From Candidatus Kapaibacterium sp. (GTDB lineage Bacteria > Bacteroidota > Ignavibacteria > Kapaibacteriales > UBA2268): a DNA stretch of 64,000 nt. The notes below the pieces were generated by a model, which was given only the letters and a program-made list of their open reading frames with translations, made no database searches and was not told the origin of the DNA. Both the position numbers and the translations under genes were made by a program. Location of the stretch: assembly GCA_938031175.1 (NCBI GenBank), contig CALHGZ010000001.1, forward strand, positions 62,001 to 126,000. The letters are read 5' to 3'. This document shows, piece after piece, positions 1 through 64,000 of the stretch; the first letter of the stretch is position 1, and every line of letters begins with the position of its first letter.

Positions 1-125
1 ATATCGAAGGTAAGGCATTTTGGAGGAAGATGGTTGTTGTAGGAAAAAAGAATGTTTGTTAATAAAAATAGAATGTAGATTTGAGAAAAAATAAAATTTT
101 TCATCGGGGAAACTTGCTTTTTCAT
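1..125 (-). CDS. Possible secreted protein, N-terminal fragment (cut by window edge)
   Basis: A reading frame opens at an ATG at 125 and stays open leftwards to base 1, giving 41 residues. A second in-frame ATG lies at 104. The first part is basic and then hydrophobic (MKNFIFSQIYILFLLTNILF), like a signal peptide. It follows the small secreted protein at 148-573 on the same strand by 22 bases, so the two could be co-transcribed. There is no clear ribosome binding site and the mature part is outside the window. The frame could be chance, because the DNA is very AT-rich. Confidence 0.35.
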   Translation of the reverse strand, partial: MKKQVSPMKNFIFSQIYILFLLTNILFSYNNHLPPKCLTFD

Positions 126-147
126 CAAATAAAGTTGGATACTTTAA

Positions 148-573
148 TTATCTGAACATTTCTTTAATCATGCCCCAAGTTCTTCGAACAGTACTGACTT
201 CGTGTGTAACCGTGATTGTATTGGAATAGACGTGAGTGTTATCTTTGTTGATTAATTTGAGACGATAATAGAACACCGTTTTAGAAAGGGGAACATCATC
301 GCCTGGTTGATTTTTGAAATAAGCTTCGTTGTCAATGTACTTATAGTTTGAAGGTGTACCCTTTGCATCGATTGAAGTTACTCGCTGGAAACCGCTTTTA
401 TTAGAAGAACGTTCAAGCTCAAATTTTTTTAGATCTTGTTCGCTGATTGAACGCCACTCAATAGTAATAGCACTTCCATCTGAGCGGGCTGTAAATGTTT
501 CAATTATTCCTTCATATGCTAGAGTAACACTAATGAACAGCATTATTATTAGCATTGGCAGTATGATTTTCAT
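148..573 (-). CDS. Small secreted protein with a fibronectin III-like domain
   Basis: This is a 141-residue protein. It has an N-terminal signal peptide (MKIILPMLIIMLFISVTLAYE) followed by one beta-rich module. The module has the pattern W-R-S ... F-E-L-E-R-S ... F-Y-Y-R-L-K ... V-Y-S-N-T-I-T-V. The same order (I-W-E ... F-Y-I-E-R-K ... Y-D-Y-R-L-R ... Y-V-S-D-I-V-T-V) occurs just before the sorting domain of the large secreted protein at 13215-17984, so the two modules look related. The last 12 residues (RRTWGMIKEMFR) are basic and possibly helical. No type IX sorting domain follows. Export to the periplasm or surface is inferred; the function is unknown. Confidence 0.7.
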   Translation of the reverse strand: MKIILPMLIIMLFISVTLAYEGIIETFTARSDGSAITIEWRSISEQDLKKFELERSSNKSGFQRVTSIDAKGTPSNYKYIDNEAYFKNQPGDDVPLSKTVFYYRLKLINKDNTHVYSNTITVTHEVSTVRRTWGMIKEMFR

Positions 574-755
574 ACGTGTTTTTTAATTAGTCAACATTTA
601 TTTGTAACACTGACGCAAATATAATACAAATAATTTTAATTACATCAATATATTATCAACATTTTGTTGAAATAAGTTGTTAATAGCAAATTTCAAATGC
701 TGTATTCAATTATTTTCACTTATTTAAATCAGAATAATAGTATCTTGAGAATTGC

Positions 756-763
756 TATATTTG
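756..763 (+). promoter_or_regulatory. Candidate -7 element (TAnnTTTG) upstream of ftsY
   Basis: TATATTTG matches the TAnnTTTG -7 element described for Bacteroidota sigma factor promoters. It is followed by TA, and lies 26 bases before the ftsY start and 14 bases before its ribosome binding site. I see no TTG at the expected -33 position, so this is weak. Confidence 0.25.
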
Positions 764-789
764 TATATGAACACAACAAGGAAATGATT

Positions 790-1794
790 ATGGGATTTTT
801 TGATAAGATAAAAGAAAAGGTATCCAATGTTGTAAAATCAACTGCCGAGGCAGTGAGTTTTGATAAATTAAAAGAGGGTCTTTCGAAAACCCGAGATAGT
901 TTTGTAAAAAAAATTCATAAAGCGATAGGTAGCAACAGGAAAATTGATGATAGATTAATAGAGGAAATCGAAGAAATCCTAATTTCAGCTGATATTGGTG
1001 TGTATTCTACCGATTTGTTGATAAATTCATTAAAGGCAAAAGTAAAAAAAGAAGGATATGAGAATCCGGAAGATATAATAGAAATTCTTAAAGACGAAAT
1101 ATATAAAATACTATCAGAATCGAACTCAAAGCTCCCACCGAATCCTTATGAAATAAATATCGTTTCCAAACCATTGACAATTCTTATAGTTGGTGTTAAT
1201 GGAGTTGGCAAAACTACAACAATTGGTAAGTTAGCTTACAATTACACGAAAGCAGGCAAGAAGGTATTAATAGGAGCTGCTGATACTTTTCGTGCAGCGG
1301 CTAATGAGCAATTGGAAATTTGGGCACAAAGAGCTGGGGTGAATATCATTCAACAAAAGCAAGGTGCTGATCCGGCTGCTGTTGCTTATGATACTTTAAA
1401 CTCTGCCATATCAAAAGATTATGATGTTGTTTTAATTGATACAGCGGGTAGATTACACAATAAAATTCACCTTATGTCCGAGCTTCAAAAAATAGGTAAA
1501 GTAATGAAGAAACTGAAAGCTTCTGCCCCTGACGAAGTATTTCTTGTACTCGATGCAACAACAGGTCAAAATGCAATTATCCAAGCAAGAGAATTTTCGA
1601 AAGTTGCAGATTTGACGGGAATTATATTGACTAAATTAGATGGTACTGCAAAAGGCGGTGTCATTATTCCTATTATAAATGAATTGAAAATTCCTGTGCG
1701 ATTTATTGGTGTTGGAGAAAAAATAGATGATTTGCAAGCATTCGACCCTGAAAAATTTATTGTAGCTTTATTTGAGGTTAACGGCAAAAATTGA
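790..1794 (+). CDS. ftsY: Signal recognition particle receptor FtsY
   Basis: This SRP-family GTPase receives ribosome-SRP complexes at the inner membrane and hands nascent membrane proteins to the translocon. In the 334-residue protein an amphipathic N-terminal helix is followed by the NG domain: G1 loop GVNGVGKT (about 135-142), DTFRAAANEQ (about 165), DTAGRLHN (about 217) and TKLDGTAKGG (about 281). The acidic A domain of E. coli FtsY is largely missing, as in many short FtsY proteins. I chose the ATG at 790 because AAGGAA at 778-783 is six bases upstream and MGFFDKIKEK is a typical FtsY start. Longer in-frame starts exist at 697 and 784. It ends one base before the convergent gene's stop. 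Confidence 0.97.
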   Translation: MGFFDKIKEKVSNVVKSTAEAVSFDKLKEGLSKTRDSFVKKIHKAIGSNRKIDDRLIEEIEEILISADIGVYSTDLLINSLKAKVKKEGYENPEDIIEILKDEIYKILSESNSKLPPNPYEINIVSKPLTILIVGVNGVGKTTTIGKLAYNYTKAGKKVLIGAADTFRAAANEQLEIWAQRAGVNIIQQKQGADPAAVAYDTLNSAISKDYDVVLIDTAGRLHNKIHLMSELQKIGKVMKKLKASAPDEVFLVLDATTGQNAIIQAREFSKVADLTGIILTKLDGTAKGGVIIPIINELKIPVRFIGVGEKIDDLQAFDPEKFIVALFEVNGKN

Positions 1795-1795
1795 A

Positions 1796-2995
1796 TTACC
1801 GAGGCTTTTTAAATCTTTTGGATATATCATTTAAACTCCAAGATATTATAGGTAAAAGAGCAATTTTCATCATAGTTTGATACCTTGGCAGAGAGAAAAA
1901 GATAATCGAAATTATGCTGTGATAAACTAAAAAAATAAAAATGTAATTTAAGTTATCTTTATTGGGAATTTTAACCATTCCGTAAATAAACAACATTATC
2001 ATAAATATCCAAGGAATAAGATAAAGTAAATTCAGGCTTCTATTATCATTAGGATTAATAAACCATAAATGATACAATTTTACGAATGTAGTTTTTAGTC
2101 CGTGTAAAGGATTTTCCTTGATTGAATTGAGAGCCTGTGCAAAGTAAAAATCATTCATTTTTATTTCATAATCTTTATGCACAGCTAATTTATTTAGCGA
2201 GTCAGCAATTTTTTCATCAGCCCAAATTCCAGGTTGATAAGGATTATGGCCACGATAAAGATTTAAACCGCCTGAAGTTGTCATTGGTATGACTCTATTA
2301 AAAATAGTGTAATTCCTGTAAACCCAGGGTAGAAGGGAAGTTATCACAATAAACGAGATAATTATGACTGGATAATACTGCTTTTTAGAGATTAAATAAA
2401 TGAGTATAATAATGACAAAGAATATGAATTCTGCTCTTAAATATGTTAAAATTACGAATAAGATTGAACTGATAAATAAATTTCTTTTGTTTGACAGATT
2501 GTCAATGAGTAATAGAAGTGATGTAGTTAAAATATGGTATAGTAAAGTGGTACCTGGAGTAAAATTAGAATATATAAATTCCGGTAGAAAAGCATATAAA
2601 GAAGCAGAAATAATTCCAACTGTATGATCAAAATACTTGCTTGATAATACAAATGTAAGATAAATTGCAATATTGCTAATAAAGATTTGGATTAAAAGAA
2701 AAAGGATGTTTCTAAGATTATTATTTTCAATTGTCATAAAAGGTATTAAATAATAAACGTAAGCAGGAGGCATATAGGCAGAAGGGTATGGTTTGCTGTT
2801 TGAATTATACTCAAATTTTACTTGATCATCCTCATAGTAAAATAAAGAATAACCTTTACCATTTAATATGTTCTGTGCTATAATTCCATATTCCCAATAA
2901 TTAATTTTTTCAGAATTATAAATTGATAGTATAATAATAATTTTTAGTATAGTAGATATTATAATGATATAAATAAGGGGTTTACTATATTTCAT
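1796..2995 (-). CDS. Membrane glycosyltransferase, GT39/ArnT-like family
   Basis: This 399-residue integral membrane protein has about ten hydrophobic segments. The N-terminal part has the layout of lipid-linked sugar transferases of the ArnT/PMT (GT39, GT83) superfamily. A first transmembrane helix is followed by a periplasmic loop with W-E-Y-G-I-I-A-Q-N-I-L-N-G-K-G-Y-S and then a PPAYVYYLIP stretch. Those families use polyprenyl-phosphate sugars on the outer face of the inner membrane. The acceptor is unknown; LPS or a secreted glycoprotein are possible. It is divergent from radA (71-base gap) and convergent with ftsY (one-base gap). Confidence 0.72.
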   Translation of the reverse strand: MKYSKPLIYIIIISTILKIIIILSIYNSEKINYWEYGIIAQNILNGKGYSLFYYEDDQVKFEYNSNSKPYPSAYMPPAYVYYLIPFMTIENNNLRNILFLLIQIFISNIAIYLTFVLSSKYFDHTVGIISASLYAFLPEFIYSNFTPGTTLLYHILTTSLLLLIDNLSNKRNLFISSILFVILTYLRAEFIFFVIIILIYLISKKQYYPVIIISFIVITSLLPWVYRNYTIFNRVIPMTTSGGLNLYRGHNPYQPGIWADEKIADSLNKLAVHKDYEIKMNDFYFAQALNSIKENPLHGLKTTFVKLYHLWFINPNDNRSLNLLYLIPWIFMIMLFIYGMVKIPNKDNLNYIFIFLVYHSIISIIFFSLPRYQTMMKIALLPIISWSLNDISKRFKKPR

Positions 2996-3066
2996 TTTTA
3001 TAATTGTTTGGGATTAGATTGTATATCATTTTGTAAATTTAAAAATTTAAAACATACAAAAATTTT

Positions 3067-4416
3067 ATGAAGCAGAAGATAGTTTATGTATGTACAAATT
3101 GTGGGAGTGTGTCTCCGAAATGGTCAGGGAAGTGTAATGTATGCGGTCAGTGGGATACATTTGTTGAGGAAATTGTTAGAAAAAATTCTAAGATTGAACA
3201 ATCATCAAGAACTAACAAATCTGAATTAATAAAGCTAAGGGAGATTTCTAGTGATGAAGATTACCGTATTAGTACGAATATATTAGAATTGGATAGAGTA
3301 CTTGGTGGTGGAATAGTATCAGGCTCTGTTGTACTAGTTGCTGGTGATCCGGGAATAGGGAAATCAACTTTGCTTTTACAGATGTGTTCTGGTTTAATTG
3401 ATTTAAATCCAGTATATGTAACTGGAGAAGAATCACTGGAACAAATTAAGTTACGTGCAGACAGGCTTGGAAACATAAATCCAAATATTTCGATTTTAGC
3501 AGAGACAAATGCCGAAAGAATTAATCAAATTATATCATCATCTGAAAGCAGGTTGTTCATATTGGATTCAATACAATCATTTTCAAGCGACTCTGTAAAT
3601 TCAACAGCTGGAAGCATTATTCAGGTTCGTGAATGCGCCTCATTATTTATAAAAACTGCAAAGTCTGAGGCTAAGACAATATTTTTAGTTGGTCATGTAA
3701 CGAAAGAGGGTATCATCGCTGGTCCCAAAATACTCGAGCATATGGTTGATACAGTTTTGCAATTTGAGGGAGAGAAAACATATACTTTTAGGATACTAAG
3801 AGCTTTAAAAAACAGGTATGGATCCACTAATGAAATTGGCATATTCGAAATGACTGAATCAGGGATGAGAGAGTTGGAGAGTCCTTCTGAAATATTTCTT
3901 GCACATCGCAAAAGTAATGAACCGGGGATAGCAATAGTAGCTGGAGTGGAGGGAACACGTCCCATAATACTCGAAATCCAAGCTCTTGTTAGCCCAACTG
4001 GTTATGGTATTCCCCAACGAACATCAAATGGCTATGATGTAAAAAGATTGCAGATGCTAATTGCAGTTCTTGAAAAGCGATTGGGTCTGAATTTCAGATA
4101 TTATGATGTATTTATAAATATTGCTGGTGGGATTTATATTAATGATACTTCAGTAGATTTAGGTCTTGCGATAGCTTTAGTTAGTTCACTCAAAGAAAAG
4201 CCGGTACCTGAGAATTATGTAGTTGCTGGTGAAATTGGTCTTACAGGTGAAATACGTCCAGTTTCATTTATAGAACAAAGAGTTTCTGAATCAGAAAAAT
4301 TGGGCTTTGAGACTATATTGATACCAGGTTCCAATTATCAGAAAATCAGAAAAAATTTCAGAATAAACATAGTTCCTGTTGATAAGATTTCACTAGCATT
4401 GATGGAATTATTATAA
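3067..4416 (+). CDS. radA: DNA repair protein RadA (Sms)
   Basis: This RecA-related ATPase promotes branch migration during recombinational repair. The 449-residue length is usual. A four-cysteine zinc finger (C9, C12, C23, C26) is followed by the Walker A motif GDPGIGKST (93-101), the RadA-specific KNRYG motif (248-252) and a C-terminal Lon-protease-like domain (about 270-449), which binds DNA and stabilises hexamers rather than cutting peptides. The gene begins a plus-strand run with the unknown 544-residue gene and obgE. The promoter must lie in the 71-base divergent gap shared with the GT39-like gene, where I see no strong -10/-35 pair. Confidence 0.97.
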   Translation: MKQKIVYVCTNCGSVSPKWSGKCNVCGQWDTFVEEIVRKNSKIEQSSRTNKSELIKLREISSDEDYRISTNILELDRVLGGGIVSGSVVLVAGDPGIGKSTLLLQMCSGLIDLNPVYVTGEESLEQIKLRADRLGNINPNISILAETNAERINQIISSSESRLFILDSIQSFSSDSVNSTAGSIIQVRECASLFIKTAKSEAKTIFLVGHVTKEGIIAGPKILEHMVDTVLQFEGEKTYTFRILRALKNRYGSTNEIGIFEMTESGMRELESPSEIFLAHRKSNEPGIAIVAGVEGTRPIILEIQALVSPTGYGIPQRTSNGYDVKRLQMLIAVLEKRLGLNFRYYDVFINIAGGIYINDTSVDLGLAIALVSSLKEKPVPENYVVAGEIGLTGEIRPVSFIEQRVSESEKLGFETILIPGSNYQKIRKNFRINIVPVDKISLALMELL

Positions 4417-4501
4417 TAATTGTATGAACTTTTACGTTGAGAATCTCGTATTATTTATGTAATTTAACAAGTTATTAAAGATATCAAAATTATATTCAAT
4501 A

Positions 4502-6136
4502 ATGTTCGAAGAAGTAATAGATAAATGGTACCAAAACATCATTTCTTCCGTTACATTGACAGGGGAATATATATATTTGCCTGAAATATTATCCAATGAA
4601 AAGATCGAGTTGTTTATAAAAATATATTTAACAGCTGAAATAAACTGGTGGATATATCAGGAAAAAATAATACGTGAATCAAATAAAAACTTTGATTTTA
4701 GTGCTAAAGAATTTCAGGAGGTAAATAGTCAATTTGAAAAATTACTTTTCAATAATGCAAGATTTAATCTAAATAACATTAAGATTTTAATATCTAATGG
4801 AGTAAAATTACATTTAAATTTTGTTTGCCGTCCAAGGACGACACTTAAGTGGTTTACATATCGTGGTGAATTAAAAAAATCTTATGATGAGTTATCATTA
4901 CGAATGAAGTATTTCCTTGGATATGATTATTTGCTGAATAAATTATCAAAGTGTGAGGAAATACTCAGGATGCAATTAGATAATACTTTAATGAGTGCTG
5001 TGGAATTCGAGCGTTTAATCGCCAAATATGATAATGAAGCATTGTATGAAATGACTCCGAAGGAGTTTGTAGAAATTTTAGATGATTTATTTTATTATTT
5101 TGACCCTGAATATCATAGAATAGTTCCTATAAATGCACTTATAATATTTCTTGATGATAAAGGTTTATACTACATTGCGCAACATTTGCAATCAAAATTA
5201 AATACCGAAAATAAAAACACACTAAGCAAACGGGAATTTGAAGAATTCCTAAATTATCTGATACAAAATTATGAGCCAAACAAAAAGTTGGAAATGAAAA
5301 TACCAGAGCCAAGCGTACCTTACAGAGAAGTTATTGATTACCGAATTTCCAAAGAGATATTTAATCAGACTGGAATACAATCAGATAAGAAAATTGATGA
5401 AGACAAACAGTCAGAAGATAAAAATGAACTTACAACAGAAGTTGAAATAGATGAAAATGAAAAATTTAAATATGAAGAATTACAGTATGATAGCAGTACC
5501 TACGGAACAACAGAAACAGAATTTAGTAATGATGATTACAATCCCTTCACATTGTTAGAACGTAGTTTAAATAGTGAAGATATTGGTTTTGAAGATTTTG
5601 ATATCGATTTCAAACGTGGGGAAATCAAGCTAGATGATTTTTTATCTAATGATGAAATGGAGCAAGAGAGCTGTGATGAAATAGATTCGGAAAATAATAA
5701 TGGTTTTTGGCATCTTTTTCAGGTTGAGAATTCTCTTCCGAGTGGGTTTGTTTTGTTTGATGAAAAATTCCCGGCAAAAGTAATTACTGAGGAGTACAAT
5801 TTTTTTGTTGATAAGCCTAAGTTATTAGAAACAATTGAGCATAAGGATAAAATTTTAAATTATTCATCCTCATCTTTTGAGATCATAGCCAATATTTCAG
5901 AATTAACTAACCAAATTGCACCTAAGTTATTGAATAAGATATTAAAGCAATTATTTAATCGAAATGAGGAAGAATTTAACAAATTCATGAGTTCAATAAT
6001 CAGTTCAAATACTTGGAAATCAGCAGCAGTGAAGATAGATTTACTATTTTCGACTAAATCGATCAATCCCGATTCATCTTTGGCAAAGGGATTCAGAGAA
6101 ACAGTTCAGTCTCTATTTTTTAAGCAAAGCAAATAG
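4502..6136 (+). CDS. Unknown 544-residue protein with acidic middle region
   Basis: I do not recognise this protein. It has no signal peptide or membrane segment, so it is probably cytoplasmic. Residues 1-280 look mostly helical and charged. Residues about 285-400 are a very acidic, low-complexity linker rich in D, E, N and S. Residues about 405-544 form a second folded part ending in a helical stretch. It sits between radA and obgE, and its TAG stop is directly followed by the obgE ATG with no spacer, so the two are almost certainly co-transcribed and perhaps translationally coupled. A partner of Obg, the ribosome or DNA repair is a guess from context only. Confidence 0.75.
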   Translation: MFEEVIDKWYQNIISSVTLTGEYIYLPEILSNEKIELFIKIYLTAEINWWIYQEKIIRESNKNFDFSAKEFQEVNSQFEKLLFNNARFNLNNIKILISNGVKLHLNFVCRPRTTLKWFTYRGELKKSYDELSLRMKYFLGYDYLLNKLSKCEEILRMQLDNTLMSAVEFERLIAKYDNEALYEMTPKEFVEILDDLFYYFDPEYHRIVPINALIIFLDDKGLYYIAQHLQSKLNTENKNTLSKREFEEFLNYLIQNYEPNKKLEMKIPEPSVPYREVIDYRISKEIFNQTGIQSDKKIDEDKQSEDKNELTTEVEIDENEKFKYEELQYDSSTYGTTETEFSNDDYNPFTLLERSLNSEDIGFEDFDIDFKRGEIKLDDFLSNDEMEQESCDEIDSENNNGFWHLFQVENSLPSGFVLFDEKFPAKVITEEYNFFVDKPKLLETIEHKDKILNYSSSSFEIIANISELTNQIAPKLLNKILKQLFNRNEEEFNKFMSSIISSNTWKSAAVKIDLLFSTKSINPDSSLAKGFRETVQSLFFKQSK

Positions 6137-7165
6137 ATGAAATTTATTGATATAGCTATAATTACAGTTAAATCTGGTAAAGGTGGAGACGGGCATATAA
6201 GCTTCAGAAGAGAAAAGGGAATACCTAAAGGTGGACCCGACGGAGGTACAGGAGGTAAAGGCGGTGATGTCTATATAATTGCAGACAAAAACCTAAATAC
6301 CTTATTAGATTTCAAATATCAACCCTATTATAAGGCTGAAAATGGCCAACCAGGAGGCAAGAGTAATAAAACCGGCAGAGATGGTAAAGATATAATTATA
6401 AGAGTACCTTGCGGAACAATTATTAGGAATTATGAAAATAATGAGATAATAGCTGATTTAATTGAAGATGGTCAAATTTGTTTGATTTTAGAAGGTGGAA
6501 AAGGTGGCAAAGGAAATGCTGAATATGCAACACCAACAAATCAAGCTCCTCGTTATGCTCAAAAGGGTGGTTCAGGCATGGAAATGCAATTATTACTCGA
6601 ATTAAAAGTAATAGCTGATGTTGGTATAGTAGGCTTCCCAAATGTTGGAAAATCTACATTAATTTCTGTAATCAGTGCAGCTAAGCCAAAAATTGCGGAT
6701 TATCCTTTTACCACATTAACCCCAAATTTAGGTATAGTAAAGGTTGATACAGAAAAAAGTTTTGTCGTTGCTGATATACCCGGATTGATCGAAGGTGCAA
6801 GTAAAGGTAAAGGAATGGGAAATGAATTCTTGAGACATATAGAAAGGACAAATTGTTTGTTGTTTTTAATTGACTCTTTAAGCAACAATCCTTTGAATGA
6901 TTATAAAATTTTAAAAAATGAATTGAAAAGTTATAATAAATCAATACTAGAAAAGTCGAAAATAATTTGTTTTAGTAAAATAGATGCTATTACAGAGGAT
7001 AGACTTGAGCAATTGAAAAAAATAAAATTCAGGGAACCCAAAACACCAATTTTATTCATTTCATCAGTAGCAAATAAAGGCATCGAAGAACTTAAACAAA
7101 CACTTTGGTCAATGATTCAATATAGAAAGATGATAGTTAATGAAGTAAATGACTCAATTATTTAA
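6137..7165 (+). CDS. obgE: Obg/CgtA GTPase
   Basis: This essential GTPase is involved in 50S ribosome assembly and stress control. The glycine-rich Obg fold is at residues 1-158 (VKSGKGGDGHISFRREKG, GGPDGGTGGKGGDV). The G domain follows, with G1 GFPNVGKST (166-174), the switch region YPFTTLTPNLG, G3 DIPGLIEGA and the C-terminal SSVANKGIEEL. At 342 residues it lacks the C-terminal OCT domain found in Bacillus Obg, as in most Gram-negative homologues. Its start codon follows the stop of the unknown upstream gene at once, so it probably depends on that transcript. Confidence 0.97.
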   Translation: MKFIDIAIITVKSGKGGDGHISFRREKGIPKGGPDGGTGGKGGDVYIIADKNLNTLLDFKYQPYYKAENGQPGGKSNKTGRDGKDIIIRVPCGTIIRNYENNEIIADLIEDGQICLILEGGKGGKGNAEYATPTNQAPRYAQKGGSGMEMQLLLELKVIADVGIVGFPNVGKSTLISVISAAKPKIADYPFTTLTPNLGIVKVDTEKSFVVADIPGLIEGASKGKGMGNEFLRHIERTNCLLFLIDSLSNNPLNDYKILKNELKSYNKSILEKSKIICFSKIDAITEDRLEQLKKIKFREPKTPILFISSVANKGIEELKQTLWSMIQYRKMIVNEVNDSII

Positions 7166-7232
7166 AATCTTAGACCAATAGAGCCGTTAAATAAAAAGAA
7201 GAAGATATTATTGATAAAATGAGAAGCTGGAA

Positions 7233-8525
7233 ATGAAAAGGAATGTACTTGTAATTATATTATTTCTTATCTCGATACCATTAATCTCACAAAATGTGAA
7301 AAATGACCCTTATTTCGAAAAAGGGGAAAAAGCAATGCTTCATAAGAAATTTAATGAAGCAGTAAAGCAATATACTTTAGCATTAGATAATAACCCTAAA
7401 AGCATACCCGCCCTCTCCCGCCGAGGACAAGCATATATGTTTTTAAACAAATTTCAGGAAGCTATAAATGATTTTACAAAAATTATTCAAATTAATCCAT
7501 CACTTCCGGATGTATATAATTATAGGGGCTTAGCTTTTGGTTATTTGGGTGAGATTGATAAAGCAATCAATGATTTCGATAAGGCAATAAATTTAGATAA
7601 AAAATTTGCTGAAGCATACTTAAATCGTGGCACAGCTTGGGCTTCAAAAAGTGAATATGAAAAAGCATTGAAAGATTACACTCAGGCGATAAATTTAAAC
7701 AAAAACAATGCAGAAGCTTATTATCAGCGAGGGATAGCATATTATAATCTCGATAATTTGAGTAAAGCTCTTAACGATTTTACTCAAGCAATTCAGAAGG
7801 GAATACCTTTAGCTAAAGTTTATTATTACCGTGGTAATACTTATTACAAACTCAAAAATTACAACAAAGCAATACAAGACTATAGCAAAGCAATCCAACT
7901 TGATCCCAACGATACAGAAGCGATAAACAATCGTGCTATGGCTTATGATTTATCAGGTAACAAAAAAGCAGCTCAAAAAGATCGGGATAGATTAAATCAG
8001 TTGGCAGGAAATAGGTTCCCGCCAATTGAATCTATAAAATTTACAACCTACACTGATGAACGAAATGTTTATTCGATACAACTACCCGAAAATTGGCACA
8101 AGCTTACGAATGCAGATAAATTATCCTCGGATTTATATGTTACTTTGGAAAAAATCAATAAGAACACCGAACCCTATTCGGTAGGTGTCAGGCTTTCAAT
8201 GAACAGAAATCTAAGGCAACATTACAACATACCCCAGGATGTAAGTTTAATAAGTTTTTGGGAGGCAAGTGCTGTCGAAAATACGAAAAACTATGCAAAT
8301 TACAGGATTTTCACCCGTAAAACACATAATATTAATGGATATGATGGATTTCTCAATAAAACACTTATTAAGGTAACGAAAGAATCTATACCCATAAGAA
8401 TGTATGAGATTATTTTAACCAAAGGTGATGATCTATTTTATGGTTATTTTCAAGCACCAGAAGTACAATTTGCTTATTTCGAAAAGATTTTCGACAAAGC
8501 TATAAAGACTTTGCAAATAAAATAA
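7233..8525 (+). CDS. Secreted TPR-repeat protein with a C-terminal globular domain
   Basis: The 430-residue protein has a signal peptide (MKRNVLVIILFLISIPLISQ) and about six consecutive 34-residue tetratricopeptide repeats (about 26-260) with typical A-x-x-x-R-G / Y-x-x-A-I-x-D-Y-x-x-A-I-x-L-x-P positions. After a short linker, residues about 265-430 form a separate domain opening with Y-S-I-Q-L-P-E-N-W. This pattern is seen in PsbP/Mog1-like extracytoplasmic domains, but I am not sure of that match. TPRs are protein-binding scaffolds, so a periplasmic assembly or envelope role is plausible. It converges on the GT2 gene with a 13-base gap and no visible terminator hairpin. Confidence 0.82.
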   Translation: MKRNVLVIILFLISIPLISQNVKNDPYFEKGEKAMLHKKFNEAVKQYTLALDNNPKSIPALSRRGQAYMFLNKFQEAINDFTKIIQINPSLPDVYNYRGLAFGYLGEIDKAINDFDKAINLDKKFAEAYLNRGTAWASKSEYEKALKDYTQAINLNKNNAEAYYQRGIAYYNLDNLSKALNDFTQAIQKGIPLAKVYYYRGNTYYKLKNYNKAIQDYSKAIQLDPNDTEAINNRAMAYDLSGNKKAAQKDRDRLNQLAGNRFPPIESIKFTTYTDERNVYSIQLPENWHKLTNADKLSSDLYVTLEKINKNTEPYSVGVRLSMNRNLRQHYNIPQDVSLISFWEASAVENTKNYANYRIFTRKTHNINGYDGFLNKTLIKVTKESIPIRMYEIILTKGDDLFYGYFQAPEVQFAYFEKIFDKAIKTLQIK

Positions 8526-8538
8526 AATTAAAATTCAT

Positions 8539-9657
8539 TTACTTTTGCTCAAAAACTTGACCTTTCCAAACTACCTTTTTATCCAAAAGCAAGAATGGAA
8601 TAATCAATTCCCAAATCATTAAAACAAAAATAGAGGGTATAAGCCATTTGATTAATCTTTGTTCTTTAAGACGTATGAGCTGTGGTATCATAAGGATAGA
8701 GTCCCATAGCAACCTCGTTGCTATGATAGCAAAAACCCATAATGGATTAAATGAAAGAATAGATAATAGTAATCCTAACCAAAAAACAGCAGTAGTAAAA
8801 ACGAATAAAGCTGCTTTCCAGCCCAATTCAAGTCCACCAGTAGCCCAACGATGGTGCTGTGATTTCAATTCTGCAAAATTTTTACATGGTTTTGTGAATA
8901 TTAATGAATCAGGATGCGGATGGTATCTAACGAATTTTCCTCTGTTTACAAGGGTTCTAATTAAAGCCAGATCTTCTGTTACAGAAAATTTGATTTCGTA
9001 ATATCCCCCAATTTCGAAGAAATCGTTTCTTCTGATAGCAATATTGTTACCATAACATCCGAGTGGATGCCGAAAAGCAAGTCCAGCACTTGCCATTGAG
9101 TGAAGCATAATCCATTCGATGGCTTGCATATTTTCAAAAAAATTTTTCCCTTTAATAGAAGTAAAAGAAGCAAGAAATGATAATTTTTGATCGTTGAATG
9201 CTTTGTGAATAGTTGCGAGCCACTCTTTTTTGTAAGTGCAGTCAGCATCAGTCATAATGACAATATCACCTTTGGCAGTTTCGATACCTCTTTGCAATGC
9301 ACCCGGCTTGCCTTTAAGATTAGGATTTGATGTTTCATCTGTAATATGGACTGGAACCAGGTTTAATATCTTTTCTTTTAAAGATTCTATGATGATACCA
9401 GTTTTGTCTGTCGAACGGTCGTTAACGGCTATAATTTCATATTTATTTTTATCGTAATTATTTTCTGCGATAGATTCAAGACATTCTTTGATATTATGTT
9501 CCTCATTTCTTGCTGGTACAACGACAGAAACAAAATTAATTGAATTATTATCTGAAGTATTTAGTGGCTTGATTCTCTCTAAATAAGCTCCATAAATAAA
9601 AGTGACTGAGCGGATTGTATATATAATTATAGCAAAAAGCACCAAAAGCTCGATCAT
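8539..9657 (-). CDS. Membrane glycosyltransferase, family 2
   Basis: The 372-residue protein has an N-terminal membrane helix, a GT2 catalytic domain and about three C-terminal membrane helices. Catalytic landmarks are VSVVVPARNEEHNIKECL, the nucleotide-binding V-N-D-R-S-T-D, the DxD-type M-T-D-A-D-C, the acceptor-site T-E-D in SVTEDLAL, and Q-H-H-R-W in the position of the QxxRW motif. This membrane-attached layout is found in processive synthases and in enzymes that glycosylate lipids or carotenoids. The acceptor cannot be told from sequence. The gene stands alone, divergent from the MATE gene. Confidence 0.87.
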   Translation of the reverse strand: MIELLVLFAIIIYTIRSVTFIYGAYLERIKPLNTSDNNSINFVSVVVPARNEEHNIKECLESIAENNYDKNKYEIIAVNDRSTDKTGIIIESLKEKILNLVPVHITDETSNPNLKGKPGALQRGIETAKGDIVIMTDADCTYKKEWLATIHKAFNDQKLSFLASFTSIKGKNFFENMQAIEWIMLHSMASAGLAFRHPLGCYGNNIAIRRNDFFEIGGYYEIKFSVTEDLALIRTLVNRGKFVRYHPHPDSLIFTKPCKNFAELKSQHHRWATGGLELGWKAALFVFTTAVFWLGLLLSILSFNPLWVFAIIATRLLWDSILMIPQLIRLKEQRLIKWLIPSIFVLMIWELIIPFLLLDKKVVWKGQVFEQK

Positions 9658-9761
9658 ACTGTTATTGTTTTAAAAGGTTGTTAAAGATTGACAAAATAAG
9701 ATTAACAAGTTAACGATTTTAAAGAATGTTTTAAATTCAAAAATAATAAAAATGAGAAAAA

Positions 9762-11111
9762 ATGAATTCAAGGGTAGATTTATTAGAAGGACCAATTGAT
9801 TCGACGCTAAGGAAATTTGCCTTACCACTAATATTAAGTTTTGTTATTAACATGGTCTATACTTGGGTAGATATGTATTACGTCAGTCGGATTAATACTG
9901 TCTCTGTTGCAGCCGCAGGTGTAGGAGAACAAATTCTATTTTTTGCATTTGGTTTAGGGATAGGATTTGCCGTTGGAACAAGTATTGTGGTAGCTAGACG
10001 ATTCGGAGAAAGAGATTATGAAGGAGCCACACATACAGCAACACAGGGTTTTCTTCTTATGTTCGGTTTTTCAATGTTAATTACTCTATTGCTTTATCTC
10101 ACTTATCCAATGATATTGAAACTTATGAATATCGAGGGTGAAACTTATACACTTGCCGAAAAATATTTATCTGCAATTAGTTGGGGAATGCCTTTTAATT
10201 TTTTGATTTTCCAATTGAATGCGACAGTTCGTTCAACTGGCAATTCAGTATTTCCGATGGCAATATTGATTTTTGCAAATATACTGAATATAATTATTTC
10301 TCCATTTTTAATATTTGGCATAGGACCGTTTCCAAGGATGGAAATATTTGGTGCTGGTTTAGGAACTGCAATTGCTGAATTCATAGGTTTTTTAGTTGCT
10401 CTTATATTGATTCAGACAGGAAAATCAGGACTAAAATTATCTTTTAATGATTTAAAACCGGACATTAAAATAATAAAAAGAATAGTCAAACTTGGTATAC
10501 CAGCCTCCCTGCAATTGCTCACAATAAGTATAAACAGAATTTTAATATCGTCGATCACGTTCTCTTTTGGAGCAGAGATTTTGACTACTTATATGCTAGG
10601 ATTGAGAATGGATTTATTTGTATTTATGCCAATATTTGCAGTTGGAGCTGCTATTGAAATAACTACTGGTCAAAATTTAGGTGCGCACAAAACCGATAGG
10701 GTTTTTAAATACTATTATTCAGCTATAAAACAATTATCTCTTTTAATGGCTATTTTTGGAGTTTTGGTATTTTTTGGAGGTTCATTATTTGCAAAGATAT
10801 TTACTCAAGATAAACAGATAATTCAAAATGTGGCTGAATATTTAAGAATTACTGCTTTTTCATATATTTTCTTTGGTATTGGCATAATTTCTGTACGTGT
10901 AATAAGTGGTGCAGGAGCTTATATAAGGAGTTTAATTATCGTAGCTATTATATTATTTTTCATTCAACTACCTTTTGCGTGGGGATTATCTAAACATACT
11001 TTTCTTGACTACAATGGTATTTGGGTCGGTATATTGCTCAGTCATATATCGTTTGCGCTAATCGGTTATTTACAAATGATATCAGGTAAATGGATAAATG
11101 TTAAAGTTTAA
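9762..11111 (+). CDS. MATE-family multidrug/Na+ antiporter
   Basis: The 449 residues and about twelve hydrophobic segments in two similar halves are the usual MATE (MatE, NorM-like) size and fold. Family-typical stretches are the start E-G-P-I-D-S-T-L-R-K-F-A-L-P, the helix-1 region W-V-D-M-Y-Y-V and the second-half P-A-S-L-Q. Family members export cationic drugs or metabolites in exchange for Na+ or H+; the substrate here is unknown. It is transcribed divergently from the GT2 gene. A TTGACA at about 9689 could be a -35 box, but I find no good matching -10 box. Confidence 0.93.
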   Translation: MNSRVDLLEGPIDSTLRKFALPLILSFVINMVYTWVDMYYVSRINTVSVAAAGVGEQILFFAFGLGIGFAVGTSIVVARRFGERDYEGATHTATQGFLLMFGFSMLITLLLYLTYPMILKLMNIEGETYTLAEKYLSAISWGMPFNFLIFQLNATVRSTGNSVFPMAILIFANILNIIISPFLIFGIGPFPRMEIFGAGLGTAIAEFIGFLVALILIQTGKSGLKLSFNDLKPDIKIIKRIVKLGIPASLQLLTISINRILISSITFSFGAEILTTYMLGLRMDLFVFMPIFAVGAAIEITTGQNLGAHKTDRVFKYYYSAIKQLSLLMAIFGVLVFFGGSLFAKIFTQDKQIIQNVAEYLRITAFSYIFFGIGIISVRVISGAGAYIRSLIIVAIILFFIQLPFAWGLSKHTFLDYNGIWVGILLSHISFALIGYLQMISGKWINVKV

Positions 11112-11395
11112 ATTTTAAAAAAAAAGTAAAAACCTTTTGCTTGATTACACCGCAAACGCCATAAAAAAATTAATCGAGAAATATTAAATTTTATAAATTT
11201 TTGAGACTTTTTTTGAAAAAATGTGTCTATTTAAGAAGTAAGTTTACAGAATATAAATAACCAGTTAAAATATGATAAATGATAGTTCTTTGACAAATGG
11301 AATAATATCTTATCGATATTTTTTGTAAATACGGTTAAGATTTCATAATTTAAAATTTATGTATATGTTTTTTGCCAAATATTAATGGTATTGTT
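11112..11395 (+). other. Intergenic region of 284 bases, no gene seen
   Basis: This is the longest gap in the window. It is very AT-rich with several A and T runs. It holds TTCTTTGACA at about 11286-11295, which contains a perfect -35 hexamer, but the sequence 16-18 bases further on is a poor -10 box. No tRNA arms, terminator hairpin or open frame with a ribosome binding site could be supported. Confidence 0.5.
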
Positions 11396-13087
11396 ATGCT
11401 TGTAAAAAATTCGAGAATTATGGTTTTAGGCGGTTGGGGGCTTGTAGGAATGTCTATTTGTCATAAATTAATGTCTTACAACCCATCAGCATTAATAGTT
11501 ACATCCTTACGTAGAGAAGAATCAGAAAGTGCAGTAAGACAGCTAGAAGACGAATATGGTGGTCGATTCAGTACAAAATTTATACCAAAGTGGGGTAATA
11601 TCTTCACACGCCATAGCTGGAAAGATATTAACTGGCAAACACTGGTCAATGATGATAGTAAAAGACTTGAAATTATCCATGATATTTTTGATGAATTTGA
11701 TGATAATATGCTTGAGCAATCTGCTCTTTTTCAATTAATAAGTGAAACGAAACCAGATATAATTATTGATTGTATTAATACAGCAACAGCTATAGCATAT
11801 CTTAATATTTACCAATCTGCTTCATTTGTTATTGATGAGCTTGAAAAAGGGAATCTTAAGCAGTTTACAGTTGAAAAATTTCTCACAAGTTCCTATATAC
11901 CTCAGCTTATTCGCCATATACAAATTTTAAACAAAAGTATGACCGCAAATTCGGTAAAAATGTACTTAAAAGTGGGAACAAGTGGAACAGGTGGAATGGG
12001 AATGAATATACCTTACACGCACAGTGAGGAAAGGCCATCGAGGGTTTTATTATCCAAAACTGCTATTGCCGGAGCTCAAACACTATTGCTTTTTGTACTT
12101 GCAAGAACACCTGGTGGACCAATAATTAAGGAAATCAAGCCAACAGCAGCAATTGCTTGGAAACGCATTGCCTTTGATACTATTACAAAAGGTGGGCAAG
12201 CAATAAAATTAGTGGATATGAAACCTACAAATGCCAAAAAAATTGACAAGGAATTTATTTTTGATGATTTTGAAGGTATTGAGGATACCGAGGAGGTTTA
12301 TAAATCTGCATTTATTGATACAGGAGAAAATGGTATATTTTCAAAAGGTGAATTTCAGGCAATAAGTTCAATTGGTCAGATGGAAATAATTACACCTGAG
12401 GAAATTGCTGAATATGTTGTTTTCGAAGCTAATGGCGGTAACTCTGGTCATGATATAATACAAGGTCTCGATAGTTTTTCGCTTGGTCCAACATATCGTG
12501 GCGGAATGCTTCAACATTTTGCAATTGAAAAAATTAAGCACATCGAATCACAACATAACATTGAAAGTGTTGCATTTGAATTGTTGGGACCGCCAAGATT
12601 GTCAAAGCTTTTGTTTGAAATTAATCTAATTAAGCAAATAGCAGGCACATTTTCAGATGCTCTATTATTTAAACCCGAGGATTTAGCAAATGAAGCGAAC
12701 AAATTAATTCAAAGTAACAATAAGTTGCGTTCTGAAATGTTGTCAATCGGATTAGTAATATTGTTGCCTGATGGGACTAAATACTTGAGAGGTAAAAATG
12801 TAAAGATACCGGTTAGAAGAACACTTGATAAACTGCCTATGACCGATGAAAATATTGAGCAATGGTGCTATGAAGGTTGGGTTGATTTACGACCAAGTAA
12901 CTTCCAGATTTGGCTCGAACGTTTGACAAGAATTAAAAGCCAGGCAGAATCAATACCGGAGAATGAGACAAGTTCAAGATATACATATACCAAAGAATAC
13001 TGGAATCATTTTCAGCAAATAGAAGAGGGTAAAATTGCGGCCTGGATTTTTGAATTTGAAGATGCCGGATGGCGTTTTAAAAGATAA
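11396..13087 (+). CDS. Large Rossmann-fold (NAD(P)-binding, epimerase/SDR-like) protein
   Basis: The 563-residue protein opens with a beta strand and the dinucleotide-binding loop G-G-W-G-L-V-G (about residues 12-18), as in NAD-dependent epimerases and extended short-chain dehydrogenases. Around residues 195-230, S-G-T-G-G-M-G, P-Y-T-H and L-L-S-K-T-A occur in the order of the catalytic Ser, Tyr and Lys of that superfamily, but the spacing is unusual, so activity is uncertain. About 250 more residues follow that I cannot assign. It is about twice the normal SDR length. An alternative TTG start is at 11372; neither start has a clear ribosome binding site. The substrate is unknown. Confidence 0.7.
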   Translation: MLVKNSRIMVLGGWGLVGMSICHKLMSYNPSALIVTSLRREESESAVRQLEDEYGGRFSTKFIPKWGNIFTRHSWKDINWQTLVNDDSKRLEIIHDIFDEFDDNMLEQSALFQLISETKPDIIIDCINTATAIAYLNIYQSASFVIDELEKGNLKQFTVEKFLTSSYIPQLIRHIQILNKSMTANSVKMYLKVGTSGTGGMGMNIPYTHSEERPSRVLLSKTAIAGAQTLLLFVLARTPGGPIIKEIKPTAAIAWKRIAFDTITKGGQAIKLVDMKPTNAKKIDKEFIFDDFEGIEDTEEVYKSAFIDTGENGIFSKGEFQAISSIGQMEIITPEEIAEYVVFEANGGNSGHDIIQGLDSFSLGPTYRGGMLQHFAIEKIKHIESQHNIESVAFELLGPPRLSKLLFEINLIKQIAGTFSDALLFKPEDLANEANKLIQSNNKLRSEMLSIGLVILLPDGTKYLRGKNVKIPVRRTLDKLPMTDENIEQWCYEGWVDLRPSNFQIWLERLTRIKSQAESIPENETSSRYTYTKEYWNHFQQIEEGKIAAWIFEFEDAGWRFKR

Positions 13088-13204
13088 TATTTTATAATTT
13101 ATAAAAATATTATTATTTTTATGTGTATTTGTATTTAAATTGATGAAAAATAAATTTATTAATCATATCTTAAACATAATGGTTTTTGTTGTTTCAACAT
13201 TTAC

Positions 13205-13208
13205 GGAG
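13205..13208 (+). promoter_or_regulatory. Ribosome binding site fixing the start of the large secreted protein
   Basis: GGAG ends six bases before the ATG at 13215. That ATG is followed directly by a good signal peptide, while the longer frame beginning with TTG at 13140 would place 25 residues and another hydrophobic stretch in front of it. The shorter start is therefore preferred. Confidence 0.7.
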
Positions 13209-13214
13209 TGCCTA

Positions 13215-16200
13215 ATGAAAAGGTTACTACTCTTGGCAGCCCTAACATATGGACTGCTTTTTTCTCCTGCTATAGCAGGCGGTGGGGACTTGAATGATGA
13301 CGACGAGATTCAACGTCGTTCAGAACTATTTGAGCCCAACCCGTTTTTATTCAATACAAGCTATCCTTTACAATTCAACCAGTTGAACAATCCAGTTACC
13401 CAAGCAGCGGTATCAACTGGTTACTATTTTGTGGATAGCAAAGATGAGGCTTTAGATTATTGGAGGCCAATCCCAGACATCTATGACTTGGCTAATGAAG
13501 AAGATGGACCATGGAAGAGGATTGTGTCAGGTCCAAGACAGGTCGATCCAAGCTGGTGGAGAAATCCGGCAAACCGAGATGGTCTATACTTTTTCCGCAA
13601 TCCAGCTTATCCATCAGATGGAAGCAGTTTCTTTGTGAATCCAACAGATTCAACAGACGATGCATTTGCAGGCCCAATACCACTAAGAATGGCGTTTTTC
13701 TTTAATGGTATTCAATATGACAGTTTTTATGTTTCAACAAATGGTTTGATTGCTTTAACAAACAGACGGTATATCTATGATGATGATGGCAATAGATATA
13801 TACCACCTGGAAATACTCATTGTTATAATATATATAGTGATGATTGGTTTGTAACTTCATACAACCGCCAGCGTAGAGGTGATGGTCTTGCTGATCCAAC
13901 ACCAGATGATTATGGTTATTACTATGTAGTATGCGGCGGTAATCCTTCCAGCCCAACAGCAGGTATAAGAGATAGAAACACAGGTAATGGTAGTTTAAAC
14001 ACAATTTCTTCACCTCACTATGCTGCAATTATTGCACCATTATGGGGGGATAATCAACTATCCCAATATAATGCTGAGGGTATGAATGTTGATGATTTTG
14101 GACAAGTTTGGTTCAAGCGTATAGGTGAGGAAAAGCTTGTTATTTATGTCAAAAACATGCAACCTGCCAGAACAAAAGCAATACCAACAAATCCATTTTC
14201 ATATAATGCAGCTTTTGATATTCGTCCTGGGCAGCAAAACTTTGTTTCAGCTAGTTTCCAGGTCATTTTAAATAGATTAGATAGTAGTATTACAATAGTC
14301 TATGAAACATTCCAAGGTCGAGCATATGGTTCCGAGGCTTCAGTAATATTCAGATACAACAATACAGTTGGCGTACGTGGATTTGCACGTCACGTAAACT
14401 ATGGCCAAGGTGGTTGCGCCGGAAGCCAGTTCTTACCTTGGTGTGGCTGGTATGAGCAATTTACTCATTATTTTGCCAAGCTTCGTGTAATAAACAAAGA
14501 TTATCCTGAAGATTACCTTGCAATTAAATTTAAGCAATGGAAAAATACACTACGAGTTGTTGATATTTCATACAGAGTTCGAAAAGAAGACCCTGAAGCA
14601 GGACCCGACTTCACCGAGGAAGTACCAACTACTAAAGTAGCAGATTATGAAATTTTAGCTGGTGAACGACAAATTGGAGCGATTCAGCCTGTTGCCATTA
14701 TTCAGAATTTATCAAATGAAATTCAAGGACCGGCAGGTGTCAATTTCCAAAGACAGCAACTTAACTTCCGAGCCAGATTTAAAATAGTTAATGAAGCAAC
14801 AGGTAGAATTGTATATAACCGTTTGGTACCAGTCGATAGTATCTGCTTAGCTTTACCTGATAGCTTAACTCGGGAATGTACTGGAGATCCAAATGTAAAA
14901 GTTAGATACGTAAGTGTTGCGATAACACAAGGTAATGTCAAAGCAACTGAATTACCTTTCCCCGGTACAGCCAGATTAAGAGGTATCCCTTCTTACGGAT
15001 TTGTACAAGTATTTTTCCCACCATTTGAACCAAATGAATTTTTAGCTAACCACATTGGACGTTTGAGAGCGTATGTTATAGCTGACCCGACAGATCCATC
15101 GACAAGTTTGGGATTTGGTGACGAATGGCCATTTGACGACACGACAAACGTTAGAATATTTAGTTTAAGACGTTTAGACGAATTTTCAGATGATGTAACT
15201 CGTTTCCACAGAGTCGGTAGAACACCAATGCCATCAACTCTCAAATGGGTTAATATAGAAGCAGAAGTAGCTCAAGGAGATGAAGTATCGCATCATCCAC
15301 TACCTCCACGTGGTGGTTACAGAGCATCTAACAACGAAGATTTCAGCATACCTATAGATATAGTCGATTTAAGAGGTACGCCGATGCAATCTCCGGTTAT
15401 CTTGATGAATCGAGTAACTCTGGATAATTTAGAACCTCCAAAAAGTCCTGGAGGTGATGAACTGCGTTCATTCCCAATTAATTTATTAAATAGAAGAAAC
15501 GCAGTACTTTCACTTTCATTCCAGAGATCAACAAAACAAGATAGCTGGGACAGAGGTTGGTCTGATGCAACAATAATTGGGTGCGAACCAAGGACGTTTG
15601 TTAATGGTGAGCTTTTATCAATATTTGGTGATTTCTTCCCACCTAATTTGAATAACACATATACATATTCTGTTGCAAACGACCCAGATCAAATTGTAGT
15701 CGAATTAATGCAGCCAAGCCCTGATGGTGTAAGGTTCATTACTAATGTACCAGAAGCACGCTGGAGAAATCATCCAAGACGAGGTGGTTTAAAACCAATA
15801 ACTGACGTCCCAGCATACGCATTGTATGGTTCTAACGGCTATTTCGTTGGATTTTTAGAGACAGATAAAGATTCATCACTTGAAAAAGAAAATAGAACAG
15901 ATTACTTGCGAAATGGATTGCGTCCTGATCCATTTGATGATGGTATTGATTTTGAATTCCGCAAAGCATTTATACCAATACCAGATACATTCATATTTGC
16001 ACCTGCACAGGGAGCCAAGAATTTCAGATTCAGAATCAGAGTATTAGCTTATAACCATAAAAAATGCTTGCAATGTATTCCAGATGACAAAGACCCATTT
16101 TATGTTGATAATGTAAGAATTTTGTTCCCCACAGAAATAACCGATGTTGAAATGGCATCAGTTAAAATCAGGTGGCCATATACAGTTGTGCCTGCAAGTC

Positions 16201-17984
16201 AAGCTACAGCAATTCCAATTATCGTAAAGATGTCCAATAATACAAGTATTCCAGCACCATCTTACTGGGTAAAGGTTAGAATACATCGTCAACGTGGTGA
16301 TGGCATTTATCCACCACTTGAGGCTATTTACTGTCGAACAAAAATGATACCTAGTTTATCACCACGAGATGAAAAAGAGGAATCAATGCCATCTTGGAAT
16401 GCACGACCTGCCGGACCGGGACAATATCGTATGATAGCTAATGTTATCGTTCCGGGTGGTGACTTAGAACCATTAAATGACACAACTTATACAGATATTA
16501 GGCTCGAATTTGGAAATGTATTTGCATACGATCCACCACAATTAGCAATTAATGATGTACCCACATTTTTACCGGCAACCCCTGGTAGAGGTTTAAACCT
16601 TTACGGCTATTCTCAAGGCGGTACAGGAAGCATCTATGGTGGTTCAATTGCTTCATATAATAATGACTTTTTTGCAGCCGGCTATGTTGGCGGTAGTGCT
16701 TCAGGCCAAATAGCTGTGAAATTTAAATTATTCCAACCAGACACAATTTATGGCTATCAGGCATTCTTTGGGACGAGCAACCAGGCAATGGATGACATAG
16801 CATTATCTATATATGATGATCAGGCTGATAATCAACCTGGTAATATGAGAGCAGGTTCACTTATTTATCGTTTCAGAGGAGTCGATGATAGCCGTGGTGG
16901 TGAGATTTTCTGGGATCAATACGTAACATATCTATTACCACAACCATTAGTACTTCAAGCTGGTACATACTGGGCTGTTATTGCACAGTTAGGTCAAACT
17001 GGTCTTGAACTTGGTGCATCGAAATGGAATATGGGTATGCGAACAACAAATGTGTCAATACCTCCACCTGTAACTACTACTGGTCCTGTTGGAGCAAATG
17101 GTGTCCATCTAATGATCGAAAAGAATTTCAGGAAAAAAGCACCACAAGGGCAAGCATTAATAAATAATAATCTATTTGCCTATGAGAATACCCGTGGTAG
17201 CGGAACCTGGAATCAATTTATGCCAACAGTTGGCAATCCTGCCTATGCTCACCTGCATCACTATGGCATTTCACCAATGGACGGTCTAACTGCAACATTA
17301 TCCCGTGGTGGTTGGATACCAATGATAAGACCATATCTCGGTCCACGTCCTTGGGGAAAAACTGTAATGCCAGATCCTTGCGATGATGATATACCTGTTG
17401 AATTGCTCAGCTTTGAGGGATTTGCTAGAAATGGTGGCGTAGAATTGATCTGGGAGACAGCTACAGAAATAAACAACCTTGGATTCTACATTGAACGCAA
17501 GAATAGCGGAGAAAGCGATGATGAATGGAAATCAATAGGATTTGTCGAAGGTGCTGGTAATTCCAAGATGATAAGAAGTTATTCCTACTTTGATGGTGAA
17601 GTCAAACTGAATACTACATACGATTATCGCCTGCGACAGGTAGATTTAGATGGTACACAATCCTGCTATGTAAGCGATATCGTTACCGTTCACTTTGACA
17701 AAGTCGGTGTGTTAACTTTAGACCAAAACGTACCGAATCCATTCAGCTACAGTACCCAGATTGGTTTCAACTTACCGCAAAAGCTTCATGTCAAGTTAGA
17801 AGTCATTGACATTTATGGAAACATAGTCAAGATTTTATGGTCAGGAGAGCTTGAAGCGCAACGTCATCAATTTTATTGGGACGGAACAGACCAAAATGGC
17901 AATCAGGTAGCCAGCGGTACTTATATCTATAGATTGACAGCCGGTAGCGAAGTAGTATCAGGTAGAATGACACTCATACGCTAA
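13215..17984 (+). CDS. Very large secreted protein with a type IX secretion C-terminal sorting domain
   Basis: The 1589-residue protein has a signal peptide (MKRLLLLAALTYGLLFSPAIA) and a long extracellular region rich in N, P, G and aromatic residues. An N-terminal beta domain contains FYVSTNGLIALTNR. Residues about 1130-1300 look like another beta-sandwich. An FN3/Ig-like module at about 1393-1500 (VELLSFEGFA ... FYIERK ... YDYRLRQVDLDG) precedes the sorting domain at about 1501-1589. That domain has LDQNVPNPF, Y-S-T-Q-I-G-F-N-L-P, V-I-D-I-Y-G-N, Y-W-D-G-T-D-Q-N-G-N, V-A-S-G-T-Y-I-Y-R-L and the ending M-T-L-I-R. Such domains direct export by the Por/T9SS machinery and are usually removed at the cell surface. 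No T9SS component genes lie in the window. Its own terminator follows, so it is probably monocistronic. Confidence 0.92.
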   Translation: MKRLLLLAALTYGLLFSPAIAGGGDLNDDDEIQRRSELFEPNPFLFNTSYPLQFNQLNNPVTQAAVSTGYYFVDSKDEALDYWRPIPDIYDLANEEDGPWKRIVSGPRQVDPSWWRNPANRDGLYFFRNPAYPSDGSSFFVNPTDSTDDAFAGPIPLRMAFFFNGIQYDSFYVSTNGLIALTNRRYIYDDDGNRYIPPGNTHCYNIYSDDWFVTSYNRQRRGDGLADPTPDDYGYYYVVCGGNPSSPTAGIRDRNTGNGSLNTISSPHYAAIIAPLWGDNQLSQYNAEGMNVDDFGQVWFKRIGEEKLVIYVKNMQPARTKAIPTNPFSYNAAFDIRPGQQNFVSASFQVILNRLDSSITIVYETFQGRAYGSEASVIFRYNNTVGVRGFARHVNYGQGGCAGSQFLPWCGWYEQFTHYFAKLRVINKDYPEDYLAIKFKQWKNTLRVVDISYRVRKEDPEAGPDFTEEVPTTKVADYEILAGERQIGAIQPVAIIQNLSNEIQGPAGVNFQRQQLNFRARFKIVNEATGRIVYNRLVPVDSICLALPDSLTRECTGDPNVKVRYVSVAITQGNVKATELPFPGTARLRGIPSYGFVQVFFPPFEPNEFLANHIGRLRAYVIADPTDPSTSLGFGDEWPFDDTTNVRIFSLRRLDEFSDDVTRFHRVGRTPMPSTLKWVNIEAEVAQGDEVSHHPLPPRGGYRASNNEDFSIPIDIVDLRGTPMQSPVILMNRVTLDNLEPPKSPGGDELRSFPINLLNRRNAVLSLSFQRSTKQDSWDRGWSDATIIGCEPRTFVNGELLSIFGDFFPPNLNNTYTYSVANDPDQIVVELMQPSPDGVRFITNVPEARWRNHPRRGGLKPITDVPAYALYGSNGYFVGFLETDKDSSLEKENRTDYLRNGLRPDPFDDGIDFEFRKAFIPIPDTFIFAPAQGAKNFRFRIRVLAYNHKKCLQCIPDDKDPFYVDNVRILFPTEITDVEMASVKIRWPYTVVPASQATAIPIIVKMSNNTSIPAPSYWVKVRIHRQRGDGIYPPLEAIYCRTKMIPSLSPRDEKEESMPSWNARPAGPGQYRMIANVIVPGGDLEPLNDTTYTDIRLEFGNVFAYDPPQLAINDVPTFLPATPGRGLNLYGYSQGGTGSIYGGSIASYNNDFFAAGYVGGSASGQIAVKFKLFQPDTIYGYQAFFGTSNQAMDDIALSIYDDQADNQPGNMRAGSLIYRFRGVDDSRGGEIFWDQYVTYLLPQPLVLQAGTYWAVIAQLGQTGLELGASKWNMGMRTTNVSIPPPVTTTGPVGANGVHLMIEKNFRKKAPQGQALINNNLFAYENTRGSGTWNQFMPTVGNPAYAHLHHYGISPMDGLTATLSRGGWIPMIRPYLGPRPWGKTVMPDPCDDDIPVELLSFEGFARNGGVELIWETATEINNLGFYIERKNSGESDDEWKSIGFVEGAGNSKMIRSYSYFDGEVKLNTTYDYRLRQVDLDGTQSCYVSDIVTVHFDKVGVLTLDQNVPNPFSYSTQIGFNLPQKLHVKLEVIDIYGNIVKILWSGELEAQRHQFYWDGTDQNGNQVASGTYIYRLTAGSEVVSGRMTLIR

Positions 17985-18007
17985 TGATTGTTTATTGTAA
18001 TACAAAT

Positions 18008-18040
18008 AGCCCCCTGCATCAAATAGTAGGGGGCTTTTTT
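18008..18040 (+). terminator. Intrinsic terminator after the large secreted protein
   Basis: A perfect 8-bp GC-rich stem, AGCCCCCT (18008-18015) with AGGGGGCT (18028-18035), encloses a 12-base loop and runs into a T tract (18035-18040). It begins 24 bases after the stop codon. It is the clearest intrinsic terminator in the window. Confidence 0.92.
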
Positions 18041-18061
18041 AATTTATTAGAGGGGTAGATT

Positions 18062-18406
18062 ATGAGCAAATCAATTTTTTCAAAAATAATTGATCGAGAA
18101 ATACCATCCGATATTGTTTACGAAGATGAACAGCTAATAGCATTTAAGGATATAAATCCTCAGGCACCAGTACATATTCTTATTGTGCCAAAGAAGGAAA
18201 TTCCAACAATAAATGATTTAACAGAAGAAGATGTGAATTTGATAGGAAGAATTATTTTAACAGCAAAAAAAATTGCGAAACAGTTTAATCTTTCCGAAAG
18301 AGGGTATAGGCTTGTTCTTAATTGTAATGAAGAAGCTGGTCAAACGGTTTTCCATATACATTGCCATCTATTAGGAGGACGCACTTTTCATTGGCCACCA
18401 GGTTGA
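18062..18406 (+). CDS. hinT: HIT-family nucleotide phosphoramidase (HinT-like)
   Basis: The 114-residue protein has the full HIT-fold pattern: an N-terminal CIFCKI-like segment without cysteines (S-I-F-S-K-I-I), D-I-N-P-Q-A-P-V-H-I-L-I-V-P, and the histidine triad H98-I-H100-C-H102 followed by L-L-G-G-R. HinT proteins hydrolyse adenosine phosphoramidates and acyl- or aminoacyl-adenylates. A G-rich AGAGGGG stretch ends five bases before the ATG and serves as ribosome binding site. It starts just after the terminator and may be co-transcribed with kdsD 61 bases downstream. Confidence 0.95.
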   Translation: MSKSIFSKIIDREIPSDIVYEDEQLIAFKDINPQAPVHILIVPKKEIPTINDLTEEDVNLIGRIILTAKKIAKQFNLSERGYRLVLNCNEEAGQTVFHIHCHLLGGRTFHWPPG

Positions 18407-18467
18407 TTTATTAATTAGTTTTATTAAGTTTGGCGGATAATATTTTGAACATTTAAAAAATAATGTT

Positions 18468-19433
18468 ATGAACAATTTAATCGAAGAGGGGAAAAGAGTT
18501 CTCAGCGAAGAAATAAATTCACTAATGCGAGTCAAGGATAAACTTGATTTAAATTTTGCAAATGCAGTTATAATGATAGCAAACGCACATAAATTAGTTA
18601 TAAGTGGAGTAGGTAAATCGGGTATGATAGCAAGGAAAATAGCTGCAACTTTCTCAAGTATAGGAATTTCTGCAGCATATCTAGATCCCGTAGATGCTCT
18701 TCATGGCGATTTAGGCTTCGTTCAGGAGAACGATGTTGTAATTCTTCTTTCCAAAAGTGGTAGTACCTCAGAAATAGTAAAATTGATACCATATTTGAGG
18801 GCAAGAAATTCAAGAATTATTGCAATTACAGGCAATATGAACTCATATCTTGCATTAAATTCAGATATAGCTTTGGATGGATCTGTATCGAATGAAGCTT
18901 GCCCATATAATCTTGCACCTACATCGAGCGCATTAGTAGCCTTGGCATTAGGTGATGCTTTAGCAATGACACTTATTAAATATAAAAAAATCACTCTTGA
19001 AGATATATCCCGCTTACATCCACTTGGACAAATTGGAAGGAATTTTCAATTGAGTGTAAAAAATATAATGCATACAAACAGTGCTTTGCCATTAATAAAA
19101 CTTGATGAATCATTCAAAGATGCTGTAATTGAAATTACAAACAAAAAAATCGGCTGTGTATGCGTAGTTGATGATAATGGCAATTTGAGAGGCATAATAA
19201 CAGATGGTGATGTTAGAAGGGTTCTGCAAAAATATGATGATATAAGAGGATTAAAGGTCAATGATGTTATGACGGAAAATCCTGTTGTAATATCACCAGA
19301 TGCAAATTTAGCTGAAGCATTATCTTTAATGGAAAGGCGTGAGAGCCAAATAAATGTTTTGCCAGTTGTTAATGAACGGAATAAGTGCATTGGTGTAGTT
19401 AGGATCCACGATATTATTTTGAGCGGAGTTTAA
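18468..19433 (+). CDS. kdsD: Arabinose-5-phosphate isomerase, KdsD/KpsF/GutQ family
   Basis: This enzyme converts ribulose 5-phosphate to arabinose 5-phosphate, the first step to Kdo for LPS inner core. In the 321-residue protein an SIS sugar-isomerase domain (about 1-195: GVGKSGMIARKIAATFSS, DALHGDLGF, LLSKSGSTSEI, L-G-D-A-L-A) is followed by two CBS domains (about 205-321: D-G-D-V-R-R-V-L, M-T-E-N-P-V-V-I). This is the standard KdsD length and order. Its last four bases (19430-19433) also encode the stop of the convergent RodZ-like gene. It fits the heptosyltransferase gene at 41834 as evidence of LPS synthesis. Confidence 0.95.
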   Translation: MNNLIEEGKRVLSEEINSLMRVKDKLDLNFANAVIMIANAHKLVISGVGKSGMIARKIAATFSSIGISAAYLDPVDALHGDLGFVQENDVVILLSKSGSTSEIVKLIPYLRARNSRIIAITGNMNSYLALNSDIALDGSVSNEACPYNLAPTSSALVALALGDALAMTLIKYKKITLEDISRLHPLGQIGRNFQLSVKNIMHTNSALPLIKLDESFKDAVIEITNKKIGCVCVVDDNGNLRGIITDGDVRRVLQKYDDIRGLKVNDVMTENPVVISPDANLAEALSLMERRESQINVLPVVNERNKCIGVVRIHDIILSGV

Positions 19434-20329
19434 TTGTTTTCAGCATTGACTGGTTTTATAGGTTCGATTTTGGAGGGTTCGATAAGAGGTTGCATTATTT
19501 TGGTATCCTGATCTTTTGCTTTTTTTGATTTTATATCATCGTAAGGTGCTGCAGAACTTTCAATTTTATTTCTTGTTATTTTTAAGTTACGGATGACTGT
19601 ACCTTTAGCCCCGAAATACCCGAGCTCTTCACCATTTCTTGTGAAATGTATAGCACCTGCATTTCCTAAATTAATAATAATGTATTTCAAAGCAGACCAT
19701 TGCTTTGTCATTCCTGGTGTCATTAAACCAGCATCAATTTTTTTCCCATCTATATCAACGCGAAGCCAAGCAGTATCGGTGGCTTTTGCTTCTACTATTA
19801 AACTATCGCTTGATTGGAAAAATTGTAGGAGTTCGTTAGCAGTTTCTTTTATAATCGCAGTGTCAGAAGTTTTTTCGGTTGATAAATTATTCAAATCACT
19901 TGATTTTGTAGGGTTATCACCGAAAAAGCTGAAATATAACAATATAACAGCTGATATTAGCAAACCTGCATATAAAAAGTAGTGCAAAAAGTTGGTACTT
20001 TTTGTAGTTTTAATTTTCTTTTTGCTTATTGGGTTAAAAGATGTTAAATTTTTCGTTTCTACATTTTCTAATGCAGTAGATAGTTTTGATTGATGTTGAA
20101 CTTTGAAAATTTCTTCTAAATCATTTTCAAGCTCTTCTTTGTCATATTTGAGAATGTTAGCATATGTTCTAATAAAAGATTTTACATAAACCCCGGGTAA
20201 AACATTGAAATTATTATCCTCTATAGCAGAAAGATATTGAGGACGAATTCTCGTTATGTTACTGATATCCTCTATTGATAATTTTTTGCTTAATCTAAGT
20301 TCTTTTAATTTTTCGCCAAGAGTTTGCAT
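19430..20329 (-). CDS. RodZ-like helix-turn-helix membrane protein (DUF4115)
   Basis: The 299-residue protein has an N-terminal HTH_25 domain (about 1-75: L-G-E-K-L-K-E-L-R-L-S-K-K-L-S-I-E-D-I, Y-L-S-A-I-E, P-G-V-Y-V-K-S-F-I-R-T-Y-A), a basic stretch, one membrane helix (about 116-138) and a periplasmic DUF4115-type beta domain (about 170-255). This is the RodZ architecture. RodZ links MreB filaments to the cell-wall elongation machinery and controls rod shape. The last 40 residues are a charged, proline-containing tail. It is convergent with kdsD, sharing stop-codon bases, and divergent from the DUF2279-like gene. Confidence 0.85.
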   Translation of the reverse strand: MQTLGEKLKELRLSKKLSIEDISNITRIRPQYLSAIEDNNFNVLPGVYVKSFIRTYANILKYDKEELENDLEEIFKVQHQSKLSTALENVETKNLTSFNPISKKKIKTTKSTNFLHYFLYAGLLISAVILLYFSFFGDNPTKSSDLNNLSTEKTSDTAIIKETANELLQFFQSSDSLIVEAKATDTAWLRVDIDGKKIDAGLMTPGMTKQWSALKYIIINLGNAGAIHFTRNGEELGYFGAKGTVIRNLKITRNKIESSAAPYDDIKSKKAKDQDTKIMQPLIEPSKIEPIKPVNAENN

Positions 20330-20457
20330 TTAAATGAAATTTTATATTTTAAAATTGGTAATTTTAGATCTTAAACATAAATTTTTTTTTAAACATCAAA
20401 TTTGAAATAGTAAGCAAATATTATCAAAAATAATGCCTGAAATTCTAATTGCAATAT

Positions 20458-21591
20458 ATGACAAGTTATTATAAAAACAAAAAGTTAAAAGCATGTTTAA
20501 GATATTTTATTCTTTTGTTAATTGTATTAACTATGACATTAGTTAATTCCAACCAGATAATGAAAGCTAATGAATATAATGAAATTAACGAAGATAAAGA
20601 AACTGAAATATTTGAATCCGATAGTATGAGTATTAATCCGGTAAGACAAAAATATCTGTCAAAAGAAGACTTTCGTTATGCCGATACATATCGGGTTTTA
20701 CTAAATGGTAAAACCCCAAAAATATCAACAGAGATCGAAACAGTACCCTTTGCAATATCATTGGTTTGTTGGGGAGGGTTATTTGCCATTCAGCATCAGC
20801 TTCAGCTTAATACAATCTGGAAAGAGCAAACAGATTTCAAAATTTACGAGGATGGTATTTATGCACTTTATTCTGATAAAGCTGGTCATATATTCGGAAC
20901 ATATCTAACTGCGTATTTAGTTCAAGAGTCGCTTCTAATCAGTGGATTTAGTTGGGAGCTATCTGCAATTATCTCTACTGCGGCAGGGCTAGCTTACACA
21001 ACTTACGTTGAAATATTAGATGGTTTCGGTAAAAACTGGGGTTTCAGCCCATCAGATTTTTATGCTGATGTAGTTGGTGCTGGTCTATTTATTGGGCAAT
21101 ATTATGTACCATTTTTACAGAATTTTACGCCAAAATTTATGTATTTTCCAGCTCGATGGTTTAATGCAAATCACAGAATACCTCACGATGCTTTTATTGA
21201 TGATTATAGTTCTCATACACTTTGGTTAACAGTAAACTTGTACAATTTACTTCCTGAGTCTGCAAAAAAATATTGGTTATCATGGCTGGATATAAGTTTC
21301 GGTTATGCTGCAAGGGATTTATGCGCTGCTGGTTATGATTGCCCGGAGAAGAATGCCAAAGCATTTTATGATAAATATGGTAATGTAATGGTTTACGGAA
21401 ATCCGAAATATATAATCGCTTTAGATTTTAATCTCATCAAACTGTTGCCCGATAACGGCTCTTTTTGGAATTGGTTGAAACAATCGCTGAATTACTTTAA
21501 ATTACCATCACCAGCAGTAGAATTTGGCAATACAACAAAATTTTACCTGCTTTATCCCTTTCCAATAAATCTTGGCTCCATAAGATTTTGA
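20458..21591 (+). CDS. DUF2279 (YfiM-like) envelope protein
   Basis: The 377-residue protein has a hydrophobic N-terminal segment (about 14-32) that could be a signal peptide or anchor. The central part contains D-K-A-G-H-I-F-G-T-Y, then a hydrophobic span, then Y-V-E-I-L-D-G-F and W-G-F-S-P-S-D-F-Y-A-D-V-V-G-A. These H, E and D positions are typical of DUF2279/YfiM predicted periplasmic proteins. The remainder looks beta-rich, perhaps outer-membrane associated. The biological role of the family is unknown. I prefer the ATG at 20458 over the TTG at 20449; there is no strong ribosome binding site. Confidence 0.72.
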   Translation: MTSYYKNKKLKACLRYFILLLIVLTMTLVNSNQIMKANEYNEINEDKETEIFESDSMSINPVRQKYLSKEDFRYADTYRVLLNGKTPKISTEIETVPFAISLVCWGGLFAIQHQLQLNTIWKEQTDFKIYEDGIYALYSDKAGHIFGTYLTAYLVQESLLISGFSWELSAIISTAAGLAYTTYVEILDGFGKNWGFSPSDFYADVVGAGLFIGQYYVPFLQNFTPKFMYFPARWFNANHRIPHDAFIDDYSSHTLWLTVNLYNLLPESAKKYWLSWLDISFGYAARDLCAAGYDCPEKNAKAFYDKYGNVMVYGNPKYIIALDFNLIKLLPDNGSFWNWLKQSLNYFKLPSPAVEFGNTTKFYLLYPFPINLGSIRF

Positions 21592-21680
21592 AATTTTGCT
21601 AAATAATCAATAATTATTAATTTGCAATGCTTAAATTCAATACTATTTATTTGAAATTATTTTATTATCAAAGGTGAAAT

Positions 21681-22529
21681 TTGTTCAAAGTAAATTTTCC
21701 AACAAAATTTAAGACCCTCAATAACGGTTATAATAAATTAAAAGAGAAATCCCACTTTGTATCGACATTAGATCAAATTGAAAACAAAGAGTTTTTGATT
21801 AGTGTGATAATACCAACTTTTCAGGAAGAAAAGATTTTACCACAGCTTATGCAAATTTTTACTGAGGATTTAAAAAAAAAATATAACATTGAAGTAATTG
21901 TAAGTGATGGCGGAAGCACTGATTTAACATTGGAGATAGCCCGAACATTTGCAGATATAATTGTCGAGCATTCTTTACCAACGCGTCAGACAATCGCCGA
22001 AGGACGCAATAATGGAGCAAAAGTAGCAAATGGAAATGTTTTGGTTTTTATAAATGCAGATTCAATTCCTGAAAATCCGGAATTTTTCTTTAAATTTATT
22101 CGCCAATGGGGTAGAGATCAAGGTAAATATTGCAAATACAAAGCATTAGCAACTTATGTTATGTCTTTACCTGATGAAACGATGCTAAAAGATAAAATAT
22201 TCTATAAATTACATAATTTGTATGTGAAGTTTTTAAATGTGATAGGTTTTGGAATGGGGCGAGGCGAATGCCAGATTATAAAGAAGGAAATCTTTGAATG
22301 TGTCAATGGCTATAATCCAAAAATAGCAGCTGGTGAAGATTTTGAACTTTATCGCAGGATATCAAAAGTTGCCCGAGTTGGATTTGCTGATGAGTTAAAA
22401 ATTCTCGAATCCCCCAGAAGATTTCGGAAATATGGTTATTTGAAAGTCATAGTATCTTGGATTTTGAATTCATTATCAGTAATGATTTTTGGTAGATCTA
22501 TTGCTAAGGAATGGGAAGCTGTCCGATGA
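21681..22529 (+). CDS. Glycosyltransferase family 2
   Basis: The 282-residue protein has a GT2 (GT-A fold) domain: V-I-I-P-T-F-Q-E-E-K-I-L-P, V-S-D-G-G-S-T-D-L-T for the nucleotide sugar, I-N-A-D-S-I in the DxD position, and A-G-E-D-F-E-L-Y-R-R late in the domain. A short hydrophobic region near the C-terminus may touch the membrane. The start is a TTG at 21681 preceded by AAGGTG four bases upstream; no nearby ATG fits the domain start. The acceptor is unknown. It stands 80 bases upstream of the large activase gene, with no obvious functional link. Confidence 0.82.
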   Translation: MFKVNFPTKFKTLNNGYNKLKEKSHFVSTLDQIENKEFLISVIIPTFQEEKILPQLMQIFTEDLKKKYNIEVIVSDGGSTDLTLEIARTFADIIVEHSLPTRQTIAEGRNNGAKVANGNVLVFINADSIPENPEFFFKFIRQWGRDQGKYCKYKALATYVMSLPDETMLKDKIFYKLHNLYVKFLNVIGFGMGRGECQIIKKEIFECVNGYNPKIAAGEDFELYRRISKVARVGFADELKILESPRRFRKYGYLKVIVSWILNSLSVMIFGRSIAKEWEAVR

Positions 22530-22609
22530 ATATATATTGCATATTTTTAGCATTCAAACCAATTGGAGATCAATTTTTTTATTTGTAACATCAATCAACA
22601 GGTGATATT

Positions 22610-25600
22610 ATGAAAGAAGCAATTGGCATCTGCCTCGGTGCTTCCACAATATCAATCATCCATCTAAGTCGAGATATTAATGGCAATATACACATAGACG
22701 GCTGCAAATCTGAATTGCATAATGGCAATCCCAAAGAAACTTTCTTGCATTTAATTAAATCATTTGATCCGATTGGGAAAAAAGTTGTAGTAACAGGTCG
22801 CAAGTTCAGGAATCTAATAAATTTAACTTCGATCTCGGAACCTGAAGCAACTGAAAAAGCATTTGAATTCATGGGTTACGATAAGCAAGATTTTTCAGGA
22901 ATAGCCAGTTTAGGGGGTGAAACATTTGTCGTTTATACACTTGATTCAGAAGGGAAGATATCAAATATAATCTCCAAAAATCAATGTGCCTCAGGTACAG
23001 GCGAGTTTTACCTCCAACAAATAAAAAGAATGGATATCAGCTTGGAGAAATCAATCGAAATTTCGAAAGATGTAACGCCATTCAAAGTATCTGGTAGATG
23101 CTCGGTATTTTGCAAATCTGATTGCACTCATGCTTTGAATAAAGGCATTCCCAAATCTGAAGTTACTGCCGGCTTAGCATTAATGATAGCAGATAAAATT
23201 GAAGAACTTTTGAAGAAAGCCAATGGTAAAAAGTTTCTTCTTGTTGGTGGTTTAACCAAAAACAAAAGAATAATGGAATTTTTAATTAAAAAAGTTTCAG
23301 GAATTCACATACCGGATTATGCTCATTGTTTCGAGGCATTAGGTGCTGCTATATATGCCATAGATAATGATTGCCCGGCTCTCGAATCTTTCGATAATAT
23401 ATTTCATTATCGAGAAAGTTCCTTTGTATTTCACAGACCATTGAATGAATTCAGGGATAAAGTTATTTTTAAAGAGATGGAGCGCGGAATTGCTCAAAGT
23501 GGTGATGAATGTATATTAGGGCTGGATGTTGGTTCAACAACTACAAAGGCTGTAATTATCAGAACTACAGACAATAAGATATTGGCATCCGTATATCTTT
23601 ACACAAACGGGAATCCGATAAAAGCAGCCAGGGAATGTTACTCTAAATTGCTCGAGCAATTACCTGACGATATAAAAATAATTGGACTTGGTACAACAGG
23701 ATCTGGAAGACACATTGCAGGATTGCATGCATTGACAGATGGGATATTCAACGAAATAATCGCTCATGCCACTGCTGCTGTTTATTTTGATTCAGAAGTT
23801 GATACTATTTTTGAAATAGGTGGTCAAGATGCAAAATATACTTATATAGTGAACAAAGTACCAGCGGATTATGCAATGAACGAGGCTTGTTCAGCGGGTA
23901 CGGGATCATTTATTGAAGAATCTGCTTACGAATCATTGCGCGTAAGAGTTAATGAAATTGAGGGCTTAGCTATGCAAGCAAAACGTCCTCCAAATTTCAG
24001 CGACCAATGTTCCGCTTTTATTAGTTCTGATATCAAAACAGCTCAACAAGAGAATTTATCGAAGGAAGATATTATTGCTGGGCTTGTATATTCAGTCTGT
24101 TTAAATTATGTAAATAGAGTAAAGGGAAATCGTCAGGTAGGCAAGAAAATTTTTATGCAAGGAGGTGTTTGTTACAATAAAGCAATACCAATTGCAATGG
24201 CAGCACTGACCGAACGGGAAATAATCGTACCTCCGGAACCAGGACTAATGGGGGCTTTTGGTGTTGCTCTGGAAGTAAAAGAAAAGATTAATATGGGATT
24301 CATTAAGCCAAAATTATTTTCGCTTAGAGAGTTAGCTAATCGAGAAGTTATTTACAGGAAGCCTTTCATTTGCAAAGGTGGTAAGGAGAAATGTGATAGA
24401 AAATGTGTCATTAATATGATTGAAGTACAAGGTGATAAATATCCATTTGGTGGTGCATGTAATAAATATTACAATTTAATCAATAAACAAAAAATTGAAA
24501 CTGCAAATTATGATTACGTTGCCAAAAGGCAAAGGCTTATGTTTGGTAAATATGCACCGGTAAAAGAATTTCCAAAAGATTCTAAAACAGTAGGATTAAA
24601 CTTATCATTTCATACATATACATTATTCCCATTATTTTATAATTTTTTCACTGAATTGGGTTTGAAAGTAGTATTGCCAGATAAGGTAGATGAAGAAGGT
24701 ATTGAACGTGAAATGACTTCGATGTGTTATCCAGCACAGTTATCTCACGGCTTATTCAAAAATTTGATAGACAAGAATCCGGATTATTTTTTCATTCCCA
24801 ATTTGCTGGAGATGTTTGTTGATGAAGGCTTTTACCAGAGATTAGATAATAATTGTTCTTGTATATTTGTTAGCGGCGAGCCATACTATTTAAAACAAGC
24901 ATTCAAAGATTTTAATATCGAGGATAAATTTATATCTCCTATTTTTAATTTCGGTAATGGATATGATACCTGCTATGATTTATTCGTCGAGTGTGCTTAT
25001 AAAGTTGGAATAAATGATGAAATAAGAATCAACAAGGCTTATCAAATAGCCTTAAAGATGCAGAATGATTATCAGGAAGAATTATATGAAATGGGTCGTA
25101 AGTTTCTCGAAAAGCTTGATCTCGAACCTGATTCTTATGCAATTGTGCTTGTTGGTAGACCCTATAATTCATTTACTGATATTGCCAATAAAGGAATACC
25201 GCAAAAAATTGCATCCCGTGGTGTTTATGTTATACCTTACGATATGTTAGATTACAGAAAGGAAACACTTGATAATGAAATGTATTGGGAAGGTGGTAAA
25301 AAGATACTTAAAGTGGCAAAAATCATCAAGAGACACCCTCGATTGTTTGCGACTTATGTATCTAATTTCTCCTGTGCGCCAGATTCTATCCTAATACCGA
25401 TGTTTCGCTCAATTATGGGACGCAAACCTTCTCTTACACTCGAATTAGATGGACATACAGCAGATGCTGGTATAAATACAAGAATTGATGCGGTTATAGA
25501 TATTATCAATAATTATTTGAGAATATCAAAAACTTTGAGAATGACACGTAATGGCGTTTTCAAACCATCAAAAATCGAATTTGGTAAAGATGAAGCTTTC

Positions 25601-26938
25601 TTCATTGGCTCTGATGGAGAAAGATTACCATTAACAGATCCGAAAGTTGAAATTTTACTTCCCTCAATGGGTGACTTAGCCGTCAAATTATTTGCTGCTG
25701 GTATGAGAAGTCAGGGGTTTAATGCAATAGCTTTGCCTGATAGTAATTCTGAAATATTAAAAATTGGACGAGCTAATGCAACAGGTAAAGAATGTCTTCC
25801 TTTATTGCTTTGCTCGGGCTTAATGCTCGATTATATACAGAATAGATGGAACAAAAATACATATTTAGCATTCTTCATTGTACAGGGAGCCGGGAATTGT
25901 CGTTTGGGTTATTATCCAACATTTTTGAAAAATATAATAAAAGAAAAACAAATTCCTAATGTTGCAACAATGGAACTTATGCATGAAGATGGTTTTGCTG
26001 GCTTGGGTCCAAATTTTGCTGCTCGTGGAATTGAAACATTGATAGCAAGTGACGTTCTCGATGATGTTCGCTCTGCAATCATGGCTAATGCAGTTGACCC
26101 AGATAAAGGGCTGGAAATATTTGAGGAAGAATTTAATAAATTATTAAATGTTACGGCTAATGACTATAGTAATTTCTATAGGGCATTGAAAAATTTAGCT
26201 TTAAATATAAAAACAAAGGTACCTGCAAAAATTCCTATAAGTGAATCAAAATATATAGCATTACTTGGCGAAATGTATGTGCGAAGAGACGGGTTTGCTC
26301 ATAAATGGCTCAATAAAGTTTTTGCTAAAAAAGGATTTGTTGTTAAAGATGCATATGTTAGTGAGTGGATTTATTATGTTGATTATCTTTTGGTTAATGG
26401 ACTTTACGAGCCACTGAAATCATTAAAAAATAAAATGGAGCGACTCATAAGATATATTTATATGCGAGTTGCAGAATATCGTATCAAAAAGATTCTTGAA
26501 AGATCCGGCTACTACCAATATACAAAGACAAGGGTTGCACCATTAGTAAAACATGGTAAACATATAGTTCCACTCGAATTCAAAGGTGAGCCTTTACTAA
26601 TAGTCGGAACAGGATTAAACGATACACTTGAGAAGTATTGCGGTATTATTAGTGTAGGCCCCTTTGGTTGTATGCAAACCAGATTTGCTGAAGCAGTGAC
26701 TGTTCCAGAGATGAAAGTAAGTAATAAAATAAAAGCTAAACGGATTTACGATCCAAATTACAAGATTCCAGAAATATTTACTGAGAATATGTCAATACCA
26801 TTTTTAGCAATAGAAACCGATGGTAATGTCTATCCTCAAATTATAGAAGCACGTTTAGAAACGTTTGCATTACAAGCAAACCGTACTGCTGAACTGATGA
26901 AAATATCAAAAAACGGAAGATACAATAAGTCAAACTAA
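22610..26938 (+). CDS. Giant double-module 2-hydroxyacyl-CoA dehydratase activase-like protein (BadF/BcrA + DUF2229)
   Basis: The 1442-residue protein has two tandem ASKHA-type activase modules. Module 1 (about 1-270) has N-Q-C126-A-S-G-T-G and G-R-C164-S-V-F. Module 2 (about 298-565) has G-L-D-V-G-S-T-T-T-K (304-313), E-A-C427-S-A-G-T-G and Q-C467-S-A-F. The cysteine spacings (38 and 40) match the two [4Fe-4S] ligands per subunit of HgdC, the ATP-driven electron donor of 2-hydroxyglutaryl-CoA dehydratase. A DUF2229-type region (about 650-880) and a long C-terminal part resembling dehydratase subunits follow. A radical dehydration or other low-potential redox role is inferred; the substrate is unknown. 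It is 13 bases upstream of purM. Confidence 0.85.
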   Translation: MKEAIGICLGASTISIIHLSRDINGNIHIDGCKSELHNGNPKETFLHLIKSFDPIGKKVVVTGRKFRNLINLTSISEPEATEKAFEFMGYDKQDFSGIASLGGETFVVYTLDSEGKISNIISKNQCASGTGEFYLQQIKRMDISLEKSIEISKDVTPFKVSGRCSVFCKSDCTHALNKGIPKSEVTAGLALMIADKIEELLKKANGKKFLLVGGLTKNKRIMEFLIKKVSGIHIPDYAHCFEALGAAIYAIDNDCPALESFDNIFHYRESSFVFHRPLNEFRDKVIFKEMERGIAQSGDECILGLDVGSTTTKAVIIRTTDNKILASVYLYTNGNPIKAARECYSKLLEQLPDDIKIIGLGTTGSGRHIAGLHALTDGIFNEIIAHATAAVYFDSEVDTIFEIGGQDAKYTYIVNKVPADYAMNEACSAGTGSFIEESAYESLRVRVNEIEGLAMQAKRPPNFSDQCSAFISSDIKTAQQENLSKEDIIAGLVYSVCLNYVNRVKGNRQVGKKIFMQGGVCYNKAIPIAMAALTEREIIVPPEPGLMGAFGVALEVKEKINMGFIKPKLFSLRELANREVIYRKPFICKGGKEKCDRKCVINMIEVQGDKYPFGGACNKYYNLINKQKIETANYDYVAKRQRLMFGKYAPVKEFPKDSKTVGLNLSFHTYTLFPLFYNFFTELGLKVVLPDKVDEEGIEREMTSMCYPAQLSHGLFKNLIDKNPDYFFIPNLLEMFVDEGFYQRLDNNCSCIFVSGEPYYLKQAFKDFNIEDKFISPIFNFGNGYDTCYDLFVECAYKVGINDEIRINKAYQIALKMQNDYQEELYEMGRKFLEKLDLEPDSYAIVLVGRPYNSFTDIANKGIPQKIASRGVYVIPYDMLDYRKETLDNEMYWEGGKKILKVAKIIKRHPRLFATYVSNFSCAPDSILIPMFRSIMGRKPSLTLELDGHTADAGINTRIDAVIDIINNYLRISKTLRMTRNGVFKPSKIEFGKDEAFFIGSDGERLPLTDPKVEILLPSMGDLAVKLFAAGMRSQGFNAIALPDSNSEILKIGRANATGKECLPLLLCSGLMLDYIQNRWNKNTYLAFFIVQGAGNCRLGYYPTFLKNIIKEKQIPNVATMELMHEDGFAGLGPNFAARGIETLIASDVLDDVRSAIMANAVDPDKGLEIFEEEFNKLLNVTANDYSNFYRALKNLALNIKTKVPAKIPISESKYIALLGEMYVRRDGFAHKWLNKVFAKKGFVVKDAYVSEWIYYVDYLLVNGLYEPLKSLKNKMERLIRYIYMRVAEYRIKKILERSGYYQYTKTRVAPLVKHGKHIVPLEFKGEPLLIVGTGLNDTLEKYCGIISVGPFGCMQTRFAEAVTVPEMKVSNKIKAKRIYDPNYKIPEIFTENMSIPFLAIETDGNVYPQIIEARLETFALQANRTAELMKISKNGRYNKSN

Positions 26939-26951
26939 ATATAAATTAAAT

Positions 26952-27947
26952 ATGGGAATAACTTATAAAGATTCGGGAGTTGATATTGAGGCAGCTGACA
27001 AATTAATCAGCAAATTGAAACCAATGATCCGTACAACTTTTAATGATAAGGTTTTAAGTGATATAGGACTTTTCGGCGGTTTCTACGAGGCAAATTTCGA
27101 TAATATCAATGAGCCCGTATTAGTAGCCAGCGTAGATGGAGTAGGAACAAAATTGAAAATTGCTTTTTTAATGAATAAGCACGATACAATTGGTCAATGT
27201 CTTGTGAACCATTGTGTAAATGATATATTGACATGTGGTGCCAAACCACTCTTTTTCTTGGATTATTTTGCAACGGGCAAATTAAATAACGGAATTGCCG
27301 AATCAGTAATAAAAGGATTTATTGAAGCTTGCAAGGCAAATGATTGTTCTCTTATTGGAGGTGAGACGGCGGAAATGCCATCTTTTTATAAGGACAATGA
27401 ATACGATATTAGTGGCACAATTGTAGGAATAGTTGAAAAGGAAAAAATTATTGACGGTAGTGGAATTAAAGCAGGAGATGTGTTGATTGGTTTAAAATCA
27501 AATGGTCTGCATACAAATGGTTATTCCATTGCTAATAAGGTCTTACTCCAAAGGTTTAAAATAGATGAATATATACCTGATTTATCAACAACTTTGGGGG
27601 AGGCACTTTTATCTATCCATATTTCATATCTTCGGGTAGTTCATCCATTAATAAAAAGAAATTTATTAACTGGCATATCTCACATTACTGGTGGTGGTAT
27701 CGTAGGAAATACAAAAAGGCTCCTAAGGAATAAATTACAATTAAAAGTGGATTGGAATGCCTGGGAATGGTTACCAATATTTAAATTAATTCAATCAATT
27801 GGCAATATCGAAGTTGAAGAAATGCGAAAGGTATTTAATTTAGGTATTGGTATGGTATTGATATCTAGACCTGCTAATGTTAATAATATTTTGACGATTT
27901 GTAAAGATTATTCTCCGGTTGCCATTGGAGAAATTGTAAATCAATAA
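26952..27947 (+). CDS. purM: Phosphoribosylformylglycinamidine cyclo-ligase (AIR synthetase)
   Basis: PurM closes the imidazole ring of purines, using ATP to convert FGAM to AIR. In the 331-residue protein the family motifs are Y-K-D-S-G-V-D-I at the N-terminus, A-S-V-D-G-V-G-T-K-L-K, V-N-H-C-V-N-D-I-L-T-C-G-A-K-P-L-F-F-L-D-Y, G-G-E-T-A-E-M-P and S-N-G-L-H-T-N-G-Y-S. It is usually about 340 residues, so it is full length. It begins 13 bases after the giant activase, suggesting a shared transcript. The only other purine gene in the window, purB, is about 4 kb away on the other strand. Confidence 0.96.
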   Translation: MGITYKDSGVDIEAADKLISKLKPMIRTTFNDKVLSDIGLFGGFYEANFDNINEPVLVASVDGVGTKLKIAFLMNKHDTIGQCLVNHCVNDILTCGAKPLFFLDYFATGKLNNGIAESVIKGFIEACKANDCSLIGGETAEMPSFYKDNEYDISGTIVGIVEKEKIIDGSGIKAGDVLIGLKSNGLHTNGYSIANKVLLQRFKIDEYIPDLSTTLGEALLSIHISYLRVVHPLIKRNLLTGISHITGGGIVGNTKRLLRNKLQLKVDWNAWEWLPIFKLIQSIGNIEVEEMRKVFNLGIGMVLISRPANVNNILTICKDYSPVAIGEIVNQ

Positions 27948-28044
27948 TTTTAAATCTAATTAGAACAAATAAAATTTAAAAAAATTAAATAACTTTTAAG
28001 ATTACAGAATGCCAAAAAAATCCGTTGCTAATAATTTAATTTTG

Positions 28045-28052
28045 TATTTTTG
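28045..28052 (+). promoter_or_regulatory. Candidate Bacteroidota-type promoter of the 2-oxoacid oxidoreductase operon
   Basis: TATTTTTG fits the TAnnTTTG -7 element, and a TTG lies 17 bases upstream (28025-28027), close to the expected -33 spacing. It would give a leader of about 62 bases before the ferredoxin gene. It is the best of the few such matches in the window, but AT-rich DNA makes chance hits common. Confidence 0.35.
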
Positions 28053-28121
28053 TATATTGATGATTACATACTATGTATTCATTATGTTGTATTGAATATT
28101 TTAAAAAACAAGGAGAATTAA

Positions 28122-28355
28122 ATGGCAAAGGCAGTTGGCGAAGTAATTATTGATATTGAAAAATGTAAAGGCTGTGAGCTTTGTATAGAAGCTTGCCCTG
28201 AAGATACACTCGCTTTAGCAAATGCAATAAATAAAAAAGGTTATCGCTATGCGGAAGTAGTTGCCAATAATTGTACTGGATGTGCAAACTGTGCAATCAT
28301 TTGTCCTGATGCATGTATAACGGTATATAGATTGATTATGAAAAAAATTGCTTAA
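28122..28355 (+). CDS. korD: 2-oxoacid:ferredoxin oxidoreductase, delta (ferredoxin) subunit
   Basis: This 77-residue ferredoxin-like protein has two [4Fe-4S] motifs, C-K-G-C-E-L-C-I-E-A-C-P and C-T-G-C-A-N-C-A-I-I-C-P. It carries electrons within the 2-oxoacid oxidoreductase complex. It is the first gene of a four-gene operon in the order delta-alpha-beta-gamma, with an AAGGAG ribosome binding site just upstream and 37 bases to the alpha gene. As a separate subunit it fits the four-subunit (Kor/Vor-type) enzymes rather than the fused single-chain pyruvate enzyme. Confidence 0.93.
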   Translation: MAKAVGEVIIDIEKCKGCELCIEACPEDTLALANAINKKGYRYAEVVANNCTGCANCAIICPDACITVYRLIMKKIA

Positions 28356-28392
28356 AATAGAAATAAATGAATTGATATTCAGGAGATAATTA

Positions 28393-29469
28393 ATGGGCGA
28401 AATACGGTTAATGAAAGGCAATGAAGCATTAGCAGAGGCAATGATACGTGCTGGATGTGATGCTTATTTCGGATATCCTATAACACCACAATCAGAAGTA
28501 ATCGAATATTTATCGCGAGAAGCTCCAAAAAAATCTAAAATGGTTGTTCTACAAGCAGAAAGCGAACTTGGCGCTATAAATATGATTTATGGTGCAGCCG
28601 GATGTGGTAAAAGAGTGATGACAACCTCATCAAGTCCGGGTATAAGCTTAATGCAGGAAGGACTTTCCTATATTGCCAGCGCACAATTACCTTGCTTAGT
28701 AGCAAATATCAATAGAGGTGGTCCTGGTCTTGGCACAATTCAACCATCTCAAAGTGATTATATGCAGGCAGTAAAAGGTGGTGGTCATGGTGATTATCAT
28801 CTTATTGTCTTAGCTCCTTATAGCGTACAAGAGATGGTTGATTTTGTTAAAATTGGATTTGAATTAGCAGAAAAATACAGAAATCCTGTAATGATATTAG
28901 CTGATGGGGCTATTGGACAGATGATGGAGAAAGTGGAGCTTTTCGATTTTATTGAACGGAATCAAGAAGCACCTGAATGGGCTACTGTTGGAAGAAGACC
29001 TGGAAAAGATAGAGTTTTCATTACATCGCTATTTATTCAACCTGAAAAAATGGAAGAGGTAAATAAGATTTTGCAAGCTAAATACCGTGAAGTTGAGAAG
29101 AAGGAAGTAAGATATCAACAATTAAACATTGAAGATGCCGAATATTTATTAACCGGTTATGGATTAGGTGCTAGGATTTGTATGAAAGCTATGGAAATTG
29201 GAAGAGAAAAAGGTTACAAAATTGGTTTAATAAGACCAATAACTTTATATCCTTTCCCATACAATGTTTACAATGAGTTAGCACCGAAAATTAAAGGTAT
29301 CCTTGATGTTGAAATGAATGCGGGACAGATGCTTGAAGATGTTAAATTAGCAGTCGATGGTAAAACAACTGTTAAATTTTATGGTAGAATGGGCGGTATG
29401 ATTCCAACACCAGAGGAAATTATTGAAAGTTTCGAAAATCATTTCATTTATGGAGGTAAAAATGTCTGA
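28393..29469 (+). CDS. korA: 2-oxoacid:ferredoxin oxidoreductase, alpha subunit (KorA/VorB type)
   Basis: The 358-residue subunit starts R-L-M-K-G-N-E-A-L-A-E-A-M-I-R-A-G-C and G-Y-P-I-T-P-Q-S-E, the pyrimidine-binding part of the thiamine diphosphate site. It continues with T-S-S-S-P-G-I-S-L-M-Q-E-G-L-S-Y, N-I-N-R-G-G-P-G-L-G and a C-terminal transketolase-like domain. It lacks the gamma-domain fusion of some KorA proteins, because gamma is a separate gene here. Whether the substrate is 2-oxoglutarate or branched-chain 2-oxoacids (Vor) cannot be settled by eye. AGGAG is seven bases before the ATG. Its end overlaps the beta start by eight bases. Confidence 0.92.
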   Translation: MGEIRLMKGNEALAEAMIRAGCDAYFGYPITPQSEVIEYLSREAPKKSKMVVLQAESELGAINMIYGAAGCGKRVMTTSSSPGISLMQEGLSYIASAQLPCLVANINRGGPGLGTIQPSQSDYMQAVKGGGHGDYHLIVLAPYSVQEMVDFVKIGFELAEKYRNPVMILADGAIGQMMEKVELFDFIERNQEAPEWATVGRRPGKDRVFITSLFIQPEKMEEVNKILQAKYREVEKKEVRYQQLNIEDAEYLLTGYGLGARICMKAMEIGREKGYKIGLIRPITLYPFPYNVYNELAPKIKGILDVEMNAGQMLEDVKLAVDGKTTVKFYGRMGGMIPTPEEIIESFENHFIYGGKNV

Positions 29470-30256
29470 AATTCCAACAATTGAAATTAACAAAGAAACT
29501 ATAATAAAACCAGAAAATTTAGTTTATAAACCTCCAAAAACTTTATTCGATACACCAATGCACTACTGCCCCGGTTGTGGGCATTCCACTGTACATAAAA
29601 TTTTTATGGAAGTAGTCGAAGAAATGGGTATTGAAAATGATATTATTGGTGTAGCACCGGTTGGTTGCTCTGTTTTTGCATATTATTATATGAATGTTGA
29701 TATGCAGGAAGCTGCTCATGGTCGAGCATGTGCTGTAGCAACAGGTATCAAACGTGTATTGCCGGATAAGTTTGTGTTTACATATCAGGGTGATGGAGAT
29801 TTCGCAGCGATAGGTACAGCTGAATCAATTCATGCAGCAAATCGTGGAGAGAATTTTTTAGTAATCTTCATAAATAATGCAGTTTATGGGATGACCTCTG
29901 GACAAATGGCTCCAACCACACTTTACGATATGGTATCTACAACAACTCCTTATGGCCGTGACCCCAAAATACACGGACACCCATTTAAAATAACTGATTT
30001 GATAGCACAATTACCTGGTGCAGTCTATGTTACACGTCAGTCGGTTCATACTACCGCTAATGTAAGAAAAGCCAAAAAAGCACTTAGAAAAGCTCTTGAG
30101 ATACAGAAGTTGAATTTAGGATTTCAATTAGTCGAAATAGTATCCAATTGTCCATCTAATTGGAGAATGACACCACTTGAATCTTTAAAATTTATCGAGG
30201 AACAAATGCTTCCGTTTTATCCATTAGGCGATTTAAAAGTACCAGAGGGGATTTAA
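29462..30256 (+). CDS. korB: 2-oxoacid:ferredoxin oxidoreductase, beta subunit (TPP-binding)
   Basis: This 264-residue subunit binds the diphosphate of thiamine diphosphate through G-D-G-D-F-A-A-I-G ... I-N-N-A-V-Y-G-M-T-S-G-Q. The N-terminal M-H-Y-C-P-G-C-G-H-S is the cysteine pair near the subunit's iron-sulfur cluster. With alpha it decarboxylates 2-oxoacids to acyl-CoA and reduces ferredoxin, and the reaction can run in reverse for carbon fixation. The ATG at 29462 has GGAGG five bases upstream and overlaps the alpha gene, so I prefer it to a longer in-frame start at 29423. Only one base separates it from the gamma gene. Confidence 0.94.
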   Translation: MSEIPTIEINKETIIKPENLVYKPPKTLFDTPMHYCPGCGHSTVHKIFMEVVEEMGIENDIIGVAPVGCSVFAYYYMNVDMQEAAHGRACAVATGIKRVLPDKFVFTYQGDGDFAAIGTAESIHAANRGENFLVIFINNAVYGMTSGQMAPTTLYDMVSTTTPYGRDPKIHGHPFKITDLIAQLPGAVYVTRQSVHTTANVRKAKKALRKALEIQKLNLGFQLVEIVSNCPSNWRMTPLESLKFIEEQMLPFYPLGDLKVPEGI

Positions 30257-30257
30257 T

Positions 30258-30803
30258 ATGAAAGAAGAAGCAATATTTTCTGGTTTTGGTGGTCAAGGCG
30301 TTTTGTCTATGGGGCAAATGCTTGCTTATGCTGCAATGAAAGAAGGCAAAGAAGTTTGTTGGTTTCCATCTTATGGTCCTGAAATGAGAGGTGGCACAGC
30401 CAATTGTATAACCATAATATCTGATAGTTTGATAAGTTCACCTATTATCTCCACATTTGATACAGTTATAGCACTTAATCAACCTTCAGTAGAAAAATTC
30501 GAGCCCAAAGTCAAACCCGGTGCTTGTATAATATATGATAGTACAAATATTATTGAACCTCCCAAAAGAAAAGATATTAAAATATATCCAATTGCCGGCA
30601 GTGAAGCAGCTTTGAAATTGAAGAATTTGAAGGTTTTAAATATGGTCATTTTAGGTGCATACACTCAATTAAAAGGTATTGTGAATCCTGAAACCGTAAT
30701 TAATGCTTTATATGAGATTTTACCAGAACGTCATCACAGATTAATACCCTTGAATAAAGAAGCATTTGAGCTTGGCATGGACCTAATGATGAAATTAGTA
30801 TAA
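30258..30803 (+). CDS. korC: 2-oxoacid:ferredoxin oxidoreductase, gamma subunit
   Basis: The 181-residue protein begins E-E-A-I-F-S-G-F-G-G-Q-G-V-L-S-M-G-Q, the usual glycine loop of the gamma (CoA-binding) domain. It continues with W-F-P-S-Y-G-P-E-M-R-G-G-T-A-N-C and the T-V-I-A-L-N-Q-P-S stretch. The gamma domain supplies CoA to the active site. It is the last gene of the operon and is followed by a hairpin at 30827-30851. The operon has no accompanying regulator or CoA ligase in this window. Confidence 0.94.
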   Translation: MKEEAIFSGFGGQGVLSMGQMLAYAAMKEGKEVCWFPSYGPEMRGGTANCITIISDSLISSPIISTFDTVIALNQPSVEKFEPKVKPGACIIYDSTNIIEPPKRKDIKIYPIAGSEAALKLKNLKVLNMVILGAYTQLKGIVNPETVINALYEILPERHHRLIPLNKEAFELGMDLMMKLV

Positions 30804-30826
30804 AAGATTTCTGCTGGTGATTAGTG

Positions 30827-30858
30827 AAGGGGCTGTAAATGACAGTCCCTTTATTGTT
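30827..30858 (+). terminator. Probable terminator of the 2-oxoacid oxidoreductase operon
   Basis: AAGGGGCTGT (30827-30836) pairs with ACAGTCCCTT (30842-30851). This is a 10-bp stem with one G-T wobble and a 5-base loop, followed by a short T-rich stretch. It lies between the convergent korC and histidine kinase genes and touches the kinase stop codon, so it could act in both directions. The T tract is weak. Confidence 0.6.
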
Positions 30859-32005
30859 TAAATTGAATAATAAATTTACTACCCAATCCGTATTCGCTTT
30901 CTAAAATTAAGTTTGCTTCCAATATATCAACGAGTTGTTTGACGATTGATAATCCAAGACCAGTAGCAGTCTCGTTACCAGTAGGTTTTGCTGATAATGT
31001 CTGGAATTGCTTGAATAATTTCTTCTTATCTTCTTCTGTAAATCCGGGACCTTCGTCCTTTACGATAAATTCGAAGATATTATTTCCGATATGATTTTTA
31101 TATTCGATACTTACCCAAATTCGACTTCCAAGTGGAGAATATTTAATTGCGTTGCTGATTAAGTTGTCCATAATTTCCATAATTCTAATTTTATCAGAGA
31201 ATATGATAGATTCAGATTCAAAGCAAGGAGTGAAAATTAATTCCTGTGATTTTTGCAAAGCGTAGTTTCGATTATTAATTATTACTTCATTTGCTAATTG
31301 ATTTAAATCAATTTTTTCTTTTCTCAAAATAATTGAAGTGCTTTCGATTTTGGTGCTATTAATTAATTCATTAATCATTTCTAACATATGTTCAGCTGAA
31401 TTTTGAATTAAATTAGCAAATTCATGGTATTCGGAACCTTTTGGATTTTCCATTTTAAGTACATTTGCAAATCCTAAAATTATAGTGAGAGGGTTTCGCA
31501 AATCGTGAATTGTCATTTGTATTAGTTTGTTTTTATAGTTAATGGCTTGTTGTAAATTTTGATTTGCAGTAATTAATCTTTTTAGTTTGACCTGTGTTTG
31601 AGTTCTTAGGATTAGTTCATTTCTTTCTATAGGCTTAGAAATATAATCGTTAGCTCCAGATTTAAAGGATTCCACAACGTCGTTTGTGGAACTACGAGCT
31701 GTGATGATTATAATCGGTAATTCAAATAAGACAAAATTTTCACGAATTTTTTTACATACTTCGTAACCGTTGATATCAGGAAGCATAATATCAAGCAAGA
31801 CCAAGTCATATTTTTTGCTGGAATTGATTTTTACCAAAGCCTCGTTACCGCTAGTAATGCAATCAAGTTCGTATGTATCTGTTGGATAGTATCTTTTAAA
31901 AAGGCTTAACATTATAGGGTCGTCGTCAACAACTAAAATTTTATATTTGTTAAGTGGTGTTAATACAGTTTGTGATTTAGTCTGTGTTTCGGTCTCGAAA
32001 TTCAT
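30851..32005 (-). CDS. Response-regulator receiver fused to a histidine kinase
   Basis: The 384-residue soluble protein has an N-terminal receiver domain (about 21-140) with acidic pocket D27-D29, phosphoacceptor D72 in L-L-D-I-M-L-P-D, T-A-R-S near 102 and K124 in S-K-P. After a coiled segment comes a HisKA helix with H167 in H-D-L-R-N-P-L-T and an ATPase domain (N-L-I-S-N-A-I-K-Y-S, D-E-G-P-G-F, G-L-G-L-S-I-V). The receiver comes first, so it probably senses the output of another kinase and relays or modulates it. There is no membrane segment and no adjacent response regulator. It follows purB by 81 bases on the same strand. Confidence 0.92.
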   Translation of the reverse strand: MNFETETQTKSQTVLTPLNKYKILVVDDDPIMLSLFKRYYPTDTYELDCITSGNEALVKINSSKKYDLVLLDIMLPDINGYEVCKKIRENFVLFELPIIIITARSSTNDVVESFKSGANDYISKPIERNELILRTQTQVKLKRLITANQNLQQAINYKNKLIQMTIHDLRNPLTIILGFANVLKMENPKGSEYHEFANLIQNSAEHMLEMINELINSTKIESTSIILRKEKIDLNQLANEVIINNRNYALQKSQELIFTPCFESESIIFSDKIRIMEIMDNLISNAIKYSPLGSRIWVSIEYKNHIGNNIFEFIVKDEGPGFTEEDKKKLFKQFQTLSAKPTGNETATGLGLSIVKQLVDILEANLILESEYGLGSKFIIQFKQ

Positions 32006-32086
32006 AATTATTTACGTAATATTAAAAGTTTATGAAAAATATTTTAATTTCAAATTATAAATAATTTTCAAAAAAAACAAAAAAAA

Positions 32087-33379
32087 TTATAATTCGCATC
32101 TTTCAAAAATAATATCGGCACGTTTTAGTATATTGTTATGGTCAAAATTTTCTTTTATTTCTTTTTCATTAAGATACTGCATTAATTCATTATTTTGTAG
32201 CAGAGAATCGAGGAAGTGAGTGTTGTTATTGATTGAATCCATAGCTGAAAGTTGTACTAATTCGTAAGCCTTTTGCCTTTTTAAACCTTTTTTGATGAGA
32301 AGCAGAAGGATCTTTTGGGAATAAATTAAGCCTCTTGTTAGATTTAAATTTTCAATCATTTTTTCGGGATAAACGACTAAGTTTTTGATAAGGTTTGTTG
32401 TTCTATTTAAAATATAATCAAGAGATATTGTTGAATCGGGTAAGATTATTCTTTCGACGCTACTATGAGAAATGTCACGTTCGTGCCAAAGTGCATTATT
32501 TTCTAAAGCAGCAATAGCATTTGCCCTGAGGATACGTGCTTGACCGCAAATATTCTCGGATGAAATGGGGTTGCGTTTGTGTGGCATAGCGGAACTGCCT
32601 TTTTGTCCCTTTGAAAAGTATTCTTCTGCTTCGCCTACTTCTGTTCGTTGAAGGTGACGGACTTCGGTGGCAATTTTTTCAAGCATTGTTGCTATAATGG
32701 CAATTGTATTTATATAATGTGCGTGGCGATCACGTTGTATAATTTGAGTAGTTATAGGGTCGGGTTTAAGTTCTAATTTTTCACAGACATATTTTTCAAT
32801 TTCTGGGGGCAAGTGGTCGAATGTACCGACAGCTCCGCTTATCATACCATAAGAGATATTTTCAAGAGCGTTTTCCCACCTTAAAATATTTCTTTTACAT
32901 TCCTCATGCCAAAGGGCTAATTTTATTCCAAAAGTAGTTGGTTCAGCATGCATTCCATGGCTTCTACCGATACAAATTGCATATTTAAACTCTTTGGCTC
33001 GTTCAGCGAGTGTATTGCGTAATTCAATAAGGTCCTGCAAAATTATTTTCCCTGCTTCTCTTAGTTGATAGGATAGAGCAGTATCGAGAATATCACTCGA
33101 GGTCATACCGAAATGAATATAACGAGAGTCATCACCGATATATTCTTCAACATTAGTTAAAAATGCGATAACATCATGTCTTGTAATTTCTTCAAGTTCG
33201 GCTATTCGTTGAACGTTAAATTTTGCTTTTTTCTTGATATTTTCAACAGCTTCATAAGGTATCATTCCAATATTTGCCATAGCTTCACAAGCTAATATCT
33301 CGATTTTAAGCCAAATTGAATATTTGTTTTCATCCGACCAAATTTTGCCCATTTCCGGGCGAGTATAACGTGGTATCAT
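32087..33379 (-). CDS. purB: Adenylosuccinate lyase
   Basis: PurB catalyses two fumarate-releasing steps of purine synthesis. In the 430-residue protein the fumarase-superfamily signature is S-S-A-M-P-H-K-R-N-P-I-S-S-E-N, with T-S-S-D-I-L-D-T-A near residue 85 and G-R-S-H-G-M-H-A-E-P-T-T-F near 135. I place the start at the ATG at 33379: GGAGG lies at 33387-33391, seven bases upstream, and MIPRYTRPEM is the normal PurB N-terminus. A longer frame from 33457 would overlap the tsaB end. It is the last of the hflX-mfd-tsaB-purB run. Confidence 0.96.
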   Translation of the reverse strand: MIPRYTRPEMGKIWSDENKYSIWLKIEILACEAMANIGMIPYEAVENIKKKAKFNVQRIAELEEITRHDVIAFLTNVEEYIGDDSRYIHFGMTSSDILDTALSYQLREAGKIILQDLIELRNTLAERAKEFKYAICIGRSHGMHAEPTTFGIKLALWHEECKRNILRWENALENISYGMISGAVGTFDHLPPEIEKYVCEKLELKPDPITTQIIQRDRHAHYINTIAIIATMLEKIATEVRHLQRTEVGEAEEYFSKGQKGSSAMPHKRNPISSENICGQARILRANAIAALENNALWHERDISHSSVERIILPDSTISLDYILNRTTNLIKNLVVYPEKMIENLNLTRGLIYSQKILLLLIKKGLKRQKAYELVQLSAMDSINNNTHFLDSLLQNNELMQYLNEKEIKENFDHNNILKRADIIFERCEL

Positions 33380-33392
33380 TTGAAAGCCTCCA

Positions 33393-34064
33393 TCATTTTT
33401 TTGAAATTTTGGGTATGAATTCCTGAACATATAAAGGTATAAATTTTTCAGAGTCAATGAAATTTGAGTTTTGGTATTGAATTAATGCATATTCGGCAAT
33501 AATTCGTGGATTTAATTGTATTGGAGTGAAGCTTGAAAAATTATCTATGTTTTTAATAGGTCCGGTTAAAATTGTTTTAGCATCTGCGAAAGATTTTAAT
33601 ATATCAATTTCAGCGAGTTCAATATCTGCGAGAGGATTGATTAATTGATCAAATATTTGATAATAGATAAATGTTTTATGTGAAGGTGTAAGTGATACTA
33701 TCTTTTCGTACTTTTTGTAATTGTAGTTGTTTGAGAAGTAGTATGCAATTGCAGTCAGTGTTGGTACAGAAATTAGTTTTATTTTGTTATCGTAACATAG
33801 TGCTTTTGCGATGGAAGATCCTATTCTTAATCCGGTGAAAGAACCTGGTCCGGCAGAAATTGCAAGGGCATCGAGTGATTCAGATGTTATAGTAAGGTCA
33901 TTGAAAATTCTTCTGATTAATTCGGCTAATAGTCTGTCGTGTTGATTTGGTTGATATATTGTATATTCAGCTAATAAATCATTTCCGGAATTGATACATA
34001 TACCACAAGTGCTTTGAGAGCTTTCGATTGATAAAATTAAAGGATTTACTTTATTAAATGTCAT
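33393..34064 (-). CDS. tsaB: tRNA threonylcarbamoyladenosine protein TsaB
   Basis: TsaB (YeaZ) is the non-catalytic partner of TsaD in making t6A37 on tRNAs that read ANN codons. The 223-residue protein shows L-S-I-E-S-S, H-D-R-L-L-A-E-L-I, A-I-S-A-G-P-G-S-F-T-G-L-R-I-G and A-K-A-L, the usual degenerate ASKHA fold. The partner genes tsaD, tsaC and tsaE are not in the window. It begins four bases after mfd ends and is separated from purB by 13 bases, so all three are very likely one transcript. Confidence 0.94.
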   Translation of the reverse strand: MTFNKVNPLILSIESSQSTCGICINSGNDLLAEYTIYQPNQHDRLLAELIRRIFNDLTITSESLDALAISAGPGSFTGLRIGSSIAKALCYDNKIKLISVPTLTAIAYYFSNNYNYKKYEKIVSLTPSHKTFIYYQIFDQLINPLADIELAEIDILKSFADAKTILTGPIKNIDNFSSFTPIQLNPRIIAEYALIQYQNSNFIDSEKFIPLYVQEFIPKISKK

Positions 34065-34068
34065 AAAT

Positions 34069-37000
34069 TTATATCAATTGTGTTTCCAAATATTTTTTTA
34101 TTCTCCATAATATTTCAACGGCTTCATCACGATTATTTATTGAGAAATCAATGGCAATTTTATTGTTTTTTTCTTTAATTTGGCAATTATTCATATTTAT
34201 TAGAAATTCCGAAATTATTGGGAAAGCAACATCATAAAAAGTTTTATTGATTTCATCGGGTAGTTCTATTGTAAACTTATTCTGGTTGAAATATATTTTT
34301 CTGATACCGGTATTAAGGGATGAAATCCTTAATTTCACGACGAAAAACAAATCATATAGAATAGATGGAATTTTACCATATTTATCTTTCAACTCCTGAA
34401 TTAATTCGTCTAATTCTTTATGATCAGCAATTCTGTATAGTTGTTTATAAATTTTGAATCTTTCTGCTTCACTTGGGATATAATATTCTGGGATGTAAGC
34501 ATCTGTATTTATAATAATTTCGAGGTCTTCATTTTTTAGATATATTTTATCTTTATGTTCTTGAATTTTGAAGAGATCATTAAATTCTTCGAATTTCAAC
34601 TCGTTTACTGCTTCATCGAGGATTTTGTGGTATAATTCGAAACCAATATCGGCGATAAATCCACTTTGTTCTGCACCGAGAAGATTGCCAGCACCTCTTA
34701 TTTCGAGATCTCGAAGAGCAAGCTGAAGTCCACTTCCAAGCTCTGTGAACTCTTCGAGTGCTTGAAGTCGTTGGATGGCTTTTTTTGTGAGTGATTTTAT
34801 ATTTGGTACAATCAGGTAGCAGTAAGCTTGTTTGTTAGCACGTCCAACTCTACCGCGTAGTTGATAAAGCTCAGCTAAACCAAAGTTTTCAGCATGATTG
34901 ATTAAAATTGTGTTTGCATTTGGAATATCTAAGCCTGATTCGATTATTTTTGTTGTCAATAATATGGAAAATTTTCCGCTTATAAATCTTTCCATAATTT
35001 TTTCAATTTGAGCAGAAGGCATCTGACCATGTACAATTTCAAAATCTACACCCGGGAATAAAGAATTTATTTTTTCGGCAATTTTATTTATACCAACAAT
35101 TTTATCATTTACGAAAAAAACCTGCCCATTTCTATTCAATTCATTTTCGATTGCTGATTTGATTTTTTTTTCGTCCCATAGTATAATTTCAGTAATGACT
35201 GGCAATCTGTTTTTGGGGGGGGTTTCAATTATGCTTAAATCTCTTGCACCAAGTAGTGAGAAATTTAGTGTTCTGGGAATTGGAGTTGCGGTTAATGTTA
35301 GTGTGTCTACATTTATTTTTAATTTTCGTAATTTTTCTTTTGATGAAACACCAAATCTATGCTCTTCGTCAACGATAAGTAGACCAAGATCTTTAAATTC
35401 AATATCTTTAGAAAGAATGCGATGAGTACCAATGATTATATCAATAATACCATTTTTTAGTTCATTAATAATTCTTTCTTGTTCCTTTTTTGTCTTAAAA
35501 CGTGATAAGACTTCGATTTTTACAGGATATTGACCTAATCTATCTTTAAAGGTTAGATAATGTTGTTGAGCAAGAATTGTAGTTGGGACAAGAATGGCAA
35601 CTTGTTTACCGGCTTGTATTGCTTTGAATGCTGCTCTTACTGCAATTTCAGTTTTTCCAAAACCTACGTCACCGCAAACAAGCCTATCCATTGGTGCATC
35701 CGATTGCATATCTTTTTTTACTTCTTCAGTAGTTTTTGCTTGGTCTGGAGTATCTTCAAATGCAAATGATGCTTCAAATTCTTTTTGCCATAATGAATCT
35801 TCTGGGAAGGCATAACCCTTAGTTGCTTTACGCTCAGCATATAATGTGATCAGTTCCCTTGCTATATCTTTTAATTTTTTCTTGGTTCTGTTTTTTTTAC
35901 GAAGCCATTCGCCGGAGCCTAATTTTGTTAATTGAGGAATAGTTCCTTCTTGAGCAGTATATTTTTGTATTTTATGGATATAATTGAGATTTATGTAAAG
36001 CAAATCATTATCGGCAAATAAAAGCTTGACGCATTCTTGAATACTGTTGCCAAGTTTAATTTTTTCAAATCCGAGGAATTTTCCTATTCCACTGTCTTCA
36101 TAAACAACATAATCACCTATTCGAAGAGACTTTAGTTCATCTAATGTAAAAGTTTTGTGCTTTTGATATTTTTTGTAAGGATTTCGGTGAATTCTATGAA
36201 ATAGTTCATGTTCGGTGAAATAAGCAATTTTGGCATCGTTAAATATGAAGCCTTTTGCAAGTGTAGTATCGCACCAATTTATTTCATTTATTAGATGTGT
36301 CTTAAGGCAATAATTATTATTCTCTGTGTCTTCAATATTTTCTAAGTTATCTTCTATTATTTCTTTTATTCTGTTTAACAATATATCTCCATTAGCTCCA
36401 ATTGTTATATGATAGTTTAAATTTTTGAGGTAAATAATATCAAGACAAAAGTCTTTAATGGAGCTATAGAATTTTGATTGAGGTTTGGAAGTGAATTCGA
36501 TATGCTTAGATCCAAATTTGCCGAATAGTATAGATTTGTACCCTTGAATTAATTCAACAATTTCGGGCTCTTCACTAATAGATATATCATCAATTATTAT
36601 CAAAGAATTTTTTGGGATGTAACTTTTAAATTGATCAATTTCAGAGATTTGGGAAAATCCAATTTTATAGAATTCTATCCTATTAAGTTCATTTATGCTT
36701 CTTTGTGAATTTACATTGAATTCACGGATTGATTCAATTGTATCGCCAAAGAACTCTATACGAATGGGATTTTGACGAGCAATAGGGAATATATCAATAA
36801 TTCCTCCACGTATTGCAATTTGCCCCTGAACGGCGACATATTCTGTACGTTCAAATCCATTTAAAAGCAGTTCTTTGGTAAGTTCTGTAAAATCATAGTT
36901 ATAATTAGTTTTGAGTGTTATTTTATTTGAAGCCAAATATTTTGGCGAAGGTATTGGTGAGTTTACTATTTTGCTATTTGTCAAAACGATGAAATCACTT

Positions 37001-37353
37001 TGATTCATAATTTTTGCAACACCTTCGTATAGCCAGAGATTTTGCGCGATATTAGAATCTTCGATATTGAATAAATATGAAGCAGGTTCATTTAAATCAA
37101 TAATATAGTTTTCGCCATTCAGTAAGGTTAAGTCATTAGAAAGATTATCGTTATTTTCTTTATCCGATGAAATGATAATAATTGGGGTGCGAATTTCTGT
37201 AAAAAGAGCAGATATAATTAATGATTTTATTGAACCAGCAGGTACTTGAATATTAAGCGAATCCTCTTTGTTTAGTAATTCTATTATGTTTTTAAACAAT
37301 ATGGAATTTTTTACTTTTTCAATCAAAATATTATATTTATTAGATTTGCTCAA
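34069..37353 (-). CDS. mfd: Transcription-repair coupling factor Mfd
   Basis: Mfd removes RNA polymerase stalled at DNA lesions and recruits UvrA. In the 1094-residue protein UvrB-like N-terminal domains are followed by the polymerase-interacting domain (L-R-I-G-D-Y-V-V-Y-E-D-S-G-I-G-K-F), the translocase motor with Walker A G-D-V-G-F-G-K-T-E and Walker B D-E-E-H-R-F-G-V, and the TRCF C-terminal domain. The start is TTG at 37353, with GGAGG ten bases upstream (37364-37368). The coding strand contains a run of eight C followed by five A (35210-35222) at E-T-P-P-K-N, exceptional in this AT-rich DNA. Confidence 0.97.
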   Translation of the reverse strand: MSKSNKYNILIEKVKNSILFKNIIELLNKEDSLNIQVPAGSIKSLIISALFTEIRTPIIIISSDKENNDNLSNDLTLLNGENYIIDLNEPASYLFNIEDSNIAQNLWLYEGVAKIMNQSDFIVLTNSKIVNSPIPSPKYLASNKITLKTNYNYDFTELTKELLLNGFERTEYVAVQGQIAIRGGIIDIFPIARQNPIRIEFFGDTIESIREFNVNSQRSINELNRIEFYKIGFSQISEIDQFKSYIPKNSLIIIDDISISEEPEIVELIQGYKSILFGKFGSKHIEFTSKPQSKFYSSIKDFCLDIIYLKNLNYHITIGANGDILLNRIKEIIEDNLENIEDTENNNYCLKTHLINEINWCDTTLAKGFIFNDAKIAYFTEHELFHRIHRNPYKKYQKHKTFTLDELKSLRIGDYVVYEDSGIGKFLGFEKIKLGNSIQECVKLLFADNDLLYINLNYIHKIQKYTAQEGTIPQLTKLGSGEWLRKKNRTKKKLKDIARELITLYAERKATKGYAFPEDSLWQKEFEASFAFEDTPDQAKTTEEVKKDMQSDAPMDRLVCGDVGFGKTEIAVRAAFKAIQAGKQVAILVPTTILAQQHYLTFKDRLGQYPVKIEVLSRFKTKKEQERIINELKNGIIDIIIGTHRILSKDIEFKDLGLLIVDEEHRFGVSSKEKLRKLKINVDTLTLTATPIPRTLNFSLLGARDLSIIETPPKNRLPVITEIILWDEKKIKSAIENELNRNGQVFFVNDKIVGINKIAEKINSLFPGVDFEIVHGQMPSAQIEKIMERFISGKFSILLTTKIIESGLDIPNANTILINHAENFGLAELYQLRGRVGRANKQAYCYLIVPNIKSLTKKAIQRLQALEEFTELGSGLQLALRDLEIRGAGNLLGAEQSGFIADIGFELYHKILDEAVNELKFEEFNDLFKIQEHKDKIYLKNEDLEIIINTDAYIPEYYIPSEAERFKIYKQLYRIADHKELDELIQELKDKYGKIPSILYDLFFVVKLRISSLNTGIRKIYFNQNKFTIELPDEINKTFYDVAFPIISEFLINMNNCQIKEKNNKIAIDFSINNRDEAVEILWRIKKYLETQLI
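35210..35222 (-). repeat. C8A5 homopolymer tract inside mfd
   Basis: On the plus strand this is TTTTT then GGGGGGGG; on the mfd strand it reads eight C then five A, encoding T-P-P-K-N. The present length keeps the frame open. Tracts of this kind are prone to slipped-strand mispairing. Confidence 0.9.
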
Positions 37354-37405
37354 TTTAATGAATCCTCCATCTTAGCTAATGCAAGAGGTTTAACAAAGCT
37401 TAGCT

Positions 37406-37594
37406 TCATTTATCGCAGATAATATTAATATCAGAACCGGCAGGTGGAATTTTGCCAACAGAAATTATATACTGCCGGATATAATTGATTTTTTCTTTTT
37501 TTGTAAGTTTTAAATTGGTATAGATATTATATCTAATGTCATTTAATATATCTTTGACGATGAATTTATATTTTCTAACAGTACAATTAGTCAT
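37406..37594 (-). CDS. Small unknown protein, second of a tandem pair
   Basis: This is a 62-residue basic protein I do not recognise. It shares with its 63-residue upstream neighbour the pattern I-x-x-D-I/T-R-x-N-I, then K-L-T-[KR]-x-E, then I-R, then A-G-S-[ED]-[VI]-[TN]-I near the end, so the two look like duplicates. It is coupled to that neighbour by an ATGA start/stop overlap (37591-37594). No signal peptide, cysteine pair or membrane segment is visible. It lies 52 bases upstream of mfd in the hflX-mfd run. Function is unknown; the context suggests an accessory to nucleic-acid or ribosome biology. Confidence 0.68.
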   Translation of the reverse strand: MTNCTVRKYKFIVKDILNDIRYNIYTNLKLTKKEKINYIRQYIISVGKIPPAGSDINIICDK

Positions 37595-37782
37595 TTAATA
37601 TCAACTGCATTAATTGTAACCTCAGATCCAGCTTTTAATTTTAAATTTTGTGGGTCGTAATTGAAGATTCGTATTTGGTATAACATTTCATTGCGAGTGA
37701 GTTTACGTGGTGCTAAAATTATATAGCGGATATTCTTTCTTGTGTCTTTGATAATGTTTCGTATGAGTTCGTTTTGTTCCAT
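37591..37782 (-). CDS. Small unknown protein, first of a tandem pair
   Basis: This is a 63-residue basic protein. Its N-terminal half is probably helical (N-E-L-I-R-N-I-I-K-D-T-R-K-N-I-R), followed by R-K-L-T-R-N-E and the ending K-A-G-S-E-V-T-I-N-A-V. It resembles the next gene along most of its length. It starts 12 bases after hflX ends and its TGA overlaps the next gene's ATG, so both should be made from the hflX transcript. I find no known family. The conserved duplicated reading frame with standard coupling argues that these are real genes rather than chance frames. Confidence 0.7.
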   Translation of the reverse strand: MEQNELIRNIIKDTRKNIRYIILAPRKLTRNEMLYQIRIFNYDPQNLKLKAGSEVTINAVDIK

Positions 37783-37794
37783 TTTTGTTGTGAT

Positions 37795-39081
37795 TTAATT
37801 AATAATGAATTGTGAAAAAACATTTTTGAAATAGTCAAAATTAGCATTTATTACTTTAACTTCGCAAAAAATACCATCATCAAGATCTTTTCTTGATTGG
37901 ACATCGAATTTTGAGTAAAGAATATTTAAAAGATTTAAATCGCTATAAGGAATTTTAATGCTGAAGATTTTGCTTTGTTGATTGTATCGTTCTTCCATAA
38001 CCCGGAGTAAATTGGAAATATTCAAACCTCTCTGTGCCGATATAAATAAGGCATCAGGATAGAGTTTCATAAAGTTTTTTAACTCGAAATTATCTGTTAA
38101 GAGGTCAATTTTGTTAAAGACATTGATAATTGGTTTATTTTTTATATTGAGAGCATCTAAAGTTTCAAGTACGGCATCTATTTGTTCAGTGTATGCTTTA
38201 TTGGATATGTCAATAATATGTAACAGTACATCAGCGTCTTTAGCTTCGGCTAAAGTGCTTCTAAATGAGGCGATAAGGTGTGCTGGCAGTTTACGTATAA
38301 ATCCGACGGTATCAGATAGCAAAGCTTTGTTCCCATTAGGCAATTTAAAGGTACGAACTGTGGTATCGAGTGTTGCAAAAAGCTTATTTTCAACCTGAAC
38401 ATCGGCTTCAGTTATCATATTCATTAGAGTAGATTTTCCAGCGTTTGTATAGCCAACCAAAGCGAACCGTGGTAATGATTCACGTCCTTTTTTCTGAACT
38501 AACTTTTGTTTATCTATTTCAATTAACTTGGATTTTAGTTTCTGAATTTTAGTTTTTATTACTCTTCTATCTGTTTCGATTTGAGTTTCGCCGGGACCTT
38601 TGGTTCCGATACCACCATATTGTTTGGAGAGGTGAGGCCACATTCGTGTTAATCTCGGAAGAAGGTATTCCAATTGAGCTAATTCAACTTGAGTTTTAGC
38701 CTCGATTGTTCTTGCGTGTTTGGCAAAGATATCTAAAATTAAGCCACTTCTATCAATAACTTTAATGTTAAAATTTTTTTCAAGATTTCGTGCTTGTACT
38801 GGTGTAATATCATTATCGAATATTACCAGCGTAATTTGTTCTTCTTCGATTAGTTGCTTTATTTCCTGAATTTTACCTTTGCCAATTACTGTAGCTGGAT
38901 TGATGGAGTCAAGTTCTTGGATAACTTTTGCGATGATATCGGCACCTGCTGTTTCAGCAAGGAACTCTAATTCATCTATATGTTCAAGTAGTTGTTCCCG
39001 ATCAAGTCCTTTTTTAATAGCAGAAATAGCTAAAGCTCGTTCTGGTTTATGAGTAAAATCAGAGTAATTATTCTCTGGCAT
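37795..39081 (-). CDS. hflX: Ribosome-associated GTPase HflX
   Basis: HflX binds 50S and rescues or splits stalled ribosomes under stress. In the 428-residue protein the N-terminal HflX domain (about 1-190: L-E-F-L-A-E-T-A-G-A, V-I-G-K-G-K, V-I-F-D-N-D-I-T-P-V-Q-A-R-N-L-E) and a coiled linker with G-P-G-E-T-Q-I-E-T-D precede the G domain. That has G1 G-Y-T-N-A-G-K-S-T and G3 D-T-V-G-F-I-R-K-L-P. A C-terminal domain follows. It heads the minus-strand run with the small paralogues, mfd, tsaB and purB. The 60-base gap from the MscS gene may hold the promoter, though co-transcription with that gene is possible. Confidence 0.97.
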   Translation of the reverse strand: MPENNYSDFTHKPERALAISAIKKGLDREQLLEHIDELEFLAETAGADIIAKVIQELDSINPATVIGKGKIQEIKQLIEEEQITLVIFDNDITPVQARNLEKNFNIKVIDRSGLILDIFAKHARTIEAKTQVELAQLEYLLPRLTRMWPHLSKQYGGIGTKGPGETQIETDRRVIKTKIQKLKSKLIEIDKQKLVQKKGRESLPRFALVGYTNAGKSTLMNMITEADVQVENKLFATLDTTVRTFKLPNGNKALLSDTVGFIRKLPAHLIASFRSTLAEAKDADVLLHIIDISNKAYTEQIDAVLETLDALNIKNKPIINVFNKIDLLTDNFELKNFMKLYPDALFISAQRGLNISNLLRVMEERYNQQSKIFSIKIPYSDLNLLNILYSKFDVQSRKDLDDGIFCEVKVINANFDYFKNVFSQFIIN

Positions 39082-39141
39082 AAGTTTAAGAATTATTTAC
39101 ACCTAAAATATTCAACATAATATAATTAAGACGAAAATAAT

Positions 39142-40737
39142 TTAAGTTTTGTTCTTAAAATAATTTTCGAGAATATCGCCGATTTTTTGTTTATCCTGTT
39201 CATAAATTGGGGTTAATGATTTTGTTTGAGGAAATGATTCAACATGAATTGTATTAGTTGGAAATGCAAATCTAATTCCAAGGTGTTCAGCGAGTTTAAT
39301 GATTTCGAATAAAATTTGTTGGCGGGCTTGTAATTCAGATTGCAAATCCGGTACTTCGAAGAAAATATTGAATAAAATCAATAATGAAAAATCACCCATG
39401 TCATTGAAATAGATGTTGAAATAATCTTTTCTTGTTGCAGGATGTTGAAGTACAATTCTTTGAAGCCCGTTAACGTATGCTTCGATTAAGTAAACAGGGG
39501 TATCGTAAGTTATTGCGATATTTATTCTAAATCTTCGGTATATTCTTTTGCCCATATTATCAATAACCATATCAGCTAATTTACCATTTGGAATAGAAAT
39601 AAGAGAATTGTAAAAAGTACGGATTCGAGTTGAGCGTAAACCAATTTCTTCGACTGTTCCCTCGAAATTATCGAATTTAATCCAATCTCCGACTTCGAAA
39701 GGGCGGTCAGTAAAAACTGTGACTGAACCAAAGAAATGTTTGAGGGTTTCTTGCGCAGCTAATGCGAGTGCCAAACCACCTAAGGATACGCCGGCTAAAA
39801 TAGGAGTTATTTCTATACCGAGATTATAGAGAATATATACTCCTCCAGTGATTACAACTAAAATTTTTAAAATTTTACGAACCAAAGGTACAATCTTATT
39901 ATCCACATTTGTTGTGGTTCTTTTAGCAATTTGCTCTGAGTAGTTGGATAAAGTTTCTACAAGAATATAGGAAGAGAAAGTCAGAAAGATAGGTATAAGG
40001 ATATCAAGAATGACTATTAATATGCGATTAATATTAATTGGAAATTCGAGTATATAGAGAAAATTTGAAAGTAAGACAAGTAGAATAAGTATAAATAATG
40101 CACGGGATAATGTAATGATCGTGTGGGTCGGAGGTGGTTCAAGTTTGATATATTTTGAGATTAATCTTATTTGTATCAAAAAAAGTAGCTTGAATAGTTT
40201 ATAAATTGCTACACCAAATAATAAGTAAAGTATAATAAATAGTAATTTCCATATCTCCAGACCAATAATCTCAATCAGTAAAAATTCAGGTATAATACCT
40301 TTAATTTTCTCAATTTCAACAGGAAAAGCTTTGTAATAAATTTCGTCAATGCGATTGACCGAGTATTCAGATAAAAGCCATTTATTATTAATTTTTGATA
40401 AATATACTTCAGGGAGTGATTTGAATGGCTTAAAAATCGTCTCACCTGTAGTAGTGTCAATATAATCGGGATTTTCAGGAGCGTTTTCAGGAATTATAAC
40501 AAGGCCATAGGCGTCTAGAATTTTTTTGAGTTTTAGAGCTAATTCTTTTAATTGTTCTTGTTTGAATTTGCTTTTTGCGAAACATTTAGCTGCCTTACTA
40601 GGTTCATTTACTTCGTATAAATAATGCTTTAAGGCTTGCATTGTGTTTCTTGGAGTGTTGAGTTGATAGTCAATTGATTCGGCATAAGTACAAAAATGAA
40701 ATAGCAAAATCAATACTATTGTAATTGACTTTTTCAT
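39142..40737 (-). CDS. Mechanosensitive channel, MscS family
   Basis: The 531-residue protein has a signal peptide, a periplasmic domain (about 20-165), four to five membrane helices (about 165-330) and the MscS pore and beta domain. The pore-lining segment G-G-L-A-L-A-L-A-A-Q-E-T and the following F-F-G-S-V-T-V-F-T-D-R-P-F-E-V-G-D-W-I are diagnostic. I-P-N-G-K-L-A-D and the C-terminal alpha/beta domain follow. Such channels open under membrane tension to release solutes on osmotic downshock. It is larger than E. coli MscS (286 residues) because of the added periplasmic domain. Confidence 0.93.
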   Translation of the reverse strand: MKKSITIVLILLFHFCTYAESIDYQLNTPRNTMQALKHYLYEVNEPSKAAKCFAKSKFKQEQLKELALKLKKILDAYGLVIIPENAPENPDYIDTTTGETIFKPFKSLPEVYLSKINNKWLLSEYSVNRIDEIYYKAFPVEIEKIKGIIPEFLLIEIIGLEIWKLLFIILYLLFGVAIYKLFKLLFLIQIRLISKYIKLEPPPTHTIITLSRALFILILLVLLSNFLYILEFPININRILIVILDILIPIFLTFSSYILVETLSNYSEQIAKRTTTNVDNKIVPLVRKILKILVVITGGVYILYNLGIEITPILAGVSLGGLALALAAQETLKHFFGSVTVFTDRPFEVGDWIKFDNFEGTVEEIGLRSTRIRTFYNSLISIPNGKLADMVIDNMGKRIYRRFRINIAITYDTPVYLIEAYVNGLQRIVLQHPATRKDYFNIYFNDMGDFSLLILFNIFFEVPDLQSELQARQQILFEIIKLAEHLGIRFAFPTNTIHVESFPQTKSLTPIYEQDKQKIGDILENYFKNKT

Positions 40738-40835
40738 AATTTTATCTTTGTTGGTATCGAAATATTTTTAAAATTATAAAATTTTGCTTTACAATAGTCA
40801 TTTAATGATCTAATAAGCATTTTGGGTTGTTAATA

Positions 40836-40843
40836 TATTTTTG
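40836..40843 (+). promoter_or_regulatory. Candidate -7 element (TAnnTTTG) upstream of nuoC
   Basis: TATTTTTG followed by TA lies 54 bases before the nuoC-like start. No TTG at the expected -33 distance was found, so support rests on the -7 match alone. Confidence 0.22.
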
Positions 40844-40897
40844 TAAAAGAGGTAAAATTTATAAATTGCAATATGTTTTTTTAAAGATTTTAAAACA

Positions 40898-41425
40898 ATG
40901 GCATTACCCAAAGAGAAAATTTTTGAAGTTGTAGGAAGCGTATATGAAAATTTTGGAATATACGAGCATCGGAATCAATTATCAATAATAATACCACCTG
41001 ATAGGCTTCAAGAGGTTTGCCTTACTTTGAAAGATAACCCCGAAACAAGTTTTGATATGTTGATTGATATCACAGCTATTGATTGGCTAAAAGGTGAAAA
41101 CAGGTTCGAAACCGTCTATTTTCTATATTCGAACAAGTACAAAAGTAGATTAAGAATCAAAGTTCCTCTTAGTGGTGATTATCCTACCTGTCCATCAGTA
41201 ACTAATATTTGGGAAAGTGCTAATTGGTACGAACGCGAGACTTATGATATGTACGGTATTAAATTTGAGGGGCATCCAAATTTGAGAAGATTTTATATGC
41301 CGGAGGATTATGCTGATCCAGAGACCGGTGAACCTATATATCCTTTAAGAAAAGATTTTCCTCTTATGGGAATACCAGATTCTTTACCATTACCACCATA
41401 TCCGGAAAAATACAGCGAGAATTAG
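40898..41425 (+). CDS. nuoC: NADH-quinone oxidoreductase subunit C (NuoC, 30 kDa)
   Basis: The 175-residue protein has the complex I 30-kDa subunit pattern: D-I-T-A-I-D-W near 62, then [27 protein letters not shown] and P-L-R-K-D-F-P. NuoC belongs to the peripheral Q module and normally sits between nuoB and nuoD. Here no other nuo gene is present and both neighbours run the other way, so it is a stand-alone copy. Its stop shares four bases (41422-41425) with the convergent STAS gene. Ech-type hydrogenase or Mrp-type complexes have related subunits, but the 30-kDa signature is clear. Confidence 0.93.
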
Positions 41426-41766
41426 GAATTTAAAATATTTGATAAAGTGGATTGGACATCTTTTTCGTATTCAAATAGATGCTCGATTCGTGATATACTG
41501 ATTAGCATTTTTACTGCTTCTTGTAAGCCTACTAATATTATAGGTATATTATTTTGACTTAGTATTCTTGAAGCAAGAAGTAAGCATCCTAGCCCTGAGC
41601 TATCAATAGTCGTTACTTCACTTAGATCTAAAACAAGTATTTCGATATCGGGTTGACATATGATTAAAAGCTCAGTTTTGAATTCAGGGGCTATAGTTGT
41701 ATCAAGTTTGGAATGCTTAATTTTGAATACAATTATTTTACCATGTCTTTCAATTGTGAAATTCAT
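41422..41766 (-). CDS. STAS-domain anti-sigma factor antagonist-like protein
   Basis: The 114-residue protein consists of a single STAS domain of the SpoIIAA/RsbV type. The pattern is an N-terminal strand, [30 protein letters not shown], then I-P-I-I-L-V-G-L. The D-S-S-G loop has the serine that partner anti-sigma kinases phosphorylate. No partner kinase or PP2C phosphatase is adjacent. I chose the ATG at 41766; an ATG at 41775 and a TTG at 41778 are possible. It shares stop-codon bases with nuoC. Confidence 0.87.
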
Positions 41767-41833
41767 AACAATCATCAATATTTTGTAAATTGCAAGTTAG
41801 TTATTGATATGATCATTACAAAGATATTTAAAA

Positions 41834-42895
41834 TTGCTGAATAAAAAAAAATTAAATAGGATTCTTATTATTCGGATTAGTTCTCTTGGTGATGTACTTT
41901 TGACAACTCCTATTTTAAGGGCGATTAAGAAACAGTTCACCGATTCTTCGATAGATATTGTTACAAATTCAAATTTTAAGGAAATTTTCGAGTACAATCC
42001 TTGTATAAATAATATTTTCTGTTATGATAAAAAGTTATCACATAAATTAAATAAGATAGCATTTAACGAATTTACATCTAAAATGGGTTTTAATAAATAT
42101 GACCTTGTTGTTGATTTGCAGAATAATTTTAGGTCAAAATTATTATTATCAGGCAAATATGTTATAAAAGCGAAAGCAAATAAAAATAGATTACACAAAC
42201 TATCACTTGTGTATTTAAAAAAGCCATTGAAAAAATATCAATCTGTTGTTGAATTATATGCTGAGAGCTTGAGGTGCTTTGGAATTAAATTGTCAGATGA
42301 ACGACTTGAATTCTGGTTACCCGAAGAAGCTGGATTATCCAATTATCTACCAGATTTAGGTAGAGTAAGAATAAATGGTGAATTGATTATTTCTATAGCT
42401 CCAGGTTCTTATCATTTTACTAAGAGATGGTTAGCTGAGAATTTTATTGAATTGACTAAAATGCTTATTGATAACTATGATGCCGAAATTTTTTTATTGG
42501 GCAGCAGATCTGATATTGAAGTATGTTCGAAAATACAAGCGGAATTTACGCAAAAAGTCAGAAATTATGCCGGTATTACTAATTTATACGAAGCAGCAAG
42601 AAAATTGGATAAGTCTGATTTACTGATTTGTAATGATAGTGGTTTAATGCACTTGGCAAATGCAAGAAGGATACCCATAATATCAATTTTTGGTTCTACA
42701 GTTAAAGAATTTGGTTTTATTCCTTATCTCGGAAATTATCGAATTGTTGAGACAAAATTGAAATGTAGGCCCTGTTCTCATATAGGGAGAGATAAATGTC
42801 CCAAAGGGCATTTTAAATGTATGAAAGATATTTCAGCTAAATTGGTGTTTGAGGAGGTAAAAAAAATGATCGATGAAAAAATTCTTCAAAAATGA
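41834..42895 (+). CDS. ADP-heptose:LPS heptosyltransferase-like, GT9 family
   Basis: The 353-residue protein is typical of GT9 (WaaF/RfaF-like): I-R-I-S-S-L-G-D-V-L-L-T-T-P-I-L near the start, D-L-Q-N-N-F-R-S, A-P-G-S-Y-H-F-T-K-R-W, C-N-D-S-G-L-M-H-L-A-N-A and the late C-R-P-C ... K-C-P-K-G-H-F-K-C-M cysteine cluster. It would add heptose to the LPS inner core. The frame begins with TTG at 41834, and no ATG precedes the conserved N-terminal strand, so a TTG start is likely. It is divergent from the STAS gene and 63 bases upstream of the oxidoreductase. Confidence 0.9.
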   Translation: MLNKKKLNRILIIRISSLGDVLLTTPILRAIKKQFTDSSIDIVTNSNFKEIFEYNPCINNIFCYDKKLSHKLNKIAFNEFTSKMGFNKYDLVVDLQNNFRSKLLLSGKYVIKAKANKNRLHKLSLVYLKKPLKKYQSVVELYAESLRCFGIKLSDERLEFWLPEEAGLSNYLPDLGRVRINGELIISIAPGSYHFTKRWLAENFIELTKMLIDNYDAEIFLLGSRSDIEVCSKIQAEFTQKVRNYAGITNLYEAARKLDKSDLLICNDSGLMHLANARRIPIISIFGSTVKEFGFIPYLGNYRIVETKLKCRPCSHIGRDKCPKGHFKCMKDISAKLVFEEVKKMIDEKILQK

Positions 42896-42958
42896 TGAAA
42901 AGTTAGCACAAAATTTGATTTGTTAAAGATATATTTAAATTAAAGAGGGAACTAGAAT

Positions 42959-43960
42959 ATGAAACAGATAGGTTTAGCAATAGTTGGAATTGGCGAAATA
43001 GCACAAAATTTTCATATTCCTATAATCAAAAAAATATCAAATGCCAAAATAGTTGCTCTTTATGATATAAATATAAGGAAGGCTGAACTTGTTTCAGAAC
43101 GATATGAAATCCCATACACTTGTCAATCTTTGAATGAAATATTGGATATAGAGGGGATAAACGGAATAATTATCACAACACCGACAGATACACATGTAGA
43201 TTTGGCAATTCAATGCCTTGAGGGCGGCAAGGATTTATTTATCGAGAAGCCAATTGCACGCAATTATAGTGAAACTTTATCTATTGCTGAAATAGCGAAG
43301 AAAACCAATCGGAAAGTAATGGTCGGGATGAATCAAAGATTCAGAAATGATTCTATTTACATGAAAAATTATATTTCAGAGGGTTCACTCGGTAAGGTAT
43401 TTTATTCAAATGCTGGATGGCTTCAACAAAAAAGAGAACCACAGTGGCTTGAGCAAATCGTACGTTCCGGTGGTGGCGTATTAATAGATTTGGGGATATC
43501 ACTCATAGATTTAATTCTTTGGGTAAATGATTTTAAAAAAATAAAATCAGTCAAATCCAACAATTTTAACTATCTTACTAAACCAGCTGAAGATGTTTCA
43601 ATTGGTTCGATTCAATTTGCAGATGGTTCTGTTGGAACATTTGAAACAAGTTGGACTTTGTTCCGCTCCAGAAAAACTTTTTTTTGTGATGTCTATGGTG
43701 AAAAAGGTCGCGTTTCGATAAATCCCTTTAATATATTCAATATCGAGAGTAAAACGACGAAAACAAAATACACAATAACCACACTTCAAAACATATTAGC
43801 ATTAAAGAAATCCTTCGAAAATGAGTTGGTAAATTTTATCAATGTGCTTAATGGTATCGGCTATTTACACTCAACAATAGATGAAGCTCTTGTTGTAATG
43901 AAAGTAATAGAGAAAATGTATCAATCCTCGAAAGAATTGCAGGAAATCACTTTCGATTAA
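42959..43960 (+). CDS. Gfo/Idh/MocA-family oxidoreductase
   Basis: The 333-residue protein has an N-terminal Rossmann domain (A-I-V-G-I-G-E-I-A-Q-N-F-H-I, then T-P-T-D-T-H at the NAD site and the family signature F-I-E-K-P-I-A) and a C-terminal alpha/beta domain with G-G-V-L-I-D-L-G-I-S-L-I-D-L-I. Members oxidise or epimerise sugars, inositols or nucleotide sugars using NAD(P). Its place behind a heptosyltransferase suggests surface polysaccharide metabolism, but that is inference. A purine-rich AAAGAGGGA stretch precedes the ATG. Confidence 0.9.
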   Translation: MKQIGLAIVGIGEIAQNFHIPIIKKISNAKIVALYDINIRKAELVSERYEIPYTCQSLNEILDIEGINGIIITTPTDTHVDLAIQCLEGGKDLFIEKPIARNYSETLSIAEIAKKTNRKVMVGMNQRFRNDSIYMKNYISEGSLGKVFYSNAGWLQQKREPQWLEQIVRSGGGVLIDLGISLIDLILWVNDFKKIKSVKSNNFNYLTKPAEDVSIGSIQFADGSVGTFETSWTLFRSRKTFFCDVYGEKGRVSINPFNIFNIESKTTKTKYTITTLQNILALKKSFENELVNFINVLNGIGYLHSTIDEALVVMKVIEKMYQSSKELQEITFD

Positions 43961-44089
43961 AACTATTTTATTTGATTATTTTCTTTTTTTTTCTTATATT
44001 CCAGCATAAATTTACTTGTTAAACTTTAGGGGATAAAATTATATGACATAGCGAGTCGATACTATTCCCATAGATGAAAGGAGGCAATT

Positions 44090-45484
44090 ATGAACTACAA
44101 AAAGCCGGTTTTTAACTCAATTTACGGTGGACGTAGCATAACCAAAACATACAAAGCCTATAATATCCGCAATATTTATGATATCAAGCATTTAAAAGAA
44201 AAGTTTTCCGTCGAAAAAATTGAAGAAATCATTACTGTAGCCAAAATTTTACCTTTCAAAACGAACAATTATATAGTCGAAGAATTGATTGATTGGGAAA
44301 AAGTCCCTGATGATCCAATTTTTATTTTAAACTTTCCTAACAGGGATATGCTACAACCAGTTCATTATTCCGAAATCACCAAGCTTTCCAATAATTCACA
44401 GCATCGAGAAAAATTAAATGAAATAATTGATCGCATCAGATTAGAGCTTAATCCCCATCCTTCAGGTCAAAAAGATTATAACGTGCCTTTTTATAAAAAT
44501 ATGCGATTACAAGGAGCACAGCACAAATATCACGAGACAATACTGTTTTTCCCGAAGCAAGCACAAACCTGCCATGCCTATTGTACATTTTGTTTTCGTT
44601 GGCCTCAATTCACCGGTATGAATCATTTAAAGTTTGCAATGAAGGAGATTGAACCAATAATAGAATACATTAAAGAACACGAGGAAATTACTGACATTCT
44701 TTTTACAGGAGGAGACCCGATGGTGCTGAAGGCTGGGATCTTTGAGATGTATATCAATAAAATTTTGGATGCAAATATAGAACATTTGCGATCAATAAGA
44801 ATCGGTACGAAAGTACTCAGCTATTGGCCATATAAATTTATAACTGATGATGACGCTGATTCATTGCTCAGAATTTTTGAGAGAATTGTTAATTCTGCTA
44901 AAAATTTAGCATTTATGGCACATTTTAATCATCCTGTTGAATTAAGCACTGACGCGGTGAAACTAGCAATCAAACGTTTACAATCAACAGGAGCTCAAAT
45001 TAGAACTCAATCACCTATAGTAAAGCATATTAACGATAATGCTGAAATCTGGTCTGAAATGTGGCGTGAACAGGTTAGACTGGGTATGATACCGTATTAT
45101 ATGTTTATTCCAAGGGATACTGGTGCTTTCCATTATTTCAACGTTAAATTGAAAGATGCTTATAACATATTCAGAAAAGCAATCAAGAAAACGAGTGGTC
45201 TGTGCAGAACAGTTAGAGGACCTGTAATGTCATCATCTCCGGGTAAAATACAGGTTTTGGGATATACAAACATTAAAGAAGAAAAAGTTTTTATATTAAC
45301 ATTCATACAATCACGTAATCCAAAATGGTCATACAAACCTTTTTTTGCTCAATTTGATGAAAATGCAAGTTGGATAAGTGATTTAAAGCCGGCATTTGGT
45401 CAATCCAAATTCTTCTTTGAGGATGAGTTGAATCAATTCTATACATTGAAACGGATGATGGCTGAATCAATTGATTTTAATTAG
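44090..45484 (+). CDS. KamA-family radical SAM protein (lysine 2,3-aminomutase-like)
   Basis: The 464-residue protein has the radical SAM cluster motif C161-x3-C165-x2-C168, then [12 protein letters not shown], typical of KamA/EpmB/AblA enzymes that use PLP and SAM to move amino groups. The N-terminal part contains N-P-H-P-S-G-Q-K, also family-like. It is longer than EpmB (about 340). Lysine or glutamate 2,3-aminomutase activity is possible but not assignable. No beta-lysine acetyltransferase (AblB) or other pathway gene is adjacent. The AAAGGAGG site six bases upstream is the strongest ribosome binding site in the window. It shares stop bases with the convergent dnaJ-like gene. Confidence 0.9.
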
Positions 45485-46398
45485 GAACTTCTCAAAGTTT
45501 GAAGCTTTTGGAAGTATTCTTTTTCAGTTCTTGTTAGATTTTGTGGTAATTTAACATTAATAGTAATATACATATCTCCTCGTTTGGAGGTATCACCATA
45601 AATCGGCATGCCAAGCCCTTTGAGCTTAAAAACTTTACCGGGCTGGGTTTCAGGGGGAATTTTAAGCTCAATCTTGCCGGCGAAAGTAGAGATGTTGACT
45701 GTTCCGCCTAATATAGCCTGGTACAAATCAATAGTTGTATTCATATATAAATCGTCTCCTTTACGAATGAATATAGGGTCTTGCTTAATTATGGTTTTAA
45801 TGTATAAATCACCATTAGGACCACCATATTTCCCTGGTCTTCCTTTACCGGAAATTTTCAATGTTTGTCCGTTGCTAATACCCGGTTTGAATTTTACTTC
45901 TATGATTTCACCGTTTATATTAATTTTTTTTGTAGCACCTTTAAAAGCTTCTTCTAGTGAGAGGGTAACTTCTAGTTGTACATCCTCGCCTCTTTTAGGT
46001 GGATAGTTATAATCAGAAAATCTTGAGCTACGGAATTTGCCACCGAAGATTTTAGTAAAGAAGTCTGATAAACCGGAATCGAATCCAAATTCATCTTTCG
46101 TTGAGCCAGTATCCCAACCAGAGAACCACTCTTGCCAATTAAAATCAGAGGTTTTACCACCTCTTTGGTTAAAATCTGTCCATGAGCGATTTAAATTGTC
46201 ATATTTTGCTCTCTTTTCGGGATCACTAAGAACTTGATAAGCTTCATTTATTTCTTTAAATTTGTTTTCAGCGTCTTTATCGTTAGGATTTTTGTCAGGA
46301 TGGTATTTGATAGCAAGTTTTTTGTATGCTTTTTTTATTTCATCTAAACTTGCGGATTTATCTACACCTAATATTTTATAGTAATCTTTGAATTCCAT
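45481..46398 (-). CDS. DnaJ-class co-chaperone without zinc finger (CbpA-like)
   Basis: The 305-residue protein has a J domain (about 1-70) with the H33-P34-D35 tripeptide that stimulates DnaK ATPase. A glycine/phenylalanine-rich linker (about 75-125) and two DnaJ C-terminal beta domains follow ([24 protein letters not shown]). The CxxCxGxG zinc repeats of DnaJ are absent, so it is a type II, CbpA-like J protein. No dnaK or grpE is nearby. It shares four bases with the kamA-like stop codon. Confidence 0.93.
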
Positions 46399-46459
46399 TT
46401 AAGCATTGTTTTTTTATAATTTGAACCATTATTATAAGACGAATAAATTATTGTTTAAA

Positions 46460-46960
46460 TTAAGCTGAAGGTAACTTGCTAACGAATTGTTTGAAAAATT
46501 TTTCAGCTTTTTCTTCAGTGTGATTAGCTTTGATAAATTCATTTAGTTTAATAGGATCAGCAAAATCGGCGAATTTTATTTTATAGAAATTTGCGAATTC
46601 ATTTTTCGATATTTTCATGGTATATTTTTGGTCCTTATCAATTAGGGTTAGTTCAAGATTGAATAATCCATTTACGAGAATAAAGAAATCAAGAGATGCT
46701 TTGGTAAAAAACATTTTGATGTTTGGGTCTATTTCAGAATTTTCTGAATTGTTTTTTTTGAGTACAACAAATGCAGATATACTATCCACTTTTACTGATA
46801 CTAATTCATTATGATAGCGAAAGGCAACATATTCATTTAAATTCTCTTCGAAAAACTCATTAACTTCAGGAGTTTCAATTATTTCGTGCTCAATTTTATC
46901 GTTTTGGCAAGCGAATAGTAAAATTATCACAAAAGTTATAAACTGTGTATTAAATTTCAT
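46460..46960 (-). CDS. Small predicted lipoprotein of unknown function
   Basis: The 166-residue protein has a short signal peptide and a lipobox-like L-L-F-A-C with the cysteine at residue 18, so it is probably a lipoprotein. The mature part alternates beta-type and acidic stretches and ends with a helical F-I-K-A-N-H-T-E-E-K-A-E-K-F-F-K-Q-F. I recognise no family. A GGGG stretch eight bases before the ATG is the likely ribosome binding site. It lies between the PFK and dnaJ-like genes on the same strand, with 60-base gaps on each side, so an operon is possible but not obvious. Confidence 0.75.
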   Translation of the reverse strand: MKFNTQFITFVIILLFACQNDKIEHEIIETPEVNEFFEENLNEYVAFRYHNELVSVKVDSISAFVVLKKNNSENSEIDPNIKMFFTKASLDFFILVNGLFNLELTLIDKDQKYTMKISKNEFANFYKIKFADFADPIKLNEFIKANHTEEKAEKFFKQFVSKLPSA

Positions 46961-47020
46961 ATCAACCCCAGATATTTTTAAATACTTGAATTCAAAGAAA
47001 CGATAAAAATTATTAACAAT

Positions 47021-48232
47021 TTACATATAACGATGAATCACACCTTGATGTCTGATAAATTTCGGTTGATATTCAACAGGTTTTCGTCCGAAGCAAACAC
47101 CAAGAGCTTCGTAAAATGCAATTTCATTAATATCAACATTTCTTTGTATGATTGCTTCACTTGTAGGTATGTAGCTAATTTCCTCGTGTTCAACACCGAC
47201 GACAGTAACACCAGTAATTCCATATTTCATTAGAAGCACAGCCGCACCTCCAGCTTGCTTGCCAAAAGCTACATCATAACTAGTAGTATCGCCGGATCTG
47301 ACCAAATGTCCTAAGGCAATTTCTCTTATTTCAGGATACATATAAATTCCTTCTACGTAAATTCCTTCCTGTTTTAGGATTCTTTCCCAGTCCGGATCTT
47401 GTTTCATATAGTGTTCGAGTTGCGAGCGTATGAATTTACCAACTCCGGATAATTTTTGATGACCGAAAGAATCAGCATTTGTAGAGGTATCAATAAAGAA
47501 TTTACCTTCTTGATTTTTAACGCCTTCTGCAGCGACAATTATATAAGTTGAGCCTTTAACATCGCTTGTTAATAAGCGATTTATGTAAGTTTTTTTGAAA
47601 TGTTCATAAACTATTGTATAGTCAACCGGTACTTCGGGGATGAGTATGCAATCAGCATCTGCACCGATACCACCTCTAAAAGCAGTGTGACCGGCGTAAC
47701 GTCCAAAAACTTCAATTATCAAAGCACGATTATGAGTTAATCCGGTAGTGCGTAAATCTGAAGTAAATTTTGAAATGCGGTTAATAGTTGAATCACCGCC
47801 GACAGAATAAGTTTGCAAATCAAGATCCATTGTTTTAGGTACATGAACACAAGGAATACCTTGATTAATCAAATCAACGACTACACTACCAGTATCATCA
47901 CCACCAGCAATAATGAGACCATCAATATTATGTTTTTTCATTCCGGCTTTGATTTTGTCGTATTTCTCTGGGTCATTGATTTTTGCAATTTTGACACGAG
48001 AATGACCGGCTTCAGATCCAGCAACGCCAGAGTGGATTCTATCGGCACGTGACCAGTCTATAACCACAGGCTCTAAGTTTAACAAATTATACAATCCAGC
48101 ATAACCATTTGGTATAAGGCAAACTTCCATATTGAGGTGGTGTGCCATTCTTGCGGCTCCATTTATGACTGCATTGAGGCCACCACAATCACCACCACTT
48201 GTTATTACTCCTAATTTTTTTGGTTCTTTCAT
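47021..48232 (-). CDS. pfkA: 6-phosphofructokinase with pyrophosphate-type active-site residues
   Basis: The 403-residue protein is a full PFK fold: T-S-G-G-D-C-G-G-L-N-A-V-I (11-23), G-G-D-D-T (110-114), P-K-T-M-D-L-D (132-138), G-R-Y-A-G-H-T-A. The residues at the phosphoryl-donor site are Asp113 and Lys133, where ATP-dependent E. coli PfkA has Gly104 and Gly124 (same +9 offset). Asp and Lys at these two places mark PPi-dependent enzymes. A reversible, ATP-saving PFK is therefore predicted. It is divergent from the HD-GYP gene. Confidence 0.92.
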   Translation of the reverse strand: MKEPKKLGVITSGGDCGGLNAVINGAARMAHHLNMEVCLIPNGYAGLYNLLNLEPVVIDWSRADRIHSGVAGSEAGHSRVKIAKINDPEKYDKIKAGMKKHNIDGLIIAGGDDTGSVVVDLINQGIPCVHVPKTMDLDLQTYSVGGDSTINRISKFTSDLRTTGLTHNRALIIEVFGRYAGHTAFRGGIGADADCILIPEVPVDYTIVYEHFKKTYINRLLTSDVKGSTYIIVAAEGVKNQEGKFFIDTSTNADSFGHQKLSGVGKFIRSQLEHYMKQDPDWERILKQEGIYVEGIYMYPEIREIALGHLVRSGDTTSYDVAFGKQAGGAAVLLMKYGITGVTVVGVEHEEISYIPTSEAIIQRNVDINEIAFYEALGVCFGRKPVEYQPKFIRHQGVIHRYM

Positions 48233-48326
48233 TTTTTTGTTTCGATAAATTGTGAATAAATAATCTAATAATAATTTTTTAATATTAAAAGTATTTTTGA
48301 GCTATAAAACGTCTCTTTAAATTCAA

Positions 48327-48334
48327 TATTTTTG
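48327..48334 (+). promoter_or_regulatory. Candidate -7 element (TAnnTTTG) upstream of the HD-GYP gene
   Basis: TATTTTTG followed by TA lies 61 bases before the HD-GYP start in the divergent gap with pfkA. A second TATTTTTG is at 48292-48299. No TTG at -33 spacing is visible. Confidence 0.22.
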
Positions 48335-48395
48335 TAGTTTAAAATCTTTTACTAAGATTATAATTCGAAAAAATGTTCAAATTGATTAAGAAAAT

Positions 48396-49256
48396 ATGGA
48401 ATTAATGGAACACCCTTCAGATCAGCTTGCAATAAGTGTTTTACAAACAATTAATTTATTGTCTTCGATTGTAACGCTAATAGAAAGAAATTTCGAAGGC
48501 AGCCATTCAAGATTTGTATCGGAAAAATCTGCTGCTATTGCAGAAGTTATGGGCTTTTCTGAAACTGAGATTTTCGAAATAAAAACGGCCGGTTTACTAC
48601 ATGATATTGGTAAGATTGGTTTTAAGGATTCGATATTACTTAAATATCCAAATGAAATGAACAAGAGCGAATTCACAAAGTATTCGATGCATCCTACTAT
48701 AGGTATGAATATATTAAAGGAATATTTTGCCTTTGAAAATGTTGCTGAAATTGTATATCAGCATCATGAACGAATTGATGGGTCTGGTTTCCCTAGACAT
48801 TTGCAGATGAATTCAATTCATCCTGGTGCAAAAATCATTGCAGTTGTGGATACATTTCATAATATGGTTTTTAAAAGTAGTCGTGATAAATTAGATTCTG
48901 TAACCTCAACTATAAAATTTACAAGTGCAACGGCATACATCGATTCCACAAAAGACAGATATGCAGCTGCTATAAATTTTTTAACTCAGAAAAGCGGAAC
49001 TTTGTTTGACAAAGATGTTGTTGAAAAATTTATCGATTTAATCTACATAGAACGGAAAAATTTAGGTAAACGTTCTGTTATGAGGATTTTAGTTGATAAA
49101 GTTGAGCCCGGAATGATATTTGCTGAAAGTTATTTTACTTCTTATGGGTTATTAATTGCTTCAAAAGGAGAAAAAATTGAAGCTTCAATGATTAAGCATT
49201 TAAAAAGATTAGCTGAATCAGGTGATATACCTGAAAAAATTTTGGTAATGAAATAA
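48396..49256 (+). CDS. HD-GYP-type phosphohydrolase (possible cyclic-di-GMP phosphodiesterase)
   Basis: The 286-residue protein consists of an HD-GYP domain with no receiver or sensor in front. H69-D70-I-G-K-I-G is the HD pair, and H123-H124-E-R-I-D-G-S-G-F-P matches the HHExxDGxGYP element except that Tyr is Phe. HD-GYP proteins hydrolyse cyclic di-GMP using a two- or three-metal centre. The change at GYP and the partial Y-I-D-S-T-K-D-R-Y-A-A-A region leave catalysis uncertain. It ends one base before holA, so the two are translated from one message. Confidence 0.85.
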   Translation: MELMEHPSDQLAISVLQTINLLSSIVTLIERNFEGSHSRFVSEKSAAIAEVMGFSETEIFEIKTAGLLHDIGKIGFKDSILLKYPNEMNKSEFTKYSMHPTIGMNILKEYFAFENVAEIVYQHHERIDGSGFPRHLQMNSIHPGAKIIAVVDTFHNMVFKSSRDKLDSVTSTIKFTSATAYIDSTKDRYAAAINFLTQKSGTLFDKDVVEKFIDLIYIERKNLGKRSVMRILVDKVEPGMIFAESYFTSYGLLIASKGEKIEASMIKHLKRLAESGDIPEKILVMK

Positions 49257-49257
49257 T

Positions 49258-50325
49258 ATGAAAGAAAAGACTAAAGATATCTTAACAAAATCTCCAAATA
49301 TAATTTTTATCTATGGTGAAGAAGAGTTTTTGATTGAAAAAAAATTTAACGAGCTAATTTGGGATTTTGTCAATAAATACAACGCAACGAGCGATTTTGA
49401 TATTTTTGATAGCGAGAAAGTAGAATTAATGACAGTCATTGATAGCTGTTATAGTTTACCATTCCTAAGTGAGAAAAGGATTGTGGGAGTAAAGAATTTT
49501 GAAAAATATTTCACCTCCAGCCGCAAAAAAAAAGTTGACGAACAACATCCATTTGTAAAATATCTGAGAAAACCAAATCCACATACCATTTTTCTTATTT
49601 CTTCATATTTGGAAGGATATAGTGGAACGTTAAAAGATTTATTAAGTGCAAAAACCAAGGAAAAAGCATTAAAAAAAATCAAGTCTGCTAATTTTCCCTA
49701 TAATGTACTATTTGAAAATGCTGAATTAATAGAAATACCTAAATTTTACGAAAAACAAATTCCGAATTGGATTAAAAGCCAATTAAAAGGTAAGGAGATT
49801 AAGCCTGAAGCCCTTGAATTATTATTATTGCATACGAATCCGAATTTGAGGGATATTAATAATGAATTGGAAAAATTATTACTTTTTACAGATAGTAAAA
49901 AAGAGATTACTGAAGAGGATGTTGCTGCTGTTGTTGGAATTTCAAAAGAGTATAACATTTTTCAGCTACAAAAAGCTATTGGGAATAGAGATTTACATAA
50001 TTCTCTTTTGATATTGAACAATATGCTTACATTTGATCGTCAGGAAATTTTGATTTTAACAATGCTATCACGATACTTTTCGATATTGTGGCAACTCAAA
50101 GAATATAATCATTTGGAATTGAATAAAACTTCAATATCCACTAAACTCGGGATTAATGTTTATTTTCTTGATGAATATCTTAATGCTTCAAAAAAGTTTG
50201 AAGAAGATAAATTGATAGATATTTTCAATCATTTATATATAACTGACAGGCTTTTAAAAACAAGTTCAACAAACAGTTCAATATTAATGCAGCAATTAAT
50301 CATTAAAATATTGAATTGCGATTAA
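49258..50325 (+). CDS. holA: DNA polymerase III delta subunit (HolA)
   Basis: This clamp-loader subunit opens the beta ring. The 355-residue protein starts with I-I-F-I-Y-G-E-E-E-F-L-I-E-K-K-F-N-E-L and continues with L-P-F-L-S-E-K-R-I-V-G-V, E-L-L-L-L-H-T-N-P-N-L-R-D-I-N-N-E-L-E-K-L and V-G-I-S-K-E-Y-N-I-F-Q-L. This is the usual order of HolA, whose overall similarity between phyla is low. No ATP-binding residues are expected. Its ATG is one base after the HD-GYP stop, an unusual partner for holA. Confidence 0.9.
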   Translation: MKEKTKDILTKSPNIIFIYGEEEFLIEKKFNELIWDFVNKYNATSDFDIFDSEKVELMTVIDSCYSLPFLSEKRIVGVKNFEKYFTSSRKKKVDEQHPFVKYLRKPNPHTIFLISSYLEGYSGTLKDLLSAKTKEKALKKIKSANFPYNVLFENAELIEIPKFYEKQIPNWIKSQLKGKEIKPEALELLLLHTNPNLRDINNELEKLLLFTDSKKEITEEDVAAVVGISKEYNIFQLQKAIGNRDLHNSLLILNNMLTFDRQEILILTMLSRYFSILWQLKEYNHLELNKTSISTKLGINVYFLDEYLNASKKFEEDKLIDIFNHLYITDRLLKTSSTNSSILMQQLIIKILNCD

Positions 50326-50400
50326 TATTGGCTGATAATAATTAAATTTAGTTAAATTAAAAATTTTTGAATTAATTTGTTTCAAATTTATATTTTGCTT

Positions 50401-52119
50401 ATGCTACAATCAGAATATTTTATCCCAACACTTAAAGAAGTAGGGTCGGAAGCAGTGATACCCTCTCATCAGTTGATGTTAAAAGCTGGATTAGTAAGAC
50501 AAGTAGCAGCAGGTGTCTTTTCCTTTTTGCCTCTTGGATATCGCCTATTGAAAAAAGTAATGGAAATTATTCGTGAAGAGATGGATAGAATAGGTGGACA
50601 AGAGTTTCTTTTACCAGCACTTAATCCAATTGAAATATGGCAACAGACGGGACGTGTAGAGGCTATTGGTGACGTTATGTTTCATATTAAAAACAGGGAA
50701 GGTCTTGTTTTAGCACCAACTCATGAGGAGATAATTACTTTTCACGCCCGTCAACATATAAAATCATATCGGAATATGCCACAAATTTGGTATCAAATTC
50801 AAACAAAATTCAGAAATGAGCCAAGACCAAAATCAGGCGTTTTGAGAGGTCGGCAGTTCATTATGAAGGATTCATATTCACTTGATACATCTTGGGAAGG
50901 TTTAGACCAAAGCTATGAAAAGCATTTTCATGCATATAAGAGAATTTTCGAGCGCTGTGGGATTAAATTTTTTATTGTTGGTGCATCGAGCGGAGCAATG
51001 GGAGGAAGCAAATCACAAGAGTTTATGGTAGAATCAGATTCTGGCGAAGACTTATGTGTTATAAGTGAGGAATCGGGATATGCAGCAAATCTCGAGGTAG
51101 CAACTTCTCTTGTTCCACCTGTGGGTAGAATTGAAGATAATTTTGAATTGGAGATTTTCCCTACACCAAACTCAAAAACAATAGATGACCTTGTCAATCA
51201 TTTTGGTTTCGATGAAAAGCGATGTGCAAAATCGGTAGTATATATAATTGATTCTGAACCGGTACTGATATTGATGCGTGGTAATGATGAATTAAATGAA
51301 ACTAAACTTAGTGCTGTTTTCAATACAACTAATATTCGTCCTGCTGAATCAGAAGAATTAATAAGATTCACGGGAGCCGATCACGGTTCGATTGGACCAG
51401 TCAATCTCAAAACAAAAATAAAAGTTGTAGCCGATAACTTACTCAAAGACGCAAATGGTCTTATCAGTGGTGCAAATATTGATGGGTATCATTATAAAAA
51501 TATTGATTTTAAACGTGACTGTCATATTGATGCATACTATGATTTGCGCACGGTAAGGGAAGGTGAGCTTTGTCCTTTTGGTACTCCTTTGAAAATAGTC
51601 AAAGCAATAGAGCTGGGACATATTTTCAAGCTTGGTACAAAATATTCAGAGTCTCTTGGTGCAACATTTCTTGATGCACAGGGCAATGAACAGCCCATAA
51701 TTATGGGAAGTTATGGTATTGGTGTTGAAAGGGTTTTAGCGTGTTTTATCGAACAAAATCATGATGAAAAAGGAATCATATGGAAATATCCATTAATTCC
51801 ATTCCATGCTCATCTGCTTGGTTTAAATGTTATCAAATCCCAGGTAGTTAAAAATACGTCTTTTGATATTTACAATAATCTTCGAAGTGAAGGATTTGAT
51901 ATCCTTTTTGATGATCGTGATGAAACCGCTGGTGTTAAATTTAATGATGCAGATTTAATAGGTATTCCGATTCAAATTATTGCAGGAGAAAAAAATATTA
52001 AAAATGGGCTTGTTGAAATAAAATATAGAGAAAGTGGTAATAGGGAATTAGTTGAAATAAGTTCTCTTGCAAAATTTTTAAGAGACTACTACAATCGATA
52101 TGAGACCGGGGAAAAATGA
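50401..52119 (+). CDS. proS: Prolyl-tRNA synthetase (bacterial type with editing domain)
   Basis: This class II synthetase charges tRNA-Pro. In the 572-residue protein the N-terminal catalytic part has R-Q-V-A-A-G-V-F-S-F-L-P-L-G-Y-R, T-H-E-E and R-N-E-P-R-P-K-S-G-V-L-R-G-R-Q-F-I-M-K-D. An inserted YbaK-like editing domain (about 220-390, G-A-D-H-G-S-I-G-P) removes Ala-tRNA-Pro. Motif 3 is G-S-Y-G-I-G-V-E-R-V-L, followed by the anticodon domain. I chose the ATG at 50401 since M-L-Q-S-E-Y-F-I-P-T-L is close to the usual start; an upstream TTG at 50377 is less likely. Confidence 0.96.
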   Translation: MLQSEYFIPTLKEVGSEAVIPSHQLMLKAGLVRQVAAGVFSFLPLGYRLLKKVMEIIREEMDRIGGQEFLLPALNPIEIWQQTGRVEAIGDVMFHIKNREGLVLAPTHEEIITFHARQHIKSYRNMPQIWYQIQTKFRNEPRPKSGVLRGRQFIMKDSYSLDTSWEGLDQSYEKHFHAYKRIFERCGIKFFIVGASSGAMGGSKSQEFMVESDSGEDLCVISEESGYAANLEVATSLVPPVGRIEDNFELEIFPTPNSKTIDDLVNHFGFDEKRCAKSVVYIIDSEPVLILMRGNDELNETKLSAVFNTTNIRPAESEELIRFTGADHGSIGPVNLKTKIKVVADNLLKDANGLISGANIDGYHYKNIDFKRDCHIDAYYDLRTVREGELCPFGTPLKIVKAIELGHIFKLGTKYSESLGATFLDAQGNEQPIIMGSYGIGVERVLACFIEQNHDEKGIIWKYPLIPFHAHLLGLNVIKSQVVKNTSFDIYNNLRSEGFDILFDDRDETAGVKFNDADLIGIPIQIIAGEKNIKNGLVEIKYRESGNRELVEISSLAKFLRDYYNRYETGEK

Positions 52120-52120
52120 A

Positions 52121-52993
52121 ATGCCTAATTTACCAGATGTAGAGAATTTGTCCTTTGAATATGCTACCGATTTCGACAAAGTTGATATGCATATTCATAC
52201 CTTTTATTCGGATGGTATCTATTCTCCGGATGAAATTATTCGTTTGGCGGAATCGGTTGGATTGAGGGCAATTAGCATAACCGATCACGATAGTATCGAT
52301 GCATATAAAGAACTCAACTTTAATAGAAATTTTAATAATTTGGAAATTATTCCCGGATTAGAATTTAGTTGCCATTTCAACAATAAGGAATATCACATTT
52401 TAAGCTATTTTTTTGATTTAAACAGTAAAATTCTTGAAGAAAAACTTTCTCAAATAAGAATAGATAGAGAAATAAGAGCAGAGAAAATTATAGCAAAACT
52501 TTCAAAAATTGGAATTGAGATAACAATGGAACAAGTCAAAAACATAGCTAATAAAGCACCGATTACACGTCCACATATTGCTATGGCTTTGCTCGAGAAA
52601 GGATATATTTCAAATATTAAAGAAGCATTTATTAAGTATATAGGTGAATGGTCTCGGGCATATCAACAAAAAGCGAAATTTCCATTTGAAGAATGCCTTG
52701 AATTAATCAAGTCTATTGGAGGTATTTCAATATTGGCACATCCAGCTAATTCAATTGAAGAAACCGATATTTACAAGATGATCGAATTAGGTTTAGATGG
52801 TATTGAAGTTATTAATCCTATGCACAAACCAGAGATGGTATCTTATTATAAAAAGATTACAGAACAATATTGGTTAGTAGCAACTGGTGGTTCTGATTTT
52901 CACGGGAATAAGGAAAATGAGTTTTATAATTTTGGTAATTATTATATATCATATTCTCAATTACAATCTATCAAATCAAATTTAATAACTTAA
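52121..52993 (+). CDS. PHP-domain phosphoesterase (TrpH/YciV, RNase AM-like)
   Basis: The 290-residue protein has the PHP metal-site motifs D-M-H-I-H-T-F-Y-S-D-G near residue 20, I-T-D-H-D-S, P-G-L-E-F-S, I-L-A-H-P-A and the C-terminal G-G-S-D-F-H-G. This set is typical of the YciV/TrpH group, which removes 5' nucleotides or hydrolyses 3',5'-nucleoside bisphosphates. The ATG at 52121, two bases after the proS stop, has GGGGA eight bases upstream; a longer start at 52100 would overlap proS. It converges on trmD with a four-base gap. Confidence 0.88.
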   Translation: MPNLPDVENLSFEYATDFDKVDMHIHTFYSDGIYSPDEIIRLAESVGLRAISITDHDSIDAYKELNFNRNFNNLEIIPGLEFSCHFNNKEYHILSYFFDLNSKILEEKLSQIRIDREIRAEKIIAKLSKIGIEITMEQVKNIANKAPITRPHIAMALLEKGYISNIKEAFIKYIGEWSRAYQQKAKFPFEECLELIKSIGGISILAHPANSIEETDIYKMIELGLDGIEVINPMHKPEMVSYYKKITEQYWLVATGGSDFHGNKENEFYNFGNYYISYSQLQSIKSNLIT

Positions 52994-52997
52994 TTCT

Positions 52998-53675
52998 TTA
53001 CCATTTCAATAGATCCGGTCTTCTTTTCCTCGTTTTTATAATAGCTTGTTCTAATCTCCATTTTTTAATTTCTTCATGATTACCGCTTATGAGTATTTGT
53101 GGTACTTTTAATCCTCTAAAATTTGCGGGTCTTGTAAAAACGGGTGGTTCTAATAATCCATCCTGAAAAGAGTCAGTAAGTGCAGATTCGGCATCACCAA
53201 GAACTCCTGGGATCAACCGTATAATTGTATCAATTAAAACTAAAGCTGGTAATTCACCACCGGTTAAAACATAATTTCCAATTGAAATTTCGCGGGTTAT
53301 AAGAGTGTCTCTGATTCTTTGGTCAACTCCTTTGTAATGTCCTGCTAATATGATCAAGTTTTGTTTTGTTGATAACTCGTTAGCAATTGATTGATTAAGC
53401 AATTCACCATCGGCAGTCATATATATAATATCATCATATTTTCTTTCATGCATCAATTTTTCAATACAATCGAAAACGGGTTGGCACTTAATTACCATAC
53501 CGGCAGAACCTCCATACTGATAGTCATCAATATGACGGAACTTATCTTTAGCATAGTCGTGAAGATTGTGAATTTCTATTTTCAGCAATTCTTTTTTTAT
53601 GGCATTTTTGATTATGCTTGCATTTAGTGGGGAAAAAAAAATTTCTGGAACAGCAGCAACAAGGTCGATCCTCAT
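52998..53675 (-). CDS. trmD: tRNA (guanine-N1)-methyltransferase TrmD
   Basis: TrmD makes m1G37 on tRNAs to prevent +1 frameshifting. In the 225-residue protein the SPOUT knot signature is complete: Q-Y-G-G-S-A-G-M-V-I-K, L-A-G-H-Y-K-G-V-D-Q-R-I, E-I-S-I-G-N-Y-V-L-T-G-G-E-L-P-A and R-L-I-P-G-V-L-G-D-A-E-S. It overlaps rimM by ATGA (53672-53675). The usual partners rpsP and rplS are missing on both sides, so the common rpsP-rimM-trmD-rplS operon is reduced to two genes here, preceded by dtd. Confidence 0.97.
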   Translation of the reverse strand: MRIDLVAAVPEIFFSPLNASIIKNAIKKELLKIEIHNLHDYAKDKFRHIDDYQYGGSAGMVIKCQPVFDCIEKLMHERKYDDIIYMTADGELLNQSIANELSTKQNLIILAGHYKGVDQRIRDTLITREISIGNYVLTGGELPALVLIDTIIRLIPGVLGDAESALTDSFQDGLLEPPVFTRPANFRGLKVPQILISGNHEEIKKWRLEQAIIKTRKRRPDLLKW

Positions 53676-54196
53676 TTTTGTTTCCTTGTGATTATTAAAT
53701 CCAATAAACCATCTATTAGTTTAATGTATATTTTTTTATTTTTTTTATCGATTTTCTTTATGATCTGATTTACAGCTGGTATAGGCAAATATCCGTTTTC
53801 AGTTTTAACTTCATAAATATCGTTGGCTGGCTGATGCCATATATCAACAACTTCTCCGATTAATTTATTTGTTGAAGCGTCAATTACTTTAAAACCGAAA
53901 TATCCAACTTCATCAATTTTTTTCTCAACCAAGATATTCAATTTTTTTTCATCAATAAATACGCCCATTTCAACTGTGATTTTATCATTTCCTAAAGGAA
54001 TTTTTTCTACTTTGAAATGTACGTTAGAATTATTTTTTCCCCAGACAGAGATAATGTATTTTTTTGAGAATTTTTCAGAAAAGCCAATATAAACTTCAGT
54101 ACCTTCATCAAGTTGAGGTATAAATTTAGGAACGTCAGTAAGAATATATTCTTGTTTTTTGCTAATAGCTATTATTCTTCCAATTAATTTAAGCAT
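53672..54196 (-). CDS. rimM: 16S rRNA processing protein RimM
   Basis: RimM assists 30S head assembly together with ribosomal protein S19. The 174-residue protein has an N-terminal beta-barrel (I-G-R-I-I-A-I, P-L-G-N-D-K) and a C-terminal PRC barrel (L-I-G-E-V-V-D-I-W-H-Q-P-A-N-D-I-Y-E-V, Y-L-P-I-P-A-V). I prefer the ATG at 54196, which follows the dtd stop by one base and gives M-L-K-L-I-G-R-I, over a TTG at 54208 that would overlap dtd by 11 bases. It is translationally coupled to trmD. Confidence 0.92.
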   Translation of the reverse strand: MLKLIGRIIAISKKQEYILTDVPKFIPQLDEGTEVYIGFSEKFSKKYIISVWGKNNSNVHFKVEKIPLGNDKITVEMGVFIDEKKLNILVEKKIDEVGYFGFKVIDASTNKLIGEVVDIWHQPANDIYEVKTENGYLPIPAVNQIIKKIDKKNKKIYIKLIDGLLDLIITRKQK

Positions 54197-54197
54197 T

Positions 54198-54638
54198 TTA
54201 CTTTTCAATAATAATTGTCACAGGACCGTAATTAATAAATTCTATATCCATCATAGCACCAAAAATGCCCTGAGCAATTTTTATATTATAGTTATTTCTC
54301 ATATAATCGAGGAATTGAAGATATATTTTTTCAGCGATATTTGGTGGAGCAGCATCAGTAAAACTTGGTCGAAAGCCTCGTTGAACATCACCGTAAAGAG
54401 TAAAGTTAGAGATAATCATTATATCTCCTTTAATATCTAAAACGGATAAATTCATTTTTTCATTCTCATCGGGAAAAATTCTCAAATGAGCAATTTTATT
54501 AGCCATCCATCTTATTGTTTCGTTATTATCAGTGCTTGCAATCCCAAGTAGAACGAGTAAACCTTGGTCGATTGAGCTAAATTTGATTCCATTTATTCTT
54601 AGAACGGAATTTTTTACTCTTTGGATTACAGCTCTCAT
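54198..54638 (-). CDS. dtd: D-aminoacyl-tRNA deacylase
   Basis: Dtd removes D-amino acids and glycine mischarged on tRNA. The 146-residue protein has the start M-R-A-V-I-Q-R-V, G-L-L-V-L-L-G-I, N-K-I-A-H-L-R-I-F, the active-site loop S-N-F-T-L-Y-G-D (usually S-Q-F-T-L), G-F-R-P-S-F-T-D-A-A-P-P and the cross-subunit G-P in N-Y-G-P-V-T. The Asn in place of Gln in the active loop is a small oddity. It heads the dtd-rimM-trmD run. Confidence 0.94.
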   Translation of the reverse strand: MRAVIQRVKNSVLRINGIKFSSIDQGLLVLLGIASTDNNETIRWMANKIAHLRIFPDENEKMNLSVLDIKGDIMIISNFTLYGDVQRGFRPSFTDAAPPNIAEKIYLQFLDYMRNNYNIKIAQGIFGAMMDIEFINYGPVTIIIEK

Positions 54639-54684
54639 TTTTTCATTTAATAATTTAAATATAACTCAATTTTTTACATCATAA

Positions 54685-54692
54685 TACGTTTG
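54685..54692 (+). promoter_or_regulatory. Candidate -7 element (TAnnTTTG) upstream of the flavodoxin-like gene
   Basis: TACGTTTG lies 38 bases before the ATG at 54730, in the divergent gap with dtd. No -33 partner is clear. Confidence 0.2.
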
Positions 54693-54729
54693 AAAAACTA
54701 TCAAAATTTAAAAAAATTTACGATAAGTT

Positions 54730-55422
54730 ATGAAAATATTAGCAATCCAGTGTTCACGTGTTAAGGATAAATTTACTCAACAGGTTTTTGAAAGTTTTAT
54801 AGACGGGATACGCGAACACACCGATAATCTTGTCTGTTTGGATGTTGCCAATTTGGAAATTAAAAAATGTCTTGGTTGTACAGAGGGCTGGTTATTTCAA
54901 TCACCCGGTTACTGTCTTCAGGAAGATGATATGAATAAAATATATCATTATTTCAAAGAATCAGAAATGTGGATATTTTCGACAAATTTGACTTCAAATG
55001 GATTAGATGAATGCTTATTAAATTTATTAGATAGATTAGAACCGCTATTTCAACCATCTTTTGATAATTTGGAAGAGAAAAGAAATTCTCGAAATGGGAG
55101 AATAGTCTTATTGAGTTTCTCGGAAAATAACAGCAATGAATTCCACAAGAAGCTTATTAAGCAATGCGAAGATATATGTTCTTTATTTGATAGAGAATTT
55201 TCAGGTGCATTAATTAGACCCAATACTAAAACATTTATGAAGTTAGCTGAGATGGGTTTAAATGCTGATAATTTTTTTGAGCAAGCTAAGGAGGCAGGTA
55301 GATATCTTGCTAAAAATGGTAGTTTTAGTAAAAGTGTCTCAGAGGCTTTTAATTTGGACATACTTAGCAAAAGTTCATTTATAAATGGTATTTTTCAGCA
55401 TATAATACAAAAAAGCAAATAG
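54730..55422 (+). CDS. Flavodoxin-fold NAD(P)H/FMN reductase-like protein
   Basis: The 230-residue protein starts with a strand and phosphate-binding loop (M-K-I-L-A-I-Q-C-S-R-V-K-D-K-F-T) and has D-V-A-N-L-E-I-K-K-C-L-G-C-T-E-G-W, then W-I-F-S-T-N-L-T-S-N-G. This matches the FMN_red / iron-sulfur flavoprotein group, in which the C-x-G-C region sometimes binds an iron-sulfur cluster. Only one C-L-G-C pair is seen here, so a cluster is doubtful. The role is probably redox. It stands alone between divergent dtd and the unknown gene at 55568. Confidence 0.78.
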   Translation: MKILAIQCSRVKDKFTQQVFESFIDGIREHTDNLVCLDVANLEIKKCLGCTEGWLFQSPGYCLQEDDMNKIYHYFKESEMWIFSTNLTSNGLDECLLNLLDRLEPLFQPSFDNLEEKRNSRNGRIVLLSFSENNSNEFHKKLIKQCEDICSLFDREFSGALIRPNTKTFMKLAEMGLNADNFFEQAKEAGRYLAKNGSFSKSVSEAFNLDILSKSSFINGIFQHIIQKSK

Positions 55423-55567
55423 ATTTATCCATTCTTTATTCCATCCAAAATTATTATCAAAAAAATATTATTTTTGACGAATAATTTATATAATTTGAAT
55501 TTTTTTAAAATATGCATTTATTTAAATTCACATTTGTTGAATTGAACCTCATAACAGGAGTTTAATT

Positions 55568-56557
55568 ATGTATTTTTATGGTAAACTTGAAATCGATCCC
55601 TCACAGATGACATTAATTAAAAAAGTCAATCCTACTGGTGTTTTCACCAAATTACTCGATGCTTTAACGTTTGGTAAATTGTCAGATAAGCAGGAGCATG
55701 AGACTTTTACCGCTTTATCCATTCTTCAGCAATTAAGTCTTGGTATGCGAACATTGAATATATATAATGTCATACGAGTTGCTATTGATGAATATGATTT
55801 TTACTTTGACCATAGTGGGGTCGAAGATGATCTTAATCAGGCAATGTTCGAACTTAAGTCAAAAATAGATCCACTTGAATCAGAAATTTTCAAAACAATT
55901 TATATGGTTCTTGAGCATGAGAGCAGTGATTTTAAATATGTAATTGAAATTGGAGTAGAGCGAAAACATAGAGTCGGCGAATATCCAATAAAGATAATAG
56001 TAAATGGAGTTATATCTGAATTTAAATTGAGGCAGGGCGAATCACGTACAGAGCTAATTAAACGAATGAAGCCGATTTTCATGAATCAAAAAACTTACGA
56101 TGAATTCATAAAAAATCATCAGATAAAATTCGTTAATTTTTTGAATGAAATCGATAAATCGATACGGAAAGTTATACGAGTTGATGATATACAAATAGAT
56201 TCATCAATGGAGATTATACGTCCTAAACGTAGGATATTAGATCCAGAAGAATTGCGAAGCGACTATTTTAATCAGCCATTCTTTTTTGGTTACTATGGCT
56301 TAAATAAACATGCATTTTATGCATTAATATGGCCCGAGTTATTATATGAAAGTGGTTTGTATATTAATAATTTTGATTTAGTTGATGAAATAGGAAATAT
56401 AATTTGTACAGTTGGTCAAAACGGTTTCAAAGCAAATGAATTTGAAACTTTTAACTTAGACTCCGAATTCGAACCACCAACAAAAGGTGATCTAAGTTTT
56501 TTTGAGAATAATGAATATATTGATAAACTTAGATTTGCCGGGGTTATAAAGCAATAA
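55568..56557 (+). CDS. Unknown 329-residue protein
   Basis: I do not recognise a family. There is no signal peptide or clear membrane helix. Residues 20-60 contain a possible amphipathic helix (V-N-P-T-G-V-F-T-K-L-L-D-A-L-T-F-G-K-L). The middle is charged and helical with a basic stretch I-R-P-K-R-R-I-L near 220, and the C-terminal 100 residues look mixed alpha/beta with several aromatic pairs. An AGGAG site is seven bases before the ATG. It lies 130 bases upstream of the SPFH/UmuD-like pair on the same strand, so common transcription is possible. Confidence 0.75.
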   Translation: MYFYGKLEIDPSQMTLIKKVNPTGVFTKLLDALTFGKLSDKQEHETFTALSILQQLSLGMRTLNIYNVIRVAIDEYDFYFDHSGVEDDLNQAMFELKSKIDPLESEIFKTIYMVLEHESSDFKYVIEIGVERKHRVGEYPIKIIVNGVISEFKLRQGESRTELIKRMKPIFMNQKTYDEFIKNHQIKFVNFLNEIDKSIRKVIRVDDIQIDSSMEIIRPKRRILDPEELRSDYFNQPFFFGYYGLNKHAFYALIWPELLYESGLYINNFDLVDEIGNIICTVGQNGFKANEFETFNLDSEFEPPTKGDLSFFENNEYIDKLRFAGVIKQ

Positions 56558-56687
56558 AATACAATTCCAATATTAATGATGAGTACCCATCCAATAATAT
56601 TGAAATTTTCAAACTGAGACGAAAATTCCTTAAATTATAATTTAATTTATTGTTTAAATCATTATTTATAACATAAGGAGTTTTCTA

Positions 56688-57590
56688 ATGGGCATAATAT
56701 TTTTAGGCTTAATTATTTTAATCGTTGGATTAAGTGCATCAAAGACAAGAAGCCCGTTGGGTCGCTACAAGTCGTTAATCGTAGTTGCAGGTGTAATTGT
56801 AATGGCAATAGGATTTCTCACAACAGCAATCAGGCAGATTGATGCAGGTCACGTTGGTGTGCAGGTACTATTCGGACAAGTACAGGAGCAGGTACTATTT
56901 GAAGGCTTGAATATAGTAAATCCCCTGGTTGAAATAAAGCAGTTTAGTATCAGAACAAGAAATTATACTATGTCGTCGGCATTAGAAGAGGGGCAAAGAG
57001 TCAGTGATGATGCTCCTCGAGTTTTGAGCAAAGATGGGTTGGAAGTTGTAATAGATCTAACTATTCTATATCGTGTAAATCCAATTGAAGCGCCTTCAAT
57101 TTTCAAGAAAATAGGTTTAGATTATGAAAATGTAATTATAAGACCAATCGCAAGAACAGGTATAAGAAATAGTGCGTCGCTATTTGAGGCAGTTGAATTA
57201 TTTGCTGAAAAAAGGCAGGAATTCGAGAATGCAGTCAGGTCGAACATTATGGATACATTAATGAATAAAGGATTTATTCTTGAACAAGTTTTGATACGTA
57301 AAATTGACTTGCCAAAATCTGTCAAAGAAAGTATAGAAAGAAAAATAACCGCTGTTCAGGAAGCACAGAGAATGGAATTTGTTCTTCAAAAGGAAGAACG
57401 CGAAGCTGAAAGAAAAAGGGTTGAAGCCAAAGGTATAGCTGATGCACAAAGAATAGTCAATGAAGGATTAACTCCCAAAATTTTGCAGTTTGAGTTAATT
57501 AAAGTTCAAAAAGAGTTAGCTAATTCACCGAACGCAAAAATTATTATATTAGGAGATTCTAAAACGCCACCATTTATAATTGGTAATTAA
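56688..57590 (+). CDS. Prohibitin/SPFH (band 7) family membrane protein
   Basis: The 300-residue protein has two N-terminal hydrophobic segments (about 1-18 and 27-45), an SPFH domain (about 50-215: D-A-G-H-V-G-V-Q-V-L-F-G-Q-V, D-G-L-E-V-V-I-D-L-T-I-L-Y-R-V) and a charged coiled coil (about 215-260), as in prohibitins. Such proteins form large membrane cages that hold proteases or organise membrane domains. AAGGAG is eight bases upstream of the ATG. Its TAA is followed after one base by the umuD-like ATG, so the two are almost certainly made together. Confidence 0.93.
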   Translation: MGIIFLGLIILIVGLSASKTRSPLGRYKSLIVVAGVIVMAIGFLTTAIRQIDAGHVGVQVLFGQVQEQVLFEGLNIVNPLVEIKQFSIRTRNYTMSSALEEGQRVSDDAPRVLSKDGLEVVIDLTILYRVNPIEAPSIFKKIGLDYENVIIRPIARTGIRNSASLFEAVELFAEKRQEFENAVRSNIMDTLMNKGFILEQVLIRKIDLPKSVKESIERKITAVQEAQRMEFVLQKEEREAERKRVEAKGIADAQRIVNEGLTPKILQFELIKVQKELANSPNAKIIILGDSKTPPFIIGN

Positions 57591-57591
57591 G

Positions 57592-58053
57592 ATGGAAAAA
57601 ATAAATTTCAATATTGAAGATAAATTGACGGTTGTAAATATTTTTACACCCGAAATAGGTGAGAAAAAAGAATTACCTTTGTTTCTAGAATCTGTATCTG
57701 CAGGGTTCCCATCCCCTGCAGATGATTATTTAGAAAATCGCCTTGATTTAAATGATTACTTAATCAAAAATCCGGCTGCTACTTTTTTCGTTCGAGTAAC
57801 AGGTAATTCAATGATAGAAGCAGGAATACATTCTGGAGATATCTTAGTTGTTGATCGCTCGCTAACTCCTAAAGATGGTAACGTTGTCATAGCTGTTATT
57901 GATGGTGAGTTAACAGTTAAACGAATCAAGCAAAGTAAAAATAAAATCTTTTTGCTTCCCGAGAATAATAACTATAAACCTATAGAGATAACCACTGAAA
58001 TGCACTTCGAAGTTTGGGGTGTAGTATCCTACGTTATTCACAAATTGTTGTAA
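57592..58053 (+). CDS. umuD: UmuD-like self-cleaving S24 peptidase
   Basis: The 153-residue protein matches E. coli UmuD with a constant +13 offset: cleavage site A37-G38 (G-F-P-S-P-A-D-D-Y), nucleophile Ser73 (G-N-S-M-I-E-A-G) and general base Lys110 (D-G-E-L-T-V-K). L-D-L-N-D-Y-L-I-K-N-P-A-A-T-F-F-V is also UmuD-like. In E. coli, RecA-stimulated self-cleavage yields the UmuD' subunit of polymerase V. No umuC follows; argD is next (18 bases on). There is no DNA-binding domain, so it is not LexA. Coupling to the SPFH gene is tight. Confidence 0.9.
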   Translation: MEKINFNIEDKLTVVNIFTPEIGEKKELPLFLESVSAGFPSPADDYLENRLDLNDYLIKNPAATFFVRVTGNSMIEAGIHSGDILVVDRSLTPKDGNVVIAVIDGELTVKRIKQSKNKIFLLPENNNYKPIEITTEMHFEVWGVVSYVIHKLL

Positions 58054-58071
58054 TTAGATTGATAAGGAATT

Positions 58072-59259
58072 ATGGATTCAATAAAGAATGATTATTTTAA
58101 GCGAGAAAAGCAGGTTTTCTTTCAGGTCTATAAACGATTGCCAATTGTAGTAGAGAGTGCTGTAGGCTGTTACATATACGATAAAAATGGTGAAAAATAT
58201 CTCGATTTTCTTTCTGGGATAGCTGTAAATGCATTAGGGCATTCACATCCAGATATAATTGAGGTTGCTATAGATCAGATCAAAAAGTATATGCATATTT
58301 CGAATTATTTTTATCAAGAGCCACAAATCCGTTTAGCAGAAAAACTTACTCGAATAACTGGTTATAATAGAGTTTTCTTCTCTAATTCAGGAACTGAAGC
58401 AACAGAGGGTGCACTCAAGTTAATACGACGCTGGGGCAATAAAAATGGTAAAAAGGAAATAATAGCTTTTAGTGGCGGATTTCATGGCAGAACTTATGGA
58501 GCTTTATCTTTAATGGATAAGCCTAAATACAAAGATGGGATGGGACCTTTTTTGCCAGACATAAAAATTATTGAATATAATAATATTAGAACCTTGGAAG
58601 AAAATGTTAATGAAAATACAACTGCTGTAGTTTTAGAGTTTATACAGGGAGAAGGAGGGATTGTTGAAGCTAAAACAGATTTTATAAATCAAATCAAATT
58701 GTTGAAAGAGAAATATAATTTCCTTATTCTCGATGATGAAATCCAAACAGGCTTAGGACGTACAGGAAAAATGTTTGCCTATGAACATTATAATATAAAA
58801 CCCGATATTGTAATTACAGCTAAAGCCCTTGGGGGTGGATTTCCTTTGGGAGCGATATTATCTAATGATGAACTTGCAAATTATTGGGGAATTGGTACCC
58901 ATGGTACAACTTATGGGGGAAATTCCGTCGCTTGTGCCTGTGGATCTGTTGTTATTGATTATTTAATTAATGGAGTTCTACAAAAAGTTAAAGAAAACGG
59001 AGATTATTTAAAGAGTGAATTGATAAAAATTATGGAGAAATATCCAAAATTAATTTTGCAATTAAGAGGAAAAGGTTTAATCCAAGGATTACTTCTTTCC
59101 TTCAATGGTGCAATATTGGTCGAAAAGTTATTGAAAAGAAAGGTAATTTCGAATTATTGCTCTGAAAATGTTTTAAGAATTATACCACCACTGATAGTTG
59201 AAAGGTCTGACATTGATATTTTTATCAATTCATTGGATGAATGTCTTAGCCAGCTTTGA
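58072..59259 (+). CDS. argD: Acetylornithine/ornithine-type aminotransferase (class III)
   Basis: The 395-residue PLP enzyme has F-S-N-S-G-T-E-A-T-E-G-A-L-K, D-D-E-I-Q-T-G-L-G-R-T-G-K-M-F-A and the PLP lysine in T-A-K-A-L-G-G-G-F-P. ArgD converts N-acetylglutamate semialdehyde to acetylornithine in arginine synthesis, and the same family includes lysine- and ornithine-specific enzymes. No other arg gene is nearby, so the exact substrate is open. It lies 18 bases after umuD and overlaps the convergent GT2-TPR gene by 14 bases. Confidence 0.88.
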   Translation: MDSIKNDYFKREKQVFFQVYKRLPIVVESAVGCYIYDKNGEKYLDFLSGIAVNALGHSHPDIIEVAIDQIKKYMHISNYFYQEPQIRLAEKLTRITGYNRVFFSNSGTEATEGALKLIRRWGNKNGKKEIIAFSGGFHGRTYGALSLMDKPKYKDGMGPFLPDIKIIEYNNIRTLEENVNENTTAVVLEFIQGEGGIVEAKTDFINQIKLLKEKYNFLILDDEIQTGLGRTGKMFAYEHYNIKPDIVITAKALGGGFPLGAILSNDELANYWGIGTHGTTYGGNSVACACGSVVIDYLINGVLQKVKENGDYLKSELIKIMEKYPKLILQLRGKGLIQGLLLSFNGAILVEKLLKRKVISNYCSENVLRIIPPLIVERSDIDIFINSLDECLSQL

Positions 59260-61528
59260 TTTTTCTTTTTTCGTAAAGTTCTTCTAAGCCCTTGAAAATA
59301 GCTTCCTCAGGAACAACGATGTCGAAACCTGAGAGAGGTACTCCTTTCTTTTTTTTGGCAATTCTTAGTGTTTCATTAAATGCATATTCTGCTTCATCCA
59401 ATCTTCCGAGATACATTAAAGCATAAGCTTTCAAATGGTTTGCATACATTTGTTCGGGGGCTTTTTCGAGGGATTTTTCAGCCCAATGGAGTGCTTCCTC
59501 GAATTTTTTTTGATTTCCGGTTAATTGTGAGAGAGTGGCACAGGCACTGGCATAAACAGAGTTTGACAAGTTTCCTGACTCTATTGCAAATTTTATTGTT
59601 TCTTCAGCTTCTTTAATTAATCTCATATGAGCCAAAGTCTGCCCGAGTTGATACCATGCATAGGCATTTAAAGGTTCCTCTTTGACGTGTTGGATTAGCA
59701 TTGAATAATTTCGTTTGATTTTTTGTTCCATTTCTTCTCTACTGCGATTATATCCAAGGTGTTGAATGACAATATCAGAAAAGATCAGTGATTTACCTAA
59801 TGCAAGAATTGATGGGGTTATTTGTTCGTGGACGCGTCCAGAAAATGATATTGATGGATAACCATAATTCCTGAAAAGTCTGGGATAACCGCCTCTGTGA
59901 ATTTCAGTTTTTCCACTTATAAGAGAGTGATCGCTTTCGAGTGTACAAATAATTCCACCGATATCTTCTGAAACGTTCATAAGTAATTGTCGGATGTTTT
60001 TTCTACTATCCTCGGAGAGTCTTTCATCGGCATCAAGATATAATATCCACCTACCGTTAGAATGTTTGAGAGCTTCATTTCTAGCAGCTGAAAAATCATT
60101 AATCCATTCGAAATCATATAATTTGGCATTATAACTTAAGGCAATTTCTCTGGTGCGGTCGGTTGAGCCAGTATCTACTATTACTATTTCATCTACAATG
60201 CCTTTAACACTTTCAAGACAACCAGAAAGGAATTTTTCTTCATTTTTAACGATCATAGAGAGTGTGATTAAAATATCTTTCTCTGATGAATATTCAGATT
60301 TTTGAATTATACCGGAATAAGCCTTGCTGATACTTTTATTGACTAATTCAAGGTATTTTACAATATCTTCATTATCTGGAGCTATTTCGTATGCTTTTTG
60401 GAGAATGTTTTTTGCTTCTTCAAATTTTTTTAAGTTATATGCTATATTAGCAGAACCTATTAGACAGGGGATATGTTTCGGGTTATGATTAAGCCCTTTT
60501 TCAAATTCGATTAAAGCGTTCTTATAAATTTTTAAGGCAAATAAAGTTCGCCCTTTTTTGTAATATATATCCTCCGGGGGGATTACAATATCACCAATAA
60601 TTTTAGCGTGCACATCAGTATCGAACATTGCGTCATAGTGTTCGAAAGCTTCACCATAGTTACCTTCATTGAAATAAATTTCACCTAAAATAAAATGAGC
60701 AAAGGTTTGCTTTGGTAATAATTCAATAGATTTTTTAGCTCTTATTTTTGCTAATTCAATTTTGCCGGCTTTGTATGCAATCATAGCTCCCCAATTTAAA
60801 GCTTGAGGTTTCAATGTGCCTTTAGGTAAAGCATTCTCAATACTTATTGAAATATCGTTTTCGGCTGATTCTATTTTTTCAAGAGCAAAATATGTTTTAG
60901 CTCTTTGATAGTAATTATATGGTGTATTTTCTCCATTTTCTATTACTTTATTAAGTATTTCCAGATTTCTAATTTGCTTTTTCTGCATGTTTTCCGATGA
61001 TAAACTATATCCGAGGTGATAGAATTGAATTTGTGTATTTTTAATTTTGAAACCAAGTTTAATTATACTTTCAGAAATTTGCTCGTGAATAGCACCGTAA
61101 AATTTAATATCTGGATGATTTCTGAATAGTCTCAATAGATTAGAAATATATTTTTCTCTTAATCCTGAGGCATTAATAGTTTCTGATAGAACTTCAATAA
61201 GCCAACCAGCAGTATCATTGGTTGCCATTTTTAATTCTTGTATTAGAAGTTCAGGATTAACAAGTCGTTCGTCAGCATCTATAGTGAGAATGAATGGTTC
61301 TTTTGCTTTTGATATTGCCAGATTTCTTGCTTTGGAGAAATCTTGTTCCCAGGATGTTTGGAATATTTTTGCTCCAAAAGATTCTGCTATATGAATTGTT
61401 TTATCCTGAGAGCCGGTGTCCACTAATATTATTTCTGAAGCAATATCTTTGATTGATTTCAAACAATCTGGTAACATTTGCTCTTCATCTTTTGCGATTA
61501 TGCAAACGCTTAAATTACATACTGGCAT
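59246..61528 (-). CDS. Double glycosyltransferase family 2 / TPR protein
   Basis: The 760-residue protein is built from two copies of a GT2-TPR unit. Copy 1 has a GT2 domain at about 1-230 (C-I-I-A-K-D-E-E-Q-M-L-P-D-C-L, V-D-T-G-S-Q-D-K-T, T-I-D-A-D-E-R-L) and TPRs at about 235-395. Copy 2 has GT2 at about 415-640 (S-M-I-V-K-N-E-E-K-F-L-S-G-C-L, V-D-T-G-S-T-D-R-T, L-D-A-D-E-R-L) and TPRs to the end. Both keep the D-x-D motif, so both may be active. The SunS-like glycopeptide and protein glycosyltransferases share this GT2-TPR layout. The acceptor is unknown. No membrane segment is present. Confidence 0.9.
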   Translation of the reverse strand: MPVCNLSVCIIAKDEEQMLPDCLKSIKDIASEIILVDTGSQDKTIHIAESFGAKIFQTSWEQDFSKARNLAISKAKEPFILTIDADERLVNPELLIQELKMATNDTAGWLIEVLSETINASGLREKYISNLLRLFRNHPDIKFYGAIHEQISESIIKLGFKIKNTQIQFYHLGYSLSSENMQKKQIRNLEILNKVIENGENTPYNYYQRAKTYFALEKIESAENDISISIENALPKGTLKPQALNWGAMIAYKAGKIELAKIRAKKSIELLPKQTFAHFILGEIYFNEGNYGEAFEHYDAMFDTDVHAKIIGDIVIPPEDIYYKKGRTLFALKIYKNALIEFEKGLNHNPKHIPCLIGSANIAYNLKKFEEAKNILQKAYEIAPDNEDIVKYLELVNKSISKAYSGIIQKSEYSSEKDILITLSMIVKNEEKFLSGCLESVKGIVDEIVIVDTGSTDRTREIALSYNAKLYDFEWINDFSAARNEALKHSNGRWILYLDADERLSEDSRKNIRQLLMNVSEDIGGIICTLESDHSLISGKTEIHRGGYPRLFRNYGYPSISFSGRVHEQITPSILALGKSLIFSDIVIQHLGYNRSREEMEQKIKRNYSMLIQHVKEEPLNAYAWYQLGQTLAHMRLIKEAEETIKFAIESGNLSNSVYASACATLSQLTGNQKKFEEALHWAEKSLEKAPEQMYANHLKAYALMYLGRLDEAEYAFNETLRIAKKKKGVPLSGFDIVVPEEAIFKGLEELYEKRKIKAG

Positions 61529-61678
61529 AGTATTGTGATTTTAAGTTTAGAAAATTTTATTTTGAATAAAATTAATAAATTTTGGTGTAATGTGTAGTTT
61601 AAAAAGAAGGATTCAATTTTTTTAACAATAAGAGTGCTTGGAAATATTAGTTAATATGGAATATTCATTAACTTGATA

Positions 61679-61706
61679 GTAGGGGTATAGTTGTTTATAC
61701 CCCTAC
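61679..61706. terminator. Perfect 11-bp stem-loop downstream of the redoxin gene
   Basis: GTAGGGGTATA (61679-61689) and TATACCCCTAC (61696-61706) form a perfect stem with a six-base loop. It starts 12 bases beyond the stop of the minus-strand redoxin gene, where a terminator is expected, but it has no good T run on either strand. A non-canonical terminator or a 3' end stabilising hairpin are both possible. Confidence 0.6.
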
Positions 61707-61717
61707 AAATTGTGGAA

Positions 61718-62275
61718 CTATTTTTTCCATTTTATATTACAACCAACACTAGGCATTTGTTCAGGATTAACTGGCCTACCTTCAATTAAAGAATCCAAAG
61801 CAGATTTTAAATCTTTTCCAGTAACTGGAACGCCATTACCCGGGCGAGCGGAATCGAATTGACCGCGGTAAACTAATTTTAAATTTTTGTCATATACAAA
61901 GAAGTCGGGTGTACAAGTAGCATCAAAAGCACGAGCAACTTCCTGAGATTCGTCGAACAAGTACGGGAAAGGATAGCCCATCGTTTGAGCTACTTTTTTC
62001 ATATTTTCAGGCGAATCTTCGGGATAATTTGTAATATCATTTGAATTGATGGCTACAAATGATATTCCCTTAGCTATATATTCTTTTGAAACATCGGTTA
62101 GAACTTTATTTATGTGTTTCACGTATGGACAGTGATTGCAAATAAACATTATGACAGTTGCTATATCGGAAGCAATATCTTTAAGGCTTATTCTTTTACC
62201 GGAAACAGTATCCGGAAGTGTAAATTCAGGTGCCTTAGTACCTAGCGATACCATTTTTGATGGAGTTTCTGCCAT
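61718..62275 (-). CDS. Thioredoxin-fold redoxin (AhpC/TSA-like)
   Basis: The 185-residue protein has T-K-A-P-E-F-T-L-P-D-T, then the redox centre F-I-C-N-H-C-P-Y-V-K-H, S-N-D-I-T-N-Y-P-E-D-S and cis-proline region C-T-P-D-F-F-V-Y-D. The C-N-H-C-P-Y-V centre is typical of a group of cytosolic redoxins annotated as thioredoxin-family proteins. There is no signal peptide. It probably reduces disulfides or peroxides; the partner is unknown. It is divergent from the metallophosphoesterase gene and followed by a strong stem-loop. Confidence 0.9.
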   Translation of the reverse strand: MAETPSKMVSLGTKAPEFTLPDTVSGKRISLKDIASDIATVIMFICNHCPYVKHINKVLTDVSKEYIAKGISFVAINSNDITNYPEDSPENMKKVAQTMGYPFPYLFDESQEVARAFDATCTPDFFVYDKNLKLVYRGQFDSARPGNGVPVTGKDLKSALDSLIEGRPVNPEQMPSVGCNIKWKK

Positions 62276-62413
62276 TTTTCATCCTTAATTTGTTAATAAT
62301 CAATTAAAAAATCTAAATTCCTGTATAATTGATAAATATTATATTTCAAACAAGAATATAATTTATAAGACGTCAAAATTATGGAAATTGTTTCAATTAT
62401 TAGTTAACACTAA

Positions 62414-63643
62414 ATGACAACAACGAGCTTTGTTTACTTTTTTGCATCGATACTGACACTTTTACTTTTTATAGATGTATATTTTTTAATAAGCTGGCAA
62501 AGATTTGCAAGATTAAGAAATTGGCACAGAGTGTCCTATCTTTTGCCTTGGTTTTTAGGAATAATATTTTTTATATTTTATGCTATAACTTTATATTTCC
62601 GTTTGGAAAACAAAATTCCGAGTGATATTGAAAAAATTTTTTTAGCTGTGGCATCTATTTGGTATTTGCCGAAAATACTTATTGTACCTGTAATTTTAAT
62701 CAAGGATTTAGTTTTTGGGTTAAAGAAATTCTTCAGCAAATTCTCAGGTCAAAAGAACACAAGGGAAGATAATATTACTTCAAATAAACGAAGAGAATTC
62801 ATCAAAAGCACAGGATGGGTTCTTGCAGGGTTACCTTTTATTTTGGTAACTCGTGGAGTATTTCATACAACCTATGATTTCAGAATTCACAGAGTTAATT
62901 TATTTCTTGACAAGCTTGGCGATGAATTCAATGGTTTCAAGATTATCCAGCTATCAGATATCCACGCCGGATCATTTATAAGCAATGAACCATTTGCAAA
63001 AGCTATAGAAATAATACAAAGTTTTAAGCCTGACATTATAGTTATTACGGGTGATTTTGTCAATTTCCATCCCCGTGAGTTGAAAATTATTTACTCTGAA
63101 TTATCTAAACTTCAAGCCAATCACGGAGTTTTTGGTTGTTTAGGCAATCATGATCATTATATGTCAGAGGATGAGCATAAAATTTTAATATCGTTGCTTC
63201 GTGAAAGTGGAATTAATTTATTAATAAATGAGAATTCTAAGATCAAAATTGGTAATTCCTATATTCAAATAATTGGAATTGACAATATCAATTTCCGAAC
63301 TCATTTTGGGGATTTTTCCAAAGCAATGATAGGGGTAGAAAAGGAATATCCAAGTATTTTGCTGTGTCATGATCCAACTAATTGGGATAGGTATGTTAGA
63401 AACAGGCTTGATGTTGATTTAATGCTTTCCGGTCATACTCACGGAGGTCAGGTAGGTATTGAATTATTCGGTCAATATCTCTCACCTGTCAGGATTGTAT
63501 ATAAACAATGGGCAGGATTATATAGGGATGGGAATCAATATTTATATGTAAATCGTGGATTAGGAGTGGTAGGACCTCCGGTTAGGGTTGATATGCCACC
63601 AGAAATTACTTTAATTGAACTTAACTCAAATAAAATAAGTTAA
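62414..63643 (+). CDS. Membrane metallophosphoesterase with internal twin-arginine-like motif
   Basis: The 409-residue protein has three N-terminal membrane helices (about 1-110), then N-K-R-R-E-F-I-K before a fourth hydrophobic stretch (about 130-155), then a calcineurin-type phosphoesterase. That domain has S-D-I-H-A-G, T-G-D-F-V-N, G-N-H-D-H-Y, L-C-H-D-P and S-G-H-T-H-G-G-Q, a complete binuclear metal site. YkuE-type relatives act on phospholipids such as UDP-diacylglucosamine or lipid phosphates. The RR motif could direct the catalytic domain through Tat, or simply mark a positive-inside border. It shares four stop-codon bases with the next gene. Confidence 0.9.
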   Translation: MTTTSFVYFFASILTLLLFIDVYFLISWQRFARLRNWHRVSYLLPWFLGIIFFIFYAITLYFRLENKIPSDIEKIFLAVASIWYLPKILIVPVILIKDLVFGLKKFFSKFSGQKNTREDNITSNKRREFIKSTGWVLAGLPFILVTRGVFHTTYDFRIHRVNLFLDKLGDEFNGFKIIQLSDIHAGSFISNEPFAKAIEIIQSFKPDIIVITGDFVNFHPRELKIIYSELSKLQANHGVFGCLGNHDHYMSEDEHKILISLLRESGINLLINENSKIKIGNSYIQIIGIDNINFRTHFGDFSKAMIGVEKEYPSILLCHDPTNWDRYVRNRLDVDLMLSGHTHGGQVGIELFGQYLSPVRIVYKQWAGLYRDGNQYLYVNRGLGVVGPPVRVDMPPEITLIELNSNKIS

Positions 63644-64000
63644 TCGTTTTTCAGAAGGGAATGAACAGCACTTAGAGCCAGTAGTTGAGTACCAAGCGAT
63701 AATGCATTTTCATCTGGTATAAGTTTTGGATTGTGTAATGGATATTCCTGTTGTTGATCGATATTTTTTACACCTAAAAACCAAAAACAAGCAGGAATTT
63801 GCTGTGAGTAGTATGCGAAATCTTCAGCCCACATTTTAGGTTCAAAATGTACAATACTGCCAGGGCATAAAACATAATTAGCTGATTGAACGAATATGTC
63901 AACAGCATTATCATTGTTAATGAGTGGTGGATATCCTTTAATTATGTCTAATTTGCAAATACAGTCGTATAACTGACAAATATTTTCTGATTTTTCAAAT
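63640..64000 (-). CDS. M20-family amidohydrolase, C-terminal part (cut by window edge)
   Basis: The frame stays open to base 64000, giving 120 residues before the stop. The segment G-Y-P-P-L-I-N-N and the late M-W-A-E-D-F-A-Y-Y-S-Q-Q-I-P-A-C-F-W-F-L-G match the C-terminal region of M20D amidohydrolases (N-acyl amino-acid or indole-acetyl-amide hydrolases), where the M-G-x-E-D-F-A glutamate helps bind the two metals. H-N-P near the end is also typical. Start and N-terminal metal ligands are outside the window. Its stop codon overlaps that of the metallophosphoesterase. Confidence 0.88.
   Translation of the reverse strand, partial: FEKSENICQLYDCICKLDIIKGYPPLINNDNAVDIFVQSANYVLCPGSIVHFEPKMWAEDFAYYSQQIPACFWFLGVKNIDQQQEYPLHNPKLIPDENALSLGTQLLALSAVHSLLKND

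Follow-up and report, generated by a model that had tools for sequence, protein, structure and literature searches.

Two paralogous small basic proteins behind hflX in Candidatus Kapaibacterium sp.: a candidate accessory domain of the ribosome-splitting GTPase HflX

Layout of the locus

The window analysed here is a stretch of 64,000 nucleotides from Candidatus Kapaibacterium sp. (contig CALHGZ010000001.1, positions 62,001 to 126,000), in which two small genes follow one another on the reverse strand in the order hflX, 63-codon gene, 62-codon gene, mfd (Table 1). Both small open reading frames (ORFs) start with ATG, and they overlap by ATGA at 37591-37594. The end of hflX (37795) and the upstream small gene are 12 bases apart, and 52 bases lie between the downstream small gene and mfd, which starts with TTG at 37353. 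The coordinates, the overlap, both spacings and the naming of the two large neighbours, as given in an earlier note on this DNA, were all borne out by the ORFs and by Pfam. The hflX product matches PF13167 (5.1e-34), PF16360 (5.7e-31) and PF01926 (1.5e-22), i.e., the N-terminal and middle HflX domains and the G domain, and reaches 21.3 bits against HflX_C PF19275, for which the cut-off is 26.4; the large downstream neighbour is recognised as Mfd/TRCF. No family was matched in a Pfam scan of the two small proteins of the window.

Table 1. Genes of the hflX-mfd stretch, with positions in the window
Feature	Position	Strand	Description
Upstream small gene	37591..37782	-	63 codons, pI 9.9; counterpart of the single and fused forms found elsewhere
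Downstream small gene	37406..37594	-	62 codons, pI 9.7; diverged paralogue; a second copy is also present in genome G011
hflX	37795..39081	-	Ribosome-splitting GTPase, 428 aa; small domain linked or fused to hflX in relatives
mfd (TRCF)	34069..37353	-	1094 aa; next downstream gene; neighbour, probably not partner

A 19-codon ORF (MKLSFVKPLALAKMEDSLN; 37350-37409, reverse strand) overlaps the stop codon of the downstream small gene by ATGA and, behind GGAGGA, the start of mfd by TTGA, so that an uninterrupted series of overlapping frames runs from the first small gene to mfd. This ORF may be a chance occurrence.

Paralogy, motifs and predicted fold

By sequence comparison the two small genes are true paralogues, in agreement with the earlier description of them as duplicates of a small basic protein. 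An HMM of 13 upstream-type members (single or fused), from which both downstream copies were excluded, recovers both of them: the downstream protein of the window scores E=1.6e-5 (Z=5000), the second G011 copy 1.1e-8. Shuffled sequences did no better than 0.043 (2000 shuffles of the downstream protein) or 0.01 (all 8000 shuffles of four sequences). Aligned directly, the two window proteins have a local score of 60, which is reached by 0/2000 shuffles (mean 27, sd 5.4). All 15 copies of the domain are basic, with pI values of 8.1-9.9.

The AlphaFold2 model of the upstream protein, made from 13 sequences (mean pLDDT 88, pTM 0.72), is a beta-beta-alpha-alpha-beta arrangement with strands 7-13 and 18-24, helices 30-41 and 44-48, and a last strand 54-58. 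Of the motifs that had been described as shared, K-L-T-[KR]-x-E, a later I-R and A-G-S-[ED]-[VI]-x-I are common to both products; KLT stands immediately before helix 30-41 and AGS immediately before the last strand. The first motif, I-x-x-D-x-R-x-N-I, did not hold: ILNDIRYNI of the downstream protein had been matched to IIKDTRKNI of the upstream protein, whereas the family alignment pairs IVKDILNDIRYNI with IIKDTRKNIRYII, a shift of four residues. The same segment had been read as a helix and is instead predicted to form the beta hairpin of the first two strands.

No clear structural match for the upstream model was found in PDB, BFVD or VIA, the best values being a Foldseek E of 0.37 (PDB) and 0.032 (BFVD) and a VIA Z of 3.2. 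BolA and S. aureus RbfA (E 0.37-0.68, TM-scores near 0.3) are not believed as fold matches, and the top VIA rows are taken up by a stretch of M1 aminopeptidases (Z 3.2, rmsd 4.2).

Occurrence of the small domain

A profile search of the 54 genomes of the family finds a homologue (E <=0.01) in 13 genomes and 6 of 27 genera, and in 11 of the 42 better genomes. Related genomes thus do contain homologues with open frames, on which the earlier note had staked its reading; a wide distribution is not supported, with carriers making up 13 of 54 family genomes. With the upstream protein as query against 100 genomes (54 of the family and 46 of the order), 13 genomes, including this one, are found at E <=8e-11. 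The next match, in G054 (E=0.0029), was dropped as chance together with all lower-ranked rows of that search, as were a match on contig 8 of this genome, G000 (E=0.22), a match in G036 (E=3.0e-4) that falls inside a 440-residue frame, and the lower-ranked rows of the search yielding the latter that lie away from known places. Among named genomes, a scan proposed 33 candidate stretches, and 10 of them were confirmed as carrying a homologue; the carrier records are metagenome-assembled genomes (MAGs) under the titles Kapabacteria, Kapaibacterium, Ignavibacteria, Ignavibacteriae, Bacteroidetes or Bacteroidetes/Chlorobi group.

Wider searches, limited to scoring some 15 first-look candidates in each genome, gave 13 matches at 0.001 in 391 genomes of the class (ten in the family, three outside) and three matches in 395 genomes of the phylum. 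Together they add one credible genome, G322. Three other matches were set aside as chance: one in G382 inside a radical-SAM-like gene, one in G134 inside a glycyl-radical-enzyme-like gene (both genes named from sequence), and one in G314 (E=0.0095) that carries a stop.

Of the 54 family genomes, 50 have a recognised hflX (as a fragment only in G001), behind which the sequence was inspected in every case; the remaining four have neither hflX nor the small domain. Among the 41 family genomes without a homologue, 37 have a recognised hflX, hence HflX does not need the small domain. In one of the non-carriers, G028, whose genus has four carriers, hflX and mfd are kept with a gap of 129 bases and no small gene between them (L166 3326-3454). 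No remnant of the small gene was seen in three frames of this gap, and G028 is a possible case of natural loss.

Linkage to hflX and fusion

In all 13 carriers the small domain lies directly behind hflX or is fused to HflX, the placement in G044 resting on the C-terminal part of hflX, which lies at the end of a contig. It is a single gene in nine carriers, a tandem pair in two (this genome and G011) and a fused domain in two (G018 and G033). The tandem pair is thus not supported as the conserved unit. In most carriers the separate small frame overlaps the hflX stop or begins <=12 bases from it. The stop of hflX overlaps the small gene by ATGA or GTGA in 4/4 genomes of genus g21, where a second in-frame ATG lies within 9 bases in each case and yet the overlapping start is kept.

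The fused gene is one open frame of 513 codons, found in two separate MAGs of genus g19 (G018 and G033; L148 and L147) whose fused proteins are 86% identical. Its HflX portion has the usual length; a linker of about 25 residues then leads to the small domain at the C-terminus. The fused protein was modelled with a mean pLDDT of 72 and a pTM of 0.50; residues 433-453 have a pLDDT <50, as in a disordered linker, and the blocks of 451-510 are at 69-90, as in a folded domain. The small domain is accordingly modelled as folding apart from HflX, in a prediction that is silent on docking.

When mfd is counted as the next gene if it starts within 700 bases, it follows in 11 carriers, the two others having another gene (G006) or a contig end (G033) at this place; among the 37 non-carriers with hflX it follows in 13 and does not in 24. 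The small gene of G006 stays with hflX though the next gene is not mfd. The earlier note placed the pair between hflX and mfd and drew a role from this position alone. The hflX side of that placement holds throughout, and the mfd side in 11 of the 12 assessable carriers. The two fusions to HflX and the arrangement in G006 tie the domain to HflX rather than to Mfd, beyond mere position; a partnership with HflX thus has sequence support, and an equal link to Mfd does not.

Selection and history

Substitutions were counted with a Nei-Gojobori script in 15 pairs, nine of which are saturated. In five unsaturated pairs (G035 against G044, G020, G050 and the upstream copy of G011, and G033 against G018), pN is 0.05-0.13 and pS 0.36-0.73; the fused domain is among those conserved (G033 against G018, pN 0.13, pS 0.59). 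The upstream protein of the window compared with G052 gives a pN of 0.29 and a pS of 0.63. Purifying selection acts on the upstream-type gene, which is a coding gene: a dN/dS near 1, which had been named as a reason to give up the pair, is not what these unsaturated pairs display. Between the two downstream copies pN is 0.41 and pS, at 0.80, is saturated, so that the case for purifying selection is weaker for the downstream copy.

A weak midpoint root (76/57) divides the tree of 49 HflX sequences, with all 13 carriers and six non-carriers on the same side; G028 is sister to the four carriers of its genus. The carrier label changes three times, compared with a mean of 9.0 after shuffling, when carriers are set against the 13 mfd-adjacent non-carriers and the 23 other non-carriers are left out. 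A single gain with losses is a possible history for these sequences. On the tree of the small proteins, where branches are very long and support is weak, the two downstream copies group together (75/83); this weakly supported pairing would imply a single ancient duplication that genus g21 later lost.

Comparison with known families and systems

No credible family match was found in Pfam, NCBIfam, PHROGs, PADLOC or PDB sequences, and the earlier reading of an unnamed small protein holds in these libraries. The best values are 0.016 in Pfam, 0.029 in NCBIfam, 0.61 in PDB sequences and 0.1 in PHROGs (four members and two relatives scanned). Since the weak matches differ between members they were taken as chance, as was PADLOC PD-Lambda-5_A (0.0068), matched by the downstream protein only.

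Like the HflX C-terminal domain (PF19275) and terminal extensions of HflX, the small domain is located at or behind the HflX C-terminus. Unlike PF19275, it follows an HflX of usual length, is mostly encoded by a separate gene and has no profile match. Its strand-strand-helix-strand order resembles the second half of the HflX C-terminal domain in the fused model, and a partial duplication of that domain was considered and rejected, with an hhalign probability of about 0.1% for the 13-row profile against a profile of the 49 family HflX sequences.

Other small proteins of ribosomes and RNA invite comparison. RqcP/Hsp15, which acts in ribosome quality control, is small and basic and has an S4 domain; it possibly works beside split large subunits. 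The proteins described here are also small and basic, but none of the six families listed by Pfam for the 15 members (E up to 10) is S4. The hibernation factors HPF/RaiA (PF02482) are small ribosome-associated proteins; PF02482 is also missing from those six families, and this genome encodes a separate HPF elsewhere. Hfq, a small RNA-binding protein, is encoded beside hflX in gamma-proteobacteria, and to this extent the arrangement is similar. However, no Hfq/LSM family is among the Pfam matches, and the small-protein model has three strands, while the Sm fold has five.

Relatives outside the hflX setting

The one credible homologue outside the family is a 65-residue protein of G322, a genome from another family of the class (profile E=2.3e-12 for one genome, 1.4e-10 in the comparison that also tested the paralogy); in a search of 97 relatives of G322, a convincing homologue was found in G322 alone. 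Its gene sits in a defence-type island (L165 5609-13358). It is flanked by a gene whose 510-residue product has a SWIM-like match, weak and below the cut-off (E=0.29), and by an HNH endonuclease gene, and the same 16 kb hold AbiEi/AbiEii, a TIR-like gene and a response regulator with a Pycsar-cyclase-like match.

A 62-residue protein of the phage-type contig IMGVR_UViG_3300028327_000004 (L164 3995-4183), a more distant relative, is 39% identical to the G322 protein, including an identical ILAYRKLT. The L164 stretch also contains a RusA-like gene, named from sequence. The direct pair P0002-P0004 is not significant (18/2000 shuffles as high), and the phage link runs through P0003 only. Viral contigs yielded no relative to profile A2 (0/78 stretches), and nothing but that same phage contig to a DNA pattern search. 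When the G322 and phage-contig relatives were used as queries (E up to 1) against phage and plasmid records, neither was found. The position of the G322 gene away from hflX, together with the phage-contig relative, argues that the domain is not inherently tied to HflX and can exist without it. The HflX-linked branch may be a recruitment.

Proposed role and alternatives

Unbroken linkage together with fusion usually points to a physical or functional partnership. In one study, E. coli HflX without its C-terminal domain is reported to be impaired in splitting while GTP hydrolysis is intact, and this mobile domain is placed near the E-site, a cryo-EM study placing it otherwise (PMC4770234). In another, HflX is presented as an alternative recycling factor with three domains, seen by cryo-EM to cover the A site (PMC9067457). 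As the C-terminal domain is reportedly needed for efficient splitting (PMC4770234), an add-on at the C-terminal end would sit at a functional site. On the basis of the fusions, the unbroken linkage and these data, an accessory role at the C-terminal end of HflX is proposed. The two genes encode copies of one basic domain of about 60 residues, which would serve as a detachable C-terminal subunit of HflX and occurs in three arrangements, as a separate protein in most carriers, as a covalent C-terminal domain in genus g19 and as a duplicate in this genome and one other. The free protein might bind, via its basic surface, HflX and/or the large ribosomal subunit near the HflX C-terminal domain. Such binding would tune either docking on stalled 70S ribosomes or their splitting, and a second copy may act as a second subunit or as a heterodimer partner. 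That the small domain is an accessory subunit or domain of HflX, tuning ribosome splitting, is the reading we consider most likely, with moderate confidence; the binding, contact, target and effect of the small protein on HflX or the ribosome are what we infer within it.

The defence-type setting in G322, the similar phage-contig relative and the basic character of all these proteins would also suit an independent nucleic-acid-binding protein (of rRNA, mRNA or DNA) from the phage or defence pool, a chance settler between hflX and mfd that the fusion only co-localises. A chance settler should have moved, however, and the linkage to hflX is kept in 13/13 carriers of six genera, with two fusions, which makes such a protein rather unlikely. 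Also unlikely, as a combined history, is that a domain from the phage or defence gene pool was recruited to HflX in the Kapabacteria-type branch, spread there as subunit, pair and C-terminal domain, and alters the choice of stalled ribosomes that HflX splits. A partnership with Mfd, or with HflX and Mfd together as a link between stalled ribosome and stalled polymerase, would explain why mfd is next more often in carriers than in non-carriers. Since 13 genomes have hflX and mfd together without the small domain, this adjacency looks like background, and with G006 keeping the hflX linkage alone and no fusion to Mfd seen beside the two to HflX, such a partnership is very improbable. We give equally little credit to a purely local regulatory role outside ribosome splitting, e.g., operon autoregulation or coupling of translation to mfd: the tight packing and overlapping frames from hflX to mfd speak for it, while the conserved amino acids (pN well under pS), the confident fold and the fusion to HflX speak against it.

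For an HflX accessory domain, the natural fusion is a ready construct in which the whole and the cut protein can be compared, making the role of the add-on directly testable. HflX is a widespread ribosome-splitting factor, and a dedicated partner of such a kind is apparently undescribed; no description of a dedicated small HflX partner or fused domain was found in the open-licence literature searched. Compensation for an absent rescue or hibernation factor was considered and rejected, as carriers and other family genomes do not contrast: NFACT (PF05833) is encoded in 11 of the 13 carriers and 34 of the 41 others, and HPF in 12 and 36, respectively.
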